DNA of 64,000 nucleotides from Thiothrix subterranea. GTDB taxonomy: Bacteria > Pseudomonadota > Gammaproteobacteria > Thiotrichales > Thiotrichaceae. The stretch covers positions 806,001 through 870,000 of the forward strand of contig NZ_CP133217.1 in assembly GCF_030930995.1 (NCBI RefSeq), in the 5' to 3' direction. A model generated the notes under the pieces. That model saw nothing but the letters and a program-made list of their open reading frames with translations, ran no database searches and was not told the DNA's origin. Shown piece by piece: positions 1 to 64,000 of this stretch. Within the stretch, counting starts at the first letter, position 1, and each line of letters opens with the position of its first letter. Both the position numbers and the translations under genes were made by a program.

Positions 1-179
1 GTCACCTGGTCACCTGAGTAACTCAGTTTCAATACTGTCTTGGGTAGATAGAAGGGCATACCATTTACAATCGATCCCTCTTCGCCAATATCACTGATAT
101 GTTTAACATTGACTTGAGAACAACCACTAAATAATATTATTCCAGACACAAAGACAATGATTTTTTTTAAAGAAAACAT
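1..179 (-). CDS. putative lipoprotein, N-terminal part (runs off the window edge)
   Basis: The reading frame starts with ATG at 179 and is still open at base 1, so only about 59 N-terminal residues are visible. It begins MFSLKKIIVFVSGIILFSGC, a short basic stretch, a hydrophobic core and a lipobox (LFSGC), which predicts lipoprotein signal peptide cleavage before Cys20 and anchoring in a membrane. An AGGTGG ribosome binding site lies about 6 bases before the ATG. The rest of the visible sequence matches no family I recognise. The upstream 180-421 stretch is AT-rich and holds no gene I can support. Confidence 0.6.
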   Translation of the reverse strand, partial: MFSLKKIIVFVSGIILFSGCSQVNVKHISDIGEEGSIVNGMPFYLPKTVLKLSYSGDQV

Positions 180-421
180 TTAAACCACCTGTTCTTAATT
201 ATCAAGCGATAGATTACAAACCGTCTTGGCTGAACAATTACAAACTAAGACGCAGAAATATATTTACAAGCAATTTCTTATTTAAAAATAATACTTAAAT
301 TAAAAGACAGAAAATATAAGACAAATGTCTAAAATTCATCTATTACTTTCATCGATGTAATTGACAGAAAAATATAAACAGTTGGCTAGACTTTTTCTTT
401 TACATGATATTCCGAAGATGT

Positions 422-1390
422 CTAGCGTTGAGCTTTAACATTGATTTGAAGTTGAAACCCAGCGCCCTGACCTTCGCCCTGAGTAACCTTGAATAAGAAC
501 CCATTCCTCTCACACTCCCCCAACACAAACCCCAGCCCCAACCCATGCCCATTCACCTTAAAACTCTGCCCATTCCCCCGCATCACCGCCTCAATCTGCG
601 CCGCCGTCATTCCCACGCCATTATCTTCCACCGCAATAACTATCTGATTATTCAAGACTTCAGCCGTAACCCTAACCTCGCCCCCCAACTGATCCCCGAA
701 CCGTGCCTCCACCGCCTCCAACGCATTCTTCACCAAGTTATGGATAATCAGATAAGTCGCCCCAGTGCGTTCCTCAAAACTGTACTGTGCCGCATCCGGC
801 GGGAACACCACCGACAACGCCACCTGCGGGTAAGATTGCCCATGTCCTATTAATAAACGCACATCCTCTTGCAGTTCCGCCAACGAAAGCGTGCGGGTAG
901 TCGCGTGCTTATTGCCTATCCCATCCAGTATCAAATGGGTTACTTGGGTCATATACCCCAAGGCTTTTTCCAAGCGGTCTATGTCTTTTGGCATAGCCAC
1001 CGGGGAATAGCGCAGGTTATCCACCGACAGTTTAGCAATGCCGATCAGGTTATTAATTTCATGGGTAACAACGCGGACAGAATGCCCAACGGCAGCATCG
1101 CGCTGCAAACAATGGGCTTCGCGTTCAATCACGGTGCAGTGCAATTGCGCCGCAAACAATTCCTGCAATTCGGCGTGTAAAGCGTGCCCGAATCGAAAAA
1201 ACAAGGCCGCCAGCCCCACATAGCCCAGCAACCAATACCACCAGGGAATAACACTACAAAAGACCCCGCCCAGCACAAACACCACCGTCGTCAGAATCAG
1301 CGGCAAAATTACCTGCACCAGCAAACGGTAATAATGCCGCCGTAAATACGTGTCCCACGCCGCATCCTGAATCGGTGGTTGTACCTGCAT
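422..1390 (-). CDS. two-component sensor histidine kinase
   Basis: A 322-residue membrane kinase. Two hydrophobic segments (about residues 24-45 and 48-66) come first, with no periplasmic domain between them. The dimerisation/phosphoacceptor region follows, with His110 in VVTHEINN. A HATPase domain has an N box (HNLVKNALEAV), a G1 box (DNGVGM) and a G2 box (GHGLGLGF). The short loop between the membrane helices suggests it senses something in the membrane or cytoplasm. The response regulator gene lies immediately upstream on the same strand (19 bases apart), so the two are very likely a pair. The target genes are not evident. Confidence 0.85.
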   Translation of the reverse strand: MQVQPPIQDAAWDTYLRRHYYRLLVQVILPLILTTVVFVLGGVFCSVIPWWYWLLGYVGLAALFFRFGHALHAELQELFAAQLHCTVIEREAHCLQRDAAVGHSVRVVTHEINNLIGIAKLSVDNLRYSPVAMPKDIDRLEKALGYMTQVTHLILDGIGNKHATTRTLSLAELQEDVRLLIGHGQSYPQVALSVVFPPDAAQYSFEERTGATYLIIHNLVKNALEAVEARFGDQLGGEVRVTAEVLNNQIVIAVEDNGVGMTAAQIEAVMRGNGQSFKVNGHGLGLGFVLGECERNGFLFKVTQGEGQGAGFQLQINVKAQR

Positions 1391-1409
1391 GAATCCTCAC
1401 TGGGTCAAG

Positions 1410-2063
1410 TTACAACACCCCTAAACGTGTTGCGGCCTGCACCGCTTCTGTCCGATTACGCGCATGGAGGGTGCGCAAAATCGCACTCACGTGCAGTTTC
1501 ACTGTGCCATCCGAACAATTCAGCTCTCTGGCAATGGATTTATTGGGCAAACCGCGTGCCATCAAGCGAATGACATCGCGCTGACGCGGTGTCAAACCAC
1601 TGTTATCAGTCGGTGGTGGCAAATTCGGGGGAGGTGGGTCTTTCGGTTCAGCCCGTTGACGCACCTCGGCTAACATCGACGGCGAAATATAAATTTCCCC
1701 CGCCAAAATCAAATGCAACGCATTTTTCACATCGCCTACGCCCGCTGACTTCGCGATATAACCTCGCGCACCCTTGGCAAGGGCTTGATTCATCATCTCT
1801 GAATTGTCTGAGCCAGAAATAATGACAATCGGGGTCTCCACCGCAACACTGGCGTGTAACGTCTCTAAGCCCGCCACACCGCTTTGCCCCGGTAGAAAAA
1901 CATCCAACATAATCAGATCGAACGGTGCATATTGGCGCACCACGCCTGCGGCTTCTTCCACCGAACCGACTTCAAATACCGCTGCACTGGGGTAAAAACG
2001 TTCGAGCAGACTGCCTAACGCCTCACGGAATAACGGGTGATCATCCACAATCAAAATACGCAT
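1410..2063 (-). CDS. LuxR/NarL-family response regulator
   Basis: A response regulator of 217 residues. The receiver domain opens MRILIVDDHP, with the phosphoacceptor Asp54 in MLDVFLPG and the conserved Lys in YIAKSAG. A linker rich in proline follows, then a GerE/LuxR helix-turn-helix (LTPRQRDVIRLMARGLPNKS to KLHVSAILRTL). The start at 2063 is preferred over the in-frame GTG at 2081 because an AAGGGG site lies about 8 bases upstream and the receiver domain normally begins here. It is followed directly by the sensor kinase gene and should be its partner. Confidence 0.87.
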   Translation of the reverse strand: MRILIVDDHPLFREALGSLLERFYPSAAVFEVGSVEEAAGVVRQYAPFDLIMLDVFLPGQSGVAGLETLHASVAVETPIVIISGSDNSEMMNQALAKGARGYIAKSAGVGDVKNALHLILAGEIYISPSMLAEVRQRAEPKDPPPPNLPPPTDNSGLTPRQRDVIRLMARGLPNKSIARELNCSDGTVKLHVSAILRTLHARNRTEAVQAATRLGVL

Positions 2064-2205
2064 GATTAAGCCCCTTGACACACGTCACACAACACTCAAA
2101 AGGTATGCCTAATCATATAGATATTTCGGGATAAATTTCGACAACAGATATAACTATTAGCAGCTTTTTTAATGACTATTTGACTTATCGCATTATTTTT
2201 AGACG

Positions 2206-3105
2206 TTAATCCCCACCCCAACGCAATTCCCCGCTCTGCTCCAAATCGTACCCCTGATACACCAGCGCGGCTTTTTGGCAACTATCCGCCCGCAAACACT
2301 TCAGCAAATTCTGAAACAGGTGGCGAAACCAAATATTACGCGGCAAGGCAATGTCAAAGGCTTCCCACCCAAACGGGATAAACGCCAGCCCGCATTCCAG
2401 CGCGGCGGATCTGGCTCCGGCAGCAATATCCGCCTGCCGCATGGCAATCAATGCGGCTGCTTCGCGCTCCGAATGCGCAATCTGGCTCAGCGGCAACGCA
2501 TCCAAATTCAGCCCCTGACGGCTCAGCATGTCTTGCAAAAAACGCTGTGAACCCGCCCCGCTTTGCCGCCCCGCCCAGCGCAACGCTTGCCGGAAAATCT
2601 GTTCCGGGTCATTTCCCACCCGCGCATACACCTCCGGGTGCAGCATCAACCCCTGTTCGCGGCGAAACAGATGCACCAACACCCACTGGTTTGCCTGCCG
2701 GTACTGTTGCAACAGCGCGGGGTGGCGCAAGTGGCTTTCCTCACTCGGCCCCCAGTGCAAACAACAGGCATCGGCACGGCGCATTTGCAGCAATTTCAAC
2801 CCTGTGCCTGTCCCCGTCGGGAAATAGCTCACCAACCCGTGGGGCGCAATCGCGTTGGTGTATTGCAGCACGGCGCGGTAAAACAGCGGGTCATCGCTGC
2901 CGACAATCGCCAGTCGATCCGACAGTAAGCCGTTGTACGCCGATTCCGTAATCCAGCGGTCAATCAGGTTGCGTGGAAACAGCCATTTGCCGGTAACTTT
3001 GGTGGCAGGAATCTGGTTATCCTTGACCAGTTCATACACTTTTTTCTCATTGAGGTGCAGGTACTCGGCAACTTGTTTCACCGACAAATAGCTGTCGTGA
3101 TTCAT
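2206..3105 (-). CDS. HTH-type regulator with periplasmic-binding-protein-like effector domain
   Basis: A protein of 299 residues. The N-terminal 55 residues are an excisionase/MerR-like helix-turn-helix (YLSVKQVAEYLHLNEKKVYE, then a KVTGKWLFPR wing). The remainder resembles the PBP-like domain found in regulators linked to molybdopterin enzymes, with a TGTGTGLKLL ligand-loop-like segment and an IAAGARSAALECGLAFIPF C-terminal lobe. Its ATG overlaps the fdhD stop by four bases, so the two are translationally coupled. Known proteins of this architecture accompany molybdate or tungstate genes, so a role in sensing oxyanion or cofactor is inferred. The actual ligand is not visible. Confidence 0.75.
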   Translation of the reverse strand: MNHDSYLSVKQVAEYLHLNEKKVYELVKDNQIPATKVTGKWLFPRNLIDRWITESAYNGLLSDRLAIVGSDDPLFYRAVLQYTNAIAPHGLVSYFPTGTGTGLKLLQMRRADACCLHWGPSEESHLRHPALLQQYRQANQWVLVHLFRREQGLMLHPEVYARVGNDPEQIFRQALRWAGRQSGAGSQRFLQDMLSRQGLNLDALPLSQIAHSEREAAALIAMRQADIAAGARSAALECGLAFIPFGWEAFDIALPRNIWFRHLFQNLLKCLRADSCQKAALVYQGYDLEQSGELRWGGD

Positions 3106-3950
3106 GGCACATCCTTAGGCGGGCGGGGCGCAGGAATGGCATCCAACAGCAACCGTTCCGCGCCGTGGTATACCTGAAAATGTTGCCCCTTGGCGCGAGC
3201 AATCAGCAACACCCCTACCTTACGCGCCATTTCCAGCCCCATTTGAGTCACGCCGGAACGCGATAACAGAATCGGAATGCCCATTTGTGCCACTTTGATC
3301 ACCATTTCGGAGGTCAGCCGCCCGGTGGTGTAAAACAGCTTGTCCGGGCCGTCAATAGCATTCAGCCACATGTGTCCGGCAATGGTATCCACCGCATTGT
3401 GCCGCCCGACATCTTCCACAAAACTGAGAATTTGCGTCCCCGCACACAGCGCACAGCCATGCACCGCCCCCGCACGTCGGTAGATTTCATTGTGAGCGCT
3501 CAGGGTCTGCAAGGTCGCATACAGCAGCGATTGGCGCAGGGTAACGGTAGGCAGGCGCAATTGGTCGAATTTTTCCAGCAAATTACCGAATACCGTGCCT
3601 TGTCCGCAGCCGGTCGTAACGGTTTTGCGGCTCAGTTTTTCATCCAGTCCCGCAATGCCCTGATGGGTGGTGACGGCTACCGATTCGGTTTCCCAGTCCA
3701 CCTGAATCGCTTTAATGTGGCGAATATCGCTGATCAGGTTCTGGTTGCGTAACCAGCCCAACACCAGCAATTCCGGCTGGCTGCCCATCGTCATTAGGGT
3801 GAGGATTTCGCGCTTATCGAGGTAAATGGTCAGCGGGTGTTCGGCAGAAATATAGCCGTCACGCGCCTGCCCGTATTCGTCCAAGGCTGTCACCGATACG
3901 GTAGTTTCGCGGGTGGCGGCGCTGAGAAACAGCGAGGGGTGGTTGGTCAT
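3102..3950 (-). CDS. fdhD: formate dehydrogenase accessory sulfurtransferase FdhD
   Basis: FdhD (282 residues) passes sulfur from IscS to the molybdenum cofactor of formate dehydrogenase, which the enzyme needs for activity. Family landmarks include AEHPLTIYLDKRE near the N-terminus, VTTGCGQGTVFGN, and the EDVGRHNAVDTIAG segment. The start at 3950 is chosen over a longer open frame to 4133 because AGGAGA lies 6 bases upstream and the length then fits the family. The E. coli CxxC pair (C121/C124) appears here as C-G-Q-G, with only the first cysteine kept. A separate CALC lies in the HGCALCAG segment. A minus-strand sigma-54-type promoter (3985-4001) precedes the gene. Confidence 0.93.
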   Translation of the reverse strand: MTNHPSLFLSAATRETTVSVTALDEYGQARDGYISAEHPLTIYLDKREILTLMTMGSQPELLVLGWLRNQNLISDIRHIKAIQVDWETESVAVTTHQGIAGLDEKLSRKTVTTGCGQGTVFGNLLEKFDQLRLPTVTLRQSLLYATLQTLSAHNEIYRRAGAVHGCALCAGTQILSFVEDVGRHNAVDTIAGHMWLNAIDGPDKLFYTTGRLTSEMVIKVAQMGIPILLSRSGVTQMGLEMARKVGVLLIARAKGQHFQVYHGAERLLLDAIPAPRPPKDVP

Positions 3951-3984
3951 GGATGTCTCCTGTGGCAATGCTAAGGTTTCAGGT

Positions 3985-4001
3985 AGCAAGAAGCGTACCG
4001 A
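3985..4001 (-). promoter_or_regulatory. sigma-54 (-24/-12) promoter for fdhD
   Basis: Read on the minus strand, CGGTACGCTTCTTGCTA has GG at 3999-3998 and GC at 3987-3986 with exactly ten bases between, close to the TGGCACGNNNNTTGCW consensus. The predicted start of transcription is about 3974, some 24 bases before the fdhD ATG. It diverges from the promoter at 4142. Confidence 0.7.
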
Positions 4002-4075
4002 CGTTGTTCGCCACTTACAGCACGAAAATAGACCCAACAAACGGTCAGATTGTCGCAACCTGTTTGGACACAATA

Positions 4076-4091
4076 GACAAAATGACCCAAC
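4076..4091 (+). promoter_or_regulatory. candidate enhancer-binding-protein site (shared 16-bp motif)
   Basis: GACAAAATGACCCAAC fits the pattern GACAMAATRACCCAAC that also occurs at 17263-17278 and 27423-27438. It lies between the two divergent sigma-54 promoters at a distance usual for an upstream activator site. A second GACCCAAC lies at about 4031. Binding by the regulator encoded at 15875-17203 is inferred. Confidence 0.5.
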
Positions 4092-4141
4092 CTTTCCCCA
4101 TTGCGCGGCGGCAACACTGAGGTAAACCGCCATTCAAACAC

Positions 4142-4157
4142 TGGCACACAACTTGCT
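4142..4157 (+). promoter_or_regulatory. sigma-54 (-24/-12) promoter for the DUF3305-formate dehydrogenase operon
   Basis: TGGCACACAACTTGCT matches the -24/-12 consensus, with GG (4143-4144) and GC (4155-4156) ten bases apart. The predicted transcription start is near 4168, 18 bases before the GTG start of the DUF3305 gene. Confidence 0.8.
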
Positions 4158-4185
4158 GTATAACCACACCACCCGGAGGAACACC

Positions 4186-4671
4186 GTGAGTACACACCCC
4201 CCTGAAACGTTGCCGCAGTCATTGCCGATTGCCGCGATTTTGGAAAAACGCCCGTCCATAAGCCGCTGGGCTGATGCCTATTGGACTGCCACTGGCGTGA
4301 TTGTCGGCGAGCGCTCTGAACCCAACGCCACCTTGCTGCATACCAGCAACGGTATTGCGCAATACCTCTACCCCGGCTTGACGGCGCGGCTGCATTTGGA
4401 TGAATGCGAAAGCTATTACCACAACCTCAAAGCCCCGTACCCCAGCGGCTACATTGTGGCAAGCCTCGCCGCCGACGGCACCCCCACGCCGTACCATTTC
4501 ACCCTAAGCTTTGACGAAGCCAATTCGTATTTGCAAGGCAGTGCGCAAGTGTACCCCGTGCCGCTCCCGCCCGAACTCTATGGCTGGGTAGAAGCCTACG
4601 TGCTGGAACATTACGCCCCCGAACTGCGTAAAAAGCGCCGCCTCACCGACATTAATGACAAAGGGCATTGA
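4186..4671 (+). CDS. DUF3305 domain protein of the formate dehydrogenase locus
   Basis: A cytoplasmic protein of 161 residues with the DUF3305 pattern (ISRWADAYWTATGVIVGE near the N-terminus, YYHNLKAPYPSGYIV centrally, and a C-terminal RKKRR stretch). DUF3305 genes are known from formate dehydrogenase clusters, normally just ahead of a DUF3306 gene, as here. The biochemical role is unknown. A GTG start at 4186 is chosen because CGGAGGA lies 6 bases upstream. The longer frame from 4153 starts before the predicted transcription start. The next gene begins 3 bases after the stop. Confidence 0.8.
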   Translation: MSTHPPETLPQSLPIAAILEKRPSISRWADAYWTATGVIVGERSEPNATLLHTSNGIAQYLYPGLTARLHLDECESYYHNLKAPYPSGYIVASLAADGTPTPYHFTLSFDEANSYLQGSAQVYPVPLPPELYGWVEAYVLEHYAPELRKKRRLTDINDKGH

Positions 4672-4674
4672 TTT

Positions 4675-6666
4675 ATGAGTGATGAAACTTTTTTCACCCG
4701 CTGGGCGCGTCTGAAGCGGGAACGCCCCGAACTCGCTCCCGTTGCTGAACCGAATACTGCCGCCGAACCTGCTATGCCACCTGATGTGGAGGCAATATCC
4801 GCCCCCGCCGCGCCCGCGCCTGAACTGACCGATGCGGATATGCCATCACTGGCAAGCCTCGGCTTCGATTCGGATTACAGCGGTTTCTTTTCCGCCAAGG
4901 TCAGCAGCGAATTGCGCAAAAGTGCCCTACGCAAACTGTTTCACCAACCCGAATTCAATGTGATTGATGAACTCAATGATTACCGTGAGGATTTCACTTA
5001 CTTTGAGCCACTCGGCAATTTGATCACCATTGACATGAAACACCAATTGGAACGCCACGCCCGCCAGCATTTCGACCGCTTATTGGAAGACCATCGCATG
5101 ACACCCGACACCCTCAGCCTTGCCCGTGAACAAGCACTTGCCACGTTGCAGCAATACCCCACAGCGGTGGTTGGTTCCATCGGCTACCAGTCGCAAGGGC
5201 GGCTGCTAATTATCGGCGATGCGTCTGCCCTGCCGCTGGCGGCACAATTGCCCGATACCCTGAAGCCACAGGTTTTGCTGACGGATGACCAAGCCATCGC
5301 CAGCCAGTTTGCTAACGTGGTGATACCCTTGAAGGGGCGCAATCTCAGCATTAGCGGACACTTAGGCGCATTCGCGGTAGATGTGGGGGGAATCGTGATC
5401 ACCTCCGACCTGATTCTCGATTTGCAAACTCCGCCAAGCGTGCAACGCGGTATTCTGCCACCCGGTTATTTTGCCCCCAAGTCAGATGAATTGGCGGACA
5501 CACTGGCGCAATTGCCGGAAATGATCGGTGAATTCAGCAAGCCCCGTTATTTCCATTACGACCCCAGCATTTGCGCCCACAGCAGCAGCGGTTTACACGG
5601 TTGTACCCGCTGTATCGACGCTTGCCCGGCGGAAGCGATTATTTCGATTGGCAGTAAGATCGAAGTGAACCCGAATTTGTGTCAGGGCGGCGGCGCGTGT
5701 GCGGCGGCTTGCCCCAGTGGTGCAATCCGTTACCAATACCCATCACCCGCGCAAACCGTGGATCAATTGCGGATACTGTTGCGCACTTACCATGCAGCGG
5801 GTGGGATTGCCCCTAAAATCCTGTTTCACCGCAGCGCCATGCCGTTGGAGTTGGCGCAATTGCCCCCCACGCTGCTGCCGTTTCCGGTGGAAGAACTTGG
5901 CAGTGTCAGCGCGGAATTGTGGTTGGCTGCCTTGAGTTTCGGCGCAACTCAGGTTTTGCTGTACGACGAAGCGGTCACGCCAGCACAGAGCCGCGACACC
6001 TTGCAGCAACAACTCGCGATTGCTCAGGCGCAATTGCAAGGGCTGGGGTATCCTGCCGATGCCATTCACGTACTGCCGGTGGGAACGCCCGCACAGGGCA
6101 TTAGCCCCGCCCCGGTAATGCCGCTGTTGACGCCCGCAACGCAAGGCGGCATGAACGATAAACGCCAGCAATGGCGGGTTGCCCTCGACCATTTGTACCG
6201 CTTTGCCCCGGCAATGCCAGCCAGCATTGCCCTGCCCGCAGGCGCACCGTTTGGCACACTCGTCATTAACAAGGACAGTTGTACGCTGTGCATGGCGTGC
6301 GCCACCATTTGCCCATTCAAAGCCATCGAAGGCGGTGGCAATAAACCGCAATTACGTTTTCATCCCAACCACTGCGTGCAATGTGGCTTGTGTGCGACCG
6401 GTTGCCCGGAACAAGCCATTAGCTTGCAACCGCTCTATATCACCGACCCCGAACAGCGGCGCTTAGCGCAAGTGCTGCACGAAGAACCCCCGTTTTGCTG
6501 TGTGCAATGCGGCAAACCGTTTGGCAGTCAAAGCGCGATTAAAACCATGCTCAGCCGCCTTGCCAGCCACCCCATGTTCCAGAACCCGCGTGCCTTGCGC
6601 CGCTTGGAAATGTGCGAAGACTGCCGGGTGATGGATGTGGTGCAAGACCCGGCAGCAATGGGCTAG
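4675..6666 (+). CDS. DUF3306-ferredoxin fusion protein, multi-cluster 4Fe-4S
   Basis: A 663-residue protein. Residues 1 to about 150 match DUF3306 (FFTRWARLK at the start, LTDADMPSLASLGFDSDYS, LRKSALRKLFHQPEFNVID). The rest is a polyferredoxin. CxxC-type cluster sets lie near residues 300-325 (GCTRCIDACPAEAI), 335-350 (GGGACAAACPSGAI), 535-550 (CTLCMACATICPFKAI) and 565-580 (CVQCGLCATGCPEQAI), plus a late FCCVQCGKPF. In related loci DUF3306 and the 4Fe-4S protein are usually separate adjacent genes, so this is a fusion. An electron-transfer or maturation role beside formate dehydrogenase is inferred. No signal peptide is seen. Confidence 0.82.
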   Translation: MSDETFFTRWARLKRERPELAPVAEPNTAAEPAMPPDVEAISAPAAPAPELTDADMPSLASLGFDSDYSGFFSAKVSSELRKSALRKLFHQPEFNVIDELNDYREDFTYFEPLGNLITIDMKHQLERHARQHFDRLLEDHRMTPDTLSLAREQALATLQQYPTAVVGSIGYQSQGRLLIIGDASALPLAAQLPDTLKPQVLLTDDQAIASQFANVVIPLKGRNLSISGHLGAFAVDVGGIVITSDLILDLQTPPSVQRGILPPGYFAPKSDELADTLAQLPEMIGEFSKPRYFHYDPSICAHSSSGLHGCTRCIDACPAEAIISIGSKIEVNPNLCQGGGACAAACPSGAIRYQYPSPAQTVDQLRILLRTYHAAGGIAPKILFHRSAMPLELAQLPPTLLPFPVEELGSVSAELWLAALSFGATQVLLYDEAVTPAQSRDTLQQQLAIAQAQLQGLGYPADAIHVLPVGTPAQGISPAPVMPLLTPATQGGMNDKRQQWRVALDHLYRFAPAMPASIALPAGAPFGTLVINKDSCTLCMACATICPFKAIEGGGNKPQLRFHPNHCVQCGLCATGCPEQAISLQPLYITDPEQRRLAQVLHEEPPFCCVQCGKPFGSQSAIKTMLSRLASHPMFQNPRALRRLEMCEDCRVMDVVQDPAAMG

Positions 6667-6683
6667 TGAGACAGCTTGTCCCA

Positions 6684-6694
6684 GACAAAATGTC
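6684..6694 (+). promoter_or_regulatory. inverted repeat upstream of the internal sigma-54 promoter
   Basis: GACAAAATGTC is an inverted GACA/TGTC repeat. Together with the AACCCAAC that follows at about 6709 it resembles the shared activator motif found at 4076, 17263 and 27423. It sits about 75 bases upstream of the -24 element at 6766. Confidence 0.35.
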
Positions 6695-6764
6695 GCAGCT
6701 TTAGCTAAAACCCAACAAACCACCCGATTGCTTGCCGTTATCGGGCAGAAATTTCCCGAAAAAC

Positions 6765-6780
6765 TGGTACGGGAATTGCT
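6765..6780 (+). promoter_or_regulatory. sigma-54 (-24/-12) promoter for the chaperone-fdhA operon
   Basis: TGGTACGGGAATTGCT has GG at 6766-6767 and GC at 6778-6779 with the obligatory ten-base spacing. Predicted transcription starts near 6791, 15 bases before the ATG of the TorD-like gene. It lies in the 139-base gap after the ferredoxin gene, so the structural genes can be transcribed apart from the DUF genes. Confidence 0.75.
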
Positions 6781-6805
6781 AATAACCCTTAACGAAGGAG
6801 AGGGA

Positions 6806-7405
6806 ATGCAACAGGAAGGACACACGACCATCGCCCCGGAGCAGCAATACCGTGCGAATGTTTACCGCTTATTGGCAGCATTGCTGCGGGATGTCCCCGC
6901 TGAACCCGTGTTGGCTTATGCCCGCCAGTTGGCGGATATGAGCGCAGGCGGGGATGCGCTGGCAACGGCGCTGGTGGGTTTGGGGTTGGCGGCGCGTCAC
7001 ACCGATCCGCTGGCGATTGATGACGAATTCCATGCCTTGTTTATTGGCTTGGGGCGCGGCGAAATCGTTCCTTACGGGTCGTGGTACTTAACCGGTTTTC
7101 TGATGGAAAAACCCTTGGGGTTGTTACGTCAGGAATTGGCAGCATTGGGGTTTGAACGTGACCCCGCCGTCAAAGAGCCGGAAGACCATGTGGCTGCCTT
7201 GTGCGAAGTGATGGCCATGTTGATCGAAACCGACGTTGCGTTTGCGCGACAGGCACAGTTTTTCAACCAGCACCTCACGAGTTGGCAGGAACGTTTCTAC
7301 CAAGACCTGCAACAAGCGCCTTCCGCCGCCTTTTATCAGACTGTTGCGCAACTCGGCGTGTCGTTTATCCGCTTTGAGCAACAGTATTTCAGCATTCAAC
7401 GGTGA
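6806..7405 (+). CDS. TorD/DmsD-family molecular chaperone for formate dehydrogenase
   Basis: A 199-residue, largely helical cytoplasmic protein of the TorD/DmsD family of redox-enzyme maturation proteins. It has YRLLAALLRDVP at the N-terminus, DEFHALFIGLGRGEIVPYGSWY centrally (family signature region), and LLRQELAALGF. Family members bind the twin-arginine leader of a molybdoenzyme and guard cofactor loading before export. The gene sits just ahead of a small Tat protein and the Tat-exported alpha subunit. The start at 6806 has an AAGGAGAGGGA site, and the longer frame from 6635 overlaps the ferredoxin gene. Confidence 0.85.
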   Translation: MQQEGHTTIAPEQQYRANVYRLLAALLRDVPAEPVLAYARQLADMSAGGDALATALVGLGLAARHTDPLAIDDEFHALFIGLGRGEIVPYGSWYLTGFLMEKPLGLLRQELAALGFERDPAVKEPEDHVAALCEVMAMLIETDVAFARQAQFFNQHLTSWQERFYQDLQQAPSAAFYQTVAQLGVSFIRFEQQYFSIQR

Positions 7406-7419
7406 GAGAGAGACAGAGC

Positions 7420-7635
7420 ATGAAACCGACTGAACAGACAGCAACCCGTCATAGCCGCCGTGACTTCCTGCGCGGCACACTCGCTGCCGGAACAGGGGCC
7501 GCATTAGCCGTAACGTTGCCCGGCGTTGCCAGCGCCGAACCGCCAGCCGTTATCGCCCCGGCTGAACCGCAAGCCAAGCAAGGCTACCGCGAAACTGCGC
7601 ACATTGCCGCGTATTACAAAACCGCTGCACGGTAA
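7420..7635 (+). CDS. small twin-arginine protein of the formate dehydrogenase region
   Basis: A peptide of 71 residues made of a twin-arginine leader (SRRDFLRGTLAAGTG, then a hydrophobic run to VASA) and a short mature part that ends GYRETAHIAAYYKTAAR. It matches the small formate dehydrogenase region TAT target family, always found directly before the alpha subunit gene. Its function is not established; an export or assembly role is only implied by position. The ATG at 7420 follows GAGAGAGACAGAG and lies 14 bases after the chaperone stop. The alpha subunit gene begins 9 bases after its stop. Confidence 0.85.
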   Translation: MKPTEQTATRHSRRDFLRGTLAAGTGAALAVTLPGVASAEPPAVIAPAEPQAKQGYRETAHIAAYYKTAAR

Positions 7636-7644
7636 GGAGTTGCC

Positions 7645-10545
7645 ATGAAACTAACCAAAATCAGCGGGCAAGCCAGCAATCCCGCTTCCGCCACCCCCGC
7701 GATTAAATCCGTCAGTCGGCGTGAATTCCTGCAAACCTCCAGCCTGATGGCAGGCGGTGCAGTGCTGGCAACCGGGCTAGGCACAGGCATGATGCGCAAA
7801 GCTGACGCCGCCGATGCTGCTAAACTGGCGGCGGGTGAAACCAAAGAAGTGCGCACCATTTGCACCCACTGTTCAGTCGGTTGCGGCATTATTGCCGAAG
7901 TCCAAAACGGCGTGTGGACAGGGCAAGAACCGGCTTTCGACCATCCGTTCAACCTTGGGGCGCACTGTGCCAAAGGTGCAGCGATCCGCGAACACGGGCA
8001 TGGCGAACGCCGCATTAAATACCCGATGAAACTGGTGGATGGCAAGTGGAAGAAACTGTCGTGGGAGGAAGCCATTAACGAAGTCGGTGATAAATTGCTG
8101 CAAATTCGTGAGCAATCCGGCCCCGATGCGGTGTACTGGCTGGGGTCTGCCAAACACAATAATGAGCAAGCCTATTTGTATCGCAAAATGGCATCGCTGT
8201 GGGGCACGAATAACGTTGACCATCAAGCACGTATCTGCCACTCCACCACGGTTGCTGGGGTAGCGAATACCTGGGGGTATGGTGCAATGACCAACTCCTA
8301 CAACGATATGCACAATTCCAAAGCCATTTTCATGATCGGCGCAAACTCTGCCGAAGCGCATCCGGTCGCCTTGCAGCACATCCTCAAAGCCAAGGAGGAA
8401 AACAATGCGCCGCTAATTGTGGTTGACCCACGCTTTACCCGCACGGCTGCCCATGCCTCGCAATTTGTGCGCATCCGCCCCGGCACGGACGTGCCACTGA
8501 TTTGGGGGATGCTGCACCACATTTTCGCCAATGGTTGGGAAGACAAAGAATTCATCCGCCAACGTGTTTACGGCATGGATGAAATCAAAGCCGAAGTCGC
8601 TAAATGGACACCCGATGAAGTCGAGCGCGTCACAGGCGTTCCCGAAGCCGAAGTCAAACAAGCCGCGCAAACCATGGCACAGTATCGCCCCGGTACGGTG
8701 GTCTGGTGCATGGGCGGCACACAACATACCATTGGCAATAACAACACCCGTGCCTACTGCATTTTCCAATTAGCCTTAGGCAATATGGGCGTTGCCGGTG
8801 GCGGCACGAACATTTTCCGTGGGCATGACAATGTGCAAGGTGCCACTGATTTCGGGGTACTCTCTGACAGCTTACCCGGTTATTACGGGCTGGAAGAAGG
8901 CGGCTGGAAACACTGGGCGAAAGTCTGGGATGTGGATTTCGAGTGGGTCAAAGGGCGCTTTGAACCCGGCAAATACGAAAAAGGCAAAGACAAAGACGGC
9001 AAGGAAATCGATGTTGCGGTGATGAATACCAAAGGCATTCCGGTTTCGCGCTGGATTGACGGCGTACTCGAAGACAAAGCCAATGTCGCGCAAAAAGACA
9101 ATGTACGCGCCATGATTATGTGGGGTCATGCCCCGAACAGCCAAACCCGTGGGCAGGAAATGAAAAAAGCATTCGAGAAGCTCGATATGCTGGTGATTGT
9201 TGACCCTTATCCCACCGTTTCTGCCGTCATGCATGACCGTAAAGATGGCGTGTACCTGTTACCGGCTGCCACTCAGTTTGAAACGTCCGGCTCGGTTACG
9301 GCTTCTAACCGCTCCATTCAATGGCGTGACAAGGTGATTGAACCGCTGTTTGAATCCAAACCCGATCACAGCATTATGTACTTGCTGACCAAGAAATTGG
9401 GCTTTGAGAAGGAGATGTTCAAACACATTGCTGTCAACGGTGAAGAACCGCTGATTGAAGACGTGGTGCGCGAATACAACCGGGGCATGTGGACGATTGG
9501 TTACACCGGGCAAAGCCCCGAACGCCTCAAGCAGCACCAGCAAAACTGGGGGATATTCGACTACACCAGCCTGCGAGCCAACGGCGGGGTATGTGACGGC
9601 GAATTCTACGGCTTGCCTTGGCCATGCTGGGGTACGGCGGAAATGAAACATCCCGGCACTGCCAATCTGTACGACACCAGCATGACGGTTGCCGAAGGTG
9701 GCTTGAACTTCCGCGCTAACTTTGGGGTGGAACGCGACGGGGTTAATCTATTGGCAGAAGATTCTTGGTCGAAAGGCGCAGAAATTCAGGACGGCTACCC
9801 CGAATTCACCGCCGATTTGCTGAAAAAACTCGGCTGGTGGGATGACCTGACAGAAGCTGAAAAAACCGCTGCGGAAGGTAAAAACTGGAAAAACGACCTC
9901 TCCGGCGGTATCCAGCGCGTCGCCATTAAGCACGGTTGCGCTCCCTTCGGCAATGCCAAAGCGCGGGCGGTGGTGTGGACATTCCCCGACCCGGTGCCGA
10001 TTCACCGCGAGCCGTTGTATACCAGTCGCCATGATTTGATTGAAAAGTACCCGACTTACGAAGACCGCAAATCCTTCTGGCGTTTGCCGACCCGTTACAA
10101 GTCAGTGCAGGCAACCGACCATTCCAAGGACTACCCGATTATCCTCACCTCCGGGCGTTTGGTCGAATACGAAGGCGGCGGCGACGAAACCCGTTCCAAC
10201 CCCTGGCTGGCGGAATTGCAGCAAGATATGTTCGTGGAACTTAACCCGCGTGATGCCAACAATGCCGGTCTGAAAGAAGGCGATGATGTCTGGGTGGAAG
10301 GCCCCGAAGGCGGCAAGATCAAGGTCAAGGCCCTGATCACTGAGCGCGTTGCAGCAGGCGTGGCATTTACCCCGTTCCATTTCGGCGGGCATTTCCAAGG
10401 GCAGGACTTGCGGGCGAAATACCCCGAAGGCTGTGACCCGTATGTGCTGGGTGAATCCTGCAATATCGCGTTTACCTACGGTTACGATTCGGTGACCGCT
10501 ATGCAAGAAACCAAGTGCAGCCTGTGCCGCATCACCAAAGCTTAA
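7645..10545 (+). CDS. fdhA: formate dehydrogenase alpha (catalytic) subunit, Tat-exported
   Basis: The large subunit (966 residues) oxidises formate to CO2 at a bis-pyranopterin-guanine-dinucleotide Mo or W centre. Twin arginines at residues 25-26 (SRREFLQTSS) mark Tat export to the periplasm. A 4Fe-4S site is formed by Cys73, Cys76, Cys80 and Cys108 (CTHCSVGCG to HCAKG). The metal ligand is Cys198 in ARICHST, followed by the catalytic His199, so this is a cysteine rather than a selenocysteine enzyme. The adjoining tungstate transporter regulon suggests W may be the metal. An AAGGAG site precedes the ATG, and the beta subunit follows after 10 bases. Confidence 0.95.
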   Translation: MKLTKISGQASNPASATPAIKSVSRREFLQTSSLMAGGAVLATGLGTGMMRKADAADAAKLAAGETKEVRTICTHCSVGCGIIAEVQNGVWTGQEPAFDHPFNLGAHCAKGAAIREHGHGERRIKYPMKLVDGKWKKLSWEEAINEVGDKLLQIREQSGPDAVYWLGSAKHNNEQAYLYRKMASLWGTNNVDHQARICHSTTVAGVANTWGYGAMTNSYNDMHNSKAIFMIGANSAEAHPVALQHILKAKEENNAPLIVVDPRFTRTAAHASQFVRIRPGTDVPLIWGMLHHIFANGWEDKEFIRQRVYGMDEIKAEVAKWTPDEVERVTGVPEAEVKQAAQTMAQYRPGTVVWCMGGTQHTIGNNNTRAYCIFQLALGNMGVAGGGTNIFRGHDNVQGATDFGVLSDSLPGYYGLEEGGWKHWAKVWDVDFEWVKGRFEPGKYEKGKDKDGKEIDVAVMNTKGIPVSRWIDGVLEDKANVAQKDNVRAMIMWGHAPNSQTRGQEMKKAFEKLDMLVIVDPYPTVSAVMHDRKDGVYLLPAATQFETSGSVTASNRSIQWRDKVIEPLFESKPDHSIMYLLTKKLGFEKEMFKHIAVNGEEPLIEDVVREYNRGMWTIGYTGQSPERLKQHQQNWGIFDYTSLRANGGVCDGEFYGLPWPCWGTAEMKHPGTANLYDTSMTVAEGGLNFRANFGVERDGVNLLAEDSWSKGAEIQDGYPEFTADLLKKLGWWDDLTEAEKTAAEGKNWKNDLSGGIQRVAIKHGCAPFGNAKARAVVWTFPDPVPIHREPLYTSRHDLIEKYPTYEDRKSFWRLPTRYKSVQATDHSKDYPIILTSGRLVEYEGGGDETRSNPWLAELQQDMFVELNPRDANNAGLKEGDDVWVEGPEGGKIKVKALITERVAAGVAFTPFHFGGHFQGQDLRAKYPEGCDPYVLGESCNIAFTYGYDSVTAMQETKCSLCRITKA

Positions 10546-10555
10546 GGAGTCCATC

Positions 10556-11248
10556 ATGGCAAGAATGAAGTTTTATTGTGATGCGGAACGCTGCATCGAG
10601 TGCAACGGTTGTGTCACCGCCTGCAAAAACGAACACGAAGTACCGTGGGGTGTAAACCGCCGCCGCGTGGTCACGATCAAGGACGGGCAACCCGGCGAAC
10701 GCTCGATTTCGGTCGCGTGTATGCACTGTTCCGACGCCCCGTGTCAGGCGGTGTGTCCGGTGGATTGCTTTACCACCACCAAAGACGGCATTGTGTTGCA
10801 CAACAAAGATACGTGTATCGGTTGTGGCTATTGCTTCTACGCCTGCCCGTTTGGTGCACCGCAATTCCCCAGCGACGGCGCGTTTTCCTCACGCGGCAAA
10901 ATGGATAAATGCACCTTCTGCGCCGGTGGTCCCGAAGAAGCTGACAATAGCGCGGAAGAGTTCAAAAAGTACGGGCGCAACCGCATTGCGGAAGGCAAAT
11001 TGCCACTGTGTGCGGAAATGTGTTCCACCAAAGCCTTGCTTGCCGGTGACGCTAACGTGGTTTCCGACATTTACCGCCAGCGCGTGGTCAACCGGGCGGC
11101 GAGTGCGATGTTAGGCGGTGCTGGCTTGCAGCAAACCGGCTTCCAAGCCGAAGTCACTAACGTACCACCAGCATTGGAAGGCAAAGCCAGCGATATGCCG
11201 CCAACTGACGCTAAACCGAGTGCGCCACCCCCAGCACCCGCGCAGTAA
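10556..11248 (+). CDS. fdh3B: formate dehydrogenase beta subunit (four 4Fe-4S clusters), FDH3 type
   Basis: A 230-residue ferredoxin-like electron-transfer subunit. Four cysteine sets are visible: CIECNGCVTACKNEH, CMHCSDAPCQAVCP, CIGCGYCFYACPFG, and KCTFC with LCAEMC. It should carry electrons from the alpha subunit to the cytochrome b subunit. The C-terminus is a proline/alanine tail without the membrane helix seen in E. coli FdnH, which agrees with the shorter FDH3 type. AAGGAGT precedes the ATG. The gamma subunit starts 11 bases downstream. Confidence 0.93.
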   Translation: MARMKFYCDAERCIECNGCVTACKNEHEVPWGVNRRRVVTIKDGQPGERSISVACMHCSDAPCQAVCPVDCFTTTKDGIVLHNKDTCIGCGYCFYACPFGAPQFPSDGAFSSRGKMDKCTFCAGGPEEADNSAEEFKKYGRNRIAEGKLPLCAEMCSTKALLAGDANVVSDIYRQRVVNRAASAMLGGAGLQQTGFQAEVTNVPPALEGKASDMPPTDAKPSAPPPAPAQ

Positions 11249-11259
11249 AGGAGCAAAGC

Positions 11260-12204
11260 ATGGACGAGTCAGTCAAAAACCCCGGCATCGACTTGTGGAA
11301 TGCAGTACGCGGGCGTGAAGGGACGGAAACCGGACAAGTTCGTTCACAAGTGGACAGCGTGGATAGCACCACGCTGGTCAATATGAACGGGCAAGCTTGG
11401 CAGCAATACCGCATGGATACGCTGATTCCGAATGCCGCCATCGTGCTGGGTTTGGTCTTGCTGGCGATTGTGGTATTCCGGCTGGTGCGCGGCAAAATCC
11501 CGATCCGAGCGGGGCGTTCCACGCATAAGATCAAGCGGTTTAGTACGTTCCAGCGCTATGTGCATTGGACAACGGCTATCCTGTTTGTGGCATTGTCGAT
11601 CACTGGCGTTGTGTTGCTGTTTGGGCGTTATGTCGTGATTCCAGTATTTGGTGCGGAAATCGGCGGTACGCTGACCTGGCTGTTTAAAAGCATCCATGAT
11701 TATGCGGGACCTGCATTTGCGGTGGCGTTGGTGGTATTGGTGGTGACGTTCATCAAGGGTAACTTGCCAAACCTGAGTGACCTGAAATGGCTGGCAAAAG
11801 GCGGCGGTTTGTTTGGCGGGCACGCTTCCGCAGGGCGCTACAATGCCGGTGAAAAAGGCTGGTACTGGACTGCGGCGATTGTTGGTGCGTTTGTGGTGGT
11901 CAGCGGTTTGGTGATGGACTTCCCCAACTTTGGGCAAGGACGTGACACCATGACGTATTATCATTGGATTCATTCCATTAGTGCAGTCATCGTGATGGCG
12001 TTTGCGATGGGGCATATCTACATGGGTACGATTGCAATGGAAGGCGCGTTTGAAGTCATGCAAACCGGCTATTGCGATGCTAACTGGGCGAAAGAACACC
12101 ATGATGAGTGGTATGCGGAAATGCAGCAAGCGGGGGAGATTGAGGAAGGAAGCCCTTTACCCCGGCAAGTAAATGCTGAAGCAAGCCCCCACCCCAACGT
12201 GTGA
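11260..12204 (+). CDS. formate dehydrogenase gamma subunit, cytochrome b
   Basis: A 314-residue membrane cytochrome b subunit that would pass electrons to quinone. An N-terminal region with one membrane segment (about residues 57-73, NAAIVLGLVLLAIVVF) precedes the FdnI-like four-helix core. Haem-ligand histidines are likely in RYVHWTTAILF, IHDYAGPAF and YYHWIHSIS. The last 15 or so codons and the stop lie inside a 134-bp sequence that is the antisense copy of the kinase tail at 13852-13985. The natural C-terminus may therefore have been altered by that rearrangement. Confidence 0.9.
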   Translation: MDESVKNPGIDLWNAVRGREGTETGQVRSQVDSVDSTTLVNMNGQAWQQYRMDTLIPNAAIVLGLVLLAIVVFRLVRGKIPIRAGRSTHKIKRFSTFQRYVHWTTAILFVALSITGVVLLFGRYVVIPVFGAEIGGTLTWLFKSIHDYAGPAFAVALVVLVVTFIKGNLPNLSDLKWLAKGGGLFGGHASAGRYNAGEKGWYWTAAIVGAFVVVSGLVMDFPNFGQGRDTMTYYHWIHSISAVIVMAFAMGHIYMGTIAMEGAFEVMQTGYCDANWAKEHHDEWYAEMQQAGEIEEGSPLPRQVNAEASPHPNV

Positions 12205-12289
12205 TTCCACCGTCAAACGTCCGCCGTAGCGGTGCACAATCGCGTAACTAATGGATAACCCCAAACCTGTCCCTTGTCCGACAGGTTTG
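12156..12289. repeat. 134-bp direct repeat, copy 1 (copied 3' end of the sensor kinase gene)
   Basis: Identical to 13852-13985 except for one base (GAAGC against GAAAC). It contains the last 43 codons and the stop of the kinase gene, read on the minus strand, but is cut off from the rest of that gene. The end of the gamma subunit gene and the end of the AlbA_2 gene both read into it. Confidence 0.95.
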
Positions 12290-13792
12290 TTCCAATAGGG
12301 CTTTGCCTTGAACCGTCGTTTGATAGCGTTGCAAGCGACTGCGGGGTTTTTCAGGAATGGTGCGAGCCAGTAGCCCTTCATCCAGCATGAAGTCCAGATA
12401 GTTACGTTGGAATGTTTCCCGATGTTTGATAGCCGTTATCTCTTGAATTTCCGAACTTTTCTTCGGCTCCAAACAAGCAGAAAGAACAGGAAAAACCCAT
12501 GCTTCCACTTGTCCGGTGACTTGTCCGGTGACTTGTCCGGTAATGTCCGCTGGCTGTGTGACCAATAGCTCTTGGCACAATACCAATTGAAAGGATTTTC
12601 CCGCCTTGTCATTGTCGATCTCTGGTGTGCGCCGCCCCAATTCATGCCAATTCCGCATAATGGCGCGGATACCAGTCCCCGCCTGATCACTCAAACCAAT
12701 CCGCCGGAATGCATTGACGATAAGGGGGTTACGGATTTCCTTTTCATTCGACTCCAACAATTGAGCGGTGGTTGCGAACGCATCACCCGGATTCCAAAAC
12801 ACAAACCGATCAATGAACCATTTCAGTGAAGCCTTGCGATACTGATCACCGTAATCCTGATGGATCAACAGGTTAATCGCTGCCTCACGAAAAGCAACAT
12901 AATCAGGGGGATCATCGTTACGACGCATAGTAGCGGGGTCAATCTTGAACGGATGCTCAGCCACCCGTGAATACTTGGCAACCAATCCACGCCACGTTTT
13001 GAACAGGTTTTCCTCAAATACCATTCGATCATGCCACCGCTCATCGGCAGACCAGTTTTCAAACCGGGCATCAATACGCTGATAATCCAATACCGGACGC
13101 GGCAACAAAGCACGCACGCAACGATCCACACCAAACAACAAAATAGCGGCACGGGTCAGTACTGGCTTGCCCGCCTGATGCACCATAAAGTTCCATTCCA
13201 ACAGAAACTCAACCGGGTCGGTGATTTCACGTTGCTCAGGGTTGCGTCGTGTAAATTGCGTCTGATACCAACTCAACGTTTCACGGTCAATACTCGACTC
13301 GACTGGAAAATCCGTGACCGCCACACCATCCCATGCTTGCTGCGTCGCATCCCGCAAGAAGCGTTGCAACTCATTGGTGGTCATGCGCTCATCGCGTGCG
13401 CCACGCCGAATATAGCTGTCACGCGGATTGCCATTCAGGTACACCGGCTTTTGATGACGCTCTGATTCAGGAATATAAAAAGCCAACAGGCGCTTGCCAT
13501 CCAGCTCATAGACGTGGGGCTGCGCATTGATCACGTGATTGAGTTTTTGCCCACTGCGTAAAGTCGTCAGAAAAGCATCTTGCATGTGGTCAAAAGCGCT
13601 AGGCTCAACACCAGAAATTTCCAGCAGTCCATTAGCTTCCGATACCCCAAACAACAACCAGCCCCCTTGCGTATTGGCAAAGGCACTGACGGTGGAATAG
13701 GCATCCTTGGGGACATCACGCTGCGCTTTCTTGCACTCGAAGTCCGTCCATTCATAGCTTTGAATGCGCTTGATGAGTTCATCTTTTGTCAT
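12248..13792 (-). CDS. AlbA_2 (Schlafen-type) putative DNA/ATP-binding protein
   Basis: A protein of 514 residues. The N-terminal AlbA_2 domain runs from WTDFECKKAQ through VSAFANTQGGWLLFGV, with RDSYIRRGARDERM. An ATP-binding-like C-terminal half follows (REAAINLLIHQDYG, NPLIVNAFRRIGLSDQAGTGIRAI), then a winged-helix tail. A TGQVTGQVTGQV repeat is encoded by three 12-bp units. Such proteins are often called transcriptional regulators or defence-linked factors; the real function is unknown. The last dozen codons lie inside the copied kinase tail, so its own C-terminus was probably replaced on insertion. It lies between two copies of a 134-bp direct repeat. Confidence 0.8.
   Translation of the reverse strand: MTKDELIKRIQSYEWTDFECKKAQRDVPKDAYSTVSAFANTQGGWLLFGVSEANGLLEISGVEPSAFDHMQDAFLTTLRSGQKLNHVINAQPHVYELDGKRLLAFYIPESERHQKPVYLNGNPRDSYIRRGARDERMTTNELQRFLRDATQQAWDGVAVTDFPVESSIDRETLSWYQTQFTRRNPEQREITDPVEFLLEWNFMVHQAGKPVLTRAAILLFGVDRCVRALLPRPVLDYQRIDARFENWSADERWHDRMVFEENLFKTWRGLVAKYSRVAEHPFKIDPATMRRNDDPPDYVAFREAAINLLIHQDYGDQYRKASLKWFIDRFVFWNPGDAFATTAQLLESNEKEIRNPLIVNAFRRIGLSDQAGTGIRAIMRNWHELGRRTPEIDNDKAGKSFQLVLCQELLVTQPADITGQVTGQVTGQVEAWVFPVLSACLEPKKSSEIQEITAIKHRETFQRNYLDFMLDEGLLARTIPEKPRSRLQRYQTTVQGKALLEQTCRTRDRFGVIH
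12508..12543. repeat. three tandem 12-bp units inside the AlbA_2 gene
   Basis: CTTGTCCGGTGA occurs three times in a row, with one change in the last unit. It encodes the repeated TGQV of the protein on the minus strand. Repeat number could change by slippage without a frameshift. Confidence 0.9.
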
Positions 13793-13851
13793 GGGTTACT
13801 CCACCACAAGCTGTACATTATCGACAAAAAATTGGCGGAGCAATGCCGCTA

Positions 13852-13985
13852 TTTACCCCGGCAAGTAAATGCTGAAACAAGCCCCCACCCCAACGTGTGA
13901 TTCCACCGTCAAACGTCCGCCGTAGCGGTGCACAATCGCGTAACTAATGGATAACCCCAAACCTGTCCCTTGTCCGACAGGTTTG
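13852..13985. repeat. 134-bp direct repeat, copy 2 (native 3' end of the sensor kinase gene)
   Basis: This is the resident copy: it forms the last 43 codons and stop of the kinase gene. The match to 12156-12289 begins one base beyond the stop codon. The two copies bracket a 1,562-base stretch that holds the AlbA_2 gene. Confidence 0.95.
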
Positions 13986-15874
13986 GTGGTGAAAAATGGA
14001 TCAAAGATGCGCGTCAAATGTTCCGCCGCAATCCCGCAACCGTTATCCCGCACGTTTATTACCACTTCAGCATCACTCACGTCCGCCGTGCTGATGCTGA
14101 TTTCCCCACCCTCTGCCGCTAACGCCTGCATCGCATTGCGGATCAGATTCACCAAGACTTGTTGCAATTCGGGCGGATTCACCCGCACGCGGCGCGTTGC
14201 CTGCAACTCGGTATGGAACACGACCCGCCGCGCTTTGTGTAAATAGCCTACCAGCTTGAGCGTTTGCGCGATCAGCGGGTTCAGATCGGTACGCAACAAT
14301 TCATCGGGTTCAATTGGGCGGGCGTATTGCAACAGGTTGTGGATAATGGCGCGTATCCGTTCGATTTGCTCCAGCATTAGGTCGATTTCGGGTTGCACGG
14401 GCTGCGCCTGCTCACCAAGCAAATGAATCATCACATCCAGATTGCCGAGAATCACCGCCACCGGGTTATTGATTTCATGCGCCATCCCTGCGGTTAATTC
14501 ACCCAAGGCCGCCATCTTCTCTGCGGCTACCAATTGGTCACGGGTGGTTTGTAACAGGGTAATGGTGTGGCTGAGGTCAGTGTTTTTTTGCTGGAGTTCG
14601 GCGGTACGCTCATCCACTTTGCGTTCCAGTTGGTTAGCCCATTCGCTGATTTCGGCATTGCGTTGTTGCAATAATTCCAGCATGGCATCGAAACGGCTGG
14701 CGAGTTCCGCAATTTCATCGTGGGAAGCCAGCTTGCCAATACGCTGGGGTTCGTCCGCGCTGATCGCTCGAATGACTTCGCGCATTTTTTCCAAGGGATG
14801 TAAAATCACGCCAGTGGCTTTGATCGCCAACCATGCGGTTAACCCGGTCAAGAGCGTAAACAACAGCCACAATAGCGATACCGCTTGCCACAAGCTATTG
14901 CGGAATGGCGCTTCGGAATAGCCCGCGTACAGAATTCCCACCCGTTGCCCTTCGCTATCGGTGAGCGGTTCGTAGCCGGAAATGTACCAGTCGTTCACCA
15001 CAAAGGCGCGATCGATCCACGCCTTGCCTTGCCCCAGCACGGTATCGCGGACTTCGGCAGAAACCCGCGTCCCTAGTGCGCGTTCGCCTGCTTTGAGCGG
15101 TACATTGGTGGAAATACGCACATCATCCAGAAACAGCGTTACCGTACCGATACTGCCCGCAGGCAAACGCCCCGTGCCGTAGACCAGATCACGAATGGTA
15201 TCCACCAAGGTGAAATTGCCATTGAGTAATACCCCGCCATCCAGCACTGCCAGCACATTTCCCTCCGCGTCACGCAACGGATACAAGGCGCGGAGCATCA
15301 TGCCGCGCTCCTCTTGCTGGCGCGTGGTGGGGTAGGCGTAAGGGGTTGATACTAAAGGTAGACGCACAGTTTCTTCCAACCGTGGATCAATCTGGCGCAA
15401 ATCGGCTGGGGTGAAAATTTCCAACCCGACACGGGCTTGCCCCCGCAAGGCAATCTGCAAGGCGGCGGACTGACGGGCGTTGCTCGCATCTGGCAATGGT
15501 GCCATTTGCCCCTTGTCCAGCAATTGCAGGTAAGCCAGTGATTGGGTGCTTTGCAGTTGCACTAATTGTTGCTGAATACTGGCGTAATCGCCGTGTTCCA
15601 GTGCGGTGCGCAGCGCGTAGGATTCGCCGAAGCGGGCTAATTGATTGAGGTAATCCTGTTGCAGCCGCCGAAAGACATCATCCGCCACGCTGAGATCGGT
15701 ATTGACCTTGATAAACAATTGCTCATAAGTCAGGCGATAGCCCCAGAAAATGGTTGCCCCCAAAATCAGCGGCACAATCAGCAGCAACGGCAATAATACC
15801 AGCAGCAGTACCTTGTAACGCACTGAACGGCGGATATTGCGCAGCAGAGAACGCCAGCGGGGTAGCATTGCCAC
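13853..15874 (-). CDS. Cache-HAMP sensor histidine kinase
   Basis: A 673-residue membrane sensor. A first transmembrane helix (about residues 22-46) is followed by an extracytoplasmic double-Cache-like domain (to about residue 320), a second helix (LWLLFTLLTGLTAWLAI), HAMP, and a coiled coil. The HisKA region has His466 in AGMAHEINNP. The HATPase has NLIRNAMQAL, DNGCGI and GTGLGLSISYAIV. The regulator gene is directly upstream, ending one base before this start, so they form an operon and a cognate pair. The closeness to the formate dehydrogenase and tungstate genes, and shared promoter motifs, suggest it senses a substrate or metal of that system. Confidence 0.9.
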   Translation of the reverse strand: MAMLPRWRSLLRNIRRSVRYKVLLLVLLPLLLIVPLILGATIFWGYRLTYEQLFIKVNTDLSVADDVFRRLQQDYLNQLARFGESYALRTALEHGDYASIQQQLVQLQSTQSLAYLQLLDKGQMAPLPDASNARQSAALQIALRGQARVGLEIFTPADLRQIDPRLEETVRLPLVSTPYAYPTTRQQEERGMMLRALYPLRDAEGNVLAVLDGGVLLNGNFTLVDTIRDLVYGTGRLPAGSIGTVTLFLDDVRISTNVPLKAGERALGTRVSAEVRDTVLGQGKAWIDRAFVVNDWYISGYEPLTDSEGQRVGILYAGYSEAPFRNSLWQAVSLLWLLFTLLTGLTAWLAIKATGVILHPLEKMREVIRAISADEPQRIGKLASHDEIAELASRFDAMLELLQQRNAEISEWANQLERKVDERTAELQQKNTDLSHTITLLQTTRDQLVAAEKMAALGELTAGMAHEINNPVAVILGNLDVMIHLLGEQAQPVQPEIDLMLEQIERIRAIIHNLLQYARPIEPDELLRTDLNPLIAQTLKLVGYLHKARRVVFHTELQATRRVRVNPPELQQVLVNLIRNAMQALAAEGGEISISTADVSDAEVVINVRDNGCGIAAEHLTRIFDPFFTTKPVGQGTGLGLSISYAIVHRYGGRLTVESHVGVGACFSIYLPG

Positions 15875-17203
15875 TTATGCCAATGCCCAAGCCTGTAATT
15901 TGCGTTCCAAGGTTTTGCGCGAAACGCCCAGCACCCGCGCCGCTGCCGATTTATTACCGTCTTCGCGCTCCAGCACGCGCAGAATGTGGCGTTTTTCCAC
16001 CTCTTCCAACAGCAGCGCCTCATCATCGGCTATCACCGCGCTGCTGCGCTTTTGCGGCGTACCGGTCAGGCATTGACTGGGCATGACCCCTAGCAATAAA
16101 GCGCGTTCAATCACGTTTTTGAGTTCGCGCACATTGCCCGGCCAAGCGTAGTCTTGCAACCGCAGGATTTCGCTTTTATCCAACGCTAATGGCATAACGC
16201 CCAATTCGGTGGCGAGGCGATTAATGAAATGTTGTGCCAATACTTCGGTATCACGCCCGCGTTCGCGCAAGGGTGGCAAGCGAATGCTCAGCACATTCAA
16301 ACGGTAAAACAAATCTTGGCGGAAGCGGCTTTGCTTCACTTCTTGCAGCAATTCGCGGTTGGTGGCGGCGACAATGCGCACATCAATCGGGGTTTCGCGG
16401 TTTGATCCCACCGGGCGGATGCGTTGCTCTTCCAGCACCCGCAGCAAATGCACCTGCATGGCCAAGGGCATTTCGCCGATTTCATCCAGAAATAACGTGC
16501 CGCCATTGGCATACGCAAACAGCCCTTCACGCGCCTGATGTGCGCCGGTGAATGAGCCTTTCACATGCCCGAATAATTCGCTTTCCAGCAATTCGGGGGA
16601 CACAGCACCGCAATTCAGCGAAACAAAATTGCCGCCGCGCCCGCTCAATTCGTGGATAGCCCGCGCTGCCAGTTCTTTACCCGTACCGGATTCGCCTTCA
16701 ATCAAGACGGTGGATGGCATGGGGGCAACTTGGCGGATAATCTGACAAACGCTATGCACCGCTTCGCATTCGCCAATAATGCCGCCGATTTGTCTGTGCT
16801 GCTCCAGCTCACGACGCAATACAAAGTTTTCGCGCTTTAATTGCTGGTTTTCCAGACAACGGTCAATCGCCGCTAACACTTGTTCCAGCCGGAAGGGTTT
16901 GAGAATGAAATCCAACGCCCCGACGCGCAAGGCTTCAATCGCCGTTTCCAGACTGGCATAGGCGGTAATGAAAATAACCGGAATGAGGTTGCCTTTGTCA
17001 CGCACACTGCTGACCCATTCCACGCCAGTGCAATCGGGTAAACGAATGTCTGACAGAATCAGGTCGAAATGGCAGCGTTCCAGCATTGCGGTCGCGGTGG
17101 CGGCATCCCCGGCGGTTTCGATGACATCAAAGCGGCTGGTTAAACCCCGCTGGAAAAACGCTTGGATACCGGGTTCGTCATCCACGATTAGAACGGACTT
17201 CAT
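15875..17203 (-). CDS. sigma-54-dependent response regulator (enhancer-binding protein)
   Basis: An NtrC-family activator of 442 residues. The receiver domain starts [12 protein letters not shown] with phosphoacceptor Asp52 in LSDIRLPD. The AAA+ domain has Walker A GESGTGKE, the sigma-54 contact loop as GSFTGA, and Walker [13 protein letters not shown] Fis-type helix-turn-helix ([20 protein letters not shown]) ends it. The loop is intact, so it should activate sigma-54 promoters. The start at 17203 has AGGAG about 7 bases upstream. The predicted targets are the GG-N10-GC promoters at fdhD, DUF3305, the fdhA operon and tupA. Confidence 0.93.
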
Positions 17204-17226
17204 GCAACACTCCTGGTGGGGTAAAC

Positions 17227-17315
17227 TGGGACATTTTGACCCTAACTGATTGCAGCGAATTAGACACAATAACCCAACTGTCCGCAACCCACTATTTTAC
17301 CAACCTGCGTTTAAG
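17227..17315. repeat. duplicated regulatory segment, left copy, at the border of the type I R-M island
   Basis: This 89-base stretch aligns with 27387-27474 with only a handful of differences. It contains the imperfect palindrome GGGACATTTTGACCC (17228-17242) and GACACAATAACCCAAC (17263-17278). The two copies flank the whole restriction-modification island, which suggests the island split one former regulator-tup intergenic region. Confidence 0.85.
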
Positions 17316-17390
17316 ATGATTAAGTGATCATCATCACGGCGGTGAACAGTGGAATTCGTTTAGAATTTACCCTCATGCAATCCACCAACT

Positions 17391-20300
17391 TTGCGTTCCT
17401 GCGCCCGCATCACGACACGCTTGCGGGGTTTTGCCGAAGAAATTACCCGCACGATTTATCACCTCGAACGTTTGCCGCGTTTACCCCAAGCCAGCTTTTA
17501 CGACTTGCTGAAAGATAGCGTATTCACGGGCTGTGTAAGCCGCGCTTTGCTCGACCAACTGCATTTTTTGCGGGTGCAGGGCAATGATACCGCGCACGGT
17601 GGCAACGGTGATGCCCGCAGTGCGCACGTTGCGCTGGGCAAAGCGTATGAAATTGCCGCGTACATGGCAGTGCGTTACTACGACTATTCACCCGCCAAGA
17701 TTGCACCGTTTGCCAGCGTTACCGACCCGCGCATCAGTGCCAAGCAACTCAAAAAGCTCGAAGACGAGTTGCAGCAAACCCGCGAAGCATTGGAATGCGA
17801 ACGCACCCAACACAGCGAACGCCATTCTCCCCCAACTGCCCCCGAAATTTCCGAACGCCAAACCGCCAGCCAACAAGTCGCCAACTCTCTGCACTGGAAC
17901 GAAGCGCAAACCCGCACTTTGCTGATTGATGTCATGCTGCAAAAAGCGGGTTGGGATGTGGGCAAGCCTGCACGAGTCAGTGTGGAATTCCTGGTGGATT
18001 ACCCCGATAACGTCTCCGGCAAAGGTCGCGCCGACTACGTGCTATGGGGTGACAATGGGCAACCGCTGGCGGTGATCGAAGCCAAAAAGTCCGGCAATAA
18101 AAGCCTGCAAGCGGGGCGTGAACAAGCGCGTTTGTACGCCGACGCGCTCGAACACATGGGCTATCAGCGCCCAGTGATCTTTTACACCAACGGCTACGAA
18201 ACCTTTGTCTGGGATGATCACCAGTACAACACCTATCGCCCGGTGTACGGTTTTTACAGTAAAGACAGCCTCGATTACCTGATCTACCAACGCCATTACC
18301 GCGTTGCAGCCCTCGAACAGCACAACCCTGACCTGAAGATTGCCGACCGCCCCTACCAGATTGAAGCGATCAAAACCGTGGCGGCACATTTCCAGCAACA
18401 ACGCCGCAAAGCCTTGATTATCCAAGCGACGGGCACGGGTAAAACCCGCGTGGCGATTGCGCTGGCGGAATTGCTATTACGCACAGGCTGGGCAAAACGG
18501 GTGCTGTTTTTGTGTGACCGCAAGGAATTACGCACCCAAGCCGATGAAGCCTTTAAGCACAATTTGCCGAGTGAGCCGCGTTGCGTGATCGGCGAAACCA
18601 ACCGCATTGACCAAAGTGCACGGATTTACATTGCCACTTACCCCGGCATGATGAGCCGCTTTGCGCAGCTTGATGTGGGCTTTTTCGACCTGATGATTGC
18701 CGACGAATCGCACCGCAGCATTTACAACCGCTACCGCGATCTATTCGACTATTTCGACGCGCTGCAACTGGGCTTGACCGCAACACCCGTGAAATTCATC
18801 AGCCGCAATACCTTCGATATTTTCGATTGCGAAACCACTGACCCGACCTATGAATTCGGGCTGGATGCGGCGATCAATAACGATCCGCCTTACCTTGCGC
18901 CGTTTCGCGCCAAGGATTTGACCACCGAATTCCTGCGCAACGGCATTCACTACAAGGATTTGAGCAAGGAACAACAGCAGCAACTCGAAGCCGATTTGGG
19001 CGAGGAACAAGCGCGTGTCACCACGATTGCGGGCAAGGATATTGGGCGCAAAATCTTCAGCGCAGACACCGACCGCGCCATTCTCGAAAACCTGATGAAC
19101 CACGGTATCAAAGACGAAACCGGCTCGTTGGTGGGCAAAACCATTATTTTTGCGCAACGCCAAGACCACGCCGAACACCTCGAAGCCTTGTTCTGCAAGC
19201 TCTACCCGCAATACGGCAGCAAAGTGTGCAAGGTGATCCACAACCAGATTCCCAAAGTCGAAAGCCTGATCAAGGAATTCAAAAAGAAGGGCAACCACGA
19301 TTTTCGCATCGCCATCTCGGTGGACATGCTCGACACCGGGATTGATGTGCCGGAAGTGGTGAATCTGGTGTTCGCCAAAAAGGTGATGTCGTGGGTGAAA
19401 TTCTGGCAAATGATCGGGCGCGGCACACGCCTTTGCCCCAACTTGTTTGGTACTGGCAAGCACAAAACCGAATTCCGCATTTTTGACCATTACGACAATT
19501 TCACGTTTTTTGAGCAGGAATATAAAGAGCCGGACGACGTGGGCAGCAAAGCCTTGTTGCAAACCTTGTTTGAGGCACGGCTGGAACTGGTCGATGCGGC
19601 GCTTAAAGCCAATCATGCGGCGGCGTTGGATACGGCGCTTGCCTTGCTGCGGGCGGATTTGAACGACTTACCCGAAGACAGCATTGCGGTGAAACGTGAG
19701 TTGCGCAATGTGCGCGTGCTGCAAGAAACCGATGCCTTGCAGCGCATGACGGCAGCAACCCGCCATTTGCTTGCCAGCAAAATTGCGCCATTGATGGCTG
19801 CGCGGGTGTTGAGCGACAAACACGCTACCCAGTTCGACAAACTCATGGCGACGCTGCAACGCTGTTGGGTGGAACAGGCGAGTTGTTTGGCGGATAAGCG
19901 CGATAGTTTGCTGGCGGAATTGGATAAACTTGCGGTGAATATTCAAGCCGTGCGCCAAAAGGATACGGTGATTACCGAAGTGCGCCGCGCTGAATTCTGG
20001 CAAGCCTTGAGCATGGAACGGCTGGAATGGGTTCGGACTGAATTGCGCGGCATTATGAAATACCGCCAGACGGGTGATAGCGTGAGTTACGGCACACCGA
20101 CCACGAAAACCAAGGATGGCGGGGTGCAGGAAACCGAGCGCCTGGTGAAAATTGTCGGGGCAAACGAGGCGTTGCTGTATCGGCGTCGTTTGAAAACGGT
20201 GCTGGATGGCATGATTGCCGATAACCCGATTTTGCAGAAAATCCGCAATGGTGAAGCGATTGCTGCGGCTGAATTACAGACGCTGACCTCGACCATTCTG

Positions 20301-20684
20301 ACCAGTCACCCCGGTGTGAGTTTAGAGGTGTTGAATCAGTTTTATGGGCGTACCGCCGAACAGTTGCAAGATACCGTGCGCGAATTGGTGGGGCTGGATG
20401 TGCAGGCGGTGGAACAGCATTTCACCACCTTTTTGCATCAGCACCCGACGTTGACGGCGCAACAGGTGCGCTTTATGAATTTGCTGAAAAACTACATTGC
20501 GGAACACGGCAGCATTCCGGTGGATACGCTGTATGACGCGCCGTTTACCAGCGTGGATTATCGCGGGATTGATGGGGTGTTTAGCGAGGCGGATGCGGGG
20601 GAATTGTTTGCGGTGTTGCAGCCGTTTTTGCGGAAGAAGAAACCCCTCACCCCAACCCCTCTCCCTCAAGGGGAGAGGGGCTAA
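17391..20684 (+). CDS. hsdR: type I restriction enzyme, HsdR subunit (probable N-terminal frameshift)
   Basis: The motor/nuclease subunit of a type I restriction system, 1,097 residues in the open frame. A nuclease fold (GRADYVLWGDNGQPLAVIEAKK, about residues 210-230) is followed by helicase motifs: Walker A in ATGTGKT, DESHRSIYN, LTATPV and QMIGRGTRL. An upstream frame from 17375 begins MQSTNFAFLRPHHDTLAG, which is how HsdR proteins usually start. It joins the main frame only if one T is removed from the TTTT run at 17429-17432. The gene is therefore either frameshifted or contains a sequencing error. The last codons (KPLTPTPLPQGERG) come from a short inverted-repeat element. Confidence 0.9.
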   Translation: MRSCARITTRLRGFAEEITRTIYHLERLPRLPQASFYDLLKDSVFTGCVSRALLDQLHFLRVQGNDTAHGGNGDARSAHVALGKAYEIAAYMAVRYYDYSPAKIAPFASVTDPRISAKQLKKLEDELQQTREALECERTQHSERHSPPTAPEISERQTASQQVANSLHWNEAQTRTLLIDVMLQKAGWDVGKPARVSVEFLVDYPDNVSGKGRADYVLWGDNGQPLAVIEAKKSGNKSLQAGREQARLYADALEHMGYQRPVIFYTNGYETFVWDDHQYNTYRPVYGFYSKDSLDYLIYQRHYRVAALEQHNPDLKIADRPYQIEAIKTVAAHFQQQRRKALIIQATGTGKTRVAIALAELLLRTGWAKRVLFLCDRKELRTQADEAFKHNLPSEPRCVIGETNRIDQSARIYIATYPGMMSRFAQLDVGFFDLMIADESHRSIYNRYRDLFDYFDALQLGLTATPVKFISRNTFDIFDCETTDPTYEFGLDAAINNDPPYLAPFRAKDLTTEFLRNGIHYKDLSKEQQQQLEADLGEEQARVTTIAGKDIGRKIFSADTDRAILENLMNHGIKDETGSLVGKTIIFAQRQDHAEHLEALFCKLYPQYGSKVCKVIHNQIPKVESLIKEFKKKGNHDFRIAISVDMLDTGIDVPEVVNLVFAKKVMSWVKFWQMIGRGTRLCPNLFGTGKHKTEFRIFDHYDNFTFFEQEYKEPDDVGSKALLQTLFEARLELVDAALKANHAAALDTALALLRADLNDLPEDSIAVKRELRNVRVLQETDALQRMTAATRHLLASKIAPLMAARVLSDKHATQFDKLMATLQRCWVEQASCLADKRDSLLAELDKLAVNIQAVRQKDTVITEVRRAEFWQALSMERLEWVRTELRGIMKYRQTGDSVSYGTPTTKTKDGGVQETERLVKIVGANEALLYRRRLKTVLDGMIADNPILQKIRNGEAIAAAELQTLTSTILTSHPGVSLEVLNQFYGRTAEQLQDTVRELVGLDVQAVEQHFTTFLHQHPTLTAQQVRFMNLLKNYIAEHGSIPVDTLYDAPFTSVDYRGIDGVFSEADAGELFAVLQPFLRKKKPLTPTPLPQGERG

Positions 20685-20774
20685 GAGAGGAAAAAGGCTT
20701 TCTTGTTCCCCCTCGCCCCTTGAGGGACGACGCTGTAAGCGGCTGGGTGCGGGGGCTAGGGGGTGAGGGGTTTC
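20639..20774. repeat. 136-bp MITE-like element with 15-bp terminal inverted repeats
   Basis: The ends GAAACCCCTCACCCC (20639-20653) and its reverse complement (20760-20774) bound an interior of internally palindromic sequence (CTCCCTCAAGGGGAGAGG). The element supplies the C-terminal codons and stops of both hsdR and the convergent UPF0175 gene. No coding capacity of its own. Confidence 0.8.
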
Positions 20775-20986
20775 GGCGAAGCCGCTACCAGCAATTCTTC
20801 TTCCAACTCATCGGGTGGGTAATTCACAACAGGAATCCCCTCACGGCTCAGGTATTCGATAAACAACACGTAAGGCATTCCGGCAAATTTAGCAGATTGC
20901 CCTAAGGACAGCGCCCCCTCTTTGAACAAATGTGCTGCTTGTTGTGATGGCAGCAGATGATCAGGTATTTCGAGCGTGATTTGCAT
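20756..20986 (-). CDS. UPF0175 family antitoxin-like protein
   Basis: A 76-residue protein. It has the UPF0175 pattern: a short N-terminal strand (MQITLEIPDHLL), then LFKEGALSLGQSAKFAGMPYVLFIEYLSREGIPVV, a helix-turn-helix-like core, and an acidic PDELEEEL tail. Members serve as antitoxins beside PIN-type toxins, but no toxin gene adjoins it here, so it may be an orphan. The final KPLTP codons come from the inverted-repeat element that also ends hsdR. It sits, convergent to hsdR and divergent from hsdM, inside the restriction island. Confidence 0.75.
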   Translation of the reverse strand: MQITLEIPDHLLPSQQAAHLFKEGALSLGQSAKFAGMPYVLFIEYLSREGIPVVNYPPDELEEELLVAASPKPLTP

Positions 20987-21087
20987 GGTTCGCCCTCTAG
21001 GACGTGAATAGATGGCTCTGATTGTAGGAGTCTGCTTATGGAAAAGCTACACTGTCGAGCTGAACCCTGACCTACAAAGGACACCCC

Positions 21088-22674
21088 ATGCTGACCGGAC
21101 AAGCCCGCAATGACATCGACAAACTCTGGGAAAAATTCTGGACAGGCGGCATCACTAACCCCTTAACCGTGATCGAGCAAATCAGTTATTTGCTGTTTGC
21201 GCGGATGCTGGATATGCAGGAGGAAATGGCGGAACGCAAAGCCGCACGCGGCAGCACGGTTACGCTGATTTTCCCGACGACACCGGCAGGGCAGTTATTG
21301 CGCTGGAAAAACTTCAAGAATCTTTCAGGCAAGGCGTTGTACACGCATTTGAAGGATAACGTTTACCCGTTTTTCACTCAGATGGGCGAACAGCCTAACG
21401 ATGACATGAGCGCGGAAGGCAAAGCCTTGAACGGGCTGGTGAATATCGGCGAATACATGCAAGACGCGGATTTGGCGATTAAAAACGAGTCGGTGCTGGC
21501 GGCGGCAGTGGCGATGGTGGATAAGCTGAAGCTGACCAAAAGCGATACCAAGGGCGACATTTACGAATACTTGTTGAGCAAGCTGACCACGGCAGGAATT
21601 AACGGGCAGTTTCGGACCCCGCGCCACATTATCGACGCGATGATCGAATTGGTTGCGCCGCTGCCCACGGAAACCGTGTGTGACCCGGCATGTGGGACGG
21701 CGGGCTTTTTGGCGCGGACGATGGAGTATTTGAATCGCACGTATTCCAGCGCGGATGGCACGTTTAGGGATGATGAAGGCAATGTGCATTATTCTGGCGA
21801 TTTGTTGAGCGAGTACAGCGAACATATCAATAGCCAGATGTTCTGGGGGTTTGATTTCGATACCACCATGTTGCGGGTGTCGAGCATGAATATGCTGCTG
21901 CACGGGGTGAGTGATGCGAATATTTTGTATCAGGACAGCTTGAGCAAGTCGATCAAGGCGAATTTTCCGCGTCAGGAAGAGGATTTTTTCGACGTGATTC
22001 TTGCCAATCCGCCGTTCAAGGGCAGTCTGGATGAGAGCAATGTGAACCCCGATGTGTTGGGCGTGGTGAAAACCAAGAAGACCGAATTGCTGTTTGTGGC
22101 GCATATTTTGCGGGCGTTGAAGCTGGGCGGACGGGCGGCGGTGATTGTGCCGGATGGGGTGTTGTTTGGGTCGAGCAATGCGCATCAGCAGTTACGCCAG
22201 AGCTTGATCGAAAACAATCAGTTGGAAGGCATTGTGTCGTTGCCGAGCGGGGTGTTTAAGCCGTATGCGGGCGTTTCCACCGCGATTTTGTTGTTCACCA
22301 AGGGTGGCACGACGGAACGGGTGTGGTTTTATGATGTGCAGGCGGATGGCTATTCGCTGGATGATAAACGTACCCCGCAAGAGGCGAATGATTTGCCGCA
22401 GGTGATTGCCCGCTGGCAGGCATACCGGGCGTTGGTGCTGGCGAATGCCGCAGCGGAAACCATTGCGGCGGCGTTTGGGGATAAGACCCAGCAGGCGTTT
22501 GCGGTGGCGAAGGCGGAGATTGCGGCGAACAAGTACGATCTTTCGATTAACCGCTACAAGGAAGTGGTGTATGCGGAAGAGCGCTATGACGCGCCTAAGG
22601 TGATTTTGGGCAAGTTGAAGGCGTTGGAGAGCGAGATTTTGGCGGATTTGGAAGCGCTGGAAGGGATGCTGTGA
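21088..22674 (+). CDS. hsdM: type I restriction-modification DNA methyltransferase, HsdM
   Basis: The N6-adenine methyltransferase subunit, 528 residues. An N-terminal helical HsdM domain ([25 protein letters not shown] in part) is followed by the SAM motif [11 protein letters not shown] and the catalytic NPPF ([10 protein letters not shown]). CTACAAAGGACACCCC precedes the ATG. With hsdR upstream and hsdS downstream the order is R-M-S, but a UPF0175 gene, a toxin-antitoxin pair and an IS have come to lie among them. The methyltransferase itself looks intact; without a whole HsdS its target recognition is doubtful. Confidence 0.93.
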
Positions 22675-22695
22675 GGTCTTGCCAAACCACCCTGA

Positions 22696-22726
22696 ATCCA
22701 CTACATTTGTAGTATATTGTAATACG
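22696..22726 (+). promoter_or_regulatory. candidate autoregulatory operator/promoter of the toxin-antitoxin pair
   Basis: Just before the antitoxin gene lie CTACATTTGTAG (inverted CTACA/TGTAG) and GTATATTGTAATAC (inverted GTATT-like arms). Overlapping short palindromes at the promoter are usual for autoregulated antitoxins. The assignment rests on position and symmetry only. Confidence 0.4.
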
Positions 22727-22741
22727 TTTGGGGTGATGGTT

Positions 22742-23005
22742 ATGTTGTCTTCTGTGTTGAGCGTTCGCTTAAGCGATGCCGAGCGTAGCCTTTTAGAGGT
22801 TGCTGCGAGTCATGCCCGTCTTAAACTGGGCGATTTTATTCGCCGCAAGGCATTGGAAGCGGCCGAAGCCGAGTTGCTGGAGCGCAATGTCATTGTGATT
22901 CCGACCAGCCGCTGGGCAGAAATTGAAGCCTTGATTAGTGCGCCTGCACGCGCCATTCCGGCGGTGAAAGAACTTGCCCGCTATGCTCCGGCATGGAAAC
23001 CCTGA
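22742..23005 (+). CDS. DUF1778/TacA-type antitoxin
   Basis: A ribbon-helix-helix antitoxin of 87 residues. LSVRLSDAERSLLEVAASHARLKLGDFIRRKALEAA (positions 6-41) is the DNA-binding part, and the C-terminal tail (IVIPTSRWAEIEALIS) would wrap the toxin. Start at 22742 is chosen because GGGG lies about 8 bases ahead; an ATG at 22736 is also in frame. The toxin gene starts inside its last codons (13-base overlap), the typical arrangement of TacA-TacT and AtaR-AtaT systems. Confidence 0.82.
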   Translation: MLSSVLSVRLSDAERSLLEVAASHARLKLGDFIRRKALEAAEAELLERNVIVIPTSRWAEIEALISAPARAIPAVKELARYAPAWKP

Positions 23006-23505
23006 ATGCCGTCCGCCCGTTGGCGGAAGATGATGACCGCGCCAGTTTTGACTGCGGCAGGGCATCACTGAATGGTTGGTTGCAGCGTAATGCATGGCGC
23101 AATCAGGCGACCGGCGTTTCCCGAACCTATGTGTTGCCTGATCCCATACAGGCGCAGCAGATCAGGGGTTATGTGACCTTGGCAGCCGGGGAAATTCGCC
23201 GCGAATTTTTGCCTAAAAGCCAACAGCGCAATATGCCAGATCCTGTGCCTATCGTATTGCTGGGGCAGTTGGCGGTGGATGTCACGCATCAGGGCACGGG
23301 CGTTTCCAAAGTATTGTTGGCGGCAGCGTTCACTTTCGCGGTGCATGTCTCGAAAACCATCGGCAGCTTTGCATTGGTCACTCACCCGTTGGATGACAAT
23401 GCCCGTGCGTTCTATCAGCGCTGGGGTTTCAGCACCTTAGATCCTGATCCACAACAGGCGATGTATATCCGCATTCGTGACCTCGAAGCATCGGGTGTGC
23501 AGTAA
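22993..23505 (+). CDS. GNAT-family acetyltransferase toxin, TacT/AtaT-like
   Basis: A 170-residue GCN5-type acetyltransferase. FDCGRASLNGWLQRNAWRN at the N-terminus, the RTYV strand, LLGQLAVD, an acetyl-CoA loop HQGTGVSKVLL, and FYQRWGF are all landmarks of the toxin branch that acetylates aminoacyl-tRNA. It overlaps the antitoxin gene, so the pair is translationally coupled. The pair sits between hsdM and hsdS, where it could favour retention of the restriction island. Enzyme target (which tRNA) cannot be read from sequence. Confidence 0.83.
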   Translation: METLNAVRPLAEDDDRASFDCGRASLNGWLQRNAWRNQATGVSRTYVLPDPIQAQQIRGYVTLAAGEIRREFLPKSQQRNMPDPVPIVLLGQLAVDVTHQGTGVSKVLLAAAFTFAVHVSKTIGSFALVTHPLDDNARAFYQRWGFSTLDPDPQQAMYIRIRDLEASGVQ

Positions 23506-23537
23506 ATTGTTGATCTAGCCCCTTAAACCCGGACACC

Positions 23538-24407
23538 TCAACTTGTGAGGAATTGTGCTTCAAAGTCCAGCGGGCTGAGATAGCCTAGGGTACTGTGCAA
23601 GCGGTTACGGTTGTAATCGGTTTCGATGTACTCGAAAACGGTTTGTTTCATGGCATCCCGTGTGGCAAATCGTTCACCGTGGATGCATTCTACTTTCAGA
23701 GAATGAAAAAAGCTTTCGGCACACGCATTATCATAGCAATTCCCTTTGGCACTCATGCTGCTATGCAGTTGGTGCTGTTGTATCAGTTGTTGGTAAGCGT
23801 GGGAGCAATATTGGCTGCCACGGTCGGAATGGACAATCACGCCTTTGGGATGTTTACGTTTCCACAGTGCCATTTGCAGGGCATCACAAACCAAGTCAGC
23901 GGTCATGCGTTGATCCATTGCCCAACCAATCACTTGGCGGGAGAATAGGTCAATGATAACCGCCAGATATAGCCAGCCTTCGTCTGTCCACAAGTAAGTG
24001 ATGTCACCGACCCATTTCTGGTTTGGGGCAGTCGCTGTAAAGTTCTGTTCCAGCAGATTGGGCGACACTGGCAACGAATGGCGGCTATGGGTGGTTGCCT
24101 TGAATTTCCGCGCTGCTTTGGCGACTAATCCCTGACGTTTCAAGCTGTTGGCAATGGTTTTGCGGTTGTAATGCAGTCCATCCTTTGCCAATAGTTTACA
24201 TAAACGCCATGCGCCATAGCAGCCTTTCTTGGACTGGAAGGCGGTAGCAACCTGAGTATCGAGTAATGCTTGCCGTTGCTCACGTTGCCGATCGTTGGAT
24301 TGTCGCTCCAGCCATTCATAGTAACTGCTGCGGGCAACACCCAATGCTTGGCACAGGCGGGGAATGCAGAATTCACGGCTATGTTGTTGAATAAAGGCGT
24401 ACTTCAC
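23538..24407 (-). CDS. IS3-family transposase OrfB (DDE catalytic part)
   Basis: A 289-residue integrase-like transposase. HTH_21 ([20 protein letters not shown]) leads into the rve core, with the catalytic triad placed by [14 protein letters not shown] (D), [11 protein letters not shown] (D) and [12 protein letters not shown] (E). Its ATG overlaps the orfA stop by four bases. In IS3 elements the active protein is an OrfAB fusion made by -1 frameshifting, and a fitting slippery run lies in orfA at 24437-24443. All catalytic residues are present, so the element may be active. Confidence 0.92.
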
Positions 24408-24700
24408 TTGAGCTGTCTCGCAAAGTACGCGCTGGCCTTTTTTAGGATAGCCACCTCTTCTTGGGCTATCAGCAGTTCCCGTTTGAGTTTGGCGATTTCA
24501 GCCGCTTGCTCTTGTTCGCGACTGCTAACCGTTTGCTGCTGCGTTTGTTTGGCACGCCAGCCGTAGAGTTGTGATTCATGTAAACCCAGTTGACGCGCTG
24601 CTTCCGCGTAACCGATTCGATCGGCCAACCTCAGGGCTTCCTCTTTATAACTCGCGGAACGGCGTGTGTAGGGCTTGGTTGTTGGTTTGCTTGGTTTCAT
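24404..24700 (-). CDS. IS3-family transposase OrfA (helix-turn-helix)
   Basis: A 98-residue protein with an IS3/IS911-type helix-turn-helix ([20 protein letters not shown], then [12 protein letters not shown]) and a leucine-zipper-like coil ([20 protein letters not shown]). Near its end the minus strand reads A-AAA-AAG in the zero frame (24437-24443), the classical -1 frameshift heptamer of this family, from which OrfAB would be made. The 3' end overlaps orfB by ATGA. Confidence 0.9.
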
Positions 24701-24803
24701 CTTTCACCTCAAGTGTCGAGTATAGTGTACTCACTTCTTGGGGTGTCCGGGTTTGCTGGGCTAGATCAGTTTCTTCAATCCCCCAAAAACCGGAGAACCT
24801 GCT

Positions 24804-25282
24804 GTGAGTTTCCCTTTAGTAAGCATCGGTGAATTTTGTTTAACTGGTAGTGGTGGAACGCCTTCAAGAAAAATTCCTGAATATTTCGATGGTAATATTC
24901 CTTGGGTTAAATCTGGAGATTTACGCGAAAATATTGTTACTCATGTAACTGAATTCATTTCAGATGAGGCAGTCAAAAAAAGCAGTGCCAAAATAGTTAA
25001 AGAAGGTGCAATCTTATTAGCAATGTATGGCGCGACTGTAGGACGCATGGCAATTCTTGGAATTGAAGCGGCTACGAATCAGGCGGTTTGCAATATTGTG
25101 CCAGATGAAAGCAAAGCGTTCTCAAAATATGTTTATTATGCACTATTAGATAAAGTGCCTGAATTTTTAAGCAATGCAGTTGGTGGGGCGCAGCCTAATA
25201 TTAGTCAGGGAATTATTAGAGAAACTAAAATCCCCCTCCCACCACTCCCCGAACAACAACGCATCGCCGCCATCCTCGACAA
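24804..25282 (+). pseudogene. hsdS: HsdS specificity subunit, 5' part, interrupted by an insertion sequence
   Basis: A GTG start at 24804 with CGGAG upstream opens a type I specificity subunit. It holds the first target-recognition domain (TGSGGTPSRKIPEYFDGNIPWV in part, AMYGATVGRMAI, GGAQPNISQGII) and ends at PEQQRIAAILDK, the conserved central repeat. At this point an ISKra4-like element enters. Removing the element and one 9-bp duplicate joins this part in frame to 26698-27376 and restores a 385-residue HsdS. The truncated product reads on 13 codons into the IS and stops at 25322. Confidence 0.92.
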
Positions 25283-25348
25283 GGGTGTGACCGAAAGTGA
25301 TGCATGGTCTAATATCCGGTAAATATTTCCATTAACGGAGTCCCCCCC

Positions 25349-25642
25349 ATTTTAGACAAGTCAACGCAGCTCGCCCAACGCCTTGCCCGTCATCCCGCGC
25401 TTCAGGAACGGATTGAATCGATCCTAACGATTATGGAATCCAACAGTGACGACTTGAAACGCGCCGATGAAGCAGAACGGCAGATAATCGAAATCCTGCG
25501 CCAACTGGGACACGATGCGCTGTCCGGCTGGGCACAACAGCATGAAGCAGCCGCCGCCGATCAAGGCCGACAAGCAGCGGGTTGGCGTCCTATGGGTCAA
25601 AAAAACTCTACTGGCACAGTACCTACGGACAGATTGAAGTAA
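25349..25642 (+). CDS. ISKra4-like transposase, OrfA part
   Basis: An open frame of 97 residues inside the IS (ILDKSTQLAQRLARHPALQE at the start; a helical, charged protein). No ATG is placed near the start. An ATT codon at 25349 has GGAG 8 bases upstream, so an unusual ATT start is possible; the first ATG is at 25433. The frame overlaps the larger transposase frame, and A-AAA-AAC at 25599-25605 lies in the zero frame of this ORF, right for a -1 shift into the transposase frame. Confidence 0.55.
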   Translation: MLDKSTQLAQRLARHPALQERIESILTIMESNSDDLKRADEAERQIIEILRQLGHDALSGWAQQHEAAAADQGRQAAGWRPMGQKNSTGTVPTDRLK

Positions 25643-26658
25643 ACGAACGGTTGTTTCGCCAAGGTTCGTGCCTGCAACGGCCTTTTTCCGCCAGTGCGGC
25701 GGTGCGTTGCCGGGGAGTATCCGCGCCGCTGCAACGGGTGGTCACGGATTTTGGGGCGGATCATCCTTTCCGGCAGGTGAGTGAAAAACTTCAGGAACAT
25801 TATGGCATCAGCTTGCCCCCGGAAACGATCCGGCAGACGACGGAACGTCATGGACGTCTGATGCTGGACAATACGGTACTGGAAACAGCCCGGTCTGAAA
25901 GTCCGGGAAAAGCCTGTGTGCTGGTGGAAATGGATGGCGGCATGGTTCCCATTGTGACGAGCGCCCCGGAAGCGGCTGACCGCCGCAAAGGTAAAACCCT
26001 GAATTGGCAGGAATTAAAGCTGTGCATTGCCCGCGAATTGGGGAGCACCCGCCGCTTTTATGGCGGAACCTTTAGCGGCGGCACGGAACAGGCCGGACAA
26101 CACCTGTACCATTGTGCCTGTCAGGCAGGCTTTGGACGGGCAACGGACATTCATGGCGTCGGCGACGGGGCAGTCTGGATTGCCGACCAGATAGAGCACT
26201 GTTTTGGCAGTCAGGGCGCTTATCTGGTGGATTTTTACCATCTGAGCGAATACCTCGCGGAAGCCGCCGCCTCCTGCTCCTCTGACACCGACGCATGGCT
26301 GGAGCAGCGGCAAGCGGAATTGAAAGCCAACCGTTCTGCCAAGGTACTGGAAGCCCTGTTGCCGCATCTGGAAGCCCCCGCCACAGCGGATGCGCAAGCT
26401 CCCGTCAGGAAAGCTTACCGCTACCTCAATAACCGACGTGAGCAAGTGGATTATGCCGGGGCTATCCGGCAGGGACGCCCGATCGGCTCCGGCGAAATTG
26501 AAAGTGCTCACCGCTTTGTCGTACAAGCACGCCTGAAAAAGCCGGGAGCTTGGTGGGCAGCAGAGAATGTCGATCCCATGCTCGCCCTTCGCGTGACCCG
26601 CCTGAATGGCGGATGGAATGAATATTGGCAGAACTTTTCCGCCTGCAAGGCTGCTTAA
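25582..26658 (+). CDS. ISKra4-family transposase
   Basis: A transposase of up to 358 residues. Visible landmarks are LYWHSTYGQIEVNERLFRQ, VEMDGGMVPI with the first likely acidic residue, HGVGDGAVWIADQIEHCF, YLVDFYHLSEYLAEA, and the late GSGEIESAHRFVVQARLKK carrying the last acidic residue. These fit the ISKra4 type; ISLre2-like families are less likely. The true protein is probably an OrfA-OrfB fusion made by -1 frameshifting at 25599-25605, since the residues before KKLYW are supplied by the upstream frame. It is intact. Confidence 0.82.
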   Translation: MASYGSKKLYWHSTYGQIEVNERLFRQGSCLQRPFSASAAVRCRGVSAPLQRVVTDFGADHPFRQVSEKLQEHYGISLPPETIRQTTERHGRLMLDNTVLETARSESPGKACVLVEMDGGMVPIVTSAPEAADRRKGKTLNWQELKLCIARELGSTRRFYGGTFSGGTEQAGQHLYHCACQAGFGRATDIHGVGDGAVWIADQIEHCFGSQGAYLVDFYHLSEYLAEAAASCSSDTDAWLEQRQAELKANRSAKVLEALLPHLEAPATADAQAPVRKAYRYLNNRREQVDYAGAIRQGRPIGSGEIESAHRFVVQARLKKPGAWWAAENVDPMLALRVTRLNGGWNEYWQNFSACKAA

Positions 26659-26697
26659 TGTGTCCGGGCATCACTTCCGGTCACACCCCCTCGACAA

Positions 26698-27376
26698 AGC
26701 CGATGCCATCCGCCGCAAACGCCAGCAAGCGCTTCAACTGGCGGATGAGTTCTTGCGGTCAGTATTTTTGGAAATGTTTGGTGATCCGGTAACGAACCCG
26801 AAGGGATGGGAAGTTGCGAAATTTGATAGTGTTGGAACATTGGATAGAGGAAAATCCAAACATAGACCACGAAATGACCCTGCATTATTAGGCGGAGAGC
26901 ATCCATTAATTCAAACAGGCGATGTTGCCAATTCAGATAGTTATATTCGTATATTTAAAAGCACTTATTCTGATTTGGGTCTACAGCAAAGCAAAAAATG
27001 GGATGCCGGAACTCTTTGCATCACAATAGCTGCCAATATTGCCAAAACGGGAATATTAACCTTTGATGCGTGTTTCCCTGATAGTGTCGTAGGCTTTAAA
27101 CCAAATGAGTTTGTTATAGTTGAGTATATTCAATACTGGTTGGGGTTCTTGCAAAAAACATTAGAAGATAGTGCGCCAGAATCTGCTCAGAAAAATATAA
27201 ACTTGGCAATTCTGAAGAACCTTGATGTGCCCGTTCCGCCGATTGAGTTGCAGCGGGAATTTGCGCGGCGCGTGCAGAAAGTGGAAGGTTTGAAGGTGAA
27301 GCTGAAAGCGTCACAAGCGCAAGCCGAAGCGCAGTTCAACGCGCTGAGTCAGCGGGCGTTTGCGGGGCAGTTGTGA
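26698..27376 (+). pseudogene. hsdS: HsdS specificity subunit, 3' part
   Basis: This part resumes at ADAIRRKRQQALQLADEFL, the long conserved helix that follows the first recognition domain. It then holds a second recognition domain (WEVAKFDSVGTLDRGKSKHR in part, HPLIQTGDV, SAQKNINLAIL) and the second coiled-coil helix with FNALSQRAFAGQL. It has no start of its own, though the frame is open from 26606 through the IS end. It is in frame with the 5' part once the IS is removed. Restriction and modification specificity are therefore probably lost in this genome, unless the half-protein dimerises. Confidence 0.92.
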
Positions 27377-27386
27377 AAAAGCGTGT

Positions 27387-27474
27387 TGGGACATTTTGAC
27401 CCTAACGGATTCCAGCAAATTAGACACAATAACCCAACTATCCGCAACCTACCCTTTACCAACCTTGGCTTAAG
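27387..27474. repeat. duplicated regulatory segment, right copy, before tupA
   Basis: Eighty-eight bases aligned with 17227-17315. It holds GGGACATTTTGACCC (27388-27402) and GACACAATAACCCAAC (27423-27438), which lie about 65-115 bases before the sigma-54 promoter of tupA, a fitting place for activator sites. Confidence 0.85.
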
Positions 27475-27501
27475 TACTATTTTCAGGGGCTTTTTTGCAG
27501 A

Positions 27502-27517
27502 TGGCATAGGGATTGCT
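27502..27517 (+). promoter_or_regulatory. sigma-54 (-24/-12) promoter for the tup operon
   Basis: TGGCATAGGGATTGCT has GG (27503-27504) and GC (27515-27516) with ten bases between. Predicted transcription starts near 27528, 24 bases before tupA. Activator-like motifs lie upstream in the duplicated segment. Confidence 0.75.
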
Positions 27518-27551
27518 CTACCGCTTAACCCCTATAACCGAGGAGATCTGC

Positions 27552-28391
27552 ATGAAGCCTTTACTGACCGCTGCCCTATTGAGCTTAACCCTGTTGAGCA
27601 CCCCGTTACTGCTGGCGAAGGAAACCACCCCCGCTGACCCCAAAGTCATCAAAATGGCGACCACCACCAGCACCGAGAATTCCGGTTTATTGCAAGACAT
27701 CCTGCCCACATTCGAGACGAAAACCGGCTACAGCGTGCAGGTGATTGCGGTTGGTTCGGGTAAAGCGCTGAAAATGGGTGAAGATGGCGACGTGGATGTG
27801 GTGCTTTCCCACGCGCCCGCTGCGGAAAAAGAATTCGTCGCAAAAGGCTTCGGCGACCAGCGTTACCCGGTGATGTACAACGATTTCATTGTGCTAGGCC
27901 CCGAAGCAGACCCCGCCGCACTTAAAGGTTCCACCACTGCCCCGGAAGCGTTCGGCAAAATTGCCAGCAAAGCCGCGCTGTTTATTTCCCGTGGCGATGA
28001 TTCCGGTACACACAAAAAAGAACTGACACTGTGGGAAACCGCCAAGCTCAAACCTGCCGGTGACTGGTATCGCGAAGCGGGCGATGGCATGGAAAAAGTG
28101 ATTCAAATGGCGGGCGAACTGTCGGCATACACCTTGGCGGATCGGGGAACCTGGTTATCGGTGGCGGACAAATCCCCACTGAAAGTCCTCCACGAAGGCG
28201 ACAAAGACCTGTTTAACCCTTACGGTATTATGGCGGTCAGCCAAACCCGTTACCCCGACATTAACCATGCTGGCGCTCAAGCCTTGATTGACTGGATGGT
28301 GTCTGCCGAAGGGCAACAAGCGATTGGTGAATTTAAAGTCAACGGTACGGTGTTGTTTACCCCGAATGCCAACACCAGCACGGCTCACTAA
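27552..28391 (+). CDS. tupA: tungstate ABC transporter, substrate-binding protein TupA
   Basis: A periplasmic binding protein of 279 residues with a Sec signal peptide (to LLLAK, about residue 22). The TTSTENSGLL motif near the mature N-terminus is the oxyanion-binding hallmark that separates TupA from molybdate-binding ModA. SRGDDSGTHKKE and YTLADRGTWLS follow. It delivers tungstate to TupBC. Start at 27552 has GAGGAG about 7 bases upstream and is right for the signal peptide. It heads the tupABC-mob operon. Confidence 0.9.
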   Translation: MKPLLTAALLSLTLLSTPLLLAKETTPADPKVIKMATTTSTENSGLLQDILPTFETKTGYSVQVIAVGSGKALKMGEDGDVDVVLSHAPAAEKEFVAKGFGDQRYPVMYNDFIVLGPEADPAALKGSTTAPEAFGKIASKAALFISRGDDSGTHKKELTLWETAKLKPAGDWYREAGDGMEKVIQMAGELSAYTLADRGTWLSVADKSPLKVLHEGDKDLFNPYGIMAVSQTRYPDINHAGAQALIDWMVSAEGQQAIGEFKVNGTVLFTPNANTSTAH

Positions 28392-28397
28392 GCACGC

Positions 28398-29099
28398 ATG
28401 GCAAGTTTGCTGGATGCCACCGCTGAAGCCCTATCCCTGCTGTTAAACGGGGATGCGGCATTGTGGGAAATCGTCGCTATTTCCTTTGAAGTTTCCGCCA
28501 TTGCCTTACTCATTGCCACCCCGCCCGCTTTGCTGTTGGCCTTTGTGCTGGCGTATGGGCAATTTCCCGGTAGACGTTTGACGATTTCGCTGTTCAGTAC
28601 CTTGCTGTCTGTGCCGACGGTGGTGATTGGTTTAACGCTGTATTTGCTGCTGTCACGCCAAGGGCCACTGGGCGAATTCCGCCTGCTGTTTACGCAGACG
28701 GCGATAGTCTTGGGGCAAATTGTGTTGGCGTTTCCAATGCTGGTTGCCATTGGGCATTCCGCCCTGCAAGCGGCGGATCGGCGGGCGTGGGAAACAGCAC
28801 GCACTTTGGGCGCATCACCGTTTCGCGCTTTATTGACCGTTACCTACGAAGTCCGCTTTGGCTTGCTGGCGGCGGTGTTAGCGTCCTTTGGGCGCATTAT
28901 TTCGGAAGTGGGGGCGTCGATGATGCTCGGTGGCAATATTTTGCACCATACCCGCAATATTCCCACGGCGATTGCGCTGGAAACCAGCAAAGGCGAATTT
29001 GCTCAAGGCATTGCGCTGGGCATGGTGTTGCTGGTGCTGGCGTTTACCCTCAATATTTTGCTGCATCACTTTCAAGGAAAAGGGCACATAGGTTCATGA
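28398..29099 (+). CDS. tupB: tungstate ABC transporter, permease TupB
   Basis: A 233-residue inner-membrane permease with about five or six hydrophobic segments and the ABC coupling motif EVRFGLLAAVLASFGRIISE (the EAA loop). TTRNIPTAIALETSKGEFA-like sequence (HHTRNIPTAIALE) is typical of the TupB/WtpB branch. It begins 6 bases after tupA, and its stop overlaps the tupC start (ATGA), so the three transporter genes are coupled. Confidence 0.9.
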   Translation: MASLLDATAEALSLLLNGDAALWEIVAISFEVSAIALLIATPPALLLAFVLAYGQFPGRRLTISLFSTLLSVPTVVIGLTLYLLLSRQGPLGEFRLLFTQTAIVLGQIVLAFPMLVAIGHSALQAADRRAWETARTLGASPFRALLTVTYEVRFGLLAAVLASFGRIISEVGASMMLGGNILHHTRNIPTAIALETSKGEFAQGIALGMVLLVLAFTLNILLHHFQGKGHIGS

Positions 29100-29818
29100 A
29101 TACACTGCATTTTCGTCAAGTTCATCAATACCACGGCAAACGCCCGATTTTGAATGGGCTGGCACTGCGCTTGAGTCAGGGCGAATGTTGCCTGCTGACG
29201 GGCGATAATGGTGCAGGTAAAACCACCTTGCTGCGCATCCTCGGAGGTTTTGACCCGCCTAAGCAGTTTGAGGCAGATACCGGCTTTAGCCTGCTGAATT
29301 GGTCGCAATACCGCAAACGGCTGCGCGATAGCGTGCTGTATTTGCACCAGCAACCGTATTTGTTTGAAGGCAGTGTACGTGACAACCTCCGTTATGCGTT
29401 GCCGCGTGCCGTGGATAAGGCGCAACGGCAGGAACGCATTCGCCAAGCCTTGCACTGGGCAGGTTTGGAACACCTTGCGGATACTGCGGCGAAAACGCTT
29501 TCCGGGGGTGAATACCAGCGGGTGGCATTAGCCCGTGCTTGGTTGCGTCAGCCGCGTATTTTATTGCTGGACGAACCTACCGCGAATATGGATAAGGATG
29601 CTCGCTTGCGGACTATCCAACTGTTGCGCCAATTGCGTGACGACGGTATGGCGCTGTTGATTGCCAGCCATGACCCGGATTATTTTTCCTCGTTGGTCAA
29701 CCAACACCTGCATTTGCAAGACGGCATTTTGCAAACCGTTACCAGTGCGTTACGCTTGGCTAGGATTGTGCCGTTAACGCCGAATACTCACCACCACTCA
29801 GGAGCAGGTTTATCATGA
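29096..29818 (+). CDS. tupC: tungstate ABC transporter, ATP-binding protein TupC
   Basis: The ATPase subunit, 240 residues. Walker A (GDNGAGKTTLL), a Q loop (LHQQPYLFEGSV), the signature LSGGEYQRVALARA and Walker B (ILLLDEPTANMD) are intact, as is the switch histidine (IASHD). The ATG at 29096 overlaps the tupB stop. A much longer frame beginning at 28787 in the same phase runs across tupB and is rejected as the start. The stop overlaps the mobA-type start. Confidence 0.92.
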   Translation: MNTLHFRQVHQYHGKRPILNGLALRLSQGECCLLTGDNGAGKTTLLRILGGFDPPKQFEADTGFSLLNWSQYRKRLRDSVLYLHQQPYLFEGSVRDNLRYALPRAVDKAQRQERIRQALHWAGLEHLADTAAKTLSGGEYQRVALARAWLRQPRILLLDEPTANMDKDARLRTIQLLRQLRDDGMALLIASHDPDYFSSLVNQHLHLQDGILQTVTSALRLARIVPLTPNTHHHSGAGLS

Positions 29819-32292
29819 CGCAAGCGCATAGCACTCCCCGGATTACCGGCGTTATTCTGGCAGGTGGCAGGGGCAGCCGCATGGGTGGGCAGGACAAGGG
29901 CTTGCTCGAATGGCACGGTCGCCCGTTGGTCGCGTATTTATTGGAAGCTTTGCAGCCACAGGTCGATGCTATTCTGATCAATGCCAACCGTAATCAGGCA
30001 CGTTACCAGCAATACCACTATCCGGTGATCAGTGACGAATTGAGCGACTATCAAGGGCCGTTGGCGGGGTTTGCAGCGGCGATGCAGGCCGCACAAACGG
30101 ATTATATCCTCACCATTCCCTGCGATGCGCCGGAATTGGCAGCGGATACCGCCGCCCGTTTGTTGGCAGCCTTGCAAGGTGAGCAAGCGGAAATCGCGGT
30201 GGCGCACGATGGCGAACGCTTGCAACCTGTCCACGCGCTATTGCCGGTGAGTTTGTTGCCCAGCCTGCAAGCTTTCCTTGCCAAGGGCGACCGTAAGATT
30301 GACTTGTGGTATGCGCAGCACCGCATGGCAAGCGTCGATTTTTCCGATTGCCGCCGCATGTTCCGCAATATCAACACACCGCAACAGCAGGCAGAGCTGG
30401 CGGAGAAAATCCCCCCTAGCCCCCCTTTTGCAAAGGGGGGAACGGAAGAGCCAAGGGGTATTGAGTCCCCCTTTGAAAAAGGGGGATTGAGGGGGATTTC
30501 TCTTCCCGTGATTGGCGTATGCGCATGGAGCGGCTCAGGCAAAACCACCTTGCTAACCGAAGTGATTCCACGCCTGAAATTCGCCGGTTTACGCCTGACC
30601 GTGATCAAACACGGGCATCATAATCTGGAACTGGATACGCCGGGCAAAGACAGCTACCGCTTCCGTGAAGCCGGTGCTGACCAAGTCGTGCTGGCATCAC
30701 GCAAACGCATGGCAATGATGCAGGAGTGCAAAACCCAGCGCGAACCGGAACTGGTGGATGTGTTGCGTTTAGTCAACCGTGATTGCGCCGATCTGGTGTT
30801 AGTGGAAGGCTTTAAGCACACCGCGATTCCCAAAATCGAAGTGTATCGCCCTAGCGTTGGTAAACCGTTGCTGTACCCGAATGACAGCCATGTGATTGCG
30901 CTGGCAACCGATGATATGACGCTGGACGTTCCGGCACATGTCACCAAGCTGGATCTGAATCAGCCGGATAGCATTGCCGAGTTTATCCTGCAATGGCGCA
31001 CTCGCCAGCTTGCCCCTATCACTAATACCAACGCCACCATTCGCACTGCGCCTAGCTGTGCCGATGCGCGTGACCCTAGCAGTCTGTCGATCACCGAAGC
31101 CCGCAGCCGCATTATGGCAAACCTGCAAGCGGTTGCGCCTGCGCTGAAACGCCCGTTACGTGATGCCTTGGGGCAGGTGTTGGCGCAAGCGGTCATTTCC
31201 CCGCTCAACGTTCCCAACCATGTCAATTCGGCGATGGATGGCTATGCGCTGCGTAGTGATGATTTGCCGGGGGATGACAGCCGCGCTTATCGGGTGATCG
31301 GCAAAGCGTTTGCTGGGCAAGCGTTTAGCGGCGAATGCGGCAAGGGTGAATGCGTGCGGATTATGACGGGCGCATCCATGCCCGTTGGTACAGATGCCGT
31401 GGTGATGCAGGAACACACCGAAGCAGGGGCAGAGGGTTACATTCGTATCGGCACGGGTCATCGCGTCGGACAAAACGTGCGTCAAGCAGGGGAAGACATT
31501 GCGCAGGGCAGCACCGTCTTACCAGCAGGACACCGCGTGAATCCGGCAGATTTAGCCGTATTGGCATCGTTGGGAATTGCTGAAGTCAGCGTGATACGCC
31601 CGTTGCGGGTGGCGTTTTTCTCAACAGGTGACGAATTGCGCTCCATCGGCGAAACCTTGGCGGAAGGGCAGGTTTATGACAGCAACCGTTACGCGCTATA
31701 CGGCATGTTGCAACAGCTTAATGTCGAAATCCTTGATATGGGCGTGGTGCGTGATGACCCTGCCAGCCTCGAAACGGCCTTGCAACAAGCGGCAGCAACG
31801 GCGGATGTGGTGCTGACTTCCGGCGGAGTATCGGTGGGCGAAGCGGATTACATCAAAGGCATTTTAGCCAAACTGGGGCAAATCAACTTCTGGAAAATCG
31901 CCATCAAACCCGGTCGTCCGCTGGCATTCGGCACATTGGGTAAGGCGTTGTTCTTCGGTTTGCCGGGGAATCCGGTGGCGGTAATGGTGACATTCCTGCA
32001 ATTCGTGCAACCCGCGTTGCTGAAGCTGGCGGGTCAAACCGACTATGAACCGTTGTTGCTGGATGCTATCTGCCAAAGCCGCCTGAAAAAGCAACCGGGG
32101 CGCACCGAATTCCAGCGCGGCGTAGTCCGGCGTGAAGCGGGCAAGCTGGTGGTGGACAAAGCGGGGTATCAGGGTTCGGGCGTGCTGAGTTCCATGAGCA
32201 AGGGCAATTGCCTGATTATCCTGCCGGAAGAAACCGCCACGGTTGAACTGGGCGATGTTGTACAGGTGCAGGTGTTTGGTTGGTCAGGCTGA
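29815..32292 (+). CDS. mobA: MobA-MobB-MoeA trifunctional molybdenum-cofactor protein
   Basis: An 825-residue fusion. Residues 1 to about 196 are MobA (ILAGGRGSRMGGQDKG; transfers GMP from GTP to molybdopterin). About 232-400 are MobB (GVCAWSGSGKTTLL P loop, VIKHGHH, DSYRFREAGADQV). About 423-825 are MoeA (inserts molybdate or tungstate; NSAMDGYAL, LTSGGVSVGEADY, GLPGNPVAVM). The MobA-MobB linker (KIPPSPPFAKGG and on) is encoded by a 100-bp palindromic repeat lying in frame. Following tupABC directly, it makes the metal-dinucleotide cofactor that the formate dehydrogenase needs. The stop before the MobA domain of a single-function gene is absent, so one long protein is expected. Confidence 0.92.
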   Translation: MTQAHSTPRITGVILAGGRGSRMGGQDKGLLEWHGRPLVAYLLEALQPQVDAILINANRNQARYQQYHYPVISDELSDYQGPLAGFAAAMQAAQTDYILTIPCDAPELAADTAARLLAALQGEQAEIAVAHDGERLQPVHALLPVSLLPSLQAFLAKGDRKIDLWYAQHRMASVDFSDCRRMFRNINTPQQQAELAEKIPPSPPFAKGGTEEPRGIESPFEKGGLRGISLPVIGVCAWSGSGKTTLLTEVIPRLKFAGLRLTVIKHGHHNLELDTPGKDSYRFREAGADQVVLASRKRMAMMQECKTQREPELVDVLRLVNRDCADLVLVEGFKHTAIPKIEVYRPSVGKPLLYPNDSHVIALATDDMTLDVPAHVTKLDLNQPDSIAEFILQWRTRQLAPITNTNATIRTAPSCADARDPSSLSITEARSRIMANLQAVAPALKRPLRDALGQVLAQAVISPLNVPNHVNSAMDGYALRSDDLPGDDSRAYRVIGKAFAGQAFSGECGKGECVRIMTGASMPVGTDAVVMQEHTEAGAEGYIRIGTGHRVGQNVRQAGEDIAQGSTVLPAGHRVNPADLAVLASLGIAEVSVIRPLRVAFFSTGDELRSIGETLAEGQVYDSNRYALYGMLQQLNVEILDMGVVRDDPASLETALQQAAATADVVLTSGGVSVGEADYIKGILAKLGQINFWKIAIKPGRPLAFGTLGKALFFGLPGNPVAVMVTFLQFVQPALLKLAGQTDYEPLLLDAICQSRLKKQPGRTEFQRGVVRREAGKLVVDKAGYQGSGVLSSMSKGNCLIILPEETATVELGDVVQVQVFGWSG
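30403..30502. repeat. 100-bp MITE-like palindrome inside the mob fusion gene
   Basis: Ends GAGAAAATCCCCC and GGGGGATTTCTC are inverted, and inner CCCCCTTTTGCAAAGGGGGG and CCCCCTTTGAAAAAGGGGG hairpins fill it. It is translated in frame as the linker between the MobA and MobB domains, with no stop codon. Confidence 0.8.
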
Positions 32293-32328
32293 AAAGCAAT
32301 GCAGTGTGGCAGGATTCAAGCCTGCAAT

Positions 32329-32361
32329 TTGCAGATTGTAAGTTCAACTTCCAATCTGCAA
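32329..32361. terminator. hairpin between the mob fusion and the convergent hydrolase gene
   Basis: Inverted arms TTGCAGATTG and CAATCTGCAA with an inner AGTT/AACT give a long stem. There is no clear T tract, so a transcription end at this convergent junction is only suggested. Confidence 0.45.
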
Positions 32362-32370
32362 GGCTGGCAA

Positions 32371-33249
32371 CTAATCTACGATGGTATTGCGCAACACGCC
32401 CACACCCTCCACCTCACATTCCACCACGTCTCCCGGCAATAAATATTCCGGGGGTTCGCGTACAAAGCCCACGCCACTCGGCGTACCCGTCGCAATCACA
32501 TCGCCCGCTTCCAGCGTCATCCCCCGCGACAGCCATTCAATAATGCTGGCAACATCAAAAATCATCTGGCGCGTATTCGATGCCTGTTTCGTCACCCCAT
32601 TCACCCGACACGCAATGTTCAGCGCTTGCGGGTCAGCAATCTCATCCGCCGTCACAATCCATGGCCCCATCGGGCAACCACCGTCGATGCTTTTGCCGAG
32701 GAAATACTGTTTGTGATTCAACTGAATATCCCGCGCACTCAAATCATTGATCACAGTGTAACCAAACACATGCGCCAAGGCATTATCACGCGCAATCTTC
32801 TTACCGCCTTTGCCTAGCACCACACCCAATTCCGCTTCCCAATCCAGTTGTGAGCAAGTATCCGGGTCAAACGGCACAGCGGCTTCATGCCCAATCACGC
32901 TGGTCGGGCATTTGGTAAACACAATGGGGTATTGCGGCGCTTTGCCGGTGCGCCCGATTTGGTTCGCGGTTTCTTGCGCATGTTCCAGATAATTCAGCCC
33001 CAAGCACATCACGTTTTTACGCGGGCGCGGAATCGGTGCAAGTAAAGTAATCGCCGTTGCTGGCACGCGCATGACGGGTGTGGCATTAGCTGCCACCGCA
33101 GCGAAATCAACGCCGCGCTCAATCAAGGTAATCATATCGCGCCAAGGTGACTGTTCCACGCTGAGGTCAAGCGCGGGAATCAAAATCTGATCGCCAGCGG
33201 CAATGCATACGTAAGTTTGGTGTTGATATTGGCACGTTCCGAGTTTCAT
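32371..33249 (-). CDS. fumarylacetoacetate hydrolase family protein
   Basis: A 292-residue soluble enzyme of the FAH superfamily (C-C bond hydrolases, isomerases and decarboxylases of ring-cleavage pathways). The catalytic core is present: IPRPRKNVMCLGLNYLEHA, a metal-binding set (DWEAELGVVLG with its acidic pair, INDLSARD), KSIDGGCPMGPWIV, and GTPSGVGF near the end. The exact substrate (2-oxohepta-diene-dioate, acylpyruvate or oxaloacetate) cannot be told. It stands alone, convergent to the mob fusion and divergent from a low-GC stretch. Confidence 0.87.
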   Translation of the reverse strand: MKLGTCQYQHQTYVCIAAGDQILIPALDLSVEQSPWRDMITLIERGVDFAAVAANATPVMRVPATAITLLAPIPRPRKNVMCLGLNYLEHAQETANQIGRTGKAPQYPIVFTKCPTSVIGHEAAVPFDPDTCSQLDWEAELGVVLGKGGKKIARDNALAHVFGYTVINDLSARDIQLNHKQYFLGKSIDGGCPMGPWIVTADEIADPQALNIACRVNGVTKQASNTRQMIFDVASIIEWLSRGMTLEAGDVIATGTPSGVGFVREPPEYLLPGDVVECEVEGVGVLRNTIVD

Positions 33250-33518
33250 AGCGTTGTTTTGTCCACTGGCAAATGATCAATATTTACCATTATAACAGAA
33301 ATTAAAACGACCAACTCACAAGGTAACGCCGCCAGACCCAACCGCGTTTACAGGTACGCATTGGCTCAAAAAAGTGAAAAAAACACGAACAATTATTAAT
33401 TTAAAAATTGATAATTATCAAAAAATAATGGTTTTTTTAACAATAACCATGTAAATTAAAATGGTAATATTTATATGTTAGTCTGATTTTTTAACAACGT
33501 TACACGAAGGTAAATATT
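33250..33518. other. AT-rich intergenic stretch
   Basis: This 269-base gap is strongly AT-rich compared with its neighbours. It holds a perfect 14-bp palindrome, TTGATAATTATCAA (33408-33421), and a smaller ATGGTT/AACCAT inverted repeat. It is the likely promoter region of the next small gene. No ORF is supported. Confidence 0.5.
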
Positions 33519-33854
33519 ATGAGAAAAAATATTTTATTACTGTCATGCGCAGTTGTATTAGTAAGTGCAACCACCCACAGTTTTGCAAGTAAAACAACTG
33601 ATTATGAATGTTCAGCCCCATCATCTAGTGCTAAAATCAAAATAGCTTATCCAGACACGGATACAGCGATTATGTTGTATGAAGGCGACGAAATCATTTC
33701 CATGAAAAATGTTGTTAGCGCAAGTGGTGCTGCTTACGTAGGCGAAGGCTGGAAGTGGTCTGTGAAGAACGAAGAAGGTATTTTGTCTGTCGTAGATGAT
33801 AAAGGTAATGAGACTGGTAAAAACCAAGTGATCATGAACTGCAAAGCAAAATAA
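33519..33854 (+). CDS. putative MliC-like periplasmic protein
   Basis: A 111-residue protein with a Sec signal peptide (to about residue 24, HSFAS). The mature part starts YEC and contains SASGAAYVGEGWKWSVKNEEG and a late MNC. This resembles the c-type lysozyme inhibitor fold (MliC/PliC), in which a YxC opening, an SASGARY segment, a W-K loop and a last cysteine are conserved. The similarity is moderate, so the role in lysozyme resistance is tentative. Codon use is more AT-rich than in neighbours, consistent with acquisition. A strong hairpin at 33921-33953 ends the transcript. Confidence 0.5.
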   Translation: MRKNILLLSCAVVLVSATTHSFASKTTDYECSAPSSSAKIKIAYPDTDTAIMLYEGDEIISMKNVVSASGAAYVGEGWKWSVKNEEGILSVVDDKGNETGKNQVIMNCKAK

Positions 33855-33920
33855 GCCTTTTTTAAAAAACTAAAAATTAAAAAAACGTTCGATGTTTCAA
33901 TTTTTTAAGAAAATTGACGC

Positions 33921-33953
33921 GCCTGCACACGAAGTAAATTTTTTTGTGCAGGC
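33921..33953 (+). terminator. hairpin terminator after the MliC-like gene
   Basis: Perfect 9-bp arms GCCTGCACA and TGTGCAGGC are followed by TGTTTTG. The next open frame starts directly after it without an obvious promoter. Confidence 0.6.
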
Positions 33954-33961
33954 TGTTTTGT

Positions 33962-35071
33962 ATGCGCAAAAGTTCCTGTTTACTGGTGGGCGAAGCCGCG
34001 TTAAGCCCGCCGTTCAGTGCCTGGTTGCAAAGCTTTGGGGGGGAAGCCCAGATTGCCAACCCGCTGGCAACCGTGCTGGTGGTGGTTAGCATCACTTATT
34101 TTTCCATCGTTTTGGGCGAACTTGTCCCCAAGCGCATTGGACAACTCAGCCCGGAAGGAATTGCGCGTTTCGTGGCACGCCCGATGCTGTGGCTGGCGAT
34201 TCTGACCAAGCCTTTTGTCATGTTGTTATCGGGTTCGACCCGCTTGCTGTTGCGTCTACTTGGCGTGAAAGATACCGGCAATAACAGTGTCACCGAAGAA
34301 GACATCCACCACTTGTTAAGCGAAGGCTCGGATGCCGGGGTGATTGAGCAGCAAGAACACCAAATGGTGCGCAATGTATTCCGCCTTGATGACCGCCAGA
34401 TTGCCTCGTTCATGGTGCCGCGCAATAACGTGGTGTTTTTGGACGCGGATAAACCGCTGGCAGAAAGCTTGAGCCAAGTGGAAGCGCACCGTTACACCCG
34501 CTTTCCTGTGGTGCGCGGTAATTGGGAGGAAGTGCTGGGCTTGGTGAGCACCAGCCATTTGCTGAATCAACTGTTGCGCGGCGAACAAGCGAGTTTGACC
34601 GAACACCTCAGCCCCGCTGTTTTTGTACCCGAATCGCTGACCGGCATGGAGTTGTTGGAAAACCTCAAAAACTCCGGCGGCGAAATGGTGTTTATCATCG
34701 ACGAATACGGTGAAATTCAAGGCATTGTCACCCTGCATGACCTGATGGAGGCGATTACCGGCGAATTCAAACCGCAATCGCAGGAAGATGCGTGGGCGAT
34801 CCAACGCGAGGATGGCAGTTGGTTGCTAGACGGTTTAATTCCCGTCCCCGAACTCAAAGACCGATTGGGCTTAAACAGCGTCCCCGAAGAAGACCGAGGC
34901 CGTTACCACACCCTAAGCGGCATGTTGATGCTGATTTTAGGGCGCTTGCCACAAACCACCGACCATTGCGAGTGGGAAGGCTGGCGGCTCGAAGTGGTGG
35001 ATATGGATGGCACGCGCATTGACAAAGTACTCGCCAGTGCGCTGCATTCAGACACCACTGCCGGTGATTAA
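33962..35071 (+). pseudogene. CorC/TlyC-type CBS transport protein, 5'-truncated
   Basis: The frame encodes about 369 residues: part of a DUF21 membrane domain (GEAALSPPFSAWLQSFGGEA, then two hydrophobic stretches), two CBS domains (MVPRNNVVFLDADKPLAESL; VFVPESLTGMELLENLKNSG) and a CorC/HlyC C-terminal domain. Family proteins carry about 75 more residues at the N-terminus, with the first membrane helix, before the GEAAL segment. Here the sequence upstream is a terminator hairpin and low-GC DNA. The gene was therefore cut at its 5' end, and the first usable ATG (33962) gives a poor start. Probably not functional as a transporter. Confidence 0.75.
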
Positions 35072-35824
35072 GCCGCCAATGCCGTCAACCATTAGCTTGC
35101 AGCCGGTGAGGAACAAAAACACATAAGCGATTTGGAAAAACTGTTTTTCCGGTACACGGTGATGCAATTTGTAGCCTAACCAAATCCCAAACGCTGCAAT
35201 CGGCAACAACAGCACCGACGCGCCAATGTTCGTGCTGTTGAACTGCCCCAGCGCCGCATAAGGAATCAGCTTCACGTAATTCACGCTGGTAAAAAACAAC
35301 ACCGTGGTTGCTTGATACACCGTTTTATCCAGCTTTTGTGGCAACAGGTAAATATTCACCGGCGGGCCTCCCGCGTGCGCCACAAAACTGGTGAACCCGG
35401 CAATGCTGCCCCAAAACAGCCCCGATTTTGCCCCCGGCTTGCCCATTGCCAAGCGCTGGAATGGCTTGAACCAATAATTCAACGCAAACCCGACCGCAAT
35501 CAGCCCCACCAATAAACGCACATCGCTGGCACGAAAATACGTAAACGTGAACGCGCCAATCACAATGCCCAGCAGCGCAGCGGGTAATAATTGCTGAAGG
35601 TGCGCCCATGACCAGCGTTTCCAAAAGGCTTTCAGCGCCATCAAATCCATCACGCACAAAATCGGCAGCAAAATCGCCGCCGCTTGCGCCGGGGGCATGG
35701 TCAGCGCCATTAACGGCACGCCCAATACCCCCAAACCGCCGCCCATGCCGCCTTTCGAGATGCCGACGATAAGCAGCGCCAGCACAGCCATGGTTAGCGT
35801 TAACGGGTCAGATAATACGTTCAT
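35048..35824 (-). CDS. TauE/SafE-family sulfite/anion exporter
   Basis: A 258-residue inner-membrane protein with about eight hydrophobic segments. Family marks are the GISKGGMGGGLGVLGVPLMAL repeat near residue 22-42 and SFVAHAGGPPVNIYLLP in the second half. TauE/SafE proteins move sulfite or sulfonate-type anions; the exact substrate is not readable. In a sulfur oxidiser sulfite export would be sensible, but this is inference. Its 3' end overlaps the end of the truncated CorC gene by 24 bases (convergent). Confidence 0.85.
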   Translation of the reverse strand: MNVLSDPLTLTMAVLALLIVGISKGGMGGGLGVLGVPLMALTMPPAQAAAILLPILCVMDLMALKAFWKRWSWAHLQQLLPAALLGIVIGAFTFTYFRASDVRLLVGLIAVGFALNYWFKPFQRLAMGKPGAKSGLFWGSIAGFTSFVAHAGGPPVNIYLLPQKLDKTVYQATTVLFFTSVNYVKLIPYAALGQFNSTNIGASVLLLPIAAFGIWLGYKLHHRVPEKQFFQIAYVFLFLTGCKLMVDGIGGLITGSGV

Positions 35825-35842
35825 TCGGGTAATGCACTTCGC

Positions 35843-37024
35843 TTAACGGCAGGGTTGATAATGACCATTCGGCCAGCACGGGGCGGAGAGCATTTCACCT
35901 AAGTTAGCGGCTCGCAAGCGTTCACTCACTTCCAGCAAACGGCTCACCAAACCTTCTTCCACGGCGGCGTAAGCCTCGGAATCGACTTGGCGTTTCACCA
36001 CAATGCCCAGCAATTCGGTGATCGCATTGCCCACCGAATTCTGCGAAATCGTCACCACCAAGCGCCCCTTGTCATCGCGGAACAGTATTTGCTTGTACGC
36101 CGGTCGCCAGCGAATATCGTTGGCAAATTGCGGGTCTTGAATCACTTTTTCGCGTAAATCCCGCGCCACGCGCACAAAACGCTGATTGCCCAGCAACACA
36201 TCGTCAATCTGGTGGGGGAAATTGGCATTATCCGGCACTCGCGCTTCGCCCGTTGCCACCAGCGAAAAGAAGGTGCGGTAGAAATCCAAAAAGCCGCGCA
36301 ACACTTGCTCGTATTCGTGCCAGAAATACTGGTCTTTCAAGCGTTCCGCCCCGCCGACCACTTCCCAACACGGCAAGCCTTGCGGGTAGCCCGTTAATTG
36401 CAGGGAAGCGGCTTCGGTGGGTAACAGCTTGAGGATTTGCAAATCCAATACTTCCAAAAATTTGCCGTAAGCCTCACTTAATTGGCGCAAAAATAAGGTG
36501 TTATGCCCGCTATCGGTTAGGTTGGGGTTATTGGCATCGGCTTCCTTGGCATTGCGCAATTCTGCCATCGGGAACACCATGAAGTGGTTGTGAATCATGC
36601 GGATACTGGGAACACCCGGTTTGTTCAACGGCCAGGTCGAATCCAGACTGGCTTCCCCGCATAAAATCAGGTGTTCGGCAGGGTCGGGGTATTTCTCAAA
36701 CATGTAATCGCAGATGATTTGCGTCATCTTCGACCAGACTTTCTTTTCCTGACGTTTCATCTGATCGCGGCGTACCGGGCGACCCAGCGGATCCAGAATG
36801 CGGCGCGAACAATCCAAAATAATCGAGGTGTCGAATTCCACGCTATGCCCGACCAACTTGCGGTAGAGCAGCAAATCTTCCGGGGTACGGAACAAGCCGT
36901 TTTCTTCGGCAAGGTTTTTCAGATTGGCGGGGCTGTTGAAAAATTCCACCTGCGTCATGCCTTGCGGTACTTTCAGGGACATTTGCGGGCAAGGGGTAGC
37001 GATTTCACGGGGTGCTGTTTTCAT
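35843..37024 (-). CDS. conserved-looking protein of unknown function
   Basis: A 393-residue soluble protein I do not recognise. It has no signal peptide or membrane helix. Notable segments are HNHFMVFPMAEL near the middle, DCSRRILDPLGRPVRRDQMKR in the first third, and a C-terminal VKRQVDSEAYAAVEEGLVSRL. The composition, codon use and an upstream gene (19-base gap to the TauE gene) all support a real gene. The HNH-like triad is not enough to call a nuclease or nucleotidyltransferase. Confidence 0.7.
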   Translation of the reverse strand: MKTAPREIATPCPQMSLKVPQGMTQVEFFNSPANLKNLAEENGLFRTPEDLLLYRKLVGHSVEFDTSIILDCSRRILDPLGRPVRRDQMKRQEKKVWSKMTQIICDYMFEKYPDPAEHLILCGEASLDSTWPLNKPGVPSIRMIHNHFMVFPMAELRNAKEADANNPNLTDSGHNTLFLRQLSEAYGKFLEVLDLQILKLLPTEAASLQLTGYPQGLPCWEVVGGAERLKDQYFWHEYEQVLRGFLDFYRTFFSLVATGEARVPDNANFPHQIDDVLLGNQRFVRVARDLREKVIQDPQFANDIRWRPAYKQILFRDDKGRLVVTISQNSVGNAITELLGIVVKRQVDSEAYAAVEEGLVSRLLEVSERLRAANLGEMLSAPCWPNGHYQPCR

Positions 37025-37067
37025 GGGTGCGGCATCACTTTAGTTATGGGAAAACTCCTGTGTGTTT

Positions 37068-37463
37068 TTACCCCGATCGGAACAGGTATACAAGCAGCAA
37101 CACGAACAAAGCAATCAGTAACCAGCCGCCGAATTCTTCCCAGAGCATTTTCATGAAACTGGGGTTGGGGGGATTGGCCTTTTTCTGTTCAGGTTTGGTA
37201 TTGAGCGCTTTCAGTACCTCGTCTTTCACTTGCTGATGCAAGTCTTCATGCATCCCCGGAATGGGTTTGGCATCGACCAAGGTTGTGACCATGTGTTCTT
37301 TAATGCCCGCTTTGAGACCGGCTTTCATGCCCTCTTCGTGACCTTTTTTAAAACCGTCGCCCGCGCCTGTTTTGTAGCCTTTTAGCAGCCCTTGATTCCA
37401 CCCAGCGCGATACGCCAGCCACGCGACCACCATTAGCGCCAAACCAAACAATACCCAGATCAT
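37068..37463 (-). CDS. small membrane protein with glycine-periodic helix
   Basis: A 131-residue protein. An N-terminal membrane helix (MIWVLFGLALMVVAWLAYRA) is followed by a basic region with regularly spaced glycines (GLLKGYKTGAGDGFKKGHEE, GMKAGLKAGIKE), which resembles Yae1-like repeats. A middle acidic part and a second C-terminal helix (LLIALFVLLLVYLF) end it. No family is assigned. The gene lies upstream of the unknown 393-residue gene on the same strand and could share its transcript. Confidence 0.6.
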   Translation of the reverse strand: MIWVLFGLALMVVAWLAYRAGWNQGLLKGYKTGAGDGFKKGHEEGMKAGLKAGIKEHMVTTLVDAKPIPGMHEDLHQQVKDEVLKALNTKPEQKKANPPNPSFMKMLWEEFGGWLLIALFVLLLVYLFRSG

Positions 37464-37591
37464 GACAACACTCGATTCCTTTATTGATAAGATTAATAGT
37501 ACAAAATCCCTGACAGCATCCGTCTTTTTGCTTAATCCAGCGATTTACTTGAGAATCAAACCATAATTTTAAGCGATAAGTGGTAATGCAA

Positions 37592-37756
37592 ATGAAAACG
37601 TGGATGTGTGTGGTGTGCGGTTGGATTTACGACGAAGCAAGTGGACTGCCAGATGAAGGTATCCCACCGGGTACGCCTTGGGAAGCGATCCCCGATGATT
37701 GGCGCTGCCCGGATTGCGGCGTGGGCAAGGACGATTTTGAGATGATGGAAGTCTAA
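37592..37756 (+). CDS. rubredoxin
   Basis: A 54-residue rubredoxin. It has both metal-binding pairs, [10 protein letters not shown] (Cys6, Cys9) and [11 protein letters not shown] (Cys39, Cys42), and the usual [15 protein letters not shown] bridge. It carries one electron at an iron with four cysteine ligands, usually serving alkane hydroxylases, oxygen or peroxide reductases. Start at 37592 is one of three candidates (ATG also at 37586). It stands alone between divergent and convergent genes, so its partner is not clear from here. Confidence 0.93.
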
Positions 37757-37798
37757 TGCTGGCGAAATATTTACTGATTTACAACTGATGACTTGATA

Positions 37799-38233
37799 TT
37801 ACGCAGAAGAAACCCCTCCCAACCTCCCCTTATCAGGGGAGGAGCTAAGAGACAGCACCTCCAATCTGGCGAGGATTTGTTCTATGAGGTGTAGGTAAAC
37901 TCCCTGTGGATTGCCAAGGACTTCATCGTTGGTGTAACGGATGATCTGTAAATCATAAGCGTTGAGGATGCGGGTACGTTCTGTATCGTATTCCATTTTA
38001 TCAGCGTGACTATCGCCATCAATTTCAATGGCTAAAGCTAATGTTGCACAGTAGAAATCAACGATATAACCGTCAATAGGCTTCTGACGCAAAAATTTAA
38101 AACCTGTCAATTGTCTACGGCGCAGAATCTCTGACCACATCTTGTATTCAGCAGGCGTCGGGTTTTTCCGGTTAACCCGTGCTAATGCAACAAGGTTGTC
38201 ATGATAGGGTTGATAACAGCGACTTTTCATCAT
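37799..38233 (-). CDS. DUF559 (Vsr-like) endonuclease domain protein
   Basis: A 144-residue protein of the DUF559 group, a PD-(D/E)xK-like fold akin to very-short-patch repair endonucleases. Landmarks are PTPAEYKMWSEILRRRQLTG, FKFLRQKPIDGYIVDFYC and LAIEIDGDSHADKMEYD, where the acidic residues and the glutamate should form the metal site. The C-terminal tail (SSSPDKGRLGGV) is encoded by the left arm of a perfect 38-bp inverted repeat that brackets the gene. The gene is therefore part of a small bounded unit. Confidence 0.82.
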   Translation of the reverse strand: MMKSRCYQPYHDNLVALARVNRKNPTPAEYKMWSEILRRRQLTGFKFLRQKPIDGYIVDFYCATLALAIEIDGDSHADKMEYDTERTRILNAYDLQIIRYTNDEVLGNPQGVYLHLIEQILARLEVLSLSSSPDKGRLGGVSSA

Positions 38234-38332
38234 TTAACGTTAGCAAAAGAACGCCATGAGGCTCAAATCAAACCGCTCAAAGGCATCCATTCTTGCTCCT
38301 CCCCTGATAAGGGGAGGTTGGGAGGGGTTTCT
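37808..38332. mobile_element. 525-bp unit with perfect 38-bp inverted repeats around DUF559
   Basis: The left arm (37808-37845) and the right arm (38295-38332) are exact reverse complements over 38 bases. Each arm holds an inner palindrome CTCCCCTTATCAGGGGAG. Only the DUF559 gene lies between. The layout resembles a miniature transposon with its own nuclease, but no transposase and no flanking duplication are seen. Confidence 0.75.
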
Positions 38333-38367
38333 TTTTTAACATCAGTAACATAACTTAATAAGGTTTA

Positions 38368-41091
38368 TCAACCGCCCACCAACCCCCGATACCGCTCAAA
38401 CAACCACGTCAGCCGTTCCATATCACTGCCAAACTTTTCCTTGCGGTAACACTGATCCACCGCTTTATCCAATGCGGTATGGGCTTTGCGCAAATCCGGC
38501 GGCATGGCAGTCGGGTCGTACATATCCGCCAAGGTTGAGGTCGGGTAATTCTTCCGCGCATCCAGCACCGCTTGCGCGGCGGCTTCCACCTTTTTGCGCT
38601 GCTTGTCGTCGGCATCAGGCCACGGAAAATTGTTGTAAACCAGCTTGGCAGAATAGCGGTAACGGCTTTCCAAACGTCCACAAACGGCGCTCATCCAAAC
38701 CATGTTCATTTTGGCTTCCAGCACACCAAACTCATAGAGTGTTGCATTAGGAACCATATTATTAAGGTCGGTAGAAATGGTATTTTGGTCAAAAAATCCC
38801 ATTGGTACATACTCACGACGCTCTGATGACACCCTTGGAATCAGTACATAGCTGGATGGATTTTTTGTGTCACGAAACTGTGTTGGACACTCAGCTAATT
38901 TTCTCGCACCAGCATCTATGCTGTTTAACCTCATTTCTTTAACTTGAGCAACACGCTTCATGACTTCTGGCAAGGCACGCAATTCATTGGGCTGAATACC
39001 GACTAACCACAAACACCAACGCTCCTTGCCGTTAATGAATTCTTCCGCACCAAGCAGCGGTTTTAACCATTTTGCAGCAAGGGGTTCTTTTTCCAATAGC
39101 GCGGTTTTTTCATCAGGCGATAGCAATAAAAATCCACCATCCACCGGCTTATTACCGTACACAACTTCAGACACGTTACACAGTGGTTTTGTCCGATTAT
39201 CAACCACTATATCGGGTGCGTCGATCAGATAGGGATTGATATTATTGGCAGCAATTTCGACAGGTTCGCCCTTGATATTCGGGTAATCGAAAATGCGTTT
39301 GCCCTCAGTATCAAAGTTGGCAAACCCCACGATCACCACATGCACCGCCGCTTTACCGCGTGCTTCAGAATCCCACGAAAAGGTACGGTGCGCAAAATGC
39401 AGACGGATACCCTGATTCAGCAGCGGTTGCCATAACGGTGCAACCTGTTCGCCTTGCGTAATCGAATTGGTAGAAACAAACGCCACCGTGGTACGTGTTC
39501 CCCGTATAAACTGCGCCGCTTTGTAAAACCAGCAGGTCACGTAATCCAAACTTTTATAGTTTTTCAACGTGCTGAACAGCTTATCCATATCGGCATTTTG
39601 CGCCTCACCACGGAAATTTTTACCCACAAAGGGCGGGTTGCCGATGATGTGGTTCAGGTTGGCAGGCTTGATCACCGTCGCCCAATCGAGTTGCAGCGAA
39701 TTGCCAATCACAATATGCGCGGAAGATTTCAACGGCAGCAAATCCGGTTCACGCCCAAACTGACGCGCAAATTCACGATTCATCTGATGCTGCGTCAGCC
39801 ACATCGCCACTTCCGCAATCCGCACCGGCCATTCCTCAATCTCAATGCCATGAAAATGTTCCAGCTTAATCGTCGGCTCGACCGTAATATCCAACCCCCG
39901 ATGCGCGTCACTGTGCTGCGCCTGCAACACCGCCAACTCCAACAAACGCAATTCGCGGTAGGTAATGATCAGAAAGTTACCGCACCCACATGCCGGATCA
40001 AGGAACTGCAACGCCGTCAAACGCTGCTGAAACGCCGCCAACTTCTTACGCTTGTCACGATTGCCACCCTGTTGAATCGCGCTGAATTCCGCCCACAACG
40101 CATCCAAAAACAACGGCTTAATCAAGCGCAAAATGTGCGTTTCGCTGGTGTAATGCGCCCCCAATTCGCGCCGCGCCGCCTTATCCATCACCGACTGAAA
40201 CAGCGAACCAAAAATCGCAGGCGAAATACTGCCCCAATCAAAATGCGAACAATCCAGCAAAGCCTCGCGCATCTCCGCATCAAACGACGGCAAATCCAGT
40301 TTTTCACCGAACAAATGACCGTTCACGTAAGGAAAATCGTTCAACTCTGCCAGCAAATGCTTGCCCCGCGCATTCACCGGCTTATCCAAGGTTTGAAACA
40401 GCTTGTTTAGGCGCGAATCAGTGTCAGAACCGTCTGGCGCAGTAAAATGTTCGAGGTAGTTGTAGAACTGGTGGCGGGAAAAAATCCCCGTATCTTCCGC
40501 AAACAAACAGAACAAAATACGCACCAAAAACACTTCCAGCTCATGCCCCGCACAACCCGCATCCTGTAGCGCATCGTGCAGCTTACCCAAGCGTTCCGCC
40601 GCCTTAATATTCAGCGCGTATTCCTGAATGCTTTCCCCGTGATTGTCCAACCCCGCCATGAAATCAAAAAACTCAATTTTGTCGGGCAAGTCCTCAATGG
40701 CAATGTCATGCTCCAAACGCCGATCAAGGTCGTACAATTTGAAGCGAGCAAAATCCGACAACAACACGTAACGCGGGCGGTCACGTTGGTCTTTTATCTG
40801 CTGAAAATAATCGAAGGCTTGCGATTTGGCTTTATCGAGGGATTTACCGCGTGATTTGTGTTCAACCAACAACACGCCTTTCCAAAACAGGTCAATAAAG
40901 CCTTTGGTGTTATCGGTGCGCTCGACGGCATGTTCAAACGCCGCGACACTCTTACGATTGACCCCGAAAATGGCAAAAAACGCATCCCAAAAGGACTTGG
41001 CTTCGGCTTCCTCCCGCGTTTCATTGCCCCATTCTTTGACGAACGCCAGCGCGTTGCCACGGATAGTCTTGCGGTTGGAAAGTGCTGCCAT
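38368..41091 (-). CDS. MmeI-like (type IIG/IIL) restriction-methylation enzyme
   Basis: A 907-residue single-chain enzyme. The N-terminus holds a PD-ExK nuclease motif (Asp67, Glu77, Lys79 in FIDLFWKGVLLVEHKSRGK). A helical linker is followed by an N6-adenine methyltransferase with FLDPACGCGNFL and NPPF (HIIGNPPFVGK), then a target-recognition part and a C-terminal helix bundle. The architecture and order fit the MmeI family, which cuts and methylates with one polypeptide. Other possibilities are BREX/DISARM-like methylases, which lack the N-terminal nuclease motif. The start at 41091 (MAALSNRKTIRGNALAF) is preferred over 41166 because it is the family's usual opening. Confidence 0.85.
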   Translation of the reverse strand: MAALSNRKTIRGNALAFVKEWGNETREEAEAKSFWDAFFAIFGVNRKSVAAFEHAVERTDNTKGFIDLFWKGVLLVEHKSRGKSLDKAKSQAFDYFQQIKDQRDRPRYVLLSDFARFKLYDLDRRLEHDIAIEDLPDKIEFFDFMAGLDNHGESIQEYALNIKAAERLGKLHDALQDAGCAGHELEVFLVRILFCLFAEDTGIFSRHQFYNYLEHFTAPDGSDTDSRLNKLFQTLDKPVNARGKHLLAELNDFPYVNGHLFGEKLDLPSFDAEMREALLDCSHFDWGSISPAIFGSLFQSVMDKAARRELGAHYTSETHILRLIKPLFLDALWAEFSAIQQGGNRDKRKKLAAFQQRLTALQFLDPACGCGNFLIITYRELRLLELAVLQAQHSDAHRGLDITVEPTIKLEHFHGIEIEEWPVRIAEVAMWLTQHQMNREFARQFGREPDLLPLKSSAHIVIGNSLQLDWATVIKPANLNHIIGNPPFVGKNFRGEAQNADMDKLFSTLKNYKSLDYVTCWFYKAAQFIRGTRTTVAFVSTNSITQGEQVAPLWQPLLNQGIRLHFAHRTFSWDSEARGKAAVHVVIVGFANFDTEGKRIFDYPNIKGEPVEIAANNINPYLIDAPDIVVDNRTKPLCNVSEVVYGNKPVDGGFLLLSPDEKTALLEKEPLAAKWLKPLLGAEEFINGKERWCLWLVGIQPNELRALPEVMKRVAQVKEMRLNSIDAGARKLAECPTQFRDTKNPSSYVLIPRVSSERREYVPMGFFDQNTISTDLNNMVPNATLYEFGVLEAKMNMVWMSAVCGRLESRYRYSAKLVYNNFPWPDADDKQRKKVEAAAQAVLDARKNYPTSTLADMYDPTAMPPDLRKAHTALDKAVDQCYRKEKFGSDMERLTWLFERYRGLVGG

Positions 41092-41246
41092 GTGAATAAG
41101 CCCAGAATCGAAAGCGAGGATAGTAGCGCAGAAAGCCAGCAGCGAGGAATAGCGCCACCCGTCCATTTTTCTGCTGGAAGTCTGAAACTTTCCGCAATTA
41201 TGCTAAACTGATCGGCACTTTTTGAGACTGAAAACGAGAGTTCGAC

Positions 41247-41996
41247 ATGGCCGGTCATAGCAAATGGGCAAACATCAAACACCAGAAAGCCTCGGTTGAT
41301 AAGAAACGCGGCAAAATCTGGACGAAAATCATCCGCGAAATCACCGTAGCGGCACGCGAAGGCAAAACCTCCGACCCCAACACCAACCCGCGCTTGCGCC
41401 TCGCCGTGGATAAAGGGCTGAGTGCCAATATGACACGCGACACCATCGAAAAAGCTTGCAAGCGCGGCGCGGGCGAAACCAACACCGACAATTATGTCGA
41501 AGTGCGTTACGAAGGCTATGGTCCCGGCGGGATTGCGGTGATCGTCGAAACCATGACCGATAACGTCAACCGTACCGTCGGCGAAGTGCGCCACGCCCTC
41601 ACCAAACACGGTGGCAACCTCGGCACGAATGGCTCGGTCGCCTTCCAATTCAAGAAAATCGGTGTGATGAACTTTGCCCCCGGTTTGGATGAAGAAAAGC
41701 TCATGGAGGCCGCTTTAGAAGCCGGTGCTGAAGACATTCAAATGGATGATGATGGCTCGGCTGAAATCGTGACTACCCCGGAAGATTTCGCTGCGGTGAA
41801 AGTTGCCCTGATTGCAGCAGGCTTCACCCCCGACCATGATGAAGTCACCATGCGGGCTGACAACCTCACCCTCGTTGAAGGCGATACCGCTGCCAAATTG
41901 CTGAAGATGATCGACATGCTGGAAGATTTGGATGATGTGCAAGAAGTCTTCACCAATGCTGACTTCAACGATGCCGATTTAGCGGCGCATGGTTAA
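41247..41996 (+). CDS. yebC: YebC/PmpR-family regulatory protein
   Basis: A 249-residue protein with the family start [20 protein letters not shown] and [12 protein letters not shown] in the middle. YebC-type proteins act as transcription regulators, and newer work links them to translation of proline runs. It opens the yebC-ruvC-ruvA group, an order common in proteobacteria, and its stop abuts the ruvC GTG. It reads in the opposite direction from the MmeI-like gene with 155 bases between. Confidence 0.95.
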
Positions 41997-42500
41997 GTGA
42001 CCACCCGCCGGATTCTAGGCATTGACCCCGGTTCGCGGATTACCGGAATCGGGATTATCGACACGGATGGGCGACGCAATCAGCACGTTTTCAGCACCTG
42101 CTTGCGCTTAGGCGATGCGTCGTTTCCCGAACGGCTGGGAACGATTTTCAGCGAACTGACCCGCATTATTCGCGAATACCAGCCGATTGAAATGGCGATT
42201 GAAAGCGTGTTCGTCTCCAACAACCCCGCGTCGGCACTCAAATTGGGGCAAGCGCGAGGGGCAGCGATTTGCGCGGGGGTGATTGCCGGTTTGCCGGTCG
42301 CCGAATACAGCCCCAAAGAGGTCAAACAAGCCACCGTCGGCAAGGGCGGCGCGGATAAAGCCCAAGTGCAACACATGGTTAAACTGCTGCTCAGTTTGCA
42401 AGGGCGGTTACAAGTCGATACAGCAGATGCGCTGGCGGTGGCATTGTGCCATGCTCATGCCAGTCACTTGCAACAACGTCTTAGGAGTACCGTAGCATGA
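41997..42500 (+). CDS. ruvC: crossover junction endodeoxyribonuclease RuvC
   Basis: A 167-residue Holliday-junction resolvase. Catalytic acids are visible in [11 protein letters not shown] (first Asp), IESVF (Glu) and [14 protein letters not shown] (last Asp pair). It cuts junctions bound by RuvAB. The start is GTG right after the yebC stop, and its end overlaps the ruvA start by four bases (ATGA). Confidence 0.95.
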
Positions 42501-43096
42501 TTGGATTATTACGCGGCAAATTACTCATCAAACAACCCCCCGATTTACTGCTGGATGTGAATGGCGTGGGCTACGAAGTGCAGGCTTCGATGACCACGTT
42601 CTACGATCTGCCGGAATTGCACCAAGAAGTGACGCTCTACACCCATTTTGTGGTGCGTGAAGACGCGCAATTGCTGTACGGCTTCAGCTCCCAAACCGAA
42701 CGCGAACTGTTCCGGCATTTGCTCAAAGTGAATGGGGTTGGTCCCAAAATGGCGCTGGCGATTGTGTCGGGCATGAGTCCTGTGGAATTCAATCAAGTGA
42801 TTCACGCGGCGGATATTGCCCGCTTGAGCCGCATTCCGGGCGTTGGCAAGAAAACGGCGGAACGCTTGGTGATTGAATTGCGTGACCGTTTGCCCAAAGC
42901 CGAAGCAAGCAGCAGCACGGGGGTTGCCGTTAGCGCTCCCGTTCCGTCCGTGTCGGTCAGTGACGAGGCCGTCAATGCACTGTTAGCACTCGGCTATAAA
43001 CCCGCGCAAGCCAGCCAAATGATTGCTGCTTACGAAAATCAAGGCTTGAGTGTGGAAGACATGATCCGCCAAGCGCTTCGCGCCAGTCTGAACTAG
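42497..43096 (+). CDS. ruvA: Holliday junction branch migration protein RuvA
   Basis: A 199-residue RuvA. The N-terminal OB fold begins [14 protein letters not shown]. Two helix-hairpin-helix segments follow ([31 protein letters not shown]), and domain III ([20 protein letters not shown]) binds RuvB. ruvB, which often follows, is not next; a 476-base intergenic region with a candidate small RNA comes instead. Confidence 0.95.
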
Positions 43097-43128
43097 GATT
43101 CTCAGGATTAAAAATCTTAGTTCAGACC

Positions 43129-43164
43129 TGACACTCAGACTGTCAATTTTGTCACTTTCTGACA
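43129..43164 (+). promoter_or_regulatory. candidate activator sites upstream of the sigma-54 small RNA promoter
   Basis: Two inverted repeats of the same half-site, TGACA-N7-TGTCA (43129-43145) and TGTCA-N5-TGACA (43150-43164), lie about 90-125 bases before the -24 element. Single TGTCA (43189) and TGACA (43241) copies are also present. Sigma-54 promoters need such enhancer sites. The activator is unknown. Confidence 0.5.
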
Positions 43165-43254
43165 GCATCCACACCTGCCAAGCCACTGTGTCACCTCCAA
43201 TAAAATTATTGTTTAATCAATTAAATTAATGATTTAAGTGTGACAGGGTGTGGT

Positions 43255-43270
43255 TGGCACGGGCGTTGCA
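43255..43270 (+). promoter_or_regulatory. sigma-54 (-24/-12) promoter for the intergenic small RNA
   Basis: TGGCACGGGCGTTGCA agrees with TGGCACGNNNNTTGCW at every fixed position. GG at 43256-43257 and GC at 43268-43269 are ten bases apart. Predicted transcription begins near 43281 in a region with no open frame. Confidence 0.85.
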
Positions 43271-43280
43271 ATAACCCTTG

Positions 43281-43563
43281 CACAGACTGAGACGGCAAAG
43301 ACTAGAAGGTCTGGAAAGGGACGACAACAATAATAAGAAAGGGTTAAGGAAAGCATTTATCAGCAAGCCCCAAGAGATAGCGAGTAGGCATAAACATTAA
43401 TAACAATAAAGCGCCTGACCATATCTCGACTCCTCTACCCCCTGTGGATAACACAGGGGGACTTTATTAGGAGATGATTGTTTGAGAACAACAATAACAA
43501 TAAGACAATAATAATAACATTTGCCCGTGTTGACTGCCCCCGTTCGTCGGGGGCTTCGTTTTT
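43281..43563 (+). ncRNA. candidate sigma-54-dependent small RNA with AAnAAnAA motifs (CrcZ-like architecture)
   Basis: This stretch of about 283 bases has no supportable reading frame. It has four A-rich clusters fitting AAnAAnAA: 43326-43340, 43393-43410, 43487-43504 (AACAACAATAACAATAAG) and 43505-43519. The second lies in the loop of a stem formed by GAGATA/TATCTC and AGGC/GCCT (43374-43427). Other hairpins are AGAC/GTCT (43299-43312) and a 9-bp CCCCCTGTG/CACAGGGGG (43438-43460). A rho-independent terminator ends it. Pseudomonas CrcZ/CrcY share RpoN control, repeated CA motifs that titrate Hfq/Crc, and hairpins. Homology is not claimed; the architecture matches. Confidence 0.65.
43536..43563 (+). 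terminator. rho-independent terminator of the small RNA
   Basis: GCCCCCG-TTCGT-CGGGGGC (43536-43554) is followed by TTCGTTTTT. It also faces the end of mazG on the other strand. Confidence 0.9.
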
Positions 43564-43572
43564 CATGCGCTT

Positions 43573-44397
43573 TTAGCTACCGTCTGTCTGTTTCTCTTCT
43601 TGTTTGGCGATATTCCACGCATCTTCCATCTGTTCCAGCGCGGCAGCTTCCAATGAAATCCCCTGAGCCGCGAGTATCGCTTCGACCCGCCCAAAGCGCC
43701 GTTCAAATTTTTGGTTGGATAAACGCAAGGCATTTTCAGCATTCACCCCCAACAAACGCGCCAAATTGGTCGCACCCATGAGCACATCCCCGACTTCTTC
43801 CTCAATCCGGCTTTGCGATTCGTCGTTGGTAACGGCATCCACCACTTCGTCGAGTTCTTCCTGAATTTTGGGGATGACCTGTTGCCAATGTTCCCAATCA
43901 AAGCCGACGGCGGCAGCGCGGCGTTGAAGTTTCTGGCTGCGGCGTAACGCGGGCATGGCGGCGGGGATTCCGGCAAAGAAACCGGTGTCGTCCTTTTTTG
44001 TGCCACGCTCGGTTTGCTTAATCGCGTCCCATGCTTGTTTTTGCTCACGCTCATCGGCGTATACCGTATCGCCGAAGACATGCGGGTGGCGGCGCAGCAT
44101 TTTGCGGGAAATGCCAGCAGCGACGTCATTAAAATCGAACAAACCTTGCTCACTGGCAATTTGCGCCATAAACACAATCTGGAACAGCAAATCGCCTAGC
44201 TCGTCGCATAACGCCACCGCGTCATGGCGGTCTACGGCATCTGCTACCTCGTACACTTCCTCTAGGGTGTAGGGCAAAATCGTTTGCCAGGTTTGCTTGA
44301 TGTCCCAAGGGCAACCGCCCGTCGGGTCACGCAAGCGACTCATAATATTGAGCAATTCATTGATTGCTGGGGGACTTAATCCGTTTTTGCCTTGCAT
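43573..44397 (-). CDS. mazG: nucleoside triphosphate pyrophosphohydrolase MazG
   Basis: A 274-residue enzyme with two MazG folds, each with an ExxE-12-ExxD-type metal set (LEEVYEVADAV then LCDELGDLLFQ; QEELDEVVDAV then IEEEVGDVLMG). CPWDIKQTWQTI is the family opening. It hydrolyses NTPs to NMP and pyrophosphate and cleans the nucleotide pool. The start at 44397 follows AGGTAA and gives the normal length; the frame opens further upstream to 44499 but does not look coding there. Confidence 0.93.
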   Translation of the reverse strand: MQGKNGLSPPAINELLNIMSRLRDPTGGCPWDIKQTWQTILPYTLEEVYEVADAVDRHDAVALCDELGDLLFQIVFMAQIASEQGLFDFNDVAAGISRKMLRRHPHVFGDTVYADEREQKQAWDAIKQTERGTKKDDTGFFAGIPAAMPALRRSQKLQRRAAAVGFDWEHWQQVIPKIQEELDEVVDAVTNDESQSRIEEEVGDVLMGATNLARLLGVNAENALRLSNQKFERRFGRVEAILAAQGISLEAAALEQMEDAWNIAKQEEKQTDGS

Positions 44398-44523
44398 AGC
44401 ATTTACCTGTGGCGTATCGTGCGTTTGTCGTGCAATATACACAATTGTGGTATGAATGCTACGCTCAAACATAAAGCAAAATCCAATTTTACGACTCAAA
44501 ACTTAGACTTCAAGGAGATCACC

Positions 44524-44859
44524 ATGATTCTCAAACACATTGCGGGCATTGGCTTCGCAGCGCTGATGCTGACTACCGCTGGCGTGCACGCGGCTGACAT
44601 GAAAGTTGTCAAAAATGGCGACGGCGTTGTGGTTAAAAACAGCTTTGGCGAATGCGTCCAAGCGGTATACGGCTTCGAGCCAGAAGGCTGTGAAGCAGCA
44701 CCAGCGGCTCCGGTTGCTGCACCGGTTGCGCCAGCACCGACGCCACGCGCTGTACCTCGTGCGCCTGTTGTGCCTAAAGTGAAAGCAAAAGGCAACTACA
44801 AAGGCCCCGTCCAAATGGATTCGGCAGCACGTTCTAGCATGAAGCGCTACCAGAAATAA
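44524..44859 (+). CDS. small exported protein sharing an N-terminal motif with the next gene
   Basis: A 111-residue secreted protein with a Sec signal peptide ending near VHAAD (residue 22). The mature part starts with KVVKNGDGVVVKNSFGECVQ and YGFEPEGCEAAP, a two-cysteine module that recurs in the OmpA-like protein 270 bases downstream. A proline/alanine stretch and a basic C-terminus follow. AAGGAGATC precedes the ATG. Function is unknown; the shared module suggests a duplicated gene that lacks or lost the OmpA domain. Confidence 0.75.
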   Translation: MILKHIAGIGFAALMLTTAGVHAADMKVVKNGDGVVVKNSFGECVQAVYGFEPEGCEAAPAAPVAAPVAPAPTPRAVPRAPVVPKVKAKGNYKGPVQMDSAARSSMKRYQK

Positions 44860-44898
44860 ACCGGACAATGAATCAAATCGCTTGATTCATAAACGGTT

Positions 44899-44936
44899 TA
44901 AAAAGCCTCCTTGCTTCGCGGTAAGGGGGCTTTTCT
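44899..44936 (+). terminator. rho-independent terminator
   Basis: AAAGCCTCC and GGGGGCTTTT arms enclose a short loop, with a T run at the end, 40 bases after the stop of the small exported protein. Confidence 0.75.
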
Positions 44937-44943
44937 TTGGGTC

Positions 44944-44973
44944 TTGACAAAGAAAATTTTGCTTGGCTATAGG
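44944..44973 (+). promoter_or_regulatory. sigma-70-type promoter for the OmpA-like gene
   Basis: TTGACA (44944-44949) and TATAGG (44968-44973) are 18 bases apart. The leader to the ATG at 45133 would be about 150 bases long, and no riboswitch was recognised in it. Confidence 0.5.
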
Positions 44974-45132
44974 AACTTAACCACAAAGTAACCTATAATC
45001 CTAGCCGTTGTTGTATATTTAAGACACTATAGTCACAACTTACGCCTCCTGCCGACAGAATTAATATTTCATGGGTGTGGGAGTACGGGGTTCAACAATC
45101 TAAACTCAAAAACCAGGCTTAAGGAGATCAAC

Positions 45133-45732
45133 ATGACTCTGAAGAAAGTTGCAAGCATTAGCGTAGCTGCCCTGATGGCAGCAATGATGATGACTACTGC
45201 TCAGGCGGAAGACGGCAAATACGTTCAAAATGGCGATGGCAAACCCGTCAAAAACAGCGCTGACGAGTGCGTTAAGGCACAATACGGCAGTATGCCAGAA
45301 GGCTGCGAAGCTGCACCAGCTCCGCCACCACCAGCACCAGCGCCCGCACCGGCTCCAGCGCCCGCACCGGCTCCAGCGCCTATTCAGCAAATGACGCTGA
45401 CCTCAGATACTAACTTTGACTTTGACAAAGCCATTCTGAAGCCAGCCGGTCAAGCGAACTTGGATCAGTTCTTGGCTGGTTTGGCAGGCGCAAAAGTAAG
45501 CGGCATCAGCGTAACCGGTCATACCGACAGCGTGGGTTCTGATGCTTACAACCAAAAGTTGTCTGAACAGCGTGCCAGTGCCGTTGCTAATTACTTGGCG
45601 AGCAAAGGCGTTCCAGCCGCTGCTATTCAAGCGACAGGCAAAGGCGAGTCACAACCGGTTGCTGACAATGGCACTAAAGCAGGCCGTGCCGCTAACCGTC
45701 GTGTTGACGTGGTTGCGAACGGCACCCGCTAA
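45133..45732 (+). CDS. OmpA-family peptidoglycan-associated protein
   Basis: A 199-residue protein exported by a Sec signal peptide (to TAQAED). It starts with the same YVQNGDGKPVKNSADECVK to EGCEAAP module as the gene before it, then has a PAPAP linker (about residues 60-85), and an OmpA C-terminal domain with FDFDKAILKP and TGHTDSVGSDAYNQKLSEQR. That domain binds peptidoglycan non-covalently, so the protein likely tethers something in the periplasm to the wall. No lipobox or barrel is present. AAGGAGATC precedes the ATG. Confidence 0.9.
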   Translation: MTLKKVASISVAALMAAMMMTTAQAEDGKYVQNGDGKPVKNSADECVKAQYGSMPEGCEAAPAPPPPAPAPAPAPAPAPAPAPIQQMTLTSDTNFDFDKAILKPAGQANLDQFLAGLAGAKVSGISVTGHTDSVGSDAYNQKLSEQRASAVANYLASKGVPAAAIQATGKGESQPVADNGTKAGRAANRRVDVVANGTR

Positions 45733-45773
45733 GCGCTGCCTTTACCTACCGTAAATACGTAGGGTCTCGATAA

Positions 45774-45806
45774 AGAAAAGCCGGGTTTTTACTCGGCTTT
45801 TCTTTT
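45774..45806 (+). terminator. rho-independent terminator after the OmpA-like gene
   Basis: AAAAGCCGGG and CTCGGCTTTT arms surround TTTTTA and end in a T run. Confidence 0.85.
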
Positions 45807-45897
45807 AATGCTACCCGCATGAAATATTTCATTCCCTGCTAATATTCCGCTAGTATATTGACCCTTATCACCACTCTACCTTCTGGAGACAGAACCT

Positions 45898-47025
45898 ATG
45901 TCAATCAAAGTGGCTGTGCCCAAGGAAACCGCCGAGGGCGAGCGTCGGGTTGCCATCGAATCCAGCGTCATTGCCAAACTCAGCAAACTCGGCGCGGAAG
46001 TACTGGTCGAAGCCGGTGCAGGTGCTGCGGCCCACCTTCCTGATACAGCATTTGTTGGCGCAACGCTAGTTGCTACCGCCAGCGATCTGTATCAACAAGC
46101 GGATATTGTACTCAAAGTGCAACCCCCGTCTGACGCTGAAATTGCGCAACTGAAAGATGGCAGTGTGCTCATCGGCATGTTGCAGCCTTACCAATCCCCT
46201 GAACGGCTGGCGGCACTCAACGCCAAAAACATCACCAGCTTTGCGATGGAACTGATTCCACGGATTTCACGGGCGCAGTCGATGGACGTGCTGTCTTCGC
46301 AAGCCGCTATCGCCGGTTACAAAGCCGCGATCATGGGCGCTGACCTTGCCCCGCGCTTCTTCCCGATGCTGACCACAGCGGCGGGCACGATTCGCCCCTC
46401 CAAAGTCATTATCATTGGCGTGGGCGTGGCGGGTTTGCAAGCGATTGCGACTGCACGGCGTTTGGGTGCGGTGGTTGAAGCGTATGACGTGCGTGCTGCC
46501 ACCAAAGAACAAGTGCAATCCCTCGGTGCAAAATTCATCGAACTCGGCATTACCGCTGAAGGCACGGGCGGCTATGCGCGTGAATTGACGGCGGAAGAAA
46601 AGCAGCAACAGCAAGAAGCGTTGGCAAAACACATTGCCACTGCCGATGTGTTGATCACCACCGCTGCCGTTCCCGGTCGTCCTTCCCCGAAAATCATTCC
46701 CGAATCCACGGTTGACGGCATGAAATCCGGCGCGGTGATTATCGATTTGGCGGCAGAAGGTGGCGGTAACTGCACCCTGACGCAACCGGGCAAAACCATC
46801 GTGCATAATGGCGTGACCATTCATGCCCCGTTGAACGTCCCTAGCCAAGTGCCGGTACATGCGTCTGAGATGTACGCCAAAAACCTGCTGAACTTCCTCA
46901 CCCCGATGTTGAAAGACGGCGCGTATGCCCCCGATTTTAGCGACGAAGTGATTGCAGGCGCGTTACTCACCCACGAAGGCAAAATCATGAACGCCGCCAT
47001 TCGCCAACTGGTTGAAGGAGCATAA
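45898..47025 (+). CDS. pntAA: NAD(P) transhydrogenase alpha subunit, soluble part
   Basis: A 375-residue dI domain of proton-translocating transhydrogenase, which couples hydride transfer between NADH and NADP+ to proton flow. It has KVAVPKETAEGERRVAIESS at the N-terminus and the dinucleotide fold GVGVAGLQAIATARRLGAVV. The alpha chain is split in two genes here (this one plus the 95-residue membrane part), unlike the single pntA of E. coli. TCTGGAG precedes the ATG. pntAB follows 2 bases after the stop. Confidence 0.95.
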   Translation: MSIKVAVPKETAEGERRVAIESSVIAKLSKLGAEVLVEAGAGAAAHLPDTAFVGATLVATASDLYQQADIVLKVQPPSDAEIAQLKDGSVLIGMLQPYQSPERLAALNAKNITSFAMELIPRISRAQSMDVLSSQAAIAGYKAAIMGADLAPRFFPMLTTAAGTIRPSKVIIIGVGVAGLQAIATARRLGAVVEAYDVRAATKEQVQSLGAKFIELGITAEGTGGYARELTAEEKQQQQEALAKHIATADVLITTAAVPGRPSPKIIPESTVDGMKSGAVIIDLAAEGGGNCTLTQPGKTIVHNGVTIHAPLNVPSQVPVHASEMYAKNLLNFLTPMLKDGAYAPDFSDEVIAGALLTHEGKIMNAAIRQLVEGA

Positions 47026-47027
47026 CA

Positions 47028-47315
47028 ATGGAAGGTTTTATCGCCATTTACATCTTCATCCTTGCCGGGTTTGTCGGCTATGAAGTGATTTCCAAAGTGC
47101 CGGTTATCCTGCACACCCCGTTAATGTCGGGTTCAAACTTCGTCCACGGCATCGTCTTAGTGGGTGCAATGGTGGTATTAGGTCAGGCAGAAGGCTTTAT
47201 GGAACAACTGGTCGGTTTCATCGCAGTAGTGTTGGCAGCGGGTAACGCGGTCGGCGGCTACGTTGTGACCGAACGGATGTTGGAAATGTTTAAAAGCAGC
47301 AAAGGGGGCAAATAA
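47028..47315 (+). CDS. pntAB: NAD(P) transhydrogenase alpha subunit, membrane part
   Basis: A 95-residue membrane protein with three hydrophobic segments that supplies the alpha-side helices of the proton channel (GYEVISKVPVILHTPLMSGS is the conserved part). It lies between pntAA and pntB, which starts 2 bases after its stop. Confidence 0.93.
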   Translation: MEGFIAIYIFILAGFVGYEVISKVPVILHTPLMSGSNFVHGIVLVGAMVVLGQAEGFMEQLVGFIAVVLAAGNAVGGYVVTERMLEMFKSSKGGK

Positions 47316-47317
47316 AC

Positions 47318-48694
47318 ATGAACCTATTTGTTGAAATTTTTTATCTGGCAGCCGCCGTGCTGTTCATTCTCGGCCTCAAGCAAATGGCTTCACCGGTCAC
47401 GGCGCGGCGCGGGATTGTGTGGGCGGGCATCGGCATGGTATTGGCAACGCTGATTACTTTTGTCCACCCTAGCGTTAACAGCAATTACTTGTTGATTTTC
47501 ATCGGGATTGCAGTCGGCGGCGGGATTGCCTGGAAAACCGGTAAAGAAGTCGCCATGACCGATATGCCGCAAATGATTGCGCTCTACAATGGTATGGGCG
47601 GCGGTGCGGCAGCAGCGATTGCAGCGGTGGAACTGATCAAGCAGCATGAAATGGATCCGGTAGTGCAGGCACTGGCGGTGGCGGGTGCGCTGATTGGTGC
47701 TATCGCGTTCTCTGGTTCATTGATTGCGTTTGGTAAGCTGCAAGGCTTGAAACAATTGCGTGGCGCATTCCGCTTTAAGAATCAGCAACGCATCAATGCC
47801 GGGTTGTTTATTCTCACCGCGTGGATAGGCTTGGGTATTGCGACCAGCGGCACGGATTACGGCATGTTTGTGCTGTTCTTGTTCTTCGCACTGGCGCTGG
47901 TGTTTGGCGTGATGATGACCTTGCCGATTGGCGGCGCGGATATGCCGGTGGTGATTTCTCTCTACAACGCTTTCACGGGCCTTGCGGTGGGCTTTGAAGG
48001 CTATGTGTTGGATAACCCGGCGATGATGATTGCGGGCATTGTGGTGGGTTCCGCCGGTACGTTGCTGACACAATTGATGGCAAAGGCGATGAATCGCCCG
48101 ATTACCAACGTGTTGTTCAGCAATTTCGGCGAAACCACCGGCGAAGCGCAAGAAGTCAGCGGCTCGATGAAAGCGATTGAAGCCCCGGATGCGGCGATCA
48201 TGATGGCGTTTGCGGAAAAGGTGATTATCATCCCCGGTTACGGCATGGCAGTGGCGCAAGCACAGCACAAGATTTGGGAAATGACCAAGCAATTGCAAGA
48301 ACGCGGCGTGACCGTCAAGTTTGCGATTCACCCGGTTGCCGGGCGGATGCCGGGTCACATGAACGTGTTGCTGGCGGAAGCGGGCGTGCCGTATGACATT
48401 ATCTACGACTTGGATGAAATCAACGAAGAGTTTCGCACCGCTGACGTGGCCTTGGTAATTGGGGCGAATGACGTGGTGAACCCGATTGCGCGGACTGACC
48501 CGAACAGCCCGATTTACGGAATGCCGATTCTGAACGCGGATTACGCCAAAAACGTAATCGTGGTGAAACGTGGTCAGGGTGCAGGTTTCTCTGGAATCGA
48601 GAACCACCTGTTCTTCGCTGACAACTGCCGGATGCTGTATGGCGACGGGCAGGCGGTCGCGAATGAACTCATTTCCAATATGAAAGAGCTGTAA
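47318..48694 (+). CDS. pntB: NAD(P) transhydrogenase beta subunit
   Basis: A 458-residue subunit. The N-terminal part has about eight to nine membrane helices and the proton channel. The C-terminal dIII domain binds NADP(H), with IIPGYGMAVAQAQH, VKFAIHPVAGRMPGHMNVLL and VALVIGANDVVNP. It ends a three-gene operon. A strong bidirectional hairpin at 48708-48735 follows. Confidence 0.95.
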   Translation: MNLFVEIFYLAAAVLFILGLKQMASPVTARRGIVWAGIGMVLATLITFVHPSVNSNYLLIFIGIAVGGGIAWKTGKEVAMTDMPQMIALYNGMGGGAAAAIAAVELIKQHEMDPVVQALAVAGALIGAIAFSGSLIAFGKLQGLKQLRGAFRFKNQQRINAGLFILTAWIGLGIATSGTDYGMFVLFLFFALALVFGVMMTLPIGGADMPVVISLYNAFTGLAVGFEGYVLDNPAMMIAGIVVGSAGTLLTQLMAKAMNRPITNVLFSNFGETTGEAQEVSGSMKAIEAPDAAIMMAFAEKVIIIPGYGMAVAQAQHKIWEMTKQLQERGVTVKFAIHPVAGRMPGHMNVLLAEAGVPYDIIYDLDEINEEFRTADVALVIGANDVVNPIARTDPNSPIYGMPILNADYAKNVIVVKRGQGAGFSGIENHLFFADNCRMLYGDGQAVANELISNMKEL

Positions 48695-48707
48695 TAACAG
48701 CGACTAG

Positions 48708-48735
48708 CACGGGGCGAGTATCTCTCGCCCCCGTG
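48708..48735. terminator. bidirectional hairpin terminator between pntB and the LysM gene
   Basis: CACGGGGCGAG and CTCGCCCCCGTG are nearly exact inverted arms, followed by TTGTT on the plus strand. It lies between two convergent genes and can serve both. Confidence 0.75.
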
Positions 48736-48738
48736 TTG

Positions 48739-49863
48739 TTAAGGATTCCCCACCTTATCCCCGTCTTTCACCTCACGGGTAGCATCCATAATCAGCCCGT
48801 AACTCACCCTGTCGGTCACTTTGTAAATCACCAGATTTGCCACTTTTTCCGGCGGCAATTGGCTGCATACTGCACCCGATTTGGCTTTGCACGATTCCAC
48901 CACGTCCACCACGTATTTGCCGTCGGTGTAAACGCCCAGCGTGTGCCCGACTTCAATGCGGTCACGCAAGCCTTTATTGATGACTGCAATCATGTGGTTG
49001 CCGCTAATCGCTTCCGCATCAAACAAGGAAACAATATCGCCGCGAATCTTGGTGTTGGGCGCGTGAATCACCCCATTCAAATAAGCCACGTCATCAATCG
49101 GTGCCAGCAAGCGGTCGCCTTTGCGGATTTCGCGCTTCGCATCCACCACGGTTGCGGTTGAGGTATTATCCACCCGCTCAATACGACTGTAGCCGCCATA
49201 AGTCACTTCGTAGCCGAGCAATTGCCCCGTGCGTGGGTCGTGCAAGGCTTTGTTGGGGTGGAAAATCGCGCAACGTGTCCCGACTGACGCATTGCGCAGG
49301 TTTTTAACGTAAATGGTTTCACCCTCGGTAATCAACTGGCGATCATCGCGTGAGGCGAGGATATACGGCGCATTCTTAATCGTTGCCTCATCCAGCACTC
49401 GTGGCCACAGCATGAATTCGGCTAAGGTGGCAATCGGTTCACCTTGCCCATGACGGTCAACGCGCAGGCGCGGCTGCAACTTATCGCCATTGCCAGCCCT
49501 GGCACTATTGGCGTAATCGAAGGTCAACACATCACCGGGGTAAAGCTGATGCGGGTTGGCAATGCGTTGGTTCTTATCCCAGATTTCCGGCCAATGCCAC
49601 GGCGTATTCAGGAATTTACGGGCAATGCCCCAAAAGGTATCGCCTTGTTTGACCACATACGTATTGGGCGCGGCGGGATTGATGATAATGCTGCTGGAAT
49701 CAATCACATCACTTGCTTGCGCGGTCACTTGCCCATAATACTTATCGTAAGGGTCAGCGCCCCCGCGAGGGGTAGTGGTGGTTGCGCCGCAGCCGCTAAG
49801 CACAAGGGTAGCCCCGATGCTAATGCACAGGGTATTCAAGAAGAAAGCAGAAGAATGCCGCAT
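48739..49863 (-). CDS. LysM-domain lipoprotein
   Basis: A 374-residue exported lipoprotein with a lipobox (LVLSGC, Cys25). A LysM domain at about residues 67-113 (TYVVKQGDTFWGIARKFLNT, NPHQLYPGDVLTF) binds peptidoglycan. The rest is a long beta-rich part with no assigned domain. The protein is divergent from def, with the promoters in a 96-base gap. It probably works in envelope or wall upkeep. Confidence 0.88.
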   Translation of the reverse strand: MRHSSAFFLNTLCISIGATLVLSGCGATTTTPRGGADPYDKYYGQVTAQASDVIDSSSIIINPAAPNTYVVKQGDTFWGIARKFLNTPWHWPEIWDKNQRIANPHQLYPGDVLTFDYANSARAGNGDKLQPRLRVDRHGQGEPIATLAEFMLWPRVLDEATIKNAPYILASRDDRQLITEGETIYVKNLRNASVGTRCAIFHPNKALHDPRTGQLLGYEVTYGGYSRIERVDNTSTATVVDAKREIRKGDRLLAPIDDVAYLNGVIHAPNTKIRGDIVSLFDAEAISGNHMIAVINKGLRDRIEVGHTLGVYTDGKYVVDVVESCKAKSGAVCSQLPPEKVANLVIYKVTDRVSYGLIMDATREVKDGDKVGNP

Positions 49864-49959
49864 GGTGGTATCCTTGTCGTTATTATGGGTTGGATGTGCG
49901 GTTTATAATAAACTATGGCCTGAAAAACATTCAGAACTTTTAGATTTTCGGTATTTACA

Positions 49960-50508
49960 ATGGCAAAACTAGAGATTTTACACCATCCAGACCCGCGTTT
50001 GCGCAAGAAAGCCGCGCCGGTTGCCCAGGTTGACACCAGCATCCAACAGATTGTGGATGATATGTTTGAAACCATGTACGCCAACCAAGGCATTGGGTTA
50101 GCGGCGACGCAGGTCAACATTCACCAGCGCATTATCACCTTGGATATTTCGGAAACGAAAACGGAACGGCTGTGCCTGATCAACCCGGAAATTTTGCACA
50201 AAGAAGGCAAAATTGAGCACGAGGAAGGCTGTCTATCGGTTCCCGATTATTACGAAACGGTGACTCGCGCCGAACGCATTCGGGTACGCGCCCTGACCCG
50301 TGACGGCGAAGTGCTGGAACAAGATTTTGATGAGCTGATGGCGATTTGTATTCAGCATGAAATGGATCATCTGGAAGGCAAATTGTTTGTCGATTACCTG
50401 TCGACGCCCAAACAGCAAAAAGCCCGCAAAGTGGTGCAAAAGTGGGAAAAAGAACAGGCTAAGTTGGCAGAAAAACGTGCTGCCGCCGCCAAAGCGATTA
50501 TCGCATGA
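49960..50508 (+). CDS. def: peptide deformylase
   Basis: A 182-residue deformylase that removes the formyl group from new proteins. All three metal motifs are intact: [16 protein letters not shown] and HEMDH. It opens a long operon-like series (def, fmt, rsmB, DUF4390, ntrY, ntrX, trkA, trkH) with short gaps. Its stop overlaps the fmt start by four bases. Confidence 0.96.
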
Positions 50509-51431
50509 GGGTCGTGTACGCAGGCACGCCCGAATTTGCTGTCCCCGCTTTGCAAGCCTTGCTCACCTCAGGGCATGAGGTCGTGGCGGTGTATTGCCAG
50601 CCCGACCGCCCGGCGGGTCGTGGACGCAAACTCACTTTTGGCGCGGTGAAGCAAGTGGCGGTGGATGCAGGCATTCCGGTCGAACAGCCGCTGTCGCTGA
50701 AAGCCGTGGAAGAGCAGGATAAGCTGCGAGCTTACGCGCCGGATGTGCTGATTGTTGCCGCCTACGGGCTGATTTTGCCGCAAGTGGTATTGGATATTCC
50801 GCGTCACGGTTGTTTGAATATTCACGGGTCGCTATTACCGCGCTGGCGTGGGGCGGCACCGATTCAGCGTGCAATTCAGGCGGGTGATACCGAAACCGGC
50901 GTGACGATTATGCAAATGGCGGCGGGCTTGGATACGGGCGATATGTTACACAAAGTGGTTTGCCCGATTACCGCGACGGATGGTGGGCAAAGCATCCATG
51001 ACAAGTTGGCAGCACAGGGCGCAACGGCATTGTTGCACACGCTGGCATTGCTGGAAGCCGGTAAACTGCAACCCGAAGCGCAAGACGACGCACTCGCCAA
51101 TTACGCTCACAAACTCACCAAGGCAGAAGCGCAAATCGACTGGACACAAACAGCGGCAGTGATTGACCGCACCATCCGCGCATTTGATGCGTATCCGGTG
51201 GCGTTTACCTTATACGAAGGGCAACCCTTACGCCTCTTCGCCTCCCGTTCCCTGAGCGAAGTCGAAGGGAATTCCCCCCCCGGCACAGTCATTGCCGAAA
51301 GCAAATCTGGCATCGACATTGCCACGGGTGAGGGTGTGGTGCGCATCCTCAGCCTGCAACTCCCCGGCGGCAAACGCCTCACGGCAGAACAATTCCTCAA
51401 CGGACGTTCGTTACTAGGGGTGCAATTGTGA
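50505..51431 (+). CDS. fmt: methionyl-tRNA formyltransferase
   Basis: A 308-residue enzyme that formylates initiator Met-tRNA. The catalytic [13 protein letters not shown] and DTGDML segments are present. In the C-terminal domain, codons at 51247-51272 are a 26-bp palindromic repeat in frame ([10 protein letters not shown]), which also occurs inverted in glk. The insertion falls in a surface loop of the tRNA-binding domain. It overlaps rsmB by four bases. Confidence 0.95.
51247..51272. repeat. 26-bp palindromic repeat embedded in fmt
   Basis: The arms GTTCCCT and AGGGAAT surround GAGCGAAGTCGA. The same sequence, inverted and with two changes, lies in glk at 62704-62729. It is read in frame. 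Confidence 0.8.
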
Positions 51432-52741
51432 GCGCCCGTGCGACAGCGGCGTTGTACTTACAACGGGTGATTTACGAAGGCGAATCGCTTACCGAAGTCT
51501 TGCAAGACCGTGCGATTGCCAGTCTCAACCCCTCCGATCAGGCGCTGTTGCGTGATATGTGTTTCGGCACTTTGCGTTGGCACGAGCGTTTAAGCGCCAT
51601 CCTCAACAAGCTGGTAAAAAAAGCGTTAAAAGCGGCAGATAAGGATGTGGAATGCCTGTTACGCATCGGCCTCTACCAGCTCATTTACCAGCGCAAACCC
51701 GACCACGCCGCCGTCAACGAAACCGTTAAAGCCACCCAAAAGCTCAAAAAAGAGTGGGCGGGCAAACTGGTGAACGGTGTGTTGCGCACGTTCATCCGTG
51801 AGCAAGCCGAACTGTTGGTGCAAGCGGATAGCAGCGTTACGGCACGTTACGCTTGCCCCGACTGGTTACTCAAACGCCTGCAAACCGCGTGGCCGGACGC
51901 TTGGGCAGACATCCTCAGCGCCAGCAATACGCACGCGCCCATGACCTTGCGCGTTAATCAACGGCTGCAAACCACCGCAGCGTATCAAGCCTTGCTGCAA
52001 GAGGCGGGCATTGCGGCGGAACTTGTCTCCGCCGTTGACAGCGCCCTGATCTTGCAAACCCCCGTGGGTGTGGAACAACTTCCCGGCTTTTTCAGCGGCA
52101 CGGTGTCGGTGCAAGATGCCGCTGCGCAACTCGCCGCGCCGCTGCTGGATTGCCACGCCGGAATGCGCGTGTTGGATGCCTGCGCTGCGCCCGGTGGCAA
52201 AACCAGCCATTTACTGGAACGTACCGACGGTTTGCACTTAATTGCGCTGGATGACAGCGAATCACGCCTCAAACGTGTTACCGAAAACCTGACGCGCTTG
52301 AATTTGCAGGCACAACTGATAGCGGCAGATGCGGGGGAATTGGCAAGCTGGTGGGATGGGCAGGTATTTGACCGTATTTTGCTGGATGCGCCGTGTTCGG
52401 CAACCGGCGTTATCCGTCGCCACCCGGATATTAAAGTGTTGCGCCGCGACAGCGATATTGCCGAATTGCAACAAGAACAAGCACGTTTATTGCGCACATT
52501 GTGGCATACTTTGCGCCCCGGCGGGCAGTTGTTGTATGCGACGTGCTCGATTTTGCCGGATGAAAACAGCCGTCAGGTGGAAGCTTTCTTGGCAGAGCAC
52601 CCTGACGCTTACCAGTCGCCGCTTGCGGGTGTCTGGGGTCATGCTCAAACCGTCGGGCGGCAAATTCTGCCGGGTGAACAGGGCATGGATGGATTTTATT
52701 ACGCACTATTGGGCAAAGCAGTGCAGGAAACAACAACGTGA
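51428..52741 (+). CDS. rsmB: 16S rRNA (cytosine-967-C5) methyltransferase RsmB
   Basis: A 437-residue enzyme with an N-terminal NusB-like RNA-binding domain (to about residue 140) and an RsmB/NOP methyltransferase domain with CAAPGGKTSHLLE, LLDAPCSATGVIRR and YATCSILPDEN. The two cysteines in DAPCS and ATCS are the catalytic pair. GTG start. Overlaps the next gene by four bases. Confidence 0.95.
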   Translation: MSARATAALYLQRVIYEGESLTEVLQDRAIASLNPSDQALLRDMCFGTLRWHERLSAILNKLVKKALKAADKDVECLLRIGLYQLIYQRKPDHAAVNETVKATQKLKKEWAGKLVNGVLRTFIREQAELLVQADSSVTARYACPDWLLKRLQTAWPDAWADILSASNTHAPMTLRVNQRLQTTAAYQALLQEAGIAAELVSAVDSALILQTPVGVEQLPGFFSGTVSVQDAAAQLAAPLLDCHAGMRVLDACAAPGGKTSHLLERTDGLHLIALDDSESRLKRVTENLTRLNLQAQLIAADAGELASWWDGQVFDRILLDAPCSATGVIRRHPDIKVLRRDSDIAELQQEQARLLRTLWHTLRPGGQLLYATCSILPDENSRQVEAFLAEHPDAYQSPLAGVWGHAQTVGRQILPGEQGMDGFYYALLGKAVQETTT

Positions 52742-53316
52742 TAAGCAGACGATCCCTTTTGCAGCGGTTTTTGGTGACAGGGCTGCTAGTGCTGTGCACT
52801 GGCTTTGGACACGTGCAGGCGGCTGAAAACAGCATCCGCTTTCAGGAATTTTCGATTCGGATTCAGCCACCCAAGCAGTTAATGACCAGCCTCAAGTTGG
52901 ATTACGACCTGAGTGATTATTTACGCGAAGGCTTGCTCAATGGTTTGACGCTGCAAAACGAAACCCGTTTTACCTTGGAATGGCACAATACTTGGTGGTG
53001 GAATACCCAAAAACCCTTGGTAGTGGTGAAAACTGAACTAAAATACCACCCATTGAGCAAGCAATATCAGGTCGTGCGCGAAGACACCAAGCAGAATTGG
53101 AATTTCCCGAACCTGCCCGCTGCCTTGGAACAATTGGGAACCTTGAGCGACTATCGGCTGCCCGCCGTGCCGGAGGATGCGTGGGGGGATAATGCGGCTA
53201 TTTTTGTGACCGCGACCTTGACCCAGCAATCTTTGGAGTTGCCGTTGAAATTGAAGTCTTTATTTTCTGATCGCTATTCACTGGAAAGTGATGGAGTGCT
53301 GTGGCCGATTCCTTAA
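52738..53316 (+). CDS. DUF4390 domain protein
   Basis: A 192-residue exported protein with a signal peptide (FLVTGLLVLCTGFGHVQAAE) and a DUF4390 body (LDYDLSDYLREGLLNGLTLQ, FTLEWHNTWWWN, VREDTKQNWNFPNLPAALEQ). The function is unknown. The family is found between rsmB and ntrY in many gammaproteobacteria, as here. It overlaps the kinase start by 16 bases (GTG at 53301). Confidence 0.85.
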   Translation: MISRRSLLQRFLVTGLLVLCTGFGHVQAAENSIRFQEFSIRIQPPKQLMTSLKLDYDLSDYLREGLLNGLTLQNETRFTLEWHNTWWWNTQKPLVVVKTELKYHPLSKQYQVVREDTKQNWNFPNLPAALEQLGTLSDYRLPAVPEDAWGDNAAIFVTATLTQQSLELPLKLKSLFSDRYSLESDGVLWPIP

Positions 53317-55475
53317 AAAGCCGTTGGTGGCAATGGTTGCCGCTACTGTTGGTATTTTTGTTACTGATGGTGTCGCTGGTGTTATTGAATCTGGCGACGC
53401 TTAGCCCCGACAATCTGAAACGTTACGGGGATTGGCATTTCTATTTCAGCGTGTTGACGCTGGTATTGCTGAGTGCGGTTATTCTGGGTAATTTGGTCAA
53501 AGTGTTTAATCAATGGCGCACTCGCCAAGCCGGTTCGCGCTTTACCTTGCGCTTAATGACGGGTTTTTTGATTCTGACCTTATTGCCAGTCTTTTTTGTG
53601 TCGCTGTTTGCGGTGAATTTGATTGGCACGCGCATTGACCGCTGGTTTTCGGTATCGGTGGAACGCGCACTGGATGATTCCTTGGATCTCAGCGATCTGG
53701 CGCTTAAAACCCGTCACCGGCAATATTTCACCATGTTAGAACGTTTCACCCCCAGTTTGCGCGGCAATACGTTGGCGGAAATCCCCTTATTGTTGGAACA
53801 ACTGCTGACGATTGGCGCGAACGAAATTTTGTTGCTTGACGATGAGCAGCAATTGTTGGCGCTGGCGTTGGAGGATACCGAAACGCTGATTCCGCAAATG
53901 CCGAGTGCCAGCTTGTTTAGCATGATGCAAATACGCCCCTATTATTCCACCCTCGAACCCGGCAGTGATGGCGAAATGTTTTCGCGCATTGCCGTGAGGG
54001 TGCGTTATGGGAAAGATAACGAGCATCGGGCTATTTTGACGGCGCGGTTTCCGATAGCGAAACAAGAACGCGATTTGGCTGAAAGTGTGTTATCGGCGCG
54101 TAATGAGTACAAAAGCTTGGTGTATCAGCGTGGCGTGCTCAAAAACATGTTTCGCCTGATGATTATCGTGATTATGGTGTTGACCACGTTGTTTTCCTTG
54201 TGGGCAGCGTTTGTGTTTTCGCGGCGCTTGACTCGCCCGGTACGCACGCTGGTGGAAGGCACGCTTGCGGTCGCTGCTGGTGATTTGGATAAGAAATTGC
54301 CTGTCTCGGAACGCGATGATTTCAGCATCTTGGCGCGTTCGTTCAATACCATGACCAAGCGTTTGTCCGATGCGCGGGTGGAACGTGAGCAAGCCCGCCG
54401 CCAGTTGCAACAGGAACACGATTACCTGCACGTGGTGCTGGAACATTTGTCATCCGGCGTCATTACGCTGGATGAAACCGGCACGATTCGGCGCGTGAAT
54501 TCAGCAGCTAACAGCATTTTGCGCCAACCGTTGCTGGATCACGTCGGTAAAACCTTGCGTGAATTGGGCGACAAGCTGCCTTCTTTGCAGCCCTTTATTG
54601 ACATGTTGCAAACGCATTGGCAAGACATGCTCACCGGGCGTGAATGGCAGGCGGAAATTACCTTGAATACCGACAATGGGCGCGTCATTTTGGTGTGCCG
54701 AGGCGCGTGTTTGCCGCAAGGCTTGGCGGGGCAACAAGGTTCGGTGCTGGTGTTTGATGATGTGACCGATTTGATTCAGTCCGAACACGATGCGGCCTGG
54801 GGCGAAGTGGCGCGGCGTTTGGCGCATGAAATTAAAAATCCGCTGACCCCGATTCAGCTCTCGGCGGAACGCTTGAACCGCAAATTGTCAGGCGAACTCA
54901 GTGCCGATTCTGCCAGTTTCCTGCAACGCATGACCAATACCATTGTGCAACAAGTCGACAATCTCAAGTCGATGGTGAATGCCTTTAGCGACTACGCCCG
55001 CGCCCCCAGCTTGCGCCTGCAAGCGGTGAATTTGAATGCGCTGGTACAGGAAATTGCGGAACTCTATCGCCTGAATGAAGGGCAAGTGCAGATTCAATTG
55101 CACCTGGAACCGAATTTGCCCGCGCTATCCTTGGATATTCACCGCCTGCGCCAATTGCTGGTGAACCTGACCAAAAATGCGCTGGAAGCTTTGGAAGAGC
55201 ATCACGTCAGCCCCGCCAACGTGACCATCAGCACCCAATACCTCATGGATACCAAGCAAGCGCTGCTCAGTGTCCGCGATAATGGCCCTGGGATTGCGCC
55301 AGAATTGCTGCCGCGCCTGTTCGAGCCTTATGTCACTAGCAAACACAAAGGCACAGGATTAGGCTTAGCCATCGTTAAAAAAATCGTTGAAGAGCATGGC
55401 GGACACCTCAGCGCCCGCAATCATGAGGGCGGAGGCGCTATACTCAGCGTAAAGTTTCCAGTGAATTCGGCATAG
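53301..55475 (+). CDS. ntrY: NtrY-like sensor histidine kinase
   Basis: A 724-residue membrane kinase. Three to four hydrophobic segments precede an extracytoplasmic region. HAMP, PAS and HisKA domains follow, with His509 in RLAHEIKNPLTPIQLS. The HATPase has NLTKNALEAL, DNGPGI and GTGLGLAIV. It pairs with the response regulator 11 bases downstream. In other gammaproteobacteria this pair is linked to envelope or nitrogen-related control, and its position beside trkA-trkH suggests a link to ion balance, which is inference. Confidence 0.88.
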   Translation: MADSLKSRWWQWLPLLLVFLLLMVSLVLLNLATLSPDNLKRYGDWHFYFSVLTLVLLSAVILGNLVKVFNQWRTRQAGSRFTLRLMTGFLILTLLPVFFVSLFAVNLIGTRIDRWFSVSVERALDDSLDLSDLALKTRHRQYFTMLERFTPSLRGNTLAEIPLLLEQLLTIGANEILLLDDEQQLLALALEDTETLIPQMPSASLFSMMQIRPYYSTLEPGSDGEMFSRIAVRVRYGKDNEHRAILTARFPIAKQERDLAESVLSARNEYKSLVYQRGVLKNMFRLMIIVIMVLTTLFSLWAAFVFSRRLTRPVRTLVEGTLAVAAGDLDKKLPVSERDDFSILARSFNTMTKRLSDARVEREQARRQLQQEHDYLHVVLEHLSSGVITLDETGTIRRVNSAANSILRQPLLDHVGKTLRELGDKLPSLQPFIDMLQTHWQDMLTGREWQAEITLNTDNGRVILVCRGACLPQGLAGQQGSVLVFDDVTDLIQSEHDAAWGEVARRLAHEIKNPLTPIQLSAERLNRKLSGELSADSASFLQRMTNTIVQQVDNLKSMVNAFSDYARAPSLRLQAVNLNALVQEIAELYRLNEGQVQIQLHLEPNLPALSLDIHRLRQLLVNLTKNALEALEEHHVSPANVTISTQYLMDTKQALLSVRDNGPGIAPELLPRLFEPYVTSKHKGTGLGLAIVKKIVEEHGGHLSARNHEGGGAILSVKFPVNSA

Positions 55476-55486
55476 GGAGTAGAGAG

Positions 55487-56875
55487 ATGACGGCACAATA
55501 CATTATGGTGGTGGACGACGAGCCGGATATTCGTCAGCTTGTCAGTGAGATTCTCGAAGACGAAGGCTATCGGGTGGTCACGGCTGAAAACGCCGTCAAA
55601 GCCCGCGAATTGCACCGCAGCCGCAAACCTGACCTGATTTTGCTCGATATTTGGATGCCGGGGCAAGATGGCATTTCCCTGCTCAAAGAATGGCGGGAAA
55701 ACGATACGCTGTGTTGCCCGGTGATTATGATGTCGGGGCATGGCACGATTGAAACGGCGGTGGAAGCCACCAAACTCGGCGCTCACGATTTCATTGAAAA
55801 GCCGCTGTCGATGGCGAAAATGCTGCTGACGATTAGCAATGCCTTGCGCGCCAGCCAATTGGAAAAAGAAAACCGGGGCTTGCGCAAACAAATGGTCAGT
55901 TCCCTCGAACCGGTGGGGAGCAGCCAGACCTTGCAACGTTTGCGCGAACAGGCCAAACGCATTGCGCAACACGATAGCCGCGTGCTGTTGTACGGTGAGC
56001 CGGGGACAGGCAAGGAAACCTTTGCTCGCCACATTCACGCGCTTAGTAACCGTAAAAATCGCCCGTTTGTGCGTGCCGCTTTGAGTACGAGTGCGGGTAA
56101 AGACAGTGCGCTGGCGCTCAGCTATTTGTTGTTTGGGCGTGAAGAGCAGGGCAAAGTTCAATACGGCTTGTTGGATGAAGCCAATGGCGGGGTGCTGTTC
56201 CTCGCTGAAATCTACGAGTTGGATCAGGATACCCAAACCCGTTTGTTGCATACCCTCAAGGAAAACCGCTTTATGCGCGTCGGTGGCAGCGATTGGGTGG
56301 AGTTGGATATTACCTTGATGGTGTCCTCCTCCCACGATTTGCTGGACGATGTGCACGGCGGTAAATTCAATGAGGAATTGTATTACCTGCTGAATGTTGT
56401 GCCGGTCATGATTCCGCCCTTGCGCGATCACCCCGAAGACGTGCCGGAATTGCTGAATCATTACGTTGATATTTTGACCGCGCAAGACGGTTTACCGTAC
56501 CGACACATTTCGCTGGCAGCACAAAATTTTCTGCGCAATCACACCTGGCCGGGCAATATCCGCGAATTGCGCAATTTGGTGCAACGCTTGCTGATTTTGG
56601 GTACTGAAACCGAAGTCTCGCTGGATGAGGTGGAAGAATCGGTGGGGGCGCGAATTCCGGTATTTTCGCAAGAAATCGGGCAAATTCCCGAAAGCTTGTT
56701 TGACCTGCCACTGCGCCAAGCCCGCGAACAGTTTGAGCACGATTACCTGATTTATCAACTCAAGCAAGCCGATGGCAATGTCAGCAAACTCGCCGATCAG
56801 GTAAAAATGGAACGCACCCATTTGTACCGTAAAATGCGTTCCCTGAATGTCGACCCGAAAAAATACGGACGTTAA
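55487..56875 (+). CDS. ntrX: NtrX-like response regulator with degenerate sigma-54 activator domain
   Basis: A 462-residue protein: a receiver domain with phosphoacceptor Asp54 (LLDIWMPGQD), an AAA+ domain with Walker A GEPGTGKE, and a Fis-like C-terminal helix-turn-helix (SKLADQVKMERTHLYRKM). The GAFTGA loop is missing: the region reads REEQGKVQYGLLDEA. Walker B is FLAEIYEL, with the first acidic residue changed to alanine. It is therefore unlikely to activate sigma-54 promoters and may act as a direct DNA-binding regulator, perhaps at sigma-70 promoters. It is the partner of the NtrY-like kinase. Confidence 0.9.
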   Translation: MTAQYIMVVDDEPDIRQLVSEILEDEGYRVVTAENAVKARELHRSRKPDLILLDIWMPGQDGISLLKEWRENDTLCCPVIMMSGHGTIETAVEATKLGAHDFIEKPLSMAKMLLTISNALRASQLEKENRGLRKQMVSSLEPVGSSQTLQRLREQAKRIAQHDSRVLLYGEPGTGKETFARHIHALSNRKNRPFVRAALSTSAGKDSALALSYLLFGREEQGKVQYGLLDEANGGVLFLAEIYELDQDTQTRLLHTLKENRFMRVGGSDWVELDITLMVSSSHDLLDDVHGGKFNEELYYLLNVVPVMIPPLRDHPEDVPELLNHYVDILTAQDGLPYRHISLAAQNFLRNHTWPGNIRELRNLVQRLLILGTETEVSLDEVEESVGARIPVFSQEIGQIPESLFDLPLRQAREQFEHDYLIYQLKQADGNVSKLADQVKMERTHLYRKMRSLNVDPKKYGR

Positions 56876-56884
56876 GTTTACCTT

Positions 56885-58258
56885 ATGAAAATCCTGATTC
56901 TCGGCGCTGGGCAAGTCGGTCACTCCGTGGCTGCTTCATTAGTAAACGAAGACAACGATGTCACCATTGTGGACACGAATGCCGCTGCCTTGCGTGACTT
57001 GCGTGAAAAACTCGATGTGCGGGTGGAAGTGGGGCAGGCGTCCTACCCACGGGTGCTGGAACGTGCCGGAATCGAAGACGCCGATATGTTGGTGGCAGTG
57101 ACCAACAGCGACGAAATCAATATGGTTGCCTGCCAGATTGCGCATACGCTGTACCATACGCCGACCAAAATTGCGCGGATTCGTTCCTCGCATTATTTGG
57201 ATCGCCCCGAATTGTTCAACGATGCGGCGGTGCCGATTGATGTGCTGATCAGCCCGGAACAATTGGTGACGCAACACATTTTCAACCTGATTTCGCACCC
57301 CGGTTCCTTGCAAGTAATCAGTTTTGCGAATGGCAAGGTGCAAATGGTCGGGGTGAAAGCGTTGCACGATGGCCCGTTGATTGGTTTCCCCTTGAAAGCG
57401 ATGCGCGAACACATGCCAGGTGTGGAGGCGCGAGTGGCGGCAATTTTCCGCAAGGGCAAGCCGATTAACCCGACCGAAGCCACGGTGGTGGAAGTCAATG
57501 ACGAAATCTTCTTCATTGCCAGTCCCAAACATATCCGCGCCATCATTAGCGAATTACGCAAGCTCGACAAGCCCTATAAGCGCATTATGCTGGCAGGCGG
57601 CGGCAATATTGGCAATCGTTTGGCACGTTTGCTGGAAGAATCCCGTTATCACGTCAAAATCATTGAGAAAGACAATGACCGCGCCGCCAAACTCGCCGAA
57701 CGCCTCGATAAAACCATTGTGCTGGAAGGCGATGCCGCTGACGAAAGCTTGCTGAGTGAAGAAAACATCGACAATACCGATGTGTTCGTGGCGATTACCA
57801 ATGACGATGAAGCCAATATTTTGTCTTCGATGTTGGCGAAGCGTTTGGGGGCAAAACGGGTCATGTGCTTAATTAACCGCCCCAGTTACCTTGATTTGGT
57901 GGAAAGCAGCATCGACTTAGCCATTTCGCCGCAACAAGTCACCATTGGCGCGTTACTCACGCACATTCGCCGAGGGGATATTGTGGCAGTACATGCTTTA
58001 CGGCGTGGTGCGGCAGAAGCGATTGAAGTCGTGGTGCATGGCAGTTACAAAACTTCACGGGTGGTGGGCAGGCGTTTGGATGAGATCAAATTGCCCCCTA
58101 GCACCATTATTGGCGCATTGGTGCGCGGTGATAGCATTTTGATGTCTGCTGCTGAATTGATTGTGCAAGAAAACGATCACATCATTATACTGGTGACGGA
58201 TAAGCGCTACATGCCTGCGGTGGAGAAATTGTTCCAAGTCGGCATTCATTTCTTTTAA
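56885..58258 (+). CDS. trkA: Trk potassium uptake regulatory protein TrkA
   Basis: A 457-residue peripheral protein with two RCK-type NAD-binding folds ([39 protein letters not shown]), each followed by a TrkA-C domain. It gates TrkH, whose gene begins 4 bases after its stop. Confidence 0.95.
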
Positions 58259-58262
58259 GCTT

Positions 58263-59714
58263 ATGCAATATACAGTCATACAACGGGTGTTGGGCTTATT
58301 AATCATGGTGTTTAGCCTGACCATGTTGCCACCGATCTTGGTCGGCTGGGCAATGGAAGACCCGGAAACTTTACCGTTTTGGCAAAGTTTTGCTCTGTTG
58401 TTGGGCAGCGGTTTTTTGTTGTGGTTGCCGGTTTACCGTCAACGCGGGGAATTGCGTTCTCGCGATGGTTTTCTGATTGTGGTGTTGTTCTGGGTGGTGT
58501 TGGGGGTATCGGGATCTTTGCCGCTGATTTTGTCGGAATCGGTGGAATTATCCGTCACTGATTCGGTGTTTGAATCCATTTCTGGGCTGACTACGACCGG
58601 GGCAACGGTTATTATCGGCTTGGACAGTTTGCCGCGTTCGATGCTATTTTACCGTCAGGAATTGCAGTGGCTGGGGGGCATGGGCATTATCGTGTTAGCC
58701 GTGGCGATTCTGCCGATTTTGGGGGTCGGGGGAATGCAACTTTATCGCGCCGAAACGCCAGGACCGATGAAAGATGCCAAGCTTACCCCGCGCATTACCG
58801 AAACCGCTAAGTTGCTGTGGTACATCTATTTGGTGTTGACGGTGTTATGCGCGGTGGCGTATCGCGTGGCGGGAATGGATTGGTTTAATGCGATTTCCCA
58901 CAGTTTTAGCACCGTCGCTATTGGTGGTTTTTCAACCCATGATTCCAGTCTTGGGCATTATGATAATAGTGCCATTGAAGCGGTGGCTGTGGTGTTTATG
59001 TTGCTCTCTGGGGTGCATTTTGGGTTGCATTTTATTGCTTGGCGCAGTGCCAGTATTGGGGGGTATCTGCGGGATTCAGAGTTTCGTGCCTATGTCAGTT
59101 TAATGCTGGGTTTGATGGTGGTCAGCACGCTGTATTTGGCTTACAACTCAACCTATGAAACGTTCGTGGCAGCATTGCGGCATTCGGTATTTCATGTGGT
59201 ATCCATTGGGACGACCACCGGCTTTACGACCACCGGGTACAGTGAATGGCCGGGATTTTTGCCGGTGTTGCTGTTGTTTGCCAGTTTTATTGGCGGGTGT
59301 GCTGCGTCTACGGCGGGCGGCATTAAAGTGATTCGTTTCTTGCTGCTGGTAAAGCAGGGGATTCGCGAGGTCAATCGTCTGATTCATCCCAATGCTCGCA
59401 TCAGTATCAAAATCAACCGCAACCCCTTGCCGGAAAATGTGATGCAAGCCGTGTGGGGGTTTTTCTCGGTGTATATCGCGGTGTTTGTGGTATTTATGCT
59501 GGTGCTGATGGCACGCGGTCACGATCAAATTACTGCATTTTCTGCCGTAGCCGCTACCTTGAATAACTTGGGGCCGGGGCTTGGGGAGGTTGCAGGCACG
59601 TTCAAGAGCCTCGATGATTTTTCTAAATGGTGGTTATGTTTGGCTATGCTAATGGGGCGTTTGGAATTATTCACCATGTTGGTGATTTTAACCCCGGCAT
59701 TCTGGCGCAAGTAG
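58263..59714 (+). CDS. trkH: Trk potassium uptake channel TrkH
   Basis: A 483-residue K+ channel of the Trk/Ktr/HKT group. About ten helices in four membrane-loop-membrane repeats, with selectivity loops such as ISGLTTTGATV, STVAIGGFSTHD, SIGTTTGFTTTGY and ATLNNLGPGLGE. With TrkA it takes up K+ at cost of the proton gradient. It ends the def-to-trkH block. Confidence 0.95.
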   Translation: MQYTVIQRVLGLLIMVFSLTMLPPILVGWAMEDPETLPFWQSFALLLGSGFLLWLPVYRQRGELRSRDGFLIVVLFWVVLGVSGSLPLILSESVELSVTDSVFESISGLTTTGATVIIGLDSLPRSMLFYRQELQWLGGMGIIVLAVAILPILGVGGMQLYRAETPGPMKDAKLTPRITETAKLLWYIYLVLTVLCAVAYRVAGMDWFNAISHSFSTVAIGGFSTHDSSLGHYDNSAIEAVAVVFMLLSGVHFGLHFIAWRSASIGGYLRDSEFRAYVSLMLGLMVVSTLYLAYNSTYETFVAALRHSVFHVVSIGTTTGFTTTGYSEWPGFLPVLLLFASFIGGCAASTAGGIKVIRFLLLVKQGIREVNRLIHPNARISIKINRNPLPENVMQAVWGFFSVYIAVFVVFMLVLMARGHDQITAFSAVAATLNNLGPGLGEVAGTFKSLDDFSKWWLCLAMLMGRLELFTMLVILTPAFWRK

Positions 59715-59822
59715 TTCGTTAACACGCTTAATCTGCTGCGGATAGCCGTTCATCCCACATTCACCGTTGCGGTATGGCGGATTGGGTATACTGCTTGCCA
59801 CAAGGAAGTACGTGCACGGCAT
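59688..59822 (-). CDS. possible small protein, 44 residues
   Basis: A short minus-strand frame starts at 59822 with AAGG upstream, encoding MPCTYFLVASSIPNPPYRNG and ending NELLAPECRG, with four cysteines. It overlaps the end of trkH by 27 bases. Size and codon choice do not rule it out, but there is no family match I know. It is listed as a candidate only. Confidence 0.25.
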   Translation of the reverse strand: MPCTYFLVASSIPNPPYRNGECGMNGYPQQIKRVNELLAPECRG

Positions 59823-59877
59823 GGACGCCTTTTCTTCCCTGAATCCCAACAATAAGACACAGCTAAGGGAATGCCTC

Positions 59878-60399
59878 ATGAACAAACACTCACAGCGCGG
59901 TTTGACGCTCATCGAACTCATCGTCACCGTCACCATCGTGGCAATATTGGCAGCCGTCGCTACGCCGTCATTGCGTGAAATGCTGGAAAATAATCGCCTG
60001 ACTGCCCTCAATAACCAACTGGTTTCCACCCTCAATTATGTACGTGCAGAAGCGGTCAAACGTAACCAGAATGTCAATATGTGTGTGCGCAAGCCAGATG
60101 GTTCGGCTTGTTCCACAACAACAGGGGACGGGTTTGATAAGGGCTGGCTGGTTTTAGTGGAAGCCACTGGGGAGATTTTGCTGGATGTTGCACCCGATAC
60201 TAACGGTGTAACTATCTCAAACAGCGATCTAACGACACCCCAGAAGGTTAGCTATACATCAGTGGGGAAATCTAAAAATGCTGCTACGTTTACATTGACA
60301 TTGGCAGGTGTGAACCGTTATCAAGTGGTGATTGCCTTGAACACGGGTAGAGTTCGCTCTTGTAAAGTTCCGACTGGGCAAACGGACTGCACGCACTGA
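59878..60399 (+). CDS. type IV pilin-like protein, GspH/FimT family
   Basis: A 173-residue minor pilin or pseudopilin. The prepilin peptidase site and N-terminal helix read QRGLTLIELIVTVTIVAILA, where Gly is followed by Leu in place of the usual Phe, and Glu5 of the mature chain is present. The C-terminal GspH-like domain has RAEAVKRNQNVNMCV, a GFDKGWLV segment and two late cysteines. It has no pilin genes beside it in this window. The start at 59878 is preferred to the frame from 59767 because the leader is then short. Confidence 0.88.
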   Translation: MNKHSQRGLTLIELIVTVTIVAILAAVATPSLREMLENNRLTALNNQLVSTLNYVRAEAVKRNQNVNMCVRKPDGSACSTTTGDGFDKGWLVLVEATGEILLDVAPDTNGVTISNSDLTTPQKVSYTSVGKSKNAATFTLTLAGVNRYQVVIALNTGRVRSCKVPTGQTDCTH

Positions 60400-60553
60400 A
60401 TTGGGGCAAAATTTCATTGCGTATTCACCTGCATTGGGTGAAAATCTTGTACGCTTTACAACAATAAACCTGCGTTAGATCATGGCAAGGTGCTAGTTTT
60501 CCGGCATAGAATTTGCATAACAATACCGCCGGTCACACTAAAAAGGAGAATTC

Positions 60554-62221
60554 ATGCCCATCACCACGGAACAATCATCTCACGCTGGCTCACCGCCAGC
60601 ATTGCATCAGCCCATTCATGCCGCCCTGCAACAGCACTATGAAACCCTCCGCGATGTGCATTTGCGTGAATTGTTTGCCGCTGACCCGGCGCGATTTGAG
60701 CACTTTTCCCTGCAAGTTGGCGACATTTTTCTCGACTATTCCAAAAACCGCATTACCGATACGACCTTGCAATTATTGATGCAACTCGCTGAAACGGCGG
60801 ATGTGGCAGGCTGGCGCGAACGCATGTTCCAAGGCGACACCATCAATAACACCGAACACCGCGCCGTGTTGCATACCGCCTTGCGCAATCGCAGCAATAC
60901 GCCGGTGCTGGTTGACGGTGAAAATGTCATGCCTGCGGTGAATGCGGTGATCGCACAGATGAGCGCTTTCGCTGAACGGGTGCGCAGCGGCACTTGGACA
61001 GGTTACACCGGCAAGCCGATTGTGGATGTGGTGAACGTTGGCATCGGCGGTTCTGATTTGGGGCCGCACATGGTGTACCAAGCCCTGAAAGCTTATCGCC
61101 ACCCGCGTCTGAATATGCATTACGTGTCTAACGTTGACGGTGCACACATTGTCGAAAAGCTCGAAAGCCTTGACCCTGAAACCACGCTGTTTATCGTCGC
61201 TTCCAAAACCTTTACCACCCAAGAAACCATGACTAATGCGCATCACGCACGGCACTGGTTTTTGCAACACGCCGCAGATGATGCGCACATTGCCAAGCAT
61301 TTCGTGGCGGTTTCCACCAATCGGGAAGCGGTGATGGGGTTTGGGATTGACCCTGAGAATATGTTCGGTTTCTGGGATTGGGTCGGTGGGCGCTATTCGT
61401 TATGGTCAGCGATTGGGCTTTCAGTGGTATTGGCAGTCGGGGCGGAAAATTTCATTGCCTTGCTGGATGGCGCACACGCCATGGATCAGCATTTCCGTGA
61501 TGCACCGTTGGAGTGCAATATGCCAGTCATCCTCGCGCTATTGGGCGTGTGGTACAGCAATTATTTTGGGGCAGAATCGCAAGTTATCCTGCCTTACGAT
61601 CATTACTTGCGCAGTTTGCCCTTGTATTTGCAGCAAGCCGATATGGAAAGCAATGGCAAATCGGTCGATCGTGATGGCAACGCCGTGGATTATGCCACCG
61701 GGCCAATTATTTGGGGGACGAGTGGCATTAACGGGCAACATGCGTTCTACCAACTGATTCACCAAGGCACACGTCTGATTCCGGCTGATTTCATTATTTC
61801 GGTCACGCCACCGACCGATTTGCACGCGCAGCACGACATTTTGATGGCAAATTTTCTGGCGCAAACCGAGGCGCTCATGCGGGGGCGTACTTTGCAAGAA
61901 ACCCGCGACGGCGGCGTGACGCCGCCTTATGCACCCAAAGTGTTTGCTGGCAATCACCCTAGTAATGCTTTATTGCTGACAGCCCTCACCCCGCATACCT
62001 TAGGCATGTTGATTGCGTTGTACGAACACAAAATTTTTGTGCAAGGTATTGTCTGGAATCTGAATTCCTACGACCAGTGGGGTGTCGAGTTGGGGAAACA
62101 ATTGGCGAAATGCATCCAGCCCGAATTGAATGCAGCCGAACCCGTGACCACGCATGACGCTTCCACCAATGGTTTAATTAATCGCTATCGGCAACAACGC
62201 GCTCAACAACGGGCAATATAA
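60554..62221 (+). CDS. pgi: glucose-6-phosphate isomerase
   Basis: A 555-residue enzyme that interconverts glucose-6-phosphate and fructose-6-phosphate. Both family signatures are intact: [17 protein letters not shown] and the catalytic [28 protein letters not shown] precedes the ATG. It is followed by glk and glgC, so the three would feed glucose-6-phosphate to glycolysis and glycogen. Confidence 0.96.
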
Positions 62222-62327
62222 ACGCGCATACCTTGACCTGTAGCAGCGCATGGCGTGTCCACGCCTGCTAGGATCAAGGCATAACAAGCCATAACCCAAA
62301 AACGCACACGTAACCACAGGGTCGTCG

Positions 62328-63326
62328 ATGAATGTAATTGCTGGTGATATTGGCGGTACAAAAAGCTGGCTGGCATGGGTGCAAGCCGATGCGCAGGCTA
62401 CTAGGGTGTGCTTCGAGCATGTGTATGCCAGTGGCGAATTTGTCAGCGCCGAAGCGTTGTTGCAGCAATTCCTCGCGGATGCACAGCAAACACTTGCCCC
62501 GGATGCTGTCTGTTTAGCCTTGCCGGGGCCGGTGCAAGCCGATCAACCGATTCGCCTCACCAATCTGGATTGGACGCTGGAACATGCCGCGCTGCAAGCC
62601 TTGCTGAATACCCCACAACTGTTTTTTATGAACGATTTCCAAGCGGCGGCGGCAGGTGTTGCCACGCTAACGGCGGACGATTATGTGGTGTTGAATGCGG
62701 GGGATTCCCTTCGGCTACGCTCAGGGAACGGGGAATCGCGTGTGATTACGGGCGCGGGGACGGGTTTGGGGTTGGCGTGGATGCAAGCGGATGCGAATGG
62801 GCATTACCAGAGTTTTGCGACCGAAGGCGGGCATACCGATTTTGCGCCAGCGAATGCCCAGCAAGAACGCTTGCTGGCATTTATGCGGGAACGTTTCAGC
62901 CATGTGTCGTGGGAACGGGTGTTGTCTGGTCCCGGCGTGAATCAGGTCTACCAGTTTTGTTTGCACGATATGACGGGCAGTTTGCCAGATGAGTTGCGTG
63001 ACCGCGGTGGGGCGGAAGTGAATAGCGCTGCCCAAGCGGGCGACCCGATCGCGCTGGCGGCAATGGAATTGTTTACCGATATTTACGCTAACTGGGTCGG
63101 TAATGTGGCGCTGCTCTACCAACCACGCGGCGGTTTATATTTAGCGGGTGGCATTTCCGCCCGTATCCAAACTTGGTTACAGACACCCCGGTTTTTGGCG
63201 GCTTGTTTTGACAAAGGCAGGATGGCTGGCTTGGTTCAGCAAATGCCTATTTACTTAATTACCAATACGCGGCTCGGCTTACAAGGGGCGCTGGCGGCTG
63301 CGTTGCACCATAGGAAAACATCATGA
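62328..63326 (+). CDS. glk: glucokinase
   Basis: A 332-residue ROK-unrelated bacterial glucokinase. It has [15 protein letters not shown] (ATP loop), [24 protein letters not shown], and [12 protein letters not shown]. Codons at 62704-62729 ([10 protein letters not shown]) are a palindromic repeat also found in fmt, in frame in the loop before the GAGTGLG motif. It overlaps glgC by four bases (ATGA). Confidence 0.93.
62704..62729. repeat. 26-bp palindromic repeat embedded in glk
   Basis: The reverse complement differs at two positions from the repeat in fmt at 51247-51272. It is translated in frame and adds about nine residues to a surface loop. Confidence 0.8.
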
Positions 63327-64000
63327 CACTGGATAAAGATCAACAGGCGAAGCTGTACCGGTATTACACTGAGCCGAAGATGGTCACGGAATTGACTCGC
63401 AAAACCTTAGCGCTGGTGTTGGCGGGTGGCGAAGGGTCGCGTTTAAAAGACCTGACCATGTGGCGGGCAAAACCGGCTGTGCCATTTGGTGGCAAATACC
63501 GCATTATCGACTTTGCGCTGTCCAATTGCGTGAATTCGGGCATTCGGCGGGTTGGGGTGCTGACGCAATACAAATCGCATTCCATGATTCGCCATTTGCA
63601 ACGCGCTTGGGGGTTTATGCGGGCAGAAATCGGCGAATTCGTCGAAATTCTCCCCGCGCAACAACGCACCAGCAAAAAGGAATGGTATCAGGGGACAGCC
63701 GATGCGCTGTTCCAGAATCTCGACATTGTGCAACGCCATGACCCGGATTACGTGTTGGTATTGGGCGGCGACCATATTTATACGATGGATTATTCGCGCA
63801 TGTTGAAGCACCACTACGATAATCACGCTGATTTCACCGTGGGTTGTATTGAAGTGCCGGTCGAAGAAGCCAAGGGTTTTGGGGTGATGTCGGTCGATGA
63901 GCAATTGCGCATTACCGAATTCACGGAAAAGCCTGAGCATCCGCAAGAAATTGCGGGTAAGCCGGGCATGGCGTTGGCGTCGATGGGGATTTATATCTTT
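63323..64000 (+). CDS. glgC: glucose-1-phosphate adenylyltransferase, N-terminal part (runs off the window edge)
   Basis: About 226 residues are visible of an enzyme usually near 420. It makes ADP-glucose for glycogen. [20 protein letters not shown] is the nucleotide loop, [20 protein letters not shown] follows, and [15 protein letters not shown] holds the metal-binding acid. The ATG at 63323 overlaps the glk stop. The gene is open at the right edge of the window. Confidence 0.95.

What the first reader, a model, noticed from the sequence alone, without database searches (positions are those of the whole stretch)
37808..38332. DUF559 endonuclease inside a perfect 38-bp inverted repeat
Both arms are exact over 38 bases and themselves palindromic, and the protein tail is read from one arm. 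No transposase is present. A Vsr-like nuclease inside its own palindromic ends is reminiscent of RAYT/REP units, where a single-strand endonuclease mobilises short palindromes. It could be a tiny self-mobilising or REP-spreading unit that is not described to my knowledge.
Basis: partly seen in the sequence, partly recalled or inferred. Interest (0 to 1): 0.7.

Follow-up and report, generated by a model that had tools for sequence, protein, structure and literature searches.

The report
Nuclease gene with mobile palindromic ends
A tiny DNA-cutting enzyme gene sits between two mirror-image palindromes and looks like a minimal jumping element, with relatives in many bacterial groups including laboratory E. 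coli; the cutting and jumping themselves remain to be tested.

Summary
In detail: a 39-bp perfect inverted repeat (37807-37845 / 38295-38333) encloses a DUF559 (Vsr-fold) nuclease gene. The arms recur as 36 palindrome cores in this genome; 16 of 24 clusters read are gene-less pairs of about 100 bp. DUF559 genes in general lie in such ends: flanking inverted repeats in 37 of 60 Pseudomonadota loci (random positions 3 of 1200) and 34 of 75 multi-phylum loci (0 of 1125). The ends share a layout: C-rich box, mostly Y-R-R spacer, C-rich hairpin. In the genus, three arm types each go with one protein clade. One type sits in 8 unrelated contexts, with homology stopping at its terminal repeats, and a gene-less copy still holds 27 codons of the gene. 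Eight of 14 copies checked are absent from a close relative. Another DUF559 unit of this genome lies in frame inside a methyltransferase gene. Most likely this is a minimal mobile element whose nuclease acts on its own ends, working like RAYT/REP but with an unrelated enzyme. Catalysis is not shown, and the window's arm type is abundant in genomes where I found no matching gene. E. coli ycjD makes it testable. No paper found links DUF559 to repeats.

The parts
37807..38333 (.). whole unit: arm, DUF559 gene, arm (527 bp)
   Evidence: perfect inverted repeat; the same unit at the same site in relative G060
37807..37845 (+). left arm, 39 bp: AAGAAA, box CCCCTCCC, spacer AA, hairpin, AGC
   Evidence: hairpin fold; letters checked
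38295..38333 (-). right arm, reverse complement of the left arm
37823..37842 (+). hairpin of the left arm, 8-bp stem and 4-nt loop
   Evidence: z -3.0 against shuffles
38298..38317 (+). hairpin of the right arm
   Evidence: z -1.8
37813..37820 (+). C-rich box of the left arm, an imperfect copy of the stem strand
   Evidence: sequence; box layout shared across phyla
38320..38327 (-). C-rich box of the right arm
   Evidence: sequence
37799..38233 (-). DUF559 nuclease gene, 144 aa; C-terminal tail is read from the left arm
   Evidence: PF04480 E 3.4e-30; ORF; residues invariant in 22 domains
37880..38191 (-). DUF559 domain, Vsr-like PD-(D/E)XK fold
   Evidence: model pLDDT 90.8; best PDB matches 3hrl and 3r3p

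Best explanation
The unit is a minimal mobile element. Its only gene is a DUF559 nuclease and its ends are G+C-rich palindromic inverted repeats (box, mostly Y-R-R spacer, hairpin). Shown: the ends, their recurrence, the matching of arm type to protein clade, presence of one gene-plus-arms type in many unrelated contexts, presence/absence of gene-less pairs between close genomes, a gene-less derivative that arose by internal deletion, and a conserved nuclease fold and putative active site. Inferred: the nuclease recognises the box-plus-hairpin ends (its own or those of gene-less copies) as duplex or extruded hairpin and nicks or cuts there or at the target; host repair then copies the unit into the break, replacing about ten to 80 bp of host DNA and leaving no target duplication. 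The gene-less pairs are the non-autonomous members, like REPINs of RAYTs or MITEs of transposons.
For: Flanking inverted repeats (score >= 16): 37 of 60 against 3 of 1200 random positions and 1 of 106 isolated small genes, that one being next to a second DUF559; 34 of 75 multi-phylum loci against 0 of 1125; 22 of 37 DUF559 matches in the genus. C/G-skewed hairpin on at least one side: 57 of 60 and 66 of 75, against 54 of 600 and 15 of 750 random positions. Common box-spacer-hairpin layout. Arm types A, B and D each coincide with one clade of the 38-protein tree (midpoint rooting). Type A in 8 unrelated flank contexts among 10 loci, homology ending at or near CACTCCGAAC...GTTCGGAGTG. L393: gene-less unit with 27 codons of the gene, blastx E 1e-13. 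8 of 14 located sites without the unit in G060, 1 with another arm type, 5 shared. In-frame DUF559 unit in a DUF1156 gene of this genome, absent from two homologues. Nearest characterised relative by profile and fold is the homing endonuclease I-Bth0305I. 6 of 16 genus genomes have no Y1_Tnp match but carry copies, up to 53 of type D and 46 of type A.
Against: No activity was measured. Type D copy number does not follow the presence of the type D gene (p 0.58); G055 and G058 hold 53 and 52 copies with no such gene found, while type A is borderline (p 0.05) and only B is clear (p 0.006). 23 of 60 and 41 of 75 loci lack a recognisable inverted repeat, though most have a hairpin on at least one side; in Neisseria the flanks are direct repeats. 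The box faces the gene in 94 of 123 sides but faces outward in 29, and in the window it faces outward. No target duplication was found, so insertion is read from presence/absence, and gains in this genome cannot be told from losses in G060. Some intergenic differences may be ordinary divergence. The window unit itself has no clean empty site in the relatives examined.
Confidence: 0.62

Rival explanations
1. The palindromes spread by another route and DUF559 is a homing-type nuclease gene that invades them, using the palindrome pair as its landing site.
For: Closest characterised relative is a homing endonuclease; gene-less copies far outnumber gene-bearing units; type D copies are abundant without a type D gene.
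Against: A gene-less unit carries a remnant of the gene, and units of one type end at the same terminal repeats in unrelated contexts, so gene and arms move together; each of three arm types has its own protein clade.
Confidence: 0.2
2. Another transposase, for example a RAYT, moves the palindromes and DUF559 is a passenger.
For: RAYT/IS200-type proteins (PF01797) match in 10 of 16 genus genomes, the window's own included.
Against: The other 6 genomes have no match but carry up to 53 type D and 46 type A copies. 3 of 30 Y1_Tnp loci have an A, B or D core within 1.5 kb, against 17 of the 21 genus DUF559 loci scanned. Type A units of 533-560 bp leave little room for another gene. Transposases other than PF01797 were not searched.
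Confidence: 0.08
3. DUF559 is a host mismatch-repair (VSP) or restriction-linked nuclease and the palindromes are incidental terminators.
For: Caulobacter VsrA, a DUF559 protein, is responsible for an SOS response when a solitary cytosine methyltransferase is lost (PMC12907096, passages). The window gene lies next to an MmeI-type gene.
Against: Terminators do not explain matched inverted ends on both sides, multi-context units or gene remnants. No terminator-like site was found at the window's arms. Presence is patchy: 98 of 249 genomes.
Confidence: 0.07

Closest known systems
RAYT/REP systems (REPtrons, REPINs)
   Same: Small chromosomal gene for a DNA-cleaving enzyme between inverted palindromes; many gene-less palindromes and inverted pairs in the genome
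   Different: Enzyme is a Vsr-fold PD-(D/E)XK nuclease, not an HUH tyrosine enzyme; no GTAG tag in the window's arm; ends have a C-rich box and mostly Y-R-R spacer; the gene-bearing unit itself is found in many contexts
CGTC REPs (Di Nocera et al. 2013, PMC3733652), said to lack a dedicated transposase
   Same: Short palindromes, often in pairs, in several phyla with no known mover
   Different: Tested here: strict CGTC hairpins were not found near DUF559 genes
EDxHD homing endonucleases (I-Bth0305I)
   Same: Fold and profile match; selfish nuclease genes
   Different: I-Bth0305I is listed as a mobile intron protein; DUF559 units have palindromic ends, occur in unrelated contexts and leave gene-less copies
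MITEs
   Same: Gene-less copies with terminal inverted repeats; one shown to derive from a gene-bearing unit by internal deletion
   Different: Parent encodes no transposase; no target duplication found
E. coli BoxC repeats
   Same: Small palindromic repeats with copy numbers of 22 and 32 in PMC2267715 (passages); the palindrome beside ycjD has a median of 19 places per E. coli genome
   Different: Sequence identity with BoxC was not checked here

Membership tests
RAYT/REPtron | HUH Y1 transposase gene (PF01797) | tested here: not met
   Pfam gives DUF559 and a sub-threshold REase_MTES_1575 only; model matches 3hrl, 3r3p and, weakly, Vsr
RAYT/REPtron | palindromes in inverted pairs round the gene and gene-less elsewhere in the genome | tested here: met
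RAYT/REPtron | GTAG tag at the hairpin foot | tested here: not met
   absent from the window's arm on both strands (sequence); not tested in other loci
CGTC REP | CGTC tag, stem, CCA-like tail near the gene | tested here: not met
Insertion sequence | transposase gene | tested here: not met
   no other plausible gene between the window's arms; type A units are 533-560 bp and hold DUF559
Insertion sequence / MITE | target-site duplication | tested here: not met
   3 of 10 unit ends pairs with a match of 4 or more, shuffles mean 1.1; the true outer ends are not fixed
MITE | gene-less copies with the ends of a gene-bearing unit | tested here: met
   L393 holds 27 codons of the gene between type A ends; four gene-less units have both type A termini
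EDxHD homing endonuclease | fold and sequence relation | tested here: met
   3r3p HMM E 1.8e-4, Foldseek 1.9e-4
EDxHD homing endonuclease | copying into the unoccupied allele of the same site | not tested
   the multi-context spread of type A argues against strict site-specific homing
Vsr mismatch repair | cleavage at T:G mismatches | not testable with these tools
   needs enzyme assays
BoxC (E. coli) | sequence of the BoxC consensus | not tested

The most novel reading that the evidence does not exclude
DUF559 nucleases are the movers of a class of palindrome-ended mini-elements spread over much of the bacterial tree, separate from transposases, RAYTs and site-specific homing genes. Many of the G+C-rich intergenic palindromes of unknown origin, including those around ycjD in E. 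coli, would be their non-autonomous or decayed copies.
Probability: 0.55. Interest if true: 0.93.

Novelty: categorically new. Interest (0 to 1): 0.87.

Why it matters
Small palindromic repeats are common in bacterial intergenic DNA and several families have no known mover; Di Nocera et al. 2013 state this openly for CGTC REPs (PMC3733652, abstract and sections 6 and 16). A nuclease gene that travels with one layout of palindrome across phyla offers a mover for a different set, and gives a function to a family still called a domain of unknown function. Because E. coli K-12 and BL21 carry ycjD and Caulobacter carries VsrA, the idea can be tested in laboratory strains. It would also explain why many DUF559 proteins end in tails read from palindromes and why some lie in frame inside other proteins.

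Tried and rejected

RAYT as mover: held unlikely. Terminators or known RNAs: no terminator-like site at the arms, no Rfam match in the window or L429. Chance or small-gene bias: controls. Defence family: only a weak padloc match to a restriction enzyme (E 1.2e-4).

Clean empty site for the window unit: G060 has the same unit; in G049 the two neighbouring genes enclose a different (Fic-like, my reading) gene, so no clean empty site was found. Shared microhomology (AGAAAC/GGTTTC at site L017) was seen by eye at one or two of eight absent sites and not tested. E. coli sapF-fabI: the two strains without ycjD that I opened carry efflux-pump genes there, and PMC12817139 (passages) describes the same, so this is no clean empty site either.

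Selections and rows dropped: one search used one match each from 60 of the 71 genomes with E <= 1e-20 (the 71 are my count; 11 were not fetched). One search used 75 of 80 loci (L281, L257, L288, L291 and L294 lie at contig edges). One search used 37 of 41 genus matches; left out were the window gene, two matches in ORFs of about 1540 aa, and a fragment fetched together with L234. One search scanned 21 of those 37 loci. L079 and L081 did not translate cleanly and were left out of the tree. 14 of 18 queried sites were located in G060. One search read 24 of the 28 clusters; the other four have no locus. The 20 gene-less type A sites were my choice from G048 and G051; 11 of 20 show two cores. Names of other proteins at E 0.1-0.7 were taken as chance.

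Full report
Observation. The window holds a 39-bp perfect inverted repeat, 37807-37845 and 38295-38333, with 449 bp between the arms. It encloses a 144-aa ORF on the minus strand (37799-38233) that is PF04480 DUF559 (E 3.4e-30). Each arm is AAGAAA + CCCCTCCC + AA + a hairpin with an 8-bp stem + AGC; the hairpin folds as DNA (-9.7 and -10 kcal/mol, z -3.0 and -1.8). The gene reads through the left arm and stops just outside it. The neighbours are a rubredoxin gene and an MmeI-type restriction-modification gene. No Rfam family and no terminator-like site was found at the arms.

The arms recur. In the window's own genome (G000, 4.4 Mb, unnamed) the 20-bp arm core has 33 places with up to 2 mismatches (reversed control 0) and the palindrome core 36 places (control 0). 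The 36 cores fall in 28 clusters; 8 clusters have two intact cores, one of them the DUF559 unit itself. Of 24 clusters that could be read, 16 are gene-less inverted pairs of about 100 bp (second arm often diverged), one is the window unit, and 7 are single or shortened. Read by eye, the pairs fall in two sub-families whose left and right arms differ in the same way from copy to copy, which suggests that pairs spread as units. All 16 genus genomes carry this arm type, 3 to 53 copies each.

Presence and absence. I queried flanks of 18 own-genome sites in the close relative G060 (97-98% identical round the window locus) and located 14. Five are occupied in both, eight are occupied here and not in G060, and one (L013) carries a pair of another arm type in G060 (my reading of the alignments). 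The aligned stretches are 85-99% identical. Host DNA of 9 to about 80 bp stands where the pair stands here; no target duplication is evident. Only sites occupied here were examined, so gains here and losses there cannot be separated. The window unit itself is present at the same site in G060, and in G049 the same two neighbours enclose a different gene.

The association is general. PF04480 is found in 98 of 249 Pseudomonadota genomes. I took 60 loci, one per genome, and scored inverted repeats between the two 400-bp flanks of the domain. A score of 16 or more occurs in 37 of 60, against 3 of 1200 random positions in the same loci, 2 of 375 small genes, and 1 of 106 small genes with gaps on both sides; that one lies next to a second DUF559 gene. 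In a multi-phylum set from GTDB it is 34 of 75 against 0 of 1125, with positives in Cyanobacteria, Ignavibacteria, SAR202 Chloroflexi, Phycisphaerales, Nomurabacteria, Rickettsiales and Oscillospiraceae. Counting simply a C/G-skewed hairpin within 250 bp, 31 of 60 have one on both sides, 26 on one and 3 on none (random positions: 1, 53 and 546 of 600); in the multi-phylum set 43, 23 and 9 of 75 (random: 0, 15 and 735 of 750). Ten loci from the plasmid collection all show such palindromes nearby when read by eye, but only 3 of 10 reach score 16; Neisseria has direct rather than inverted repeats.

One layout. In 123 of 201 sides with a hairpin there is a C-rich box beside the stem, separated by three bases that are mostly Y-R-R, most often CAA, TAA, CGG, CAG or TAG; the first is a pyrimidine in 120 of 123, the second a purine in 109 and the last a purine in 116. 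The box resembles the stem strand itself. It faces the gene in 94 sides and away from it in 29; in the window it faces away. One sub-type of this motif occurs in 46 of 249 genomes, 33 of the 71 with a strong DUF559 match and 13 of the other 178 (Fisher p 1e-11), while the reversed control pattern has one hit in all.

Gene and arms travel together. In a midpoint-rooted tree of 38 DUF559 proteins of the order, arm types A, B and D, typed by simple motifs of mine, each fall in one clade. Type A was examined at 10 loci: seven share no flank with any other and three share one site, so eight contexts. Homology between type A loci ends at or near CACTCCGAAC...GTTCGGAGTG, giving units of 533-560 bp in the six loci where both termini were recognised, with longer terminal repeats in some. 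Four gene-less units (a second one in L065, and L380, L393 and L396) have both of these termini. One of them, L393 in G051, still holds 27 codons of the 3' part of the gene (88.9% identical to the L073 protein, blastx E 1e-13; 90.9% nucleotide identity over 121 bases, arm included). This is direct evidence that a gene-less unit arose by internal deletion of a gene-bearing one. The same test on own-genome pairs found no gene remnant.

Units inside genes. In this same genome a second DUF559 unit, with arms of another sequence, lies in frame inside a DUF1156 methyltransferase gene of 1143 codons. Two homologues from Aeromonas and Methylomonas run straight through the same point without it. In L135 a DUF559 unit lies in frame inside the glutamine-amidotransferase half of an asparagine synthase gene.

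Protein. R8, E15, W19, Q36, D45, F46, E56, D58, G59, H62, D69, R72, R85 and V98 are invariant in 22 diverse domains. The model (pLDDT 90.8) matches 3hrl, a putative endonuclease of Neisseria (E 1.7e-6), then the homing endonuclease I-Bth0305I (3r3p, 1.9e-4), with Vsr further down at E 0.25. A profile search agrees (3hrl 2.3e-37, 3r3p 1.8e-4).

Results against. If each nuclease kept only its own arm type moving, copy number should follow the gene. It does for B (p 0.006), barely for A (p 0.05) and not for D (p 0.58): G055 and G058 have 53 and 52 D copies and no D-type gene that I found. Either related nucleases act in trans, or the gene has been lost, or something else moves the copies. RAYT-type proteins are an unlikely mover: 6 of 16 genomes have no match, and 3 of 30 such loci lie near an A, B or D core, against 17 of 21 DUF559 loci scanned. 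No activity was measured, no target duplication was found, and strict CGTC REPs are not associated.

E. coli. YcjD is annotated as a DUF559 protein. A query over sapF-ycjD-fabI is covered to at least 80% in 3362 of 5426 complete genomes. In BL21-AI its C-terminal tail (SPSP) runs into a palindromic region and a box-hairpin palindrome lies downstream. A 45-base piece of it has a median of 19 places per genome, range 1 to 35. Published BoxC numbers are 22 and 32 (PMC2267715, passages); whether the two are the same repeat was not checked. PMC12817139 (passages) notes that ycjD stands where other E. coli carry the eef operon. PMC1189080 (passages) places YcjD in the PD-(D/E)XK superfamily near Vsr.

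Literature. Full-text searches for DUF559 with palindrom, inverted repeat and transpos, DUF559 alone (14 papers) and ycjD (8 papers) gave no paper that links the family to palindromic repeats, as far as listings and passages show. Only open-licence PMC papers are held, so this is no proof of absence. PMC12907096 (2026, passages) reports that the Caulobacter DUF559 protein VsrA is responsible for an SOS response in cells that lack a solitary cytosine methyltransferase, consistent with an active nuclease. PMC9403480 (one passage) assigns a DUF559 gene to the EDxHD homing family. PMC12308824 (passages) reports transposase/DUF559 segments as recombination hotspots in Legionella. PMC3733652 (abstract, outline, sections 6 and 16) is the nearest survey of palindromic repeats and does not, in what I read, mention this gene. 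In PMC12306157 a word search for endonuclease, transposase, RAYT and DUF559 found none.

Verdict. That arm-gene-arm is a mobile unit with gene-less derivatives I hold at about 0.85. That the DUF559 nuclease drives the movement by acting on its own ends is inferred, about 0.6. It works like a RAYT/REP system and like a MITE parent, but fails defining tests of RAYT, IS and CGTC REP, so I file it under none of them. The host genus is not named by any search; Thiothrix is my guess from recall.

Noticed in passing
L431 (G000:C2:2600500-2609500), 2907-6338: A second DUF559 unit of this genome sits in frame inside a DUF1156 methyltransferase gene; two homologues lack it.
   Followed up: yes
L135, 7111-9960 (-): A DUF559 unit and, by eye, a further palindromic insert lie in frame inside an asparagine synthase gene.
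   Followed up: partly
window 38368-41166; L375; L376: DUF559 units lie beside restriction or methyltransferase-type genes (MmeI-type, PglX, DUF1156) in these loci; whether this exceeds chance was not tested.
   Followed up: no
L006 (G000:C2:11171): One gene-less pair lies near a CRISPR-like array (my reading): its flank matched dozens of short tandem places in G060.
   Followed up: no
L013 / L211: The same spot carries a type D pair in this genome and a pair of another arm type in G060, as if palindrome pairs can replace each other.
   Followed up: no
L371 (Neisseria gonorrhoeae record): DUF559 is flanked by direct repeats of about 100 bp that contain the box-hairpin, unlike the usual inverted ends.
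   Followed up: no
L137, L175, L176: In some units a second hairpin that begins with CGTC stands between box and hairpin.
   Followed up: partly
L332-L367: 36 viral contigs encode DUF559 relatives; their flanks were not examined.
   Followed up: no
L432 (G000:C2:2617000-2626000): A third, weaker DUF559-like match (E 2.5e-9) lies in an ORF of 1541 aa in this genome.
   Followed up: no
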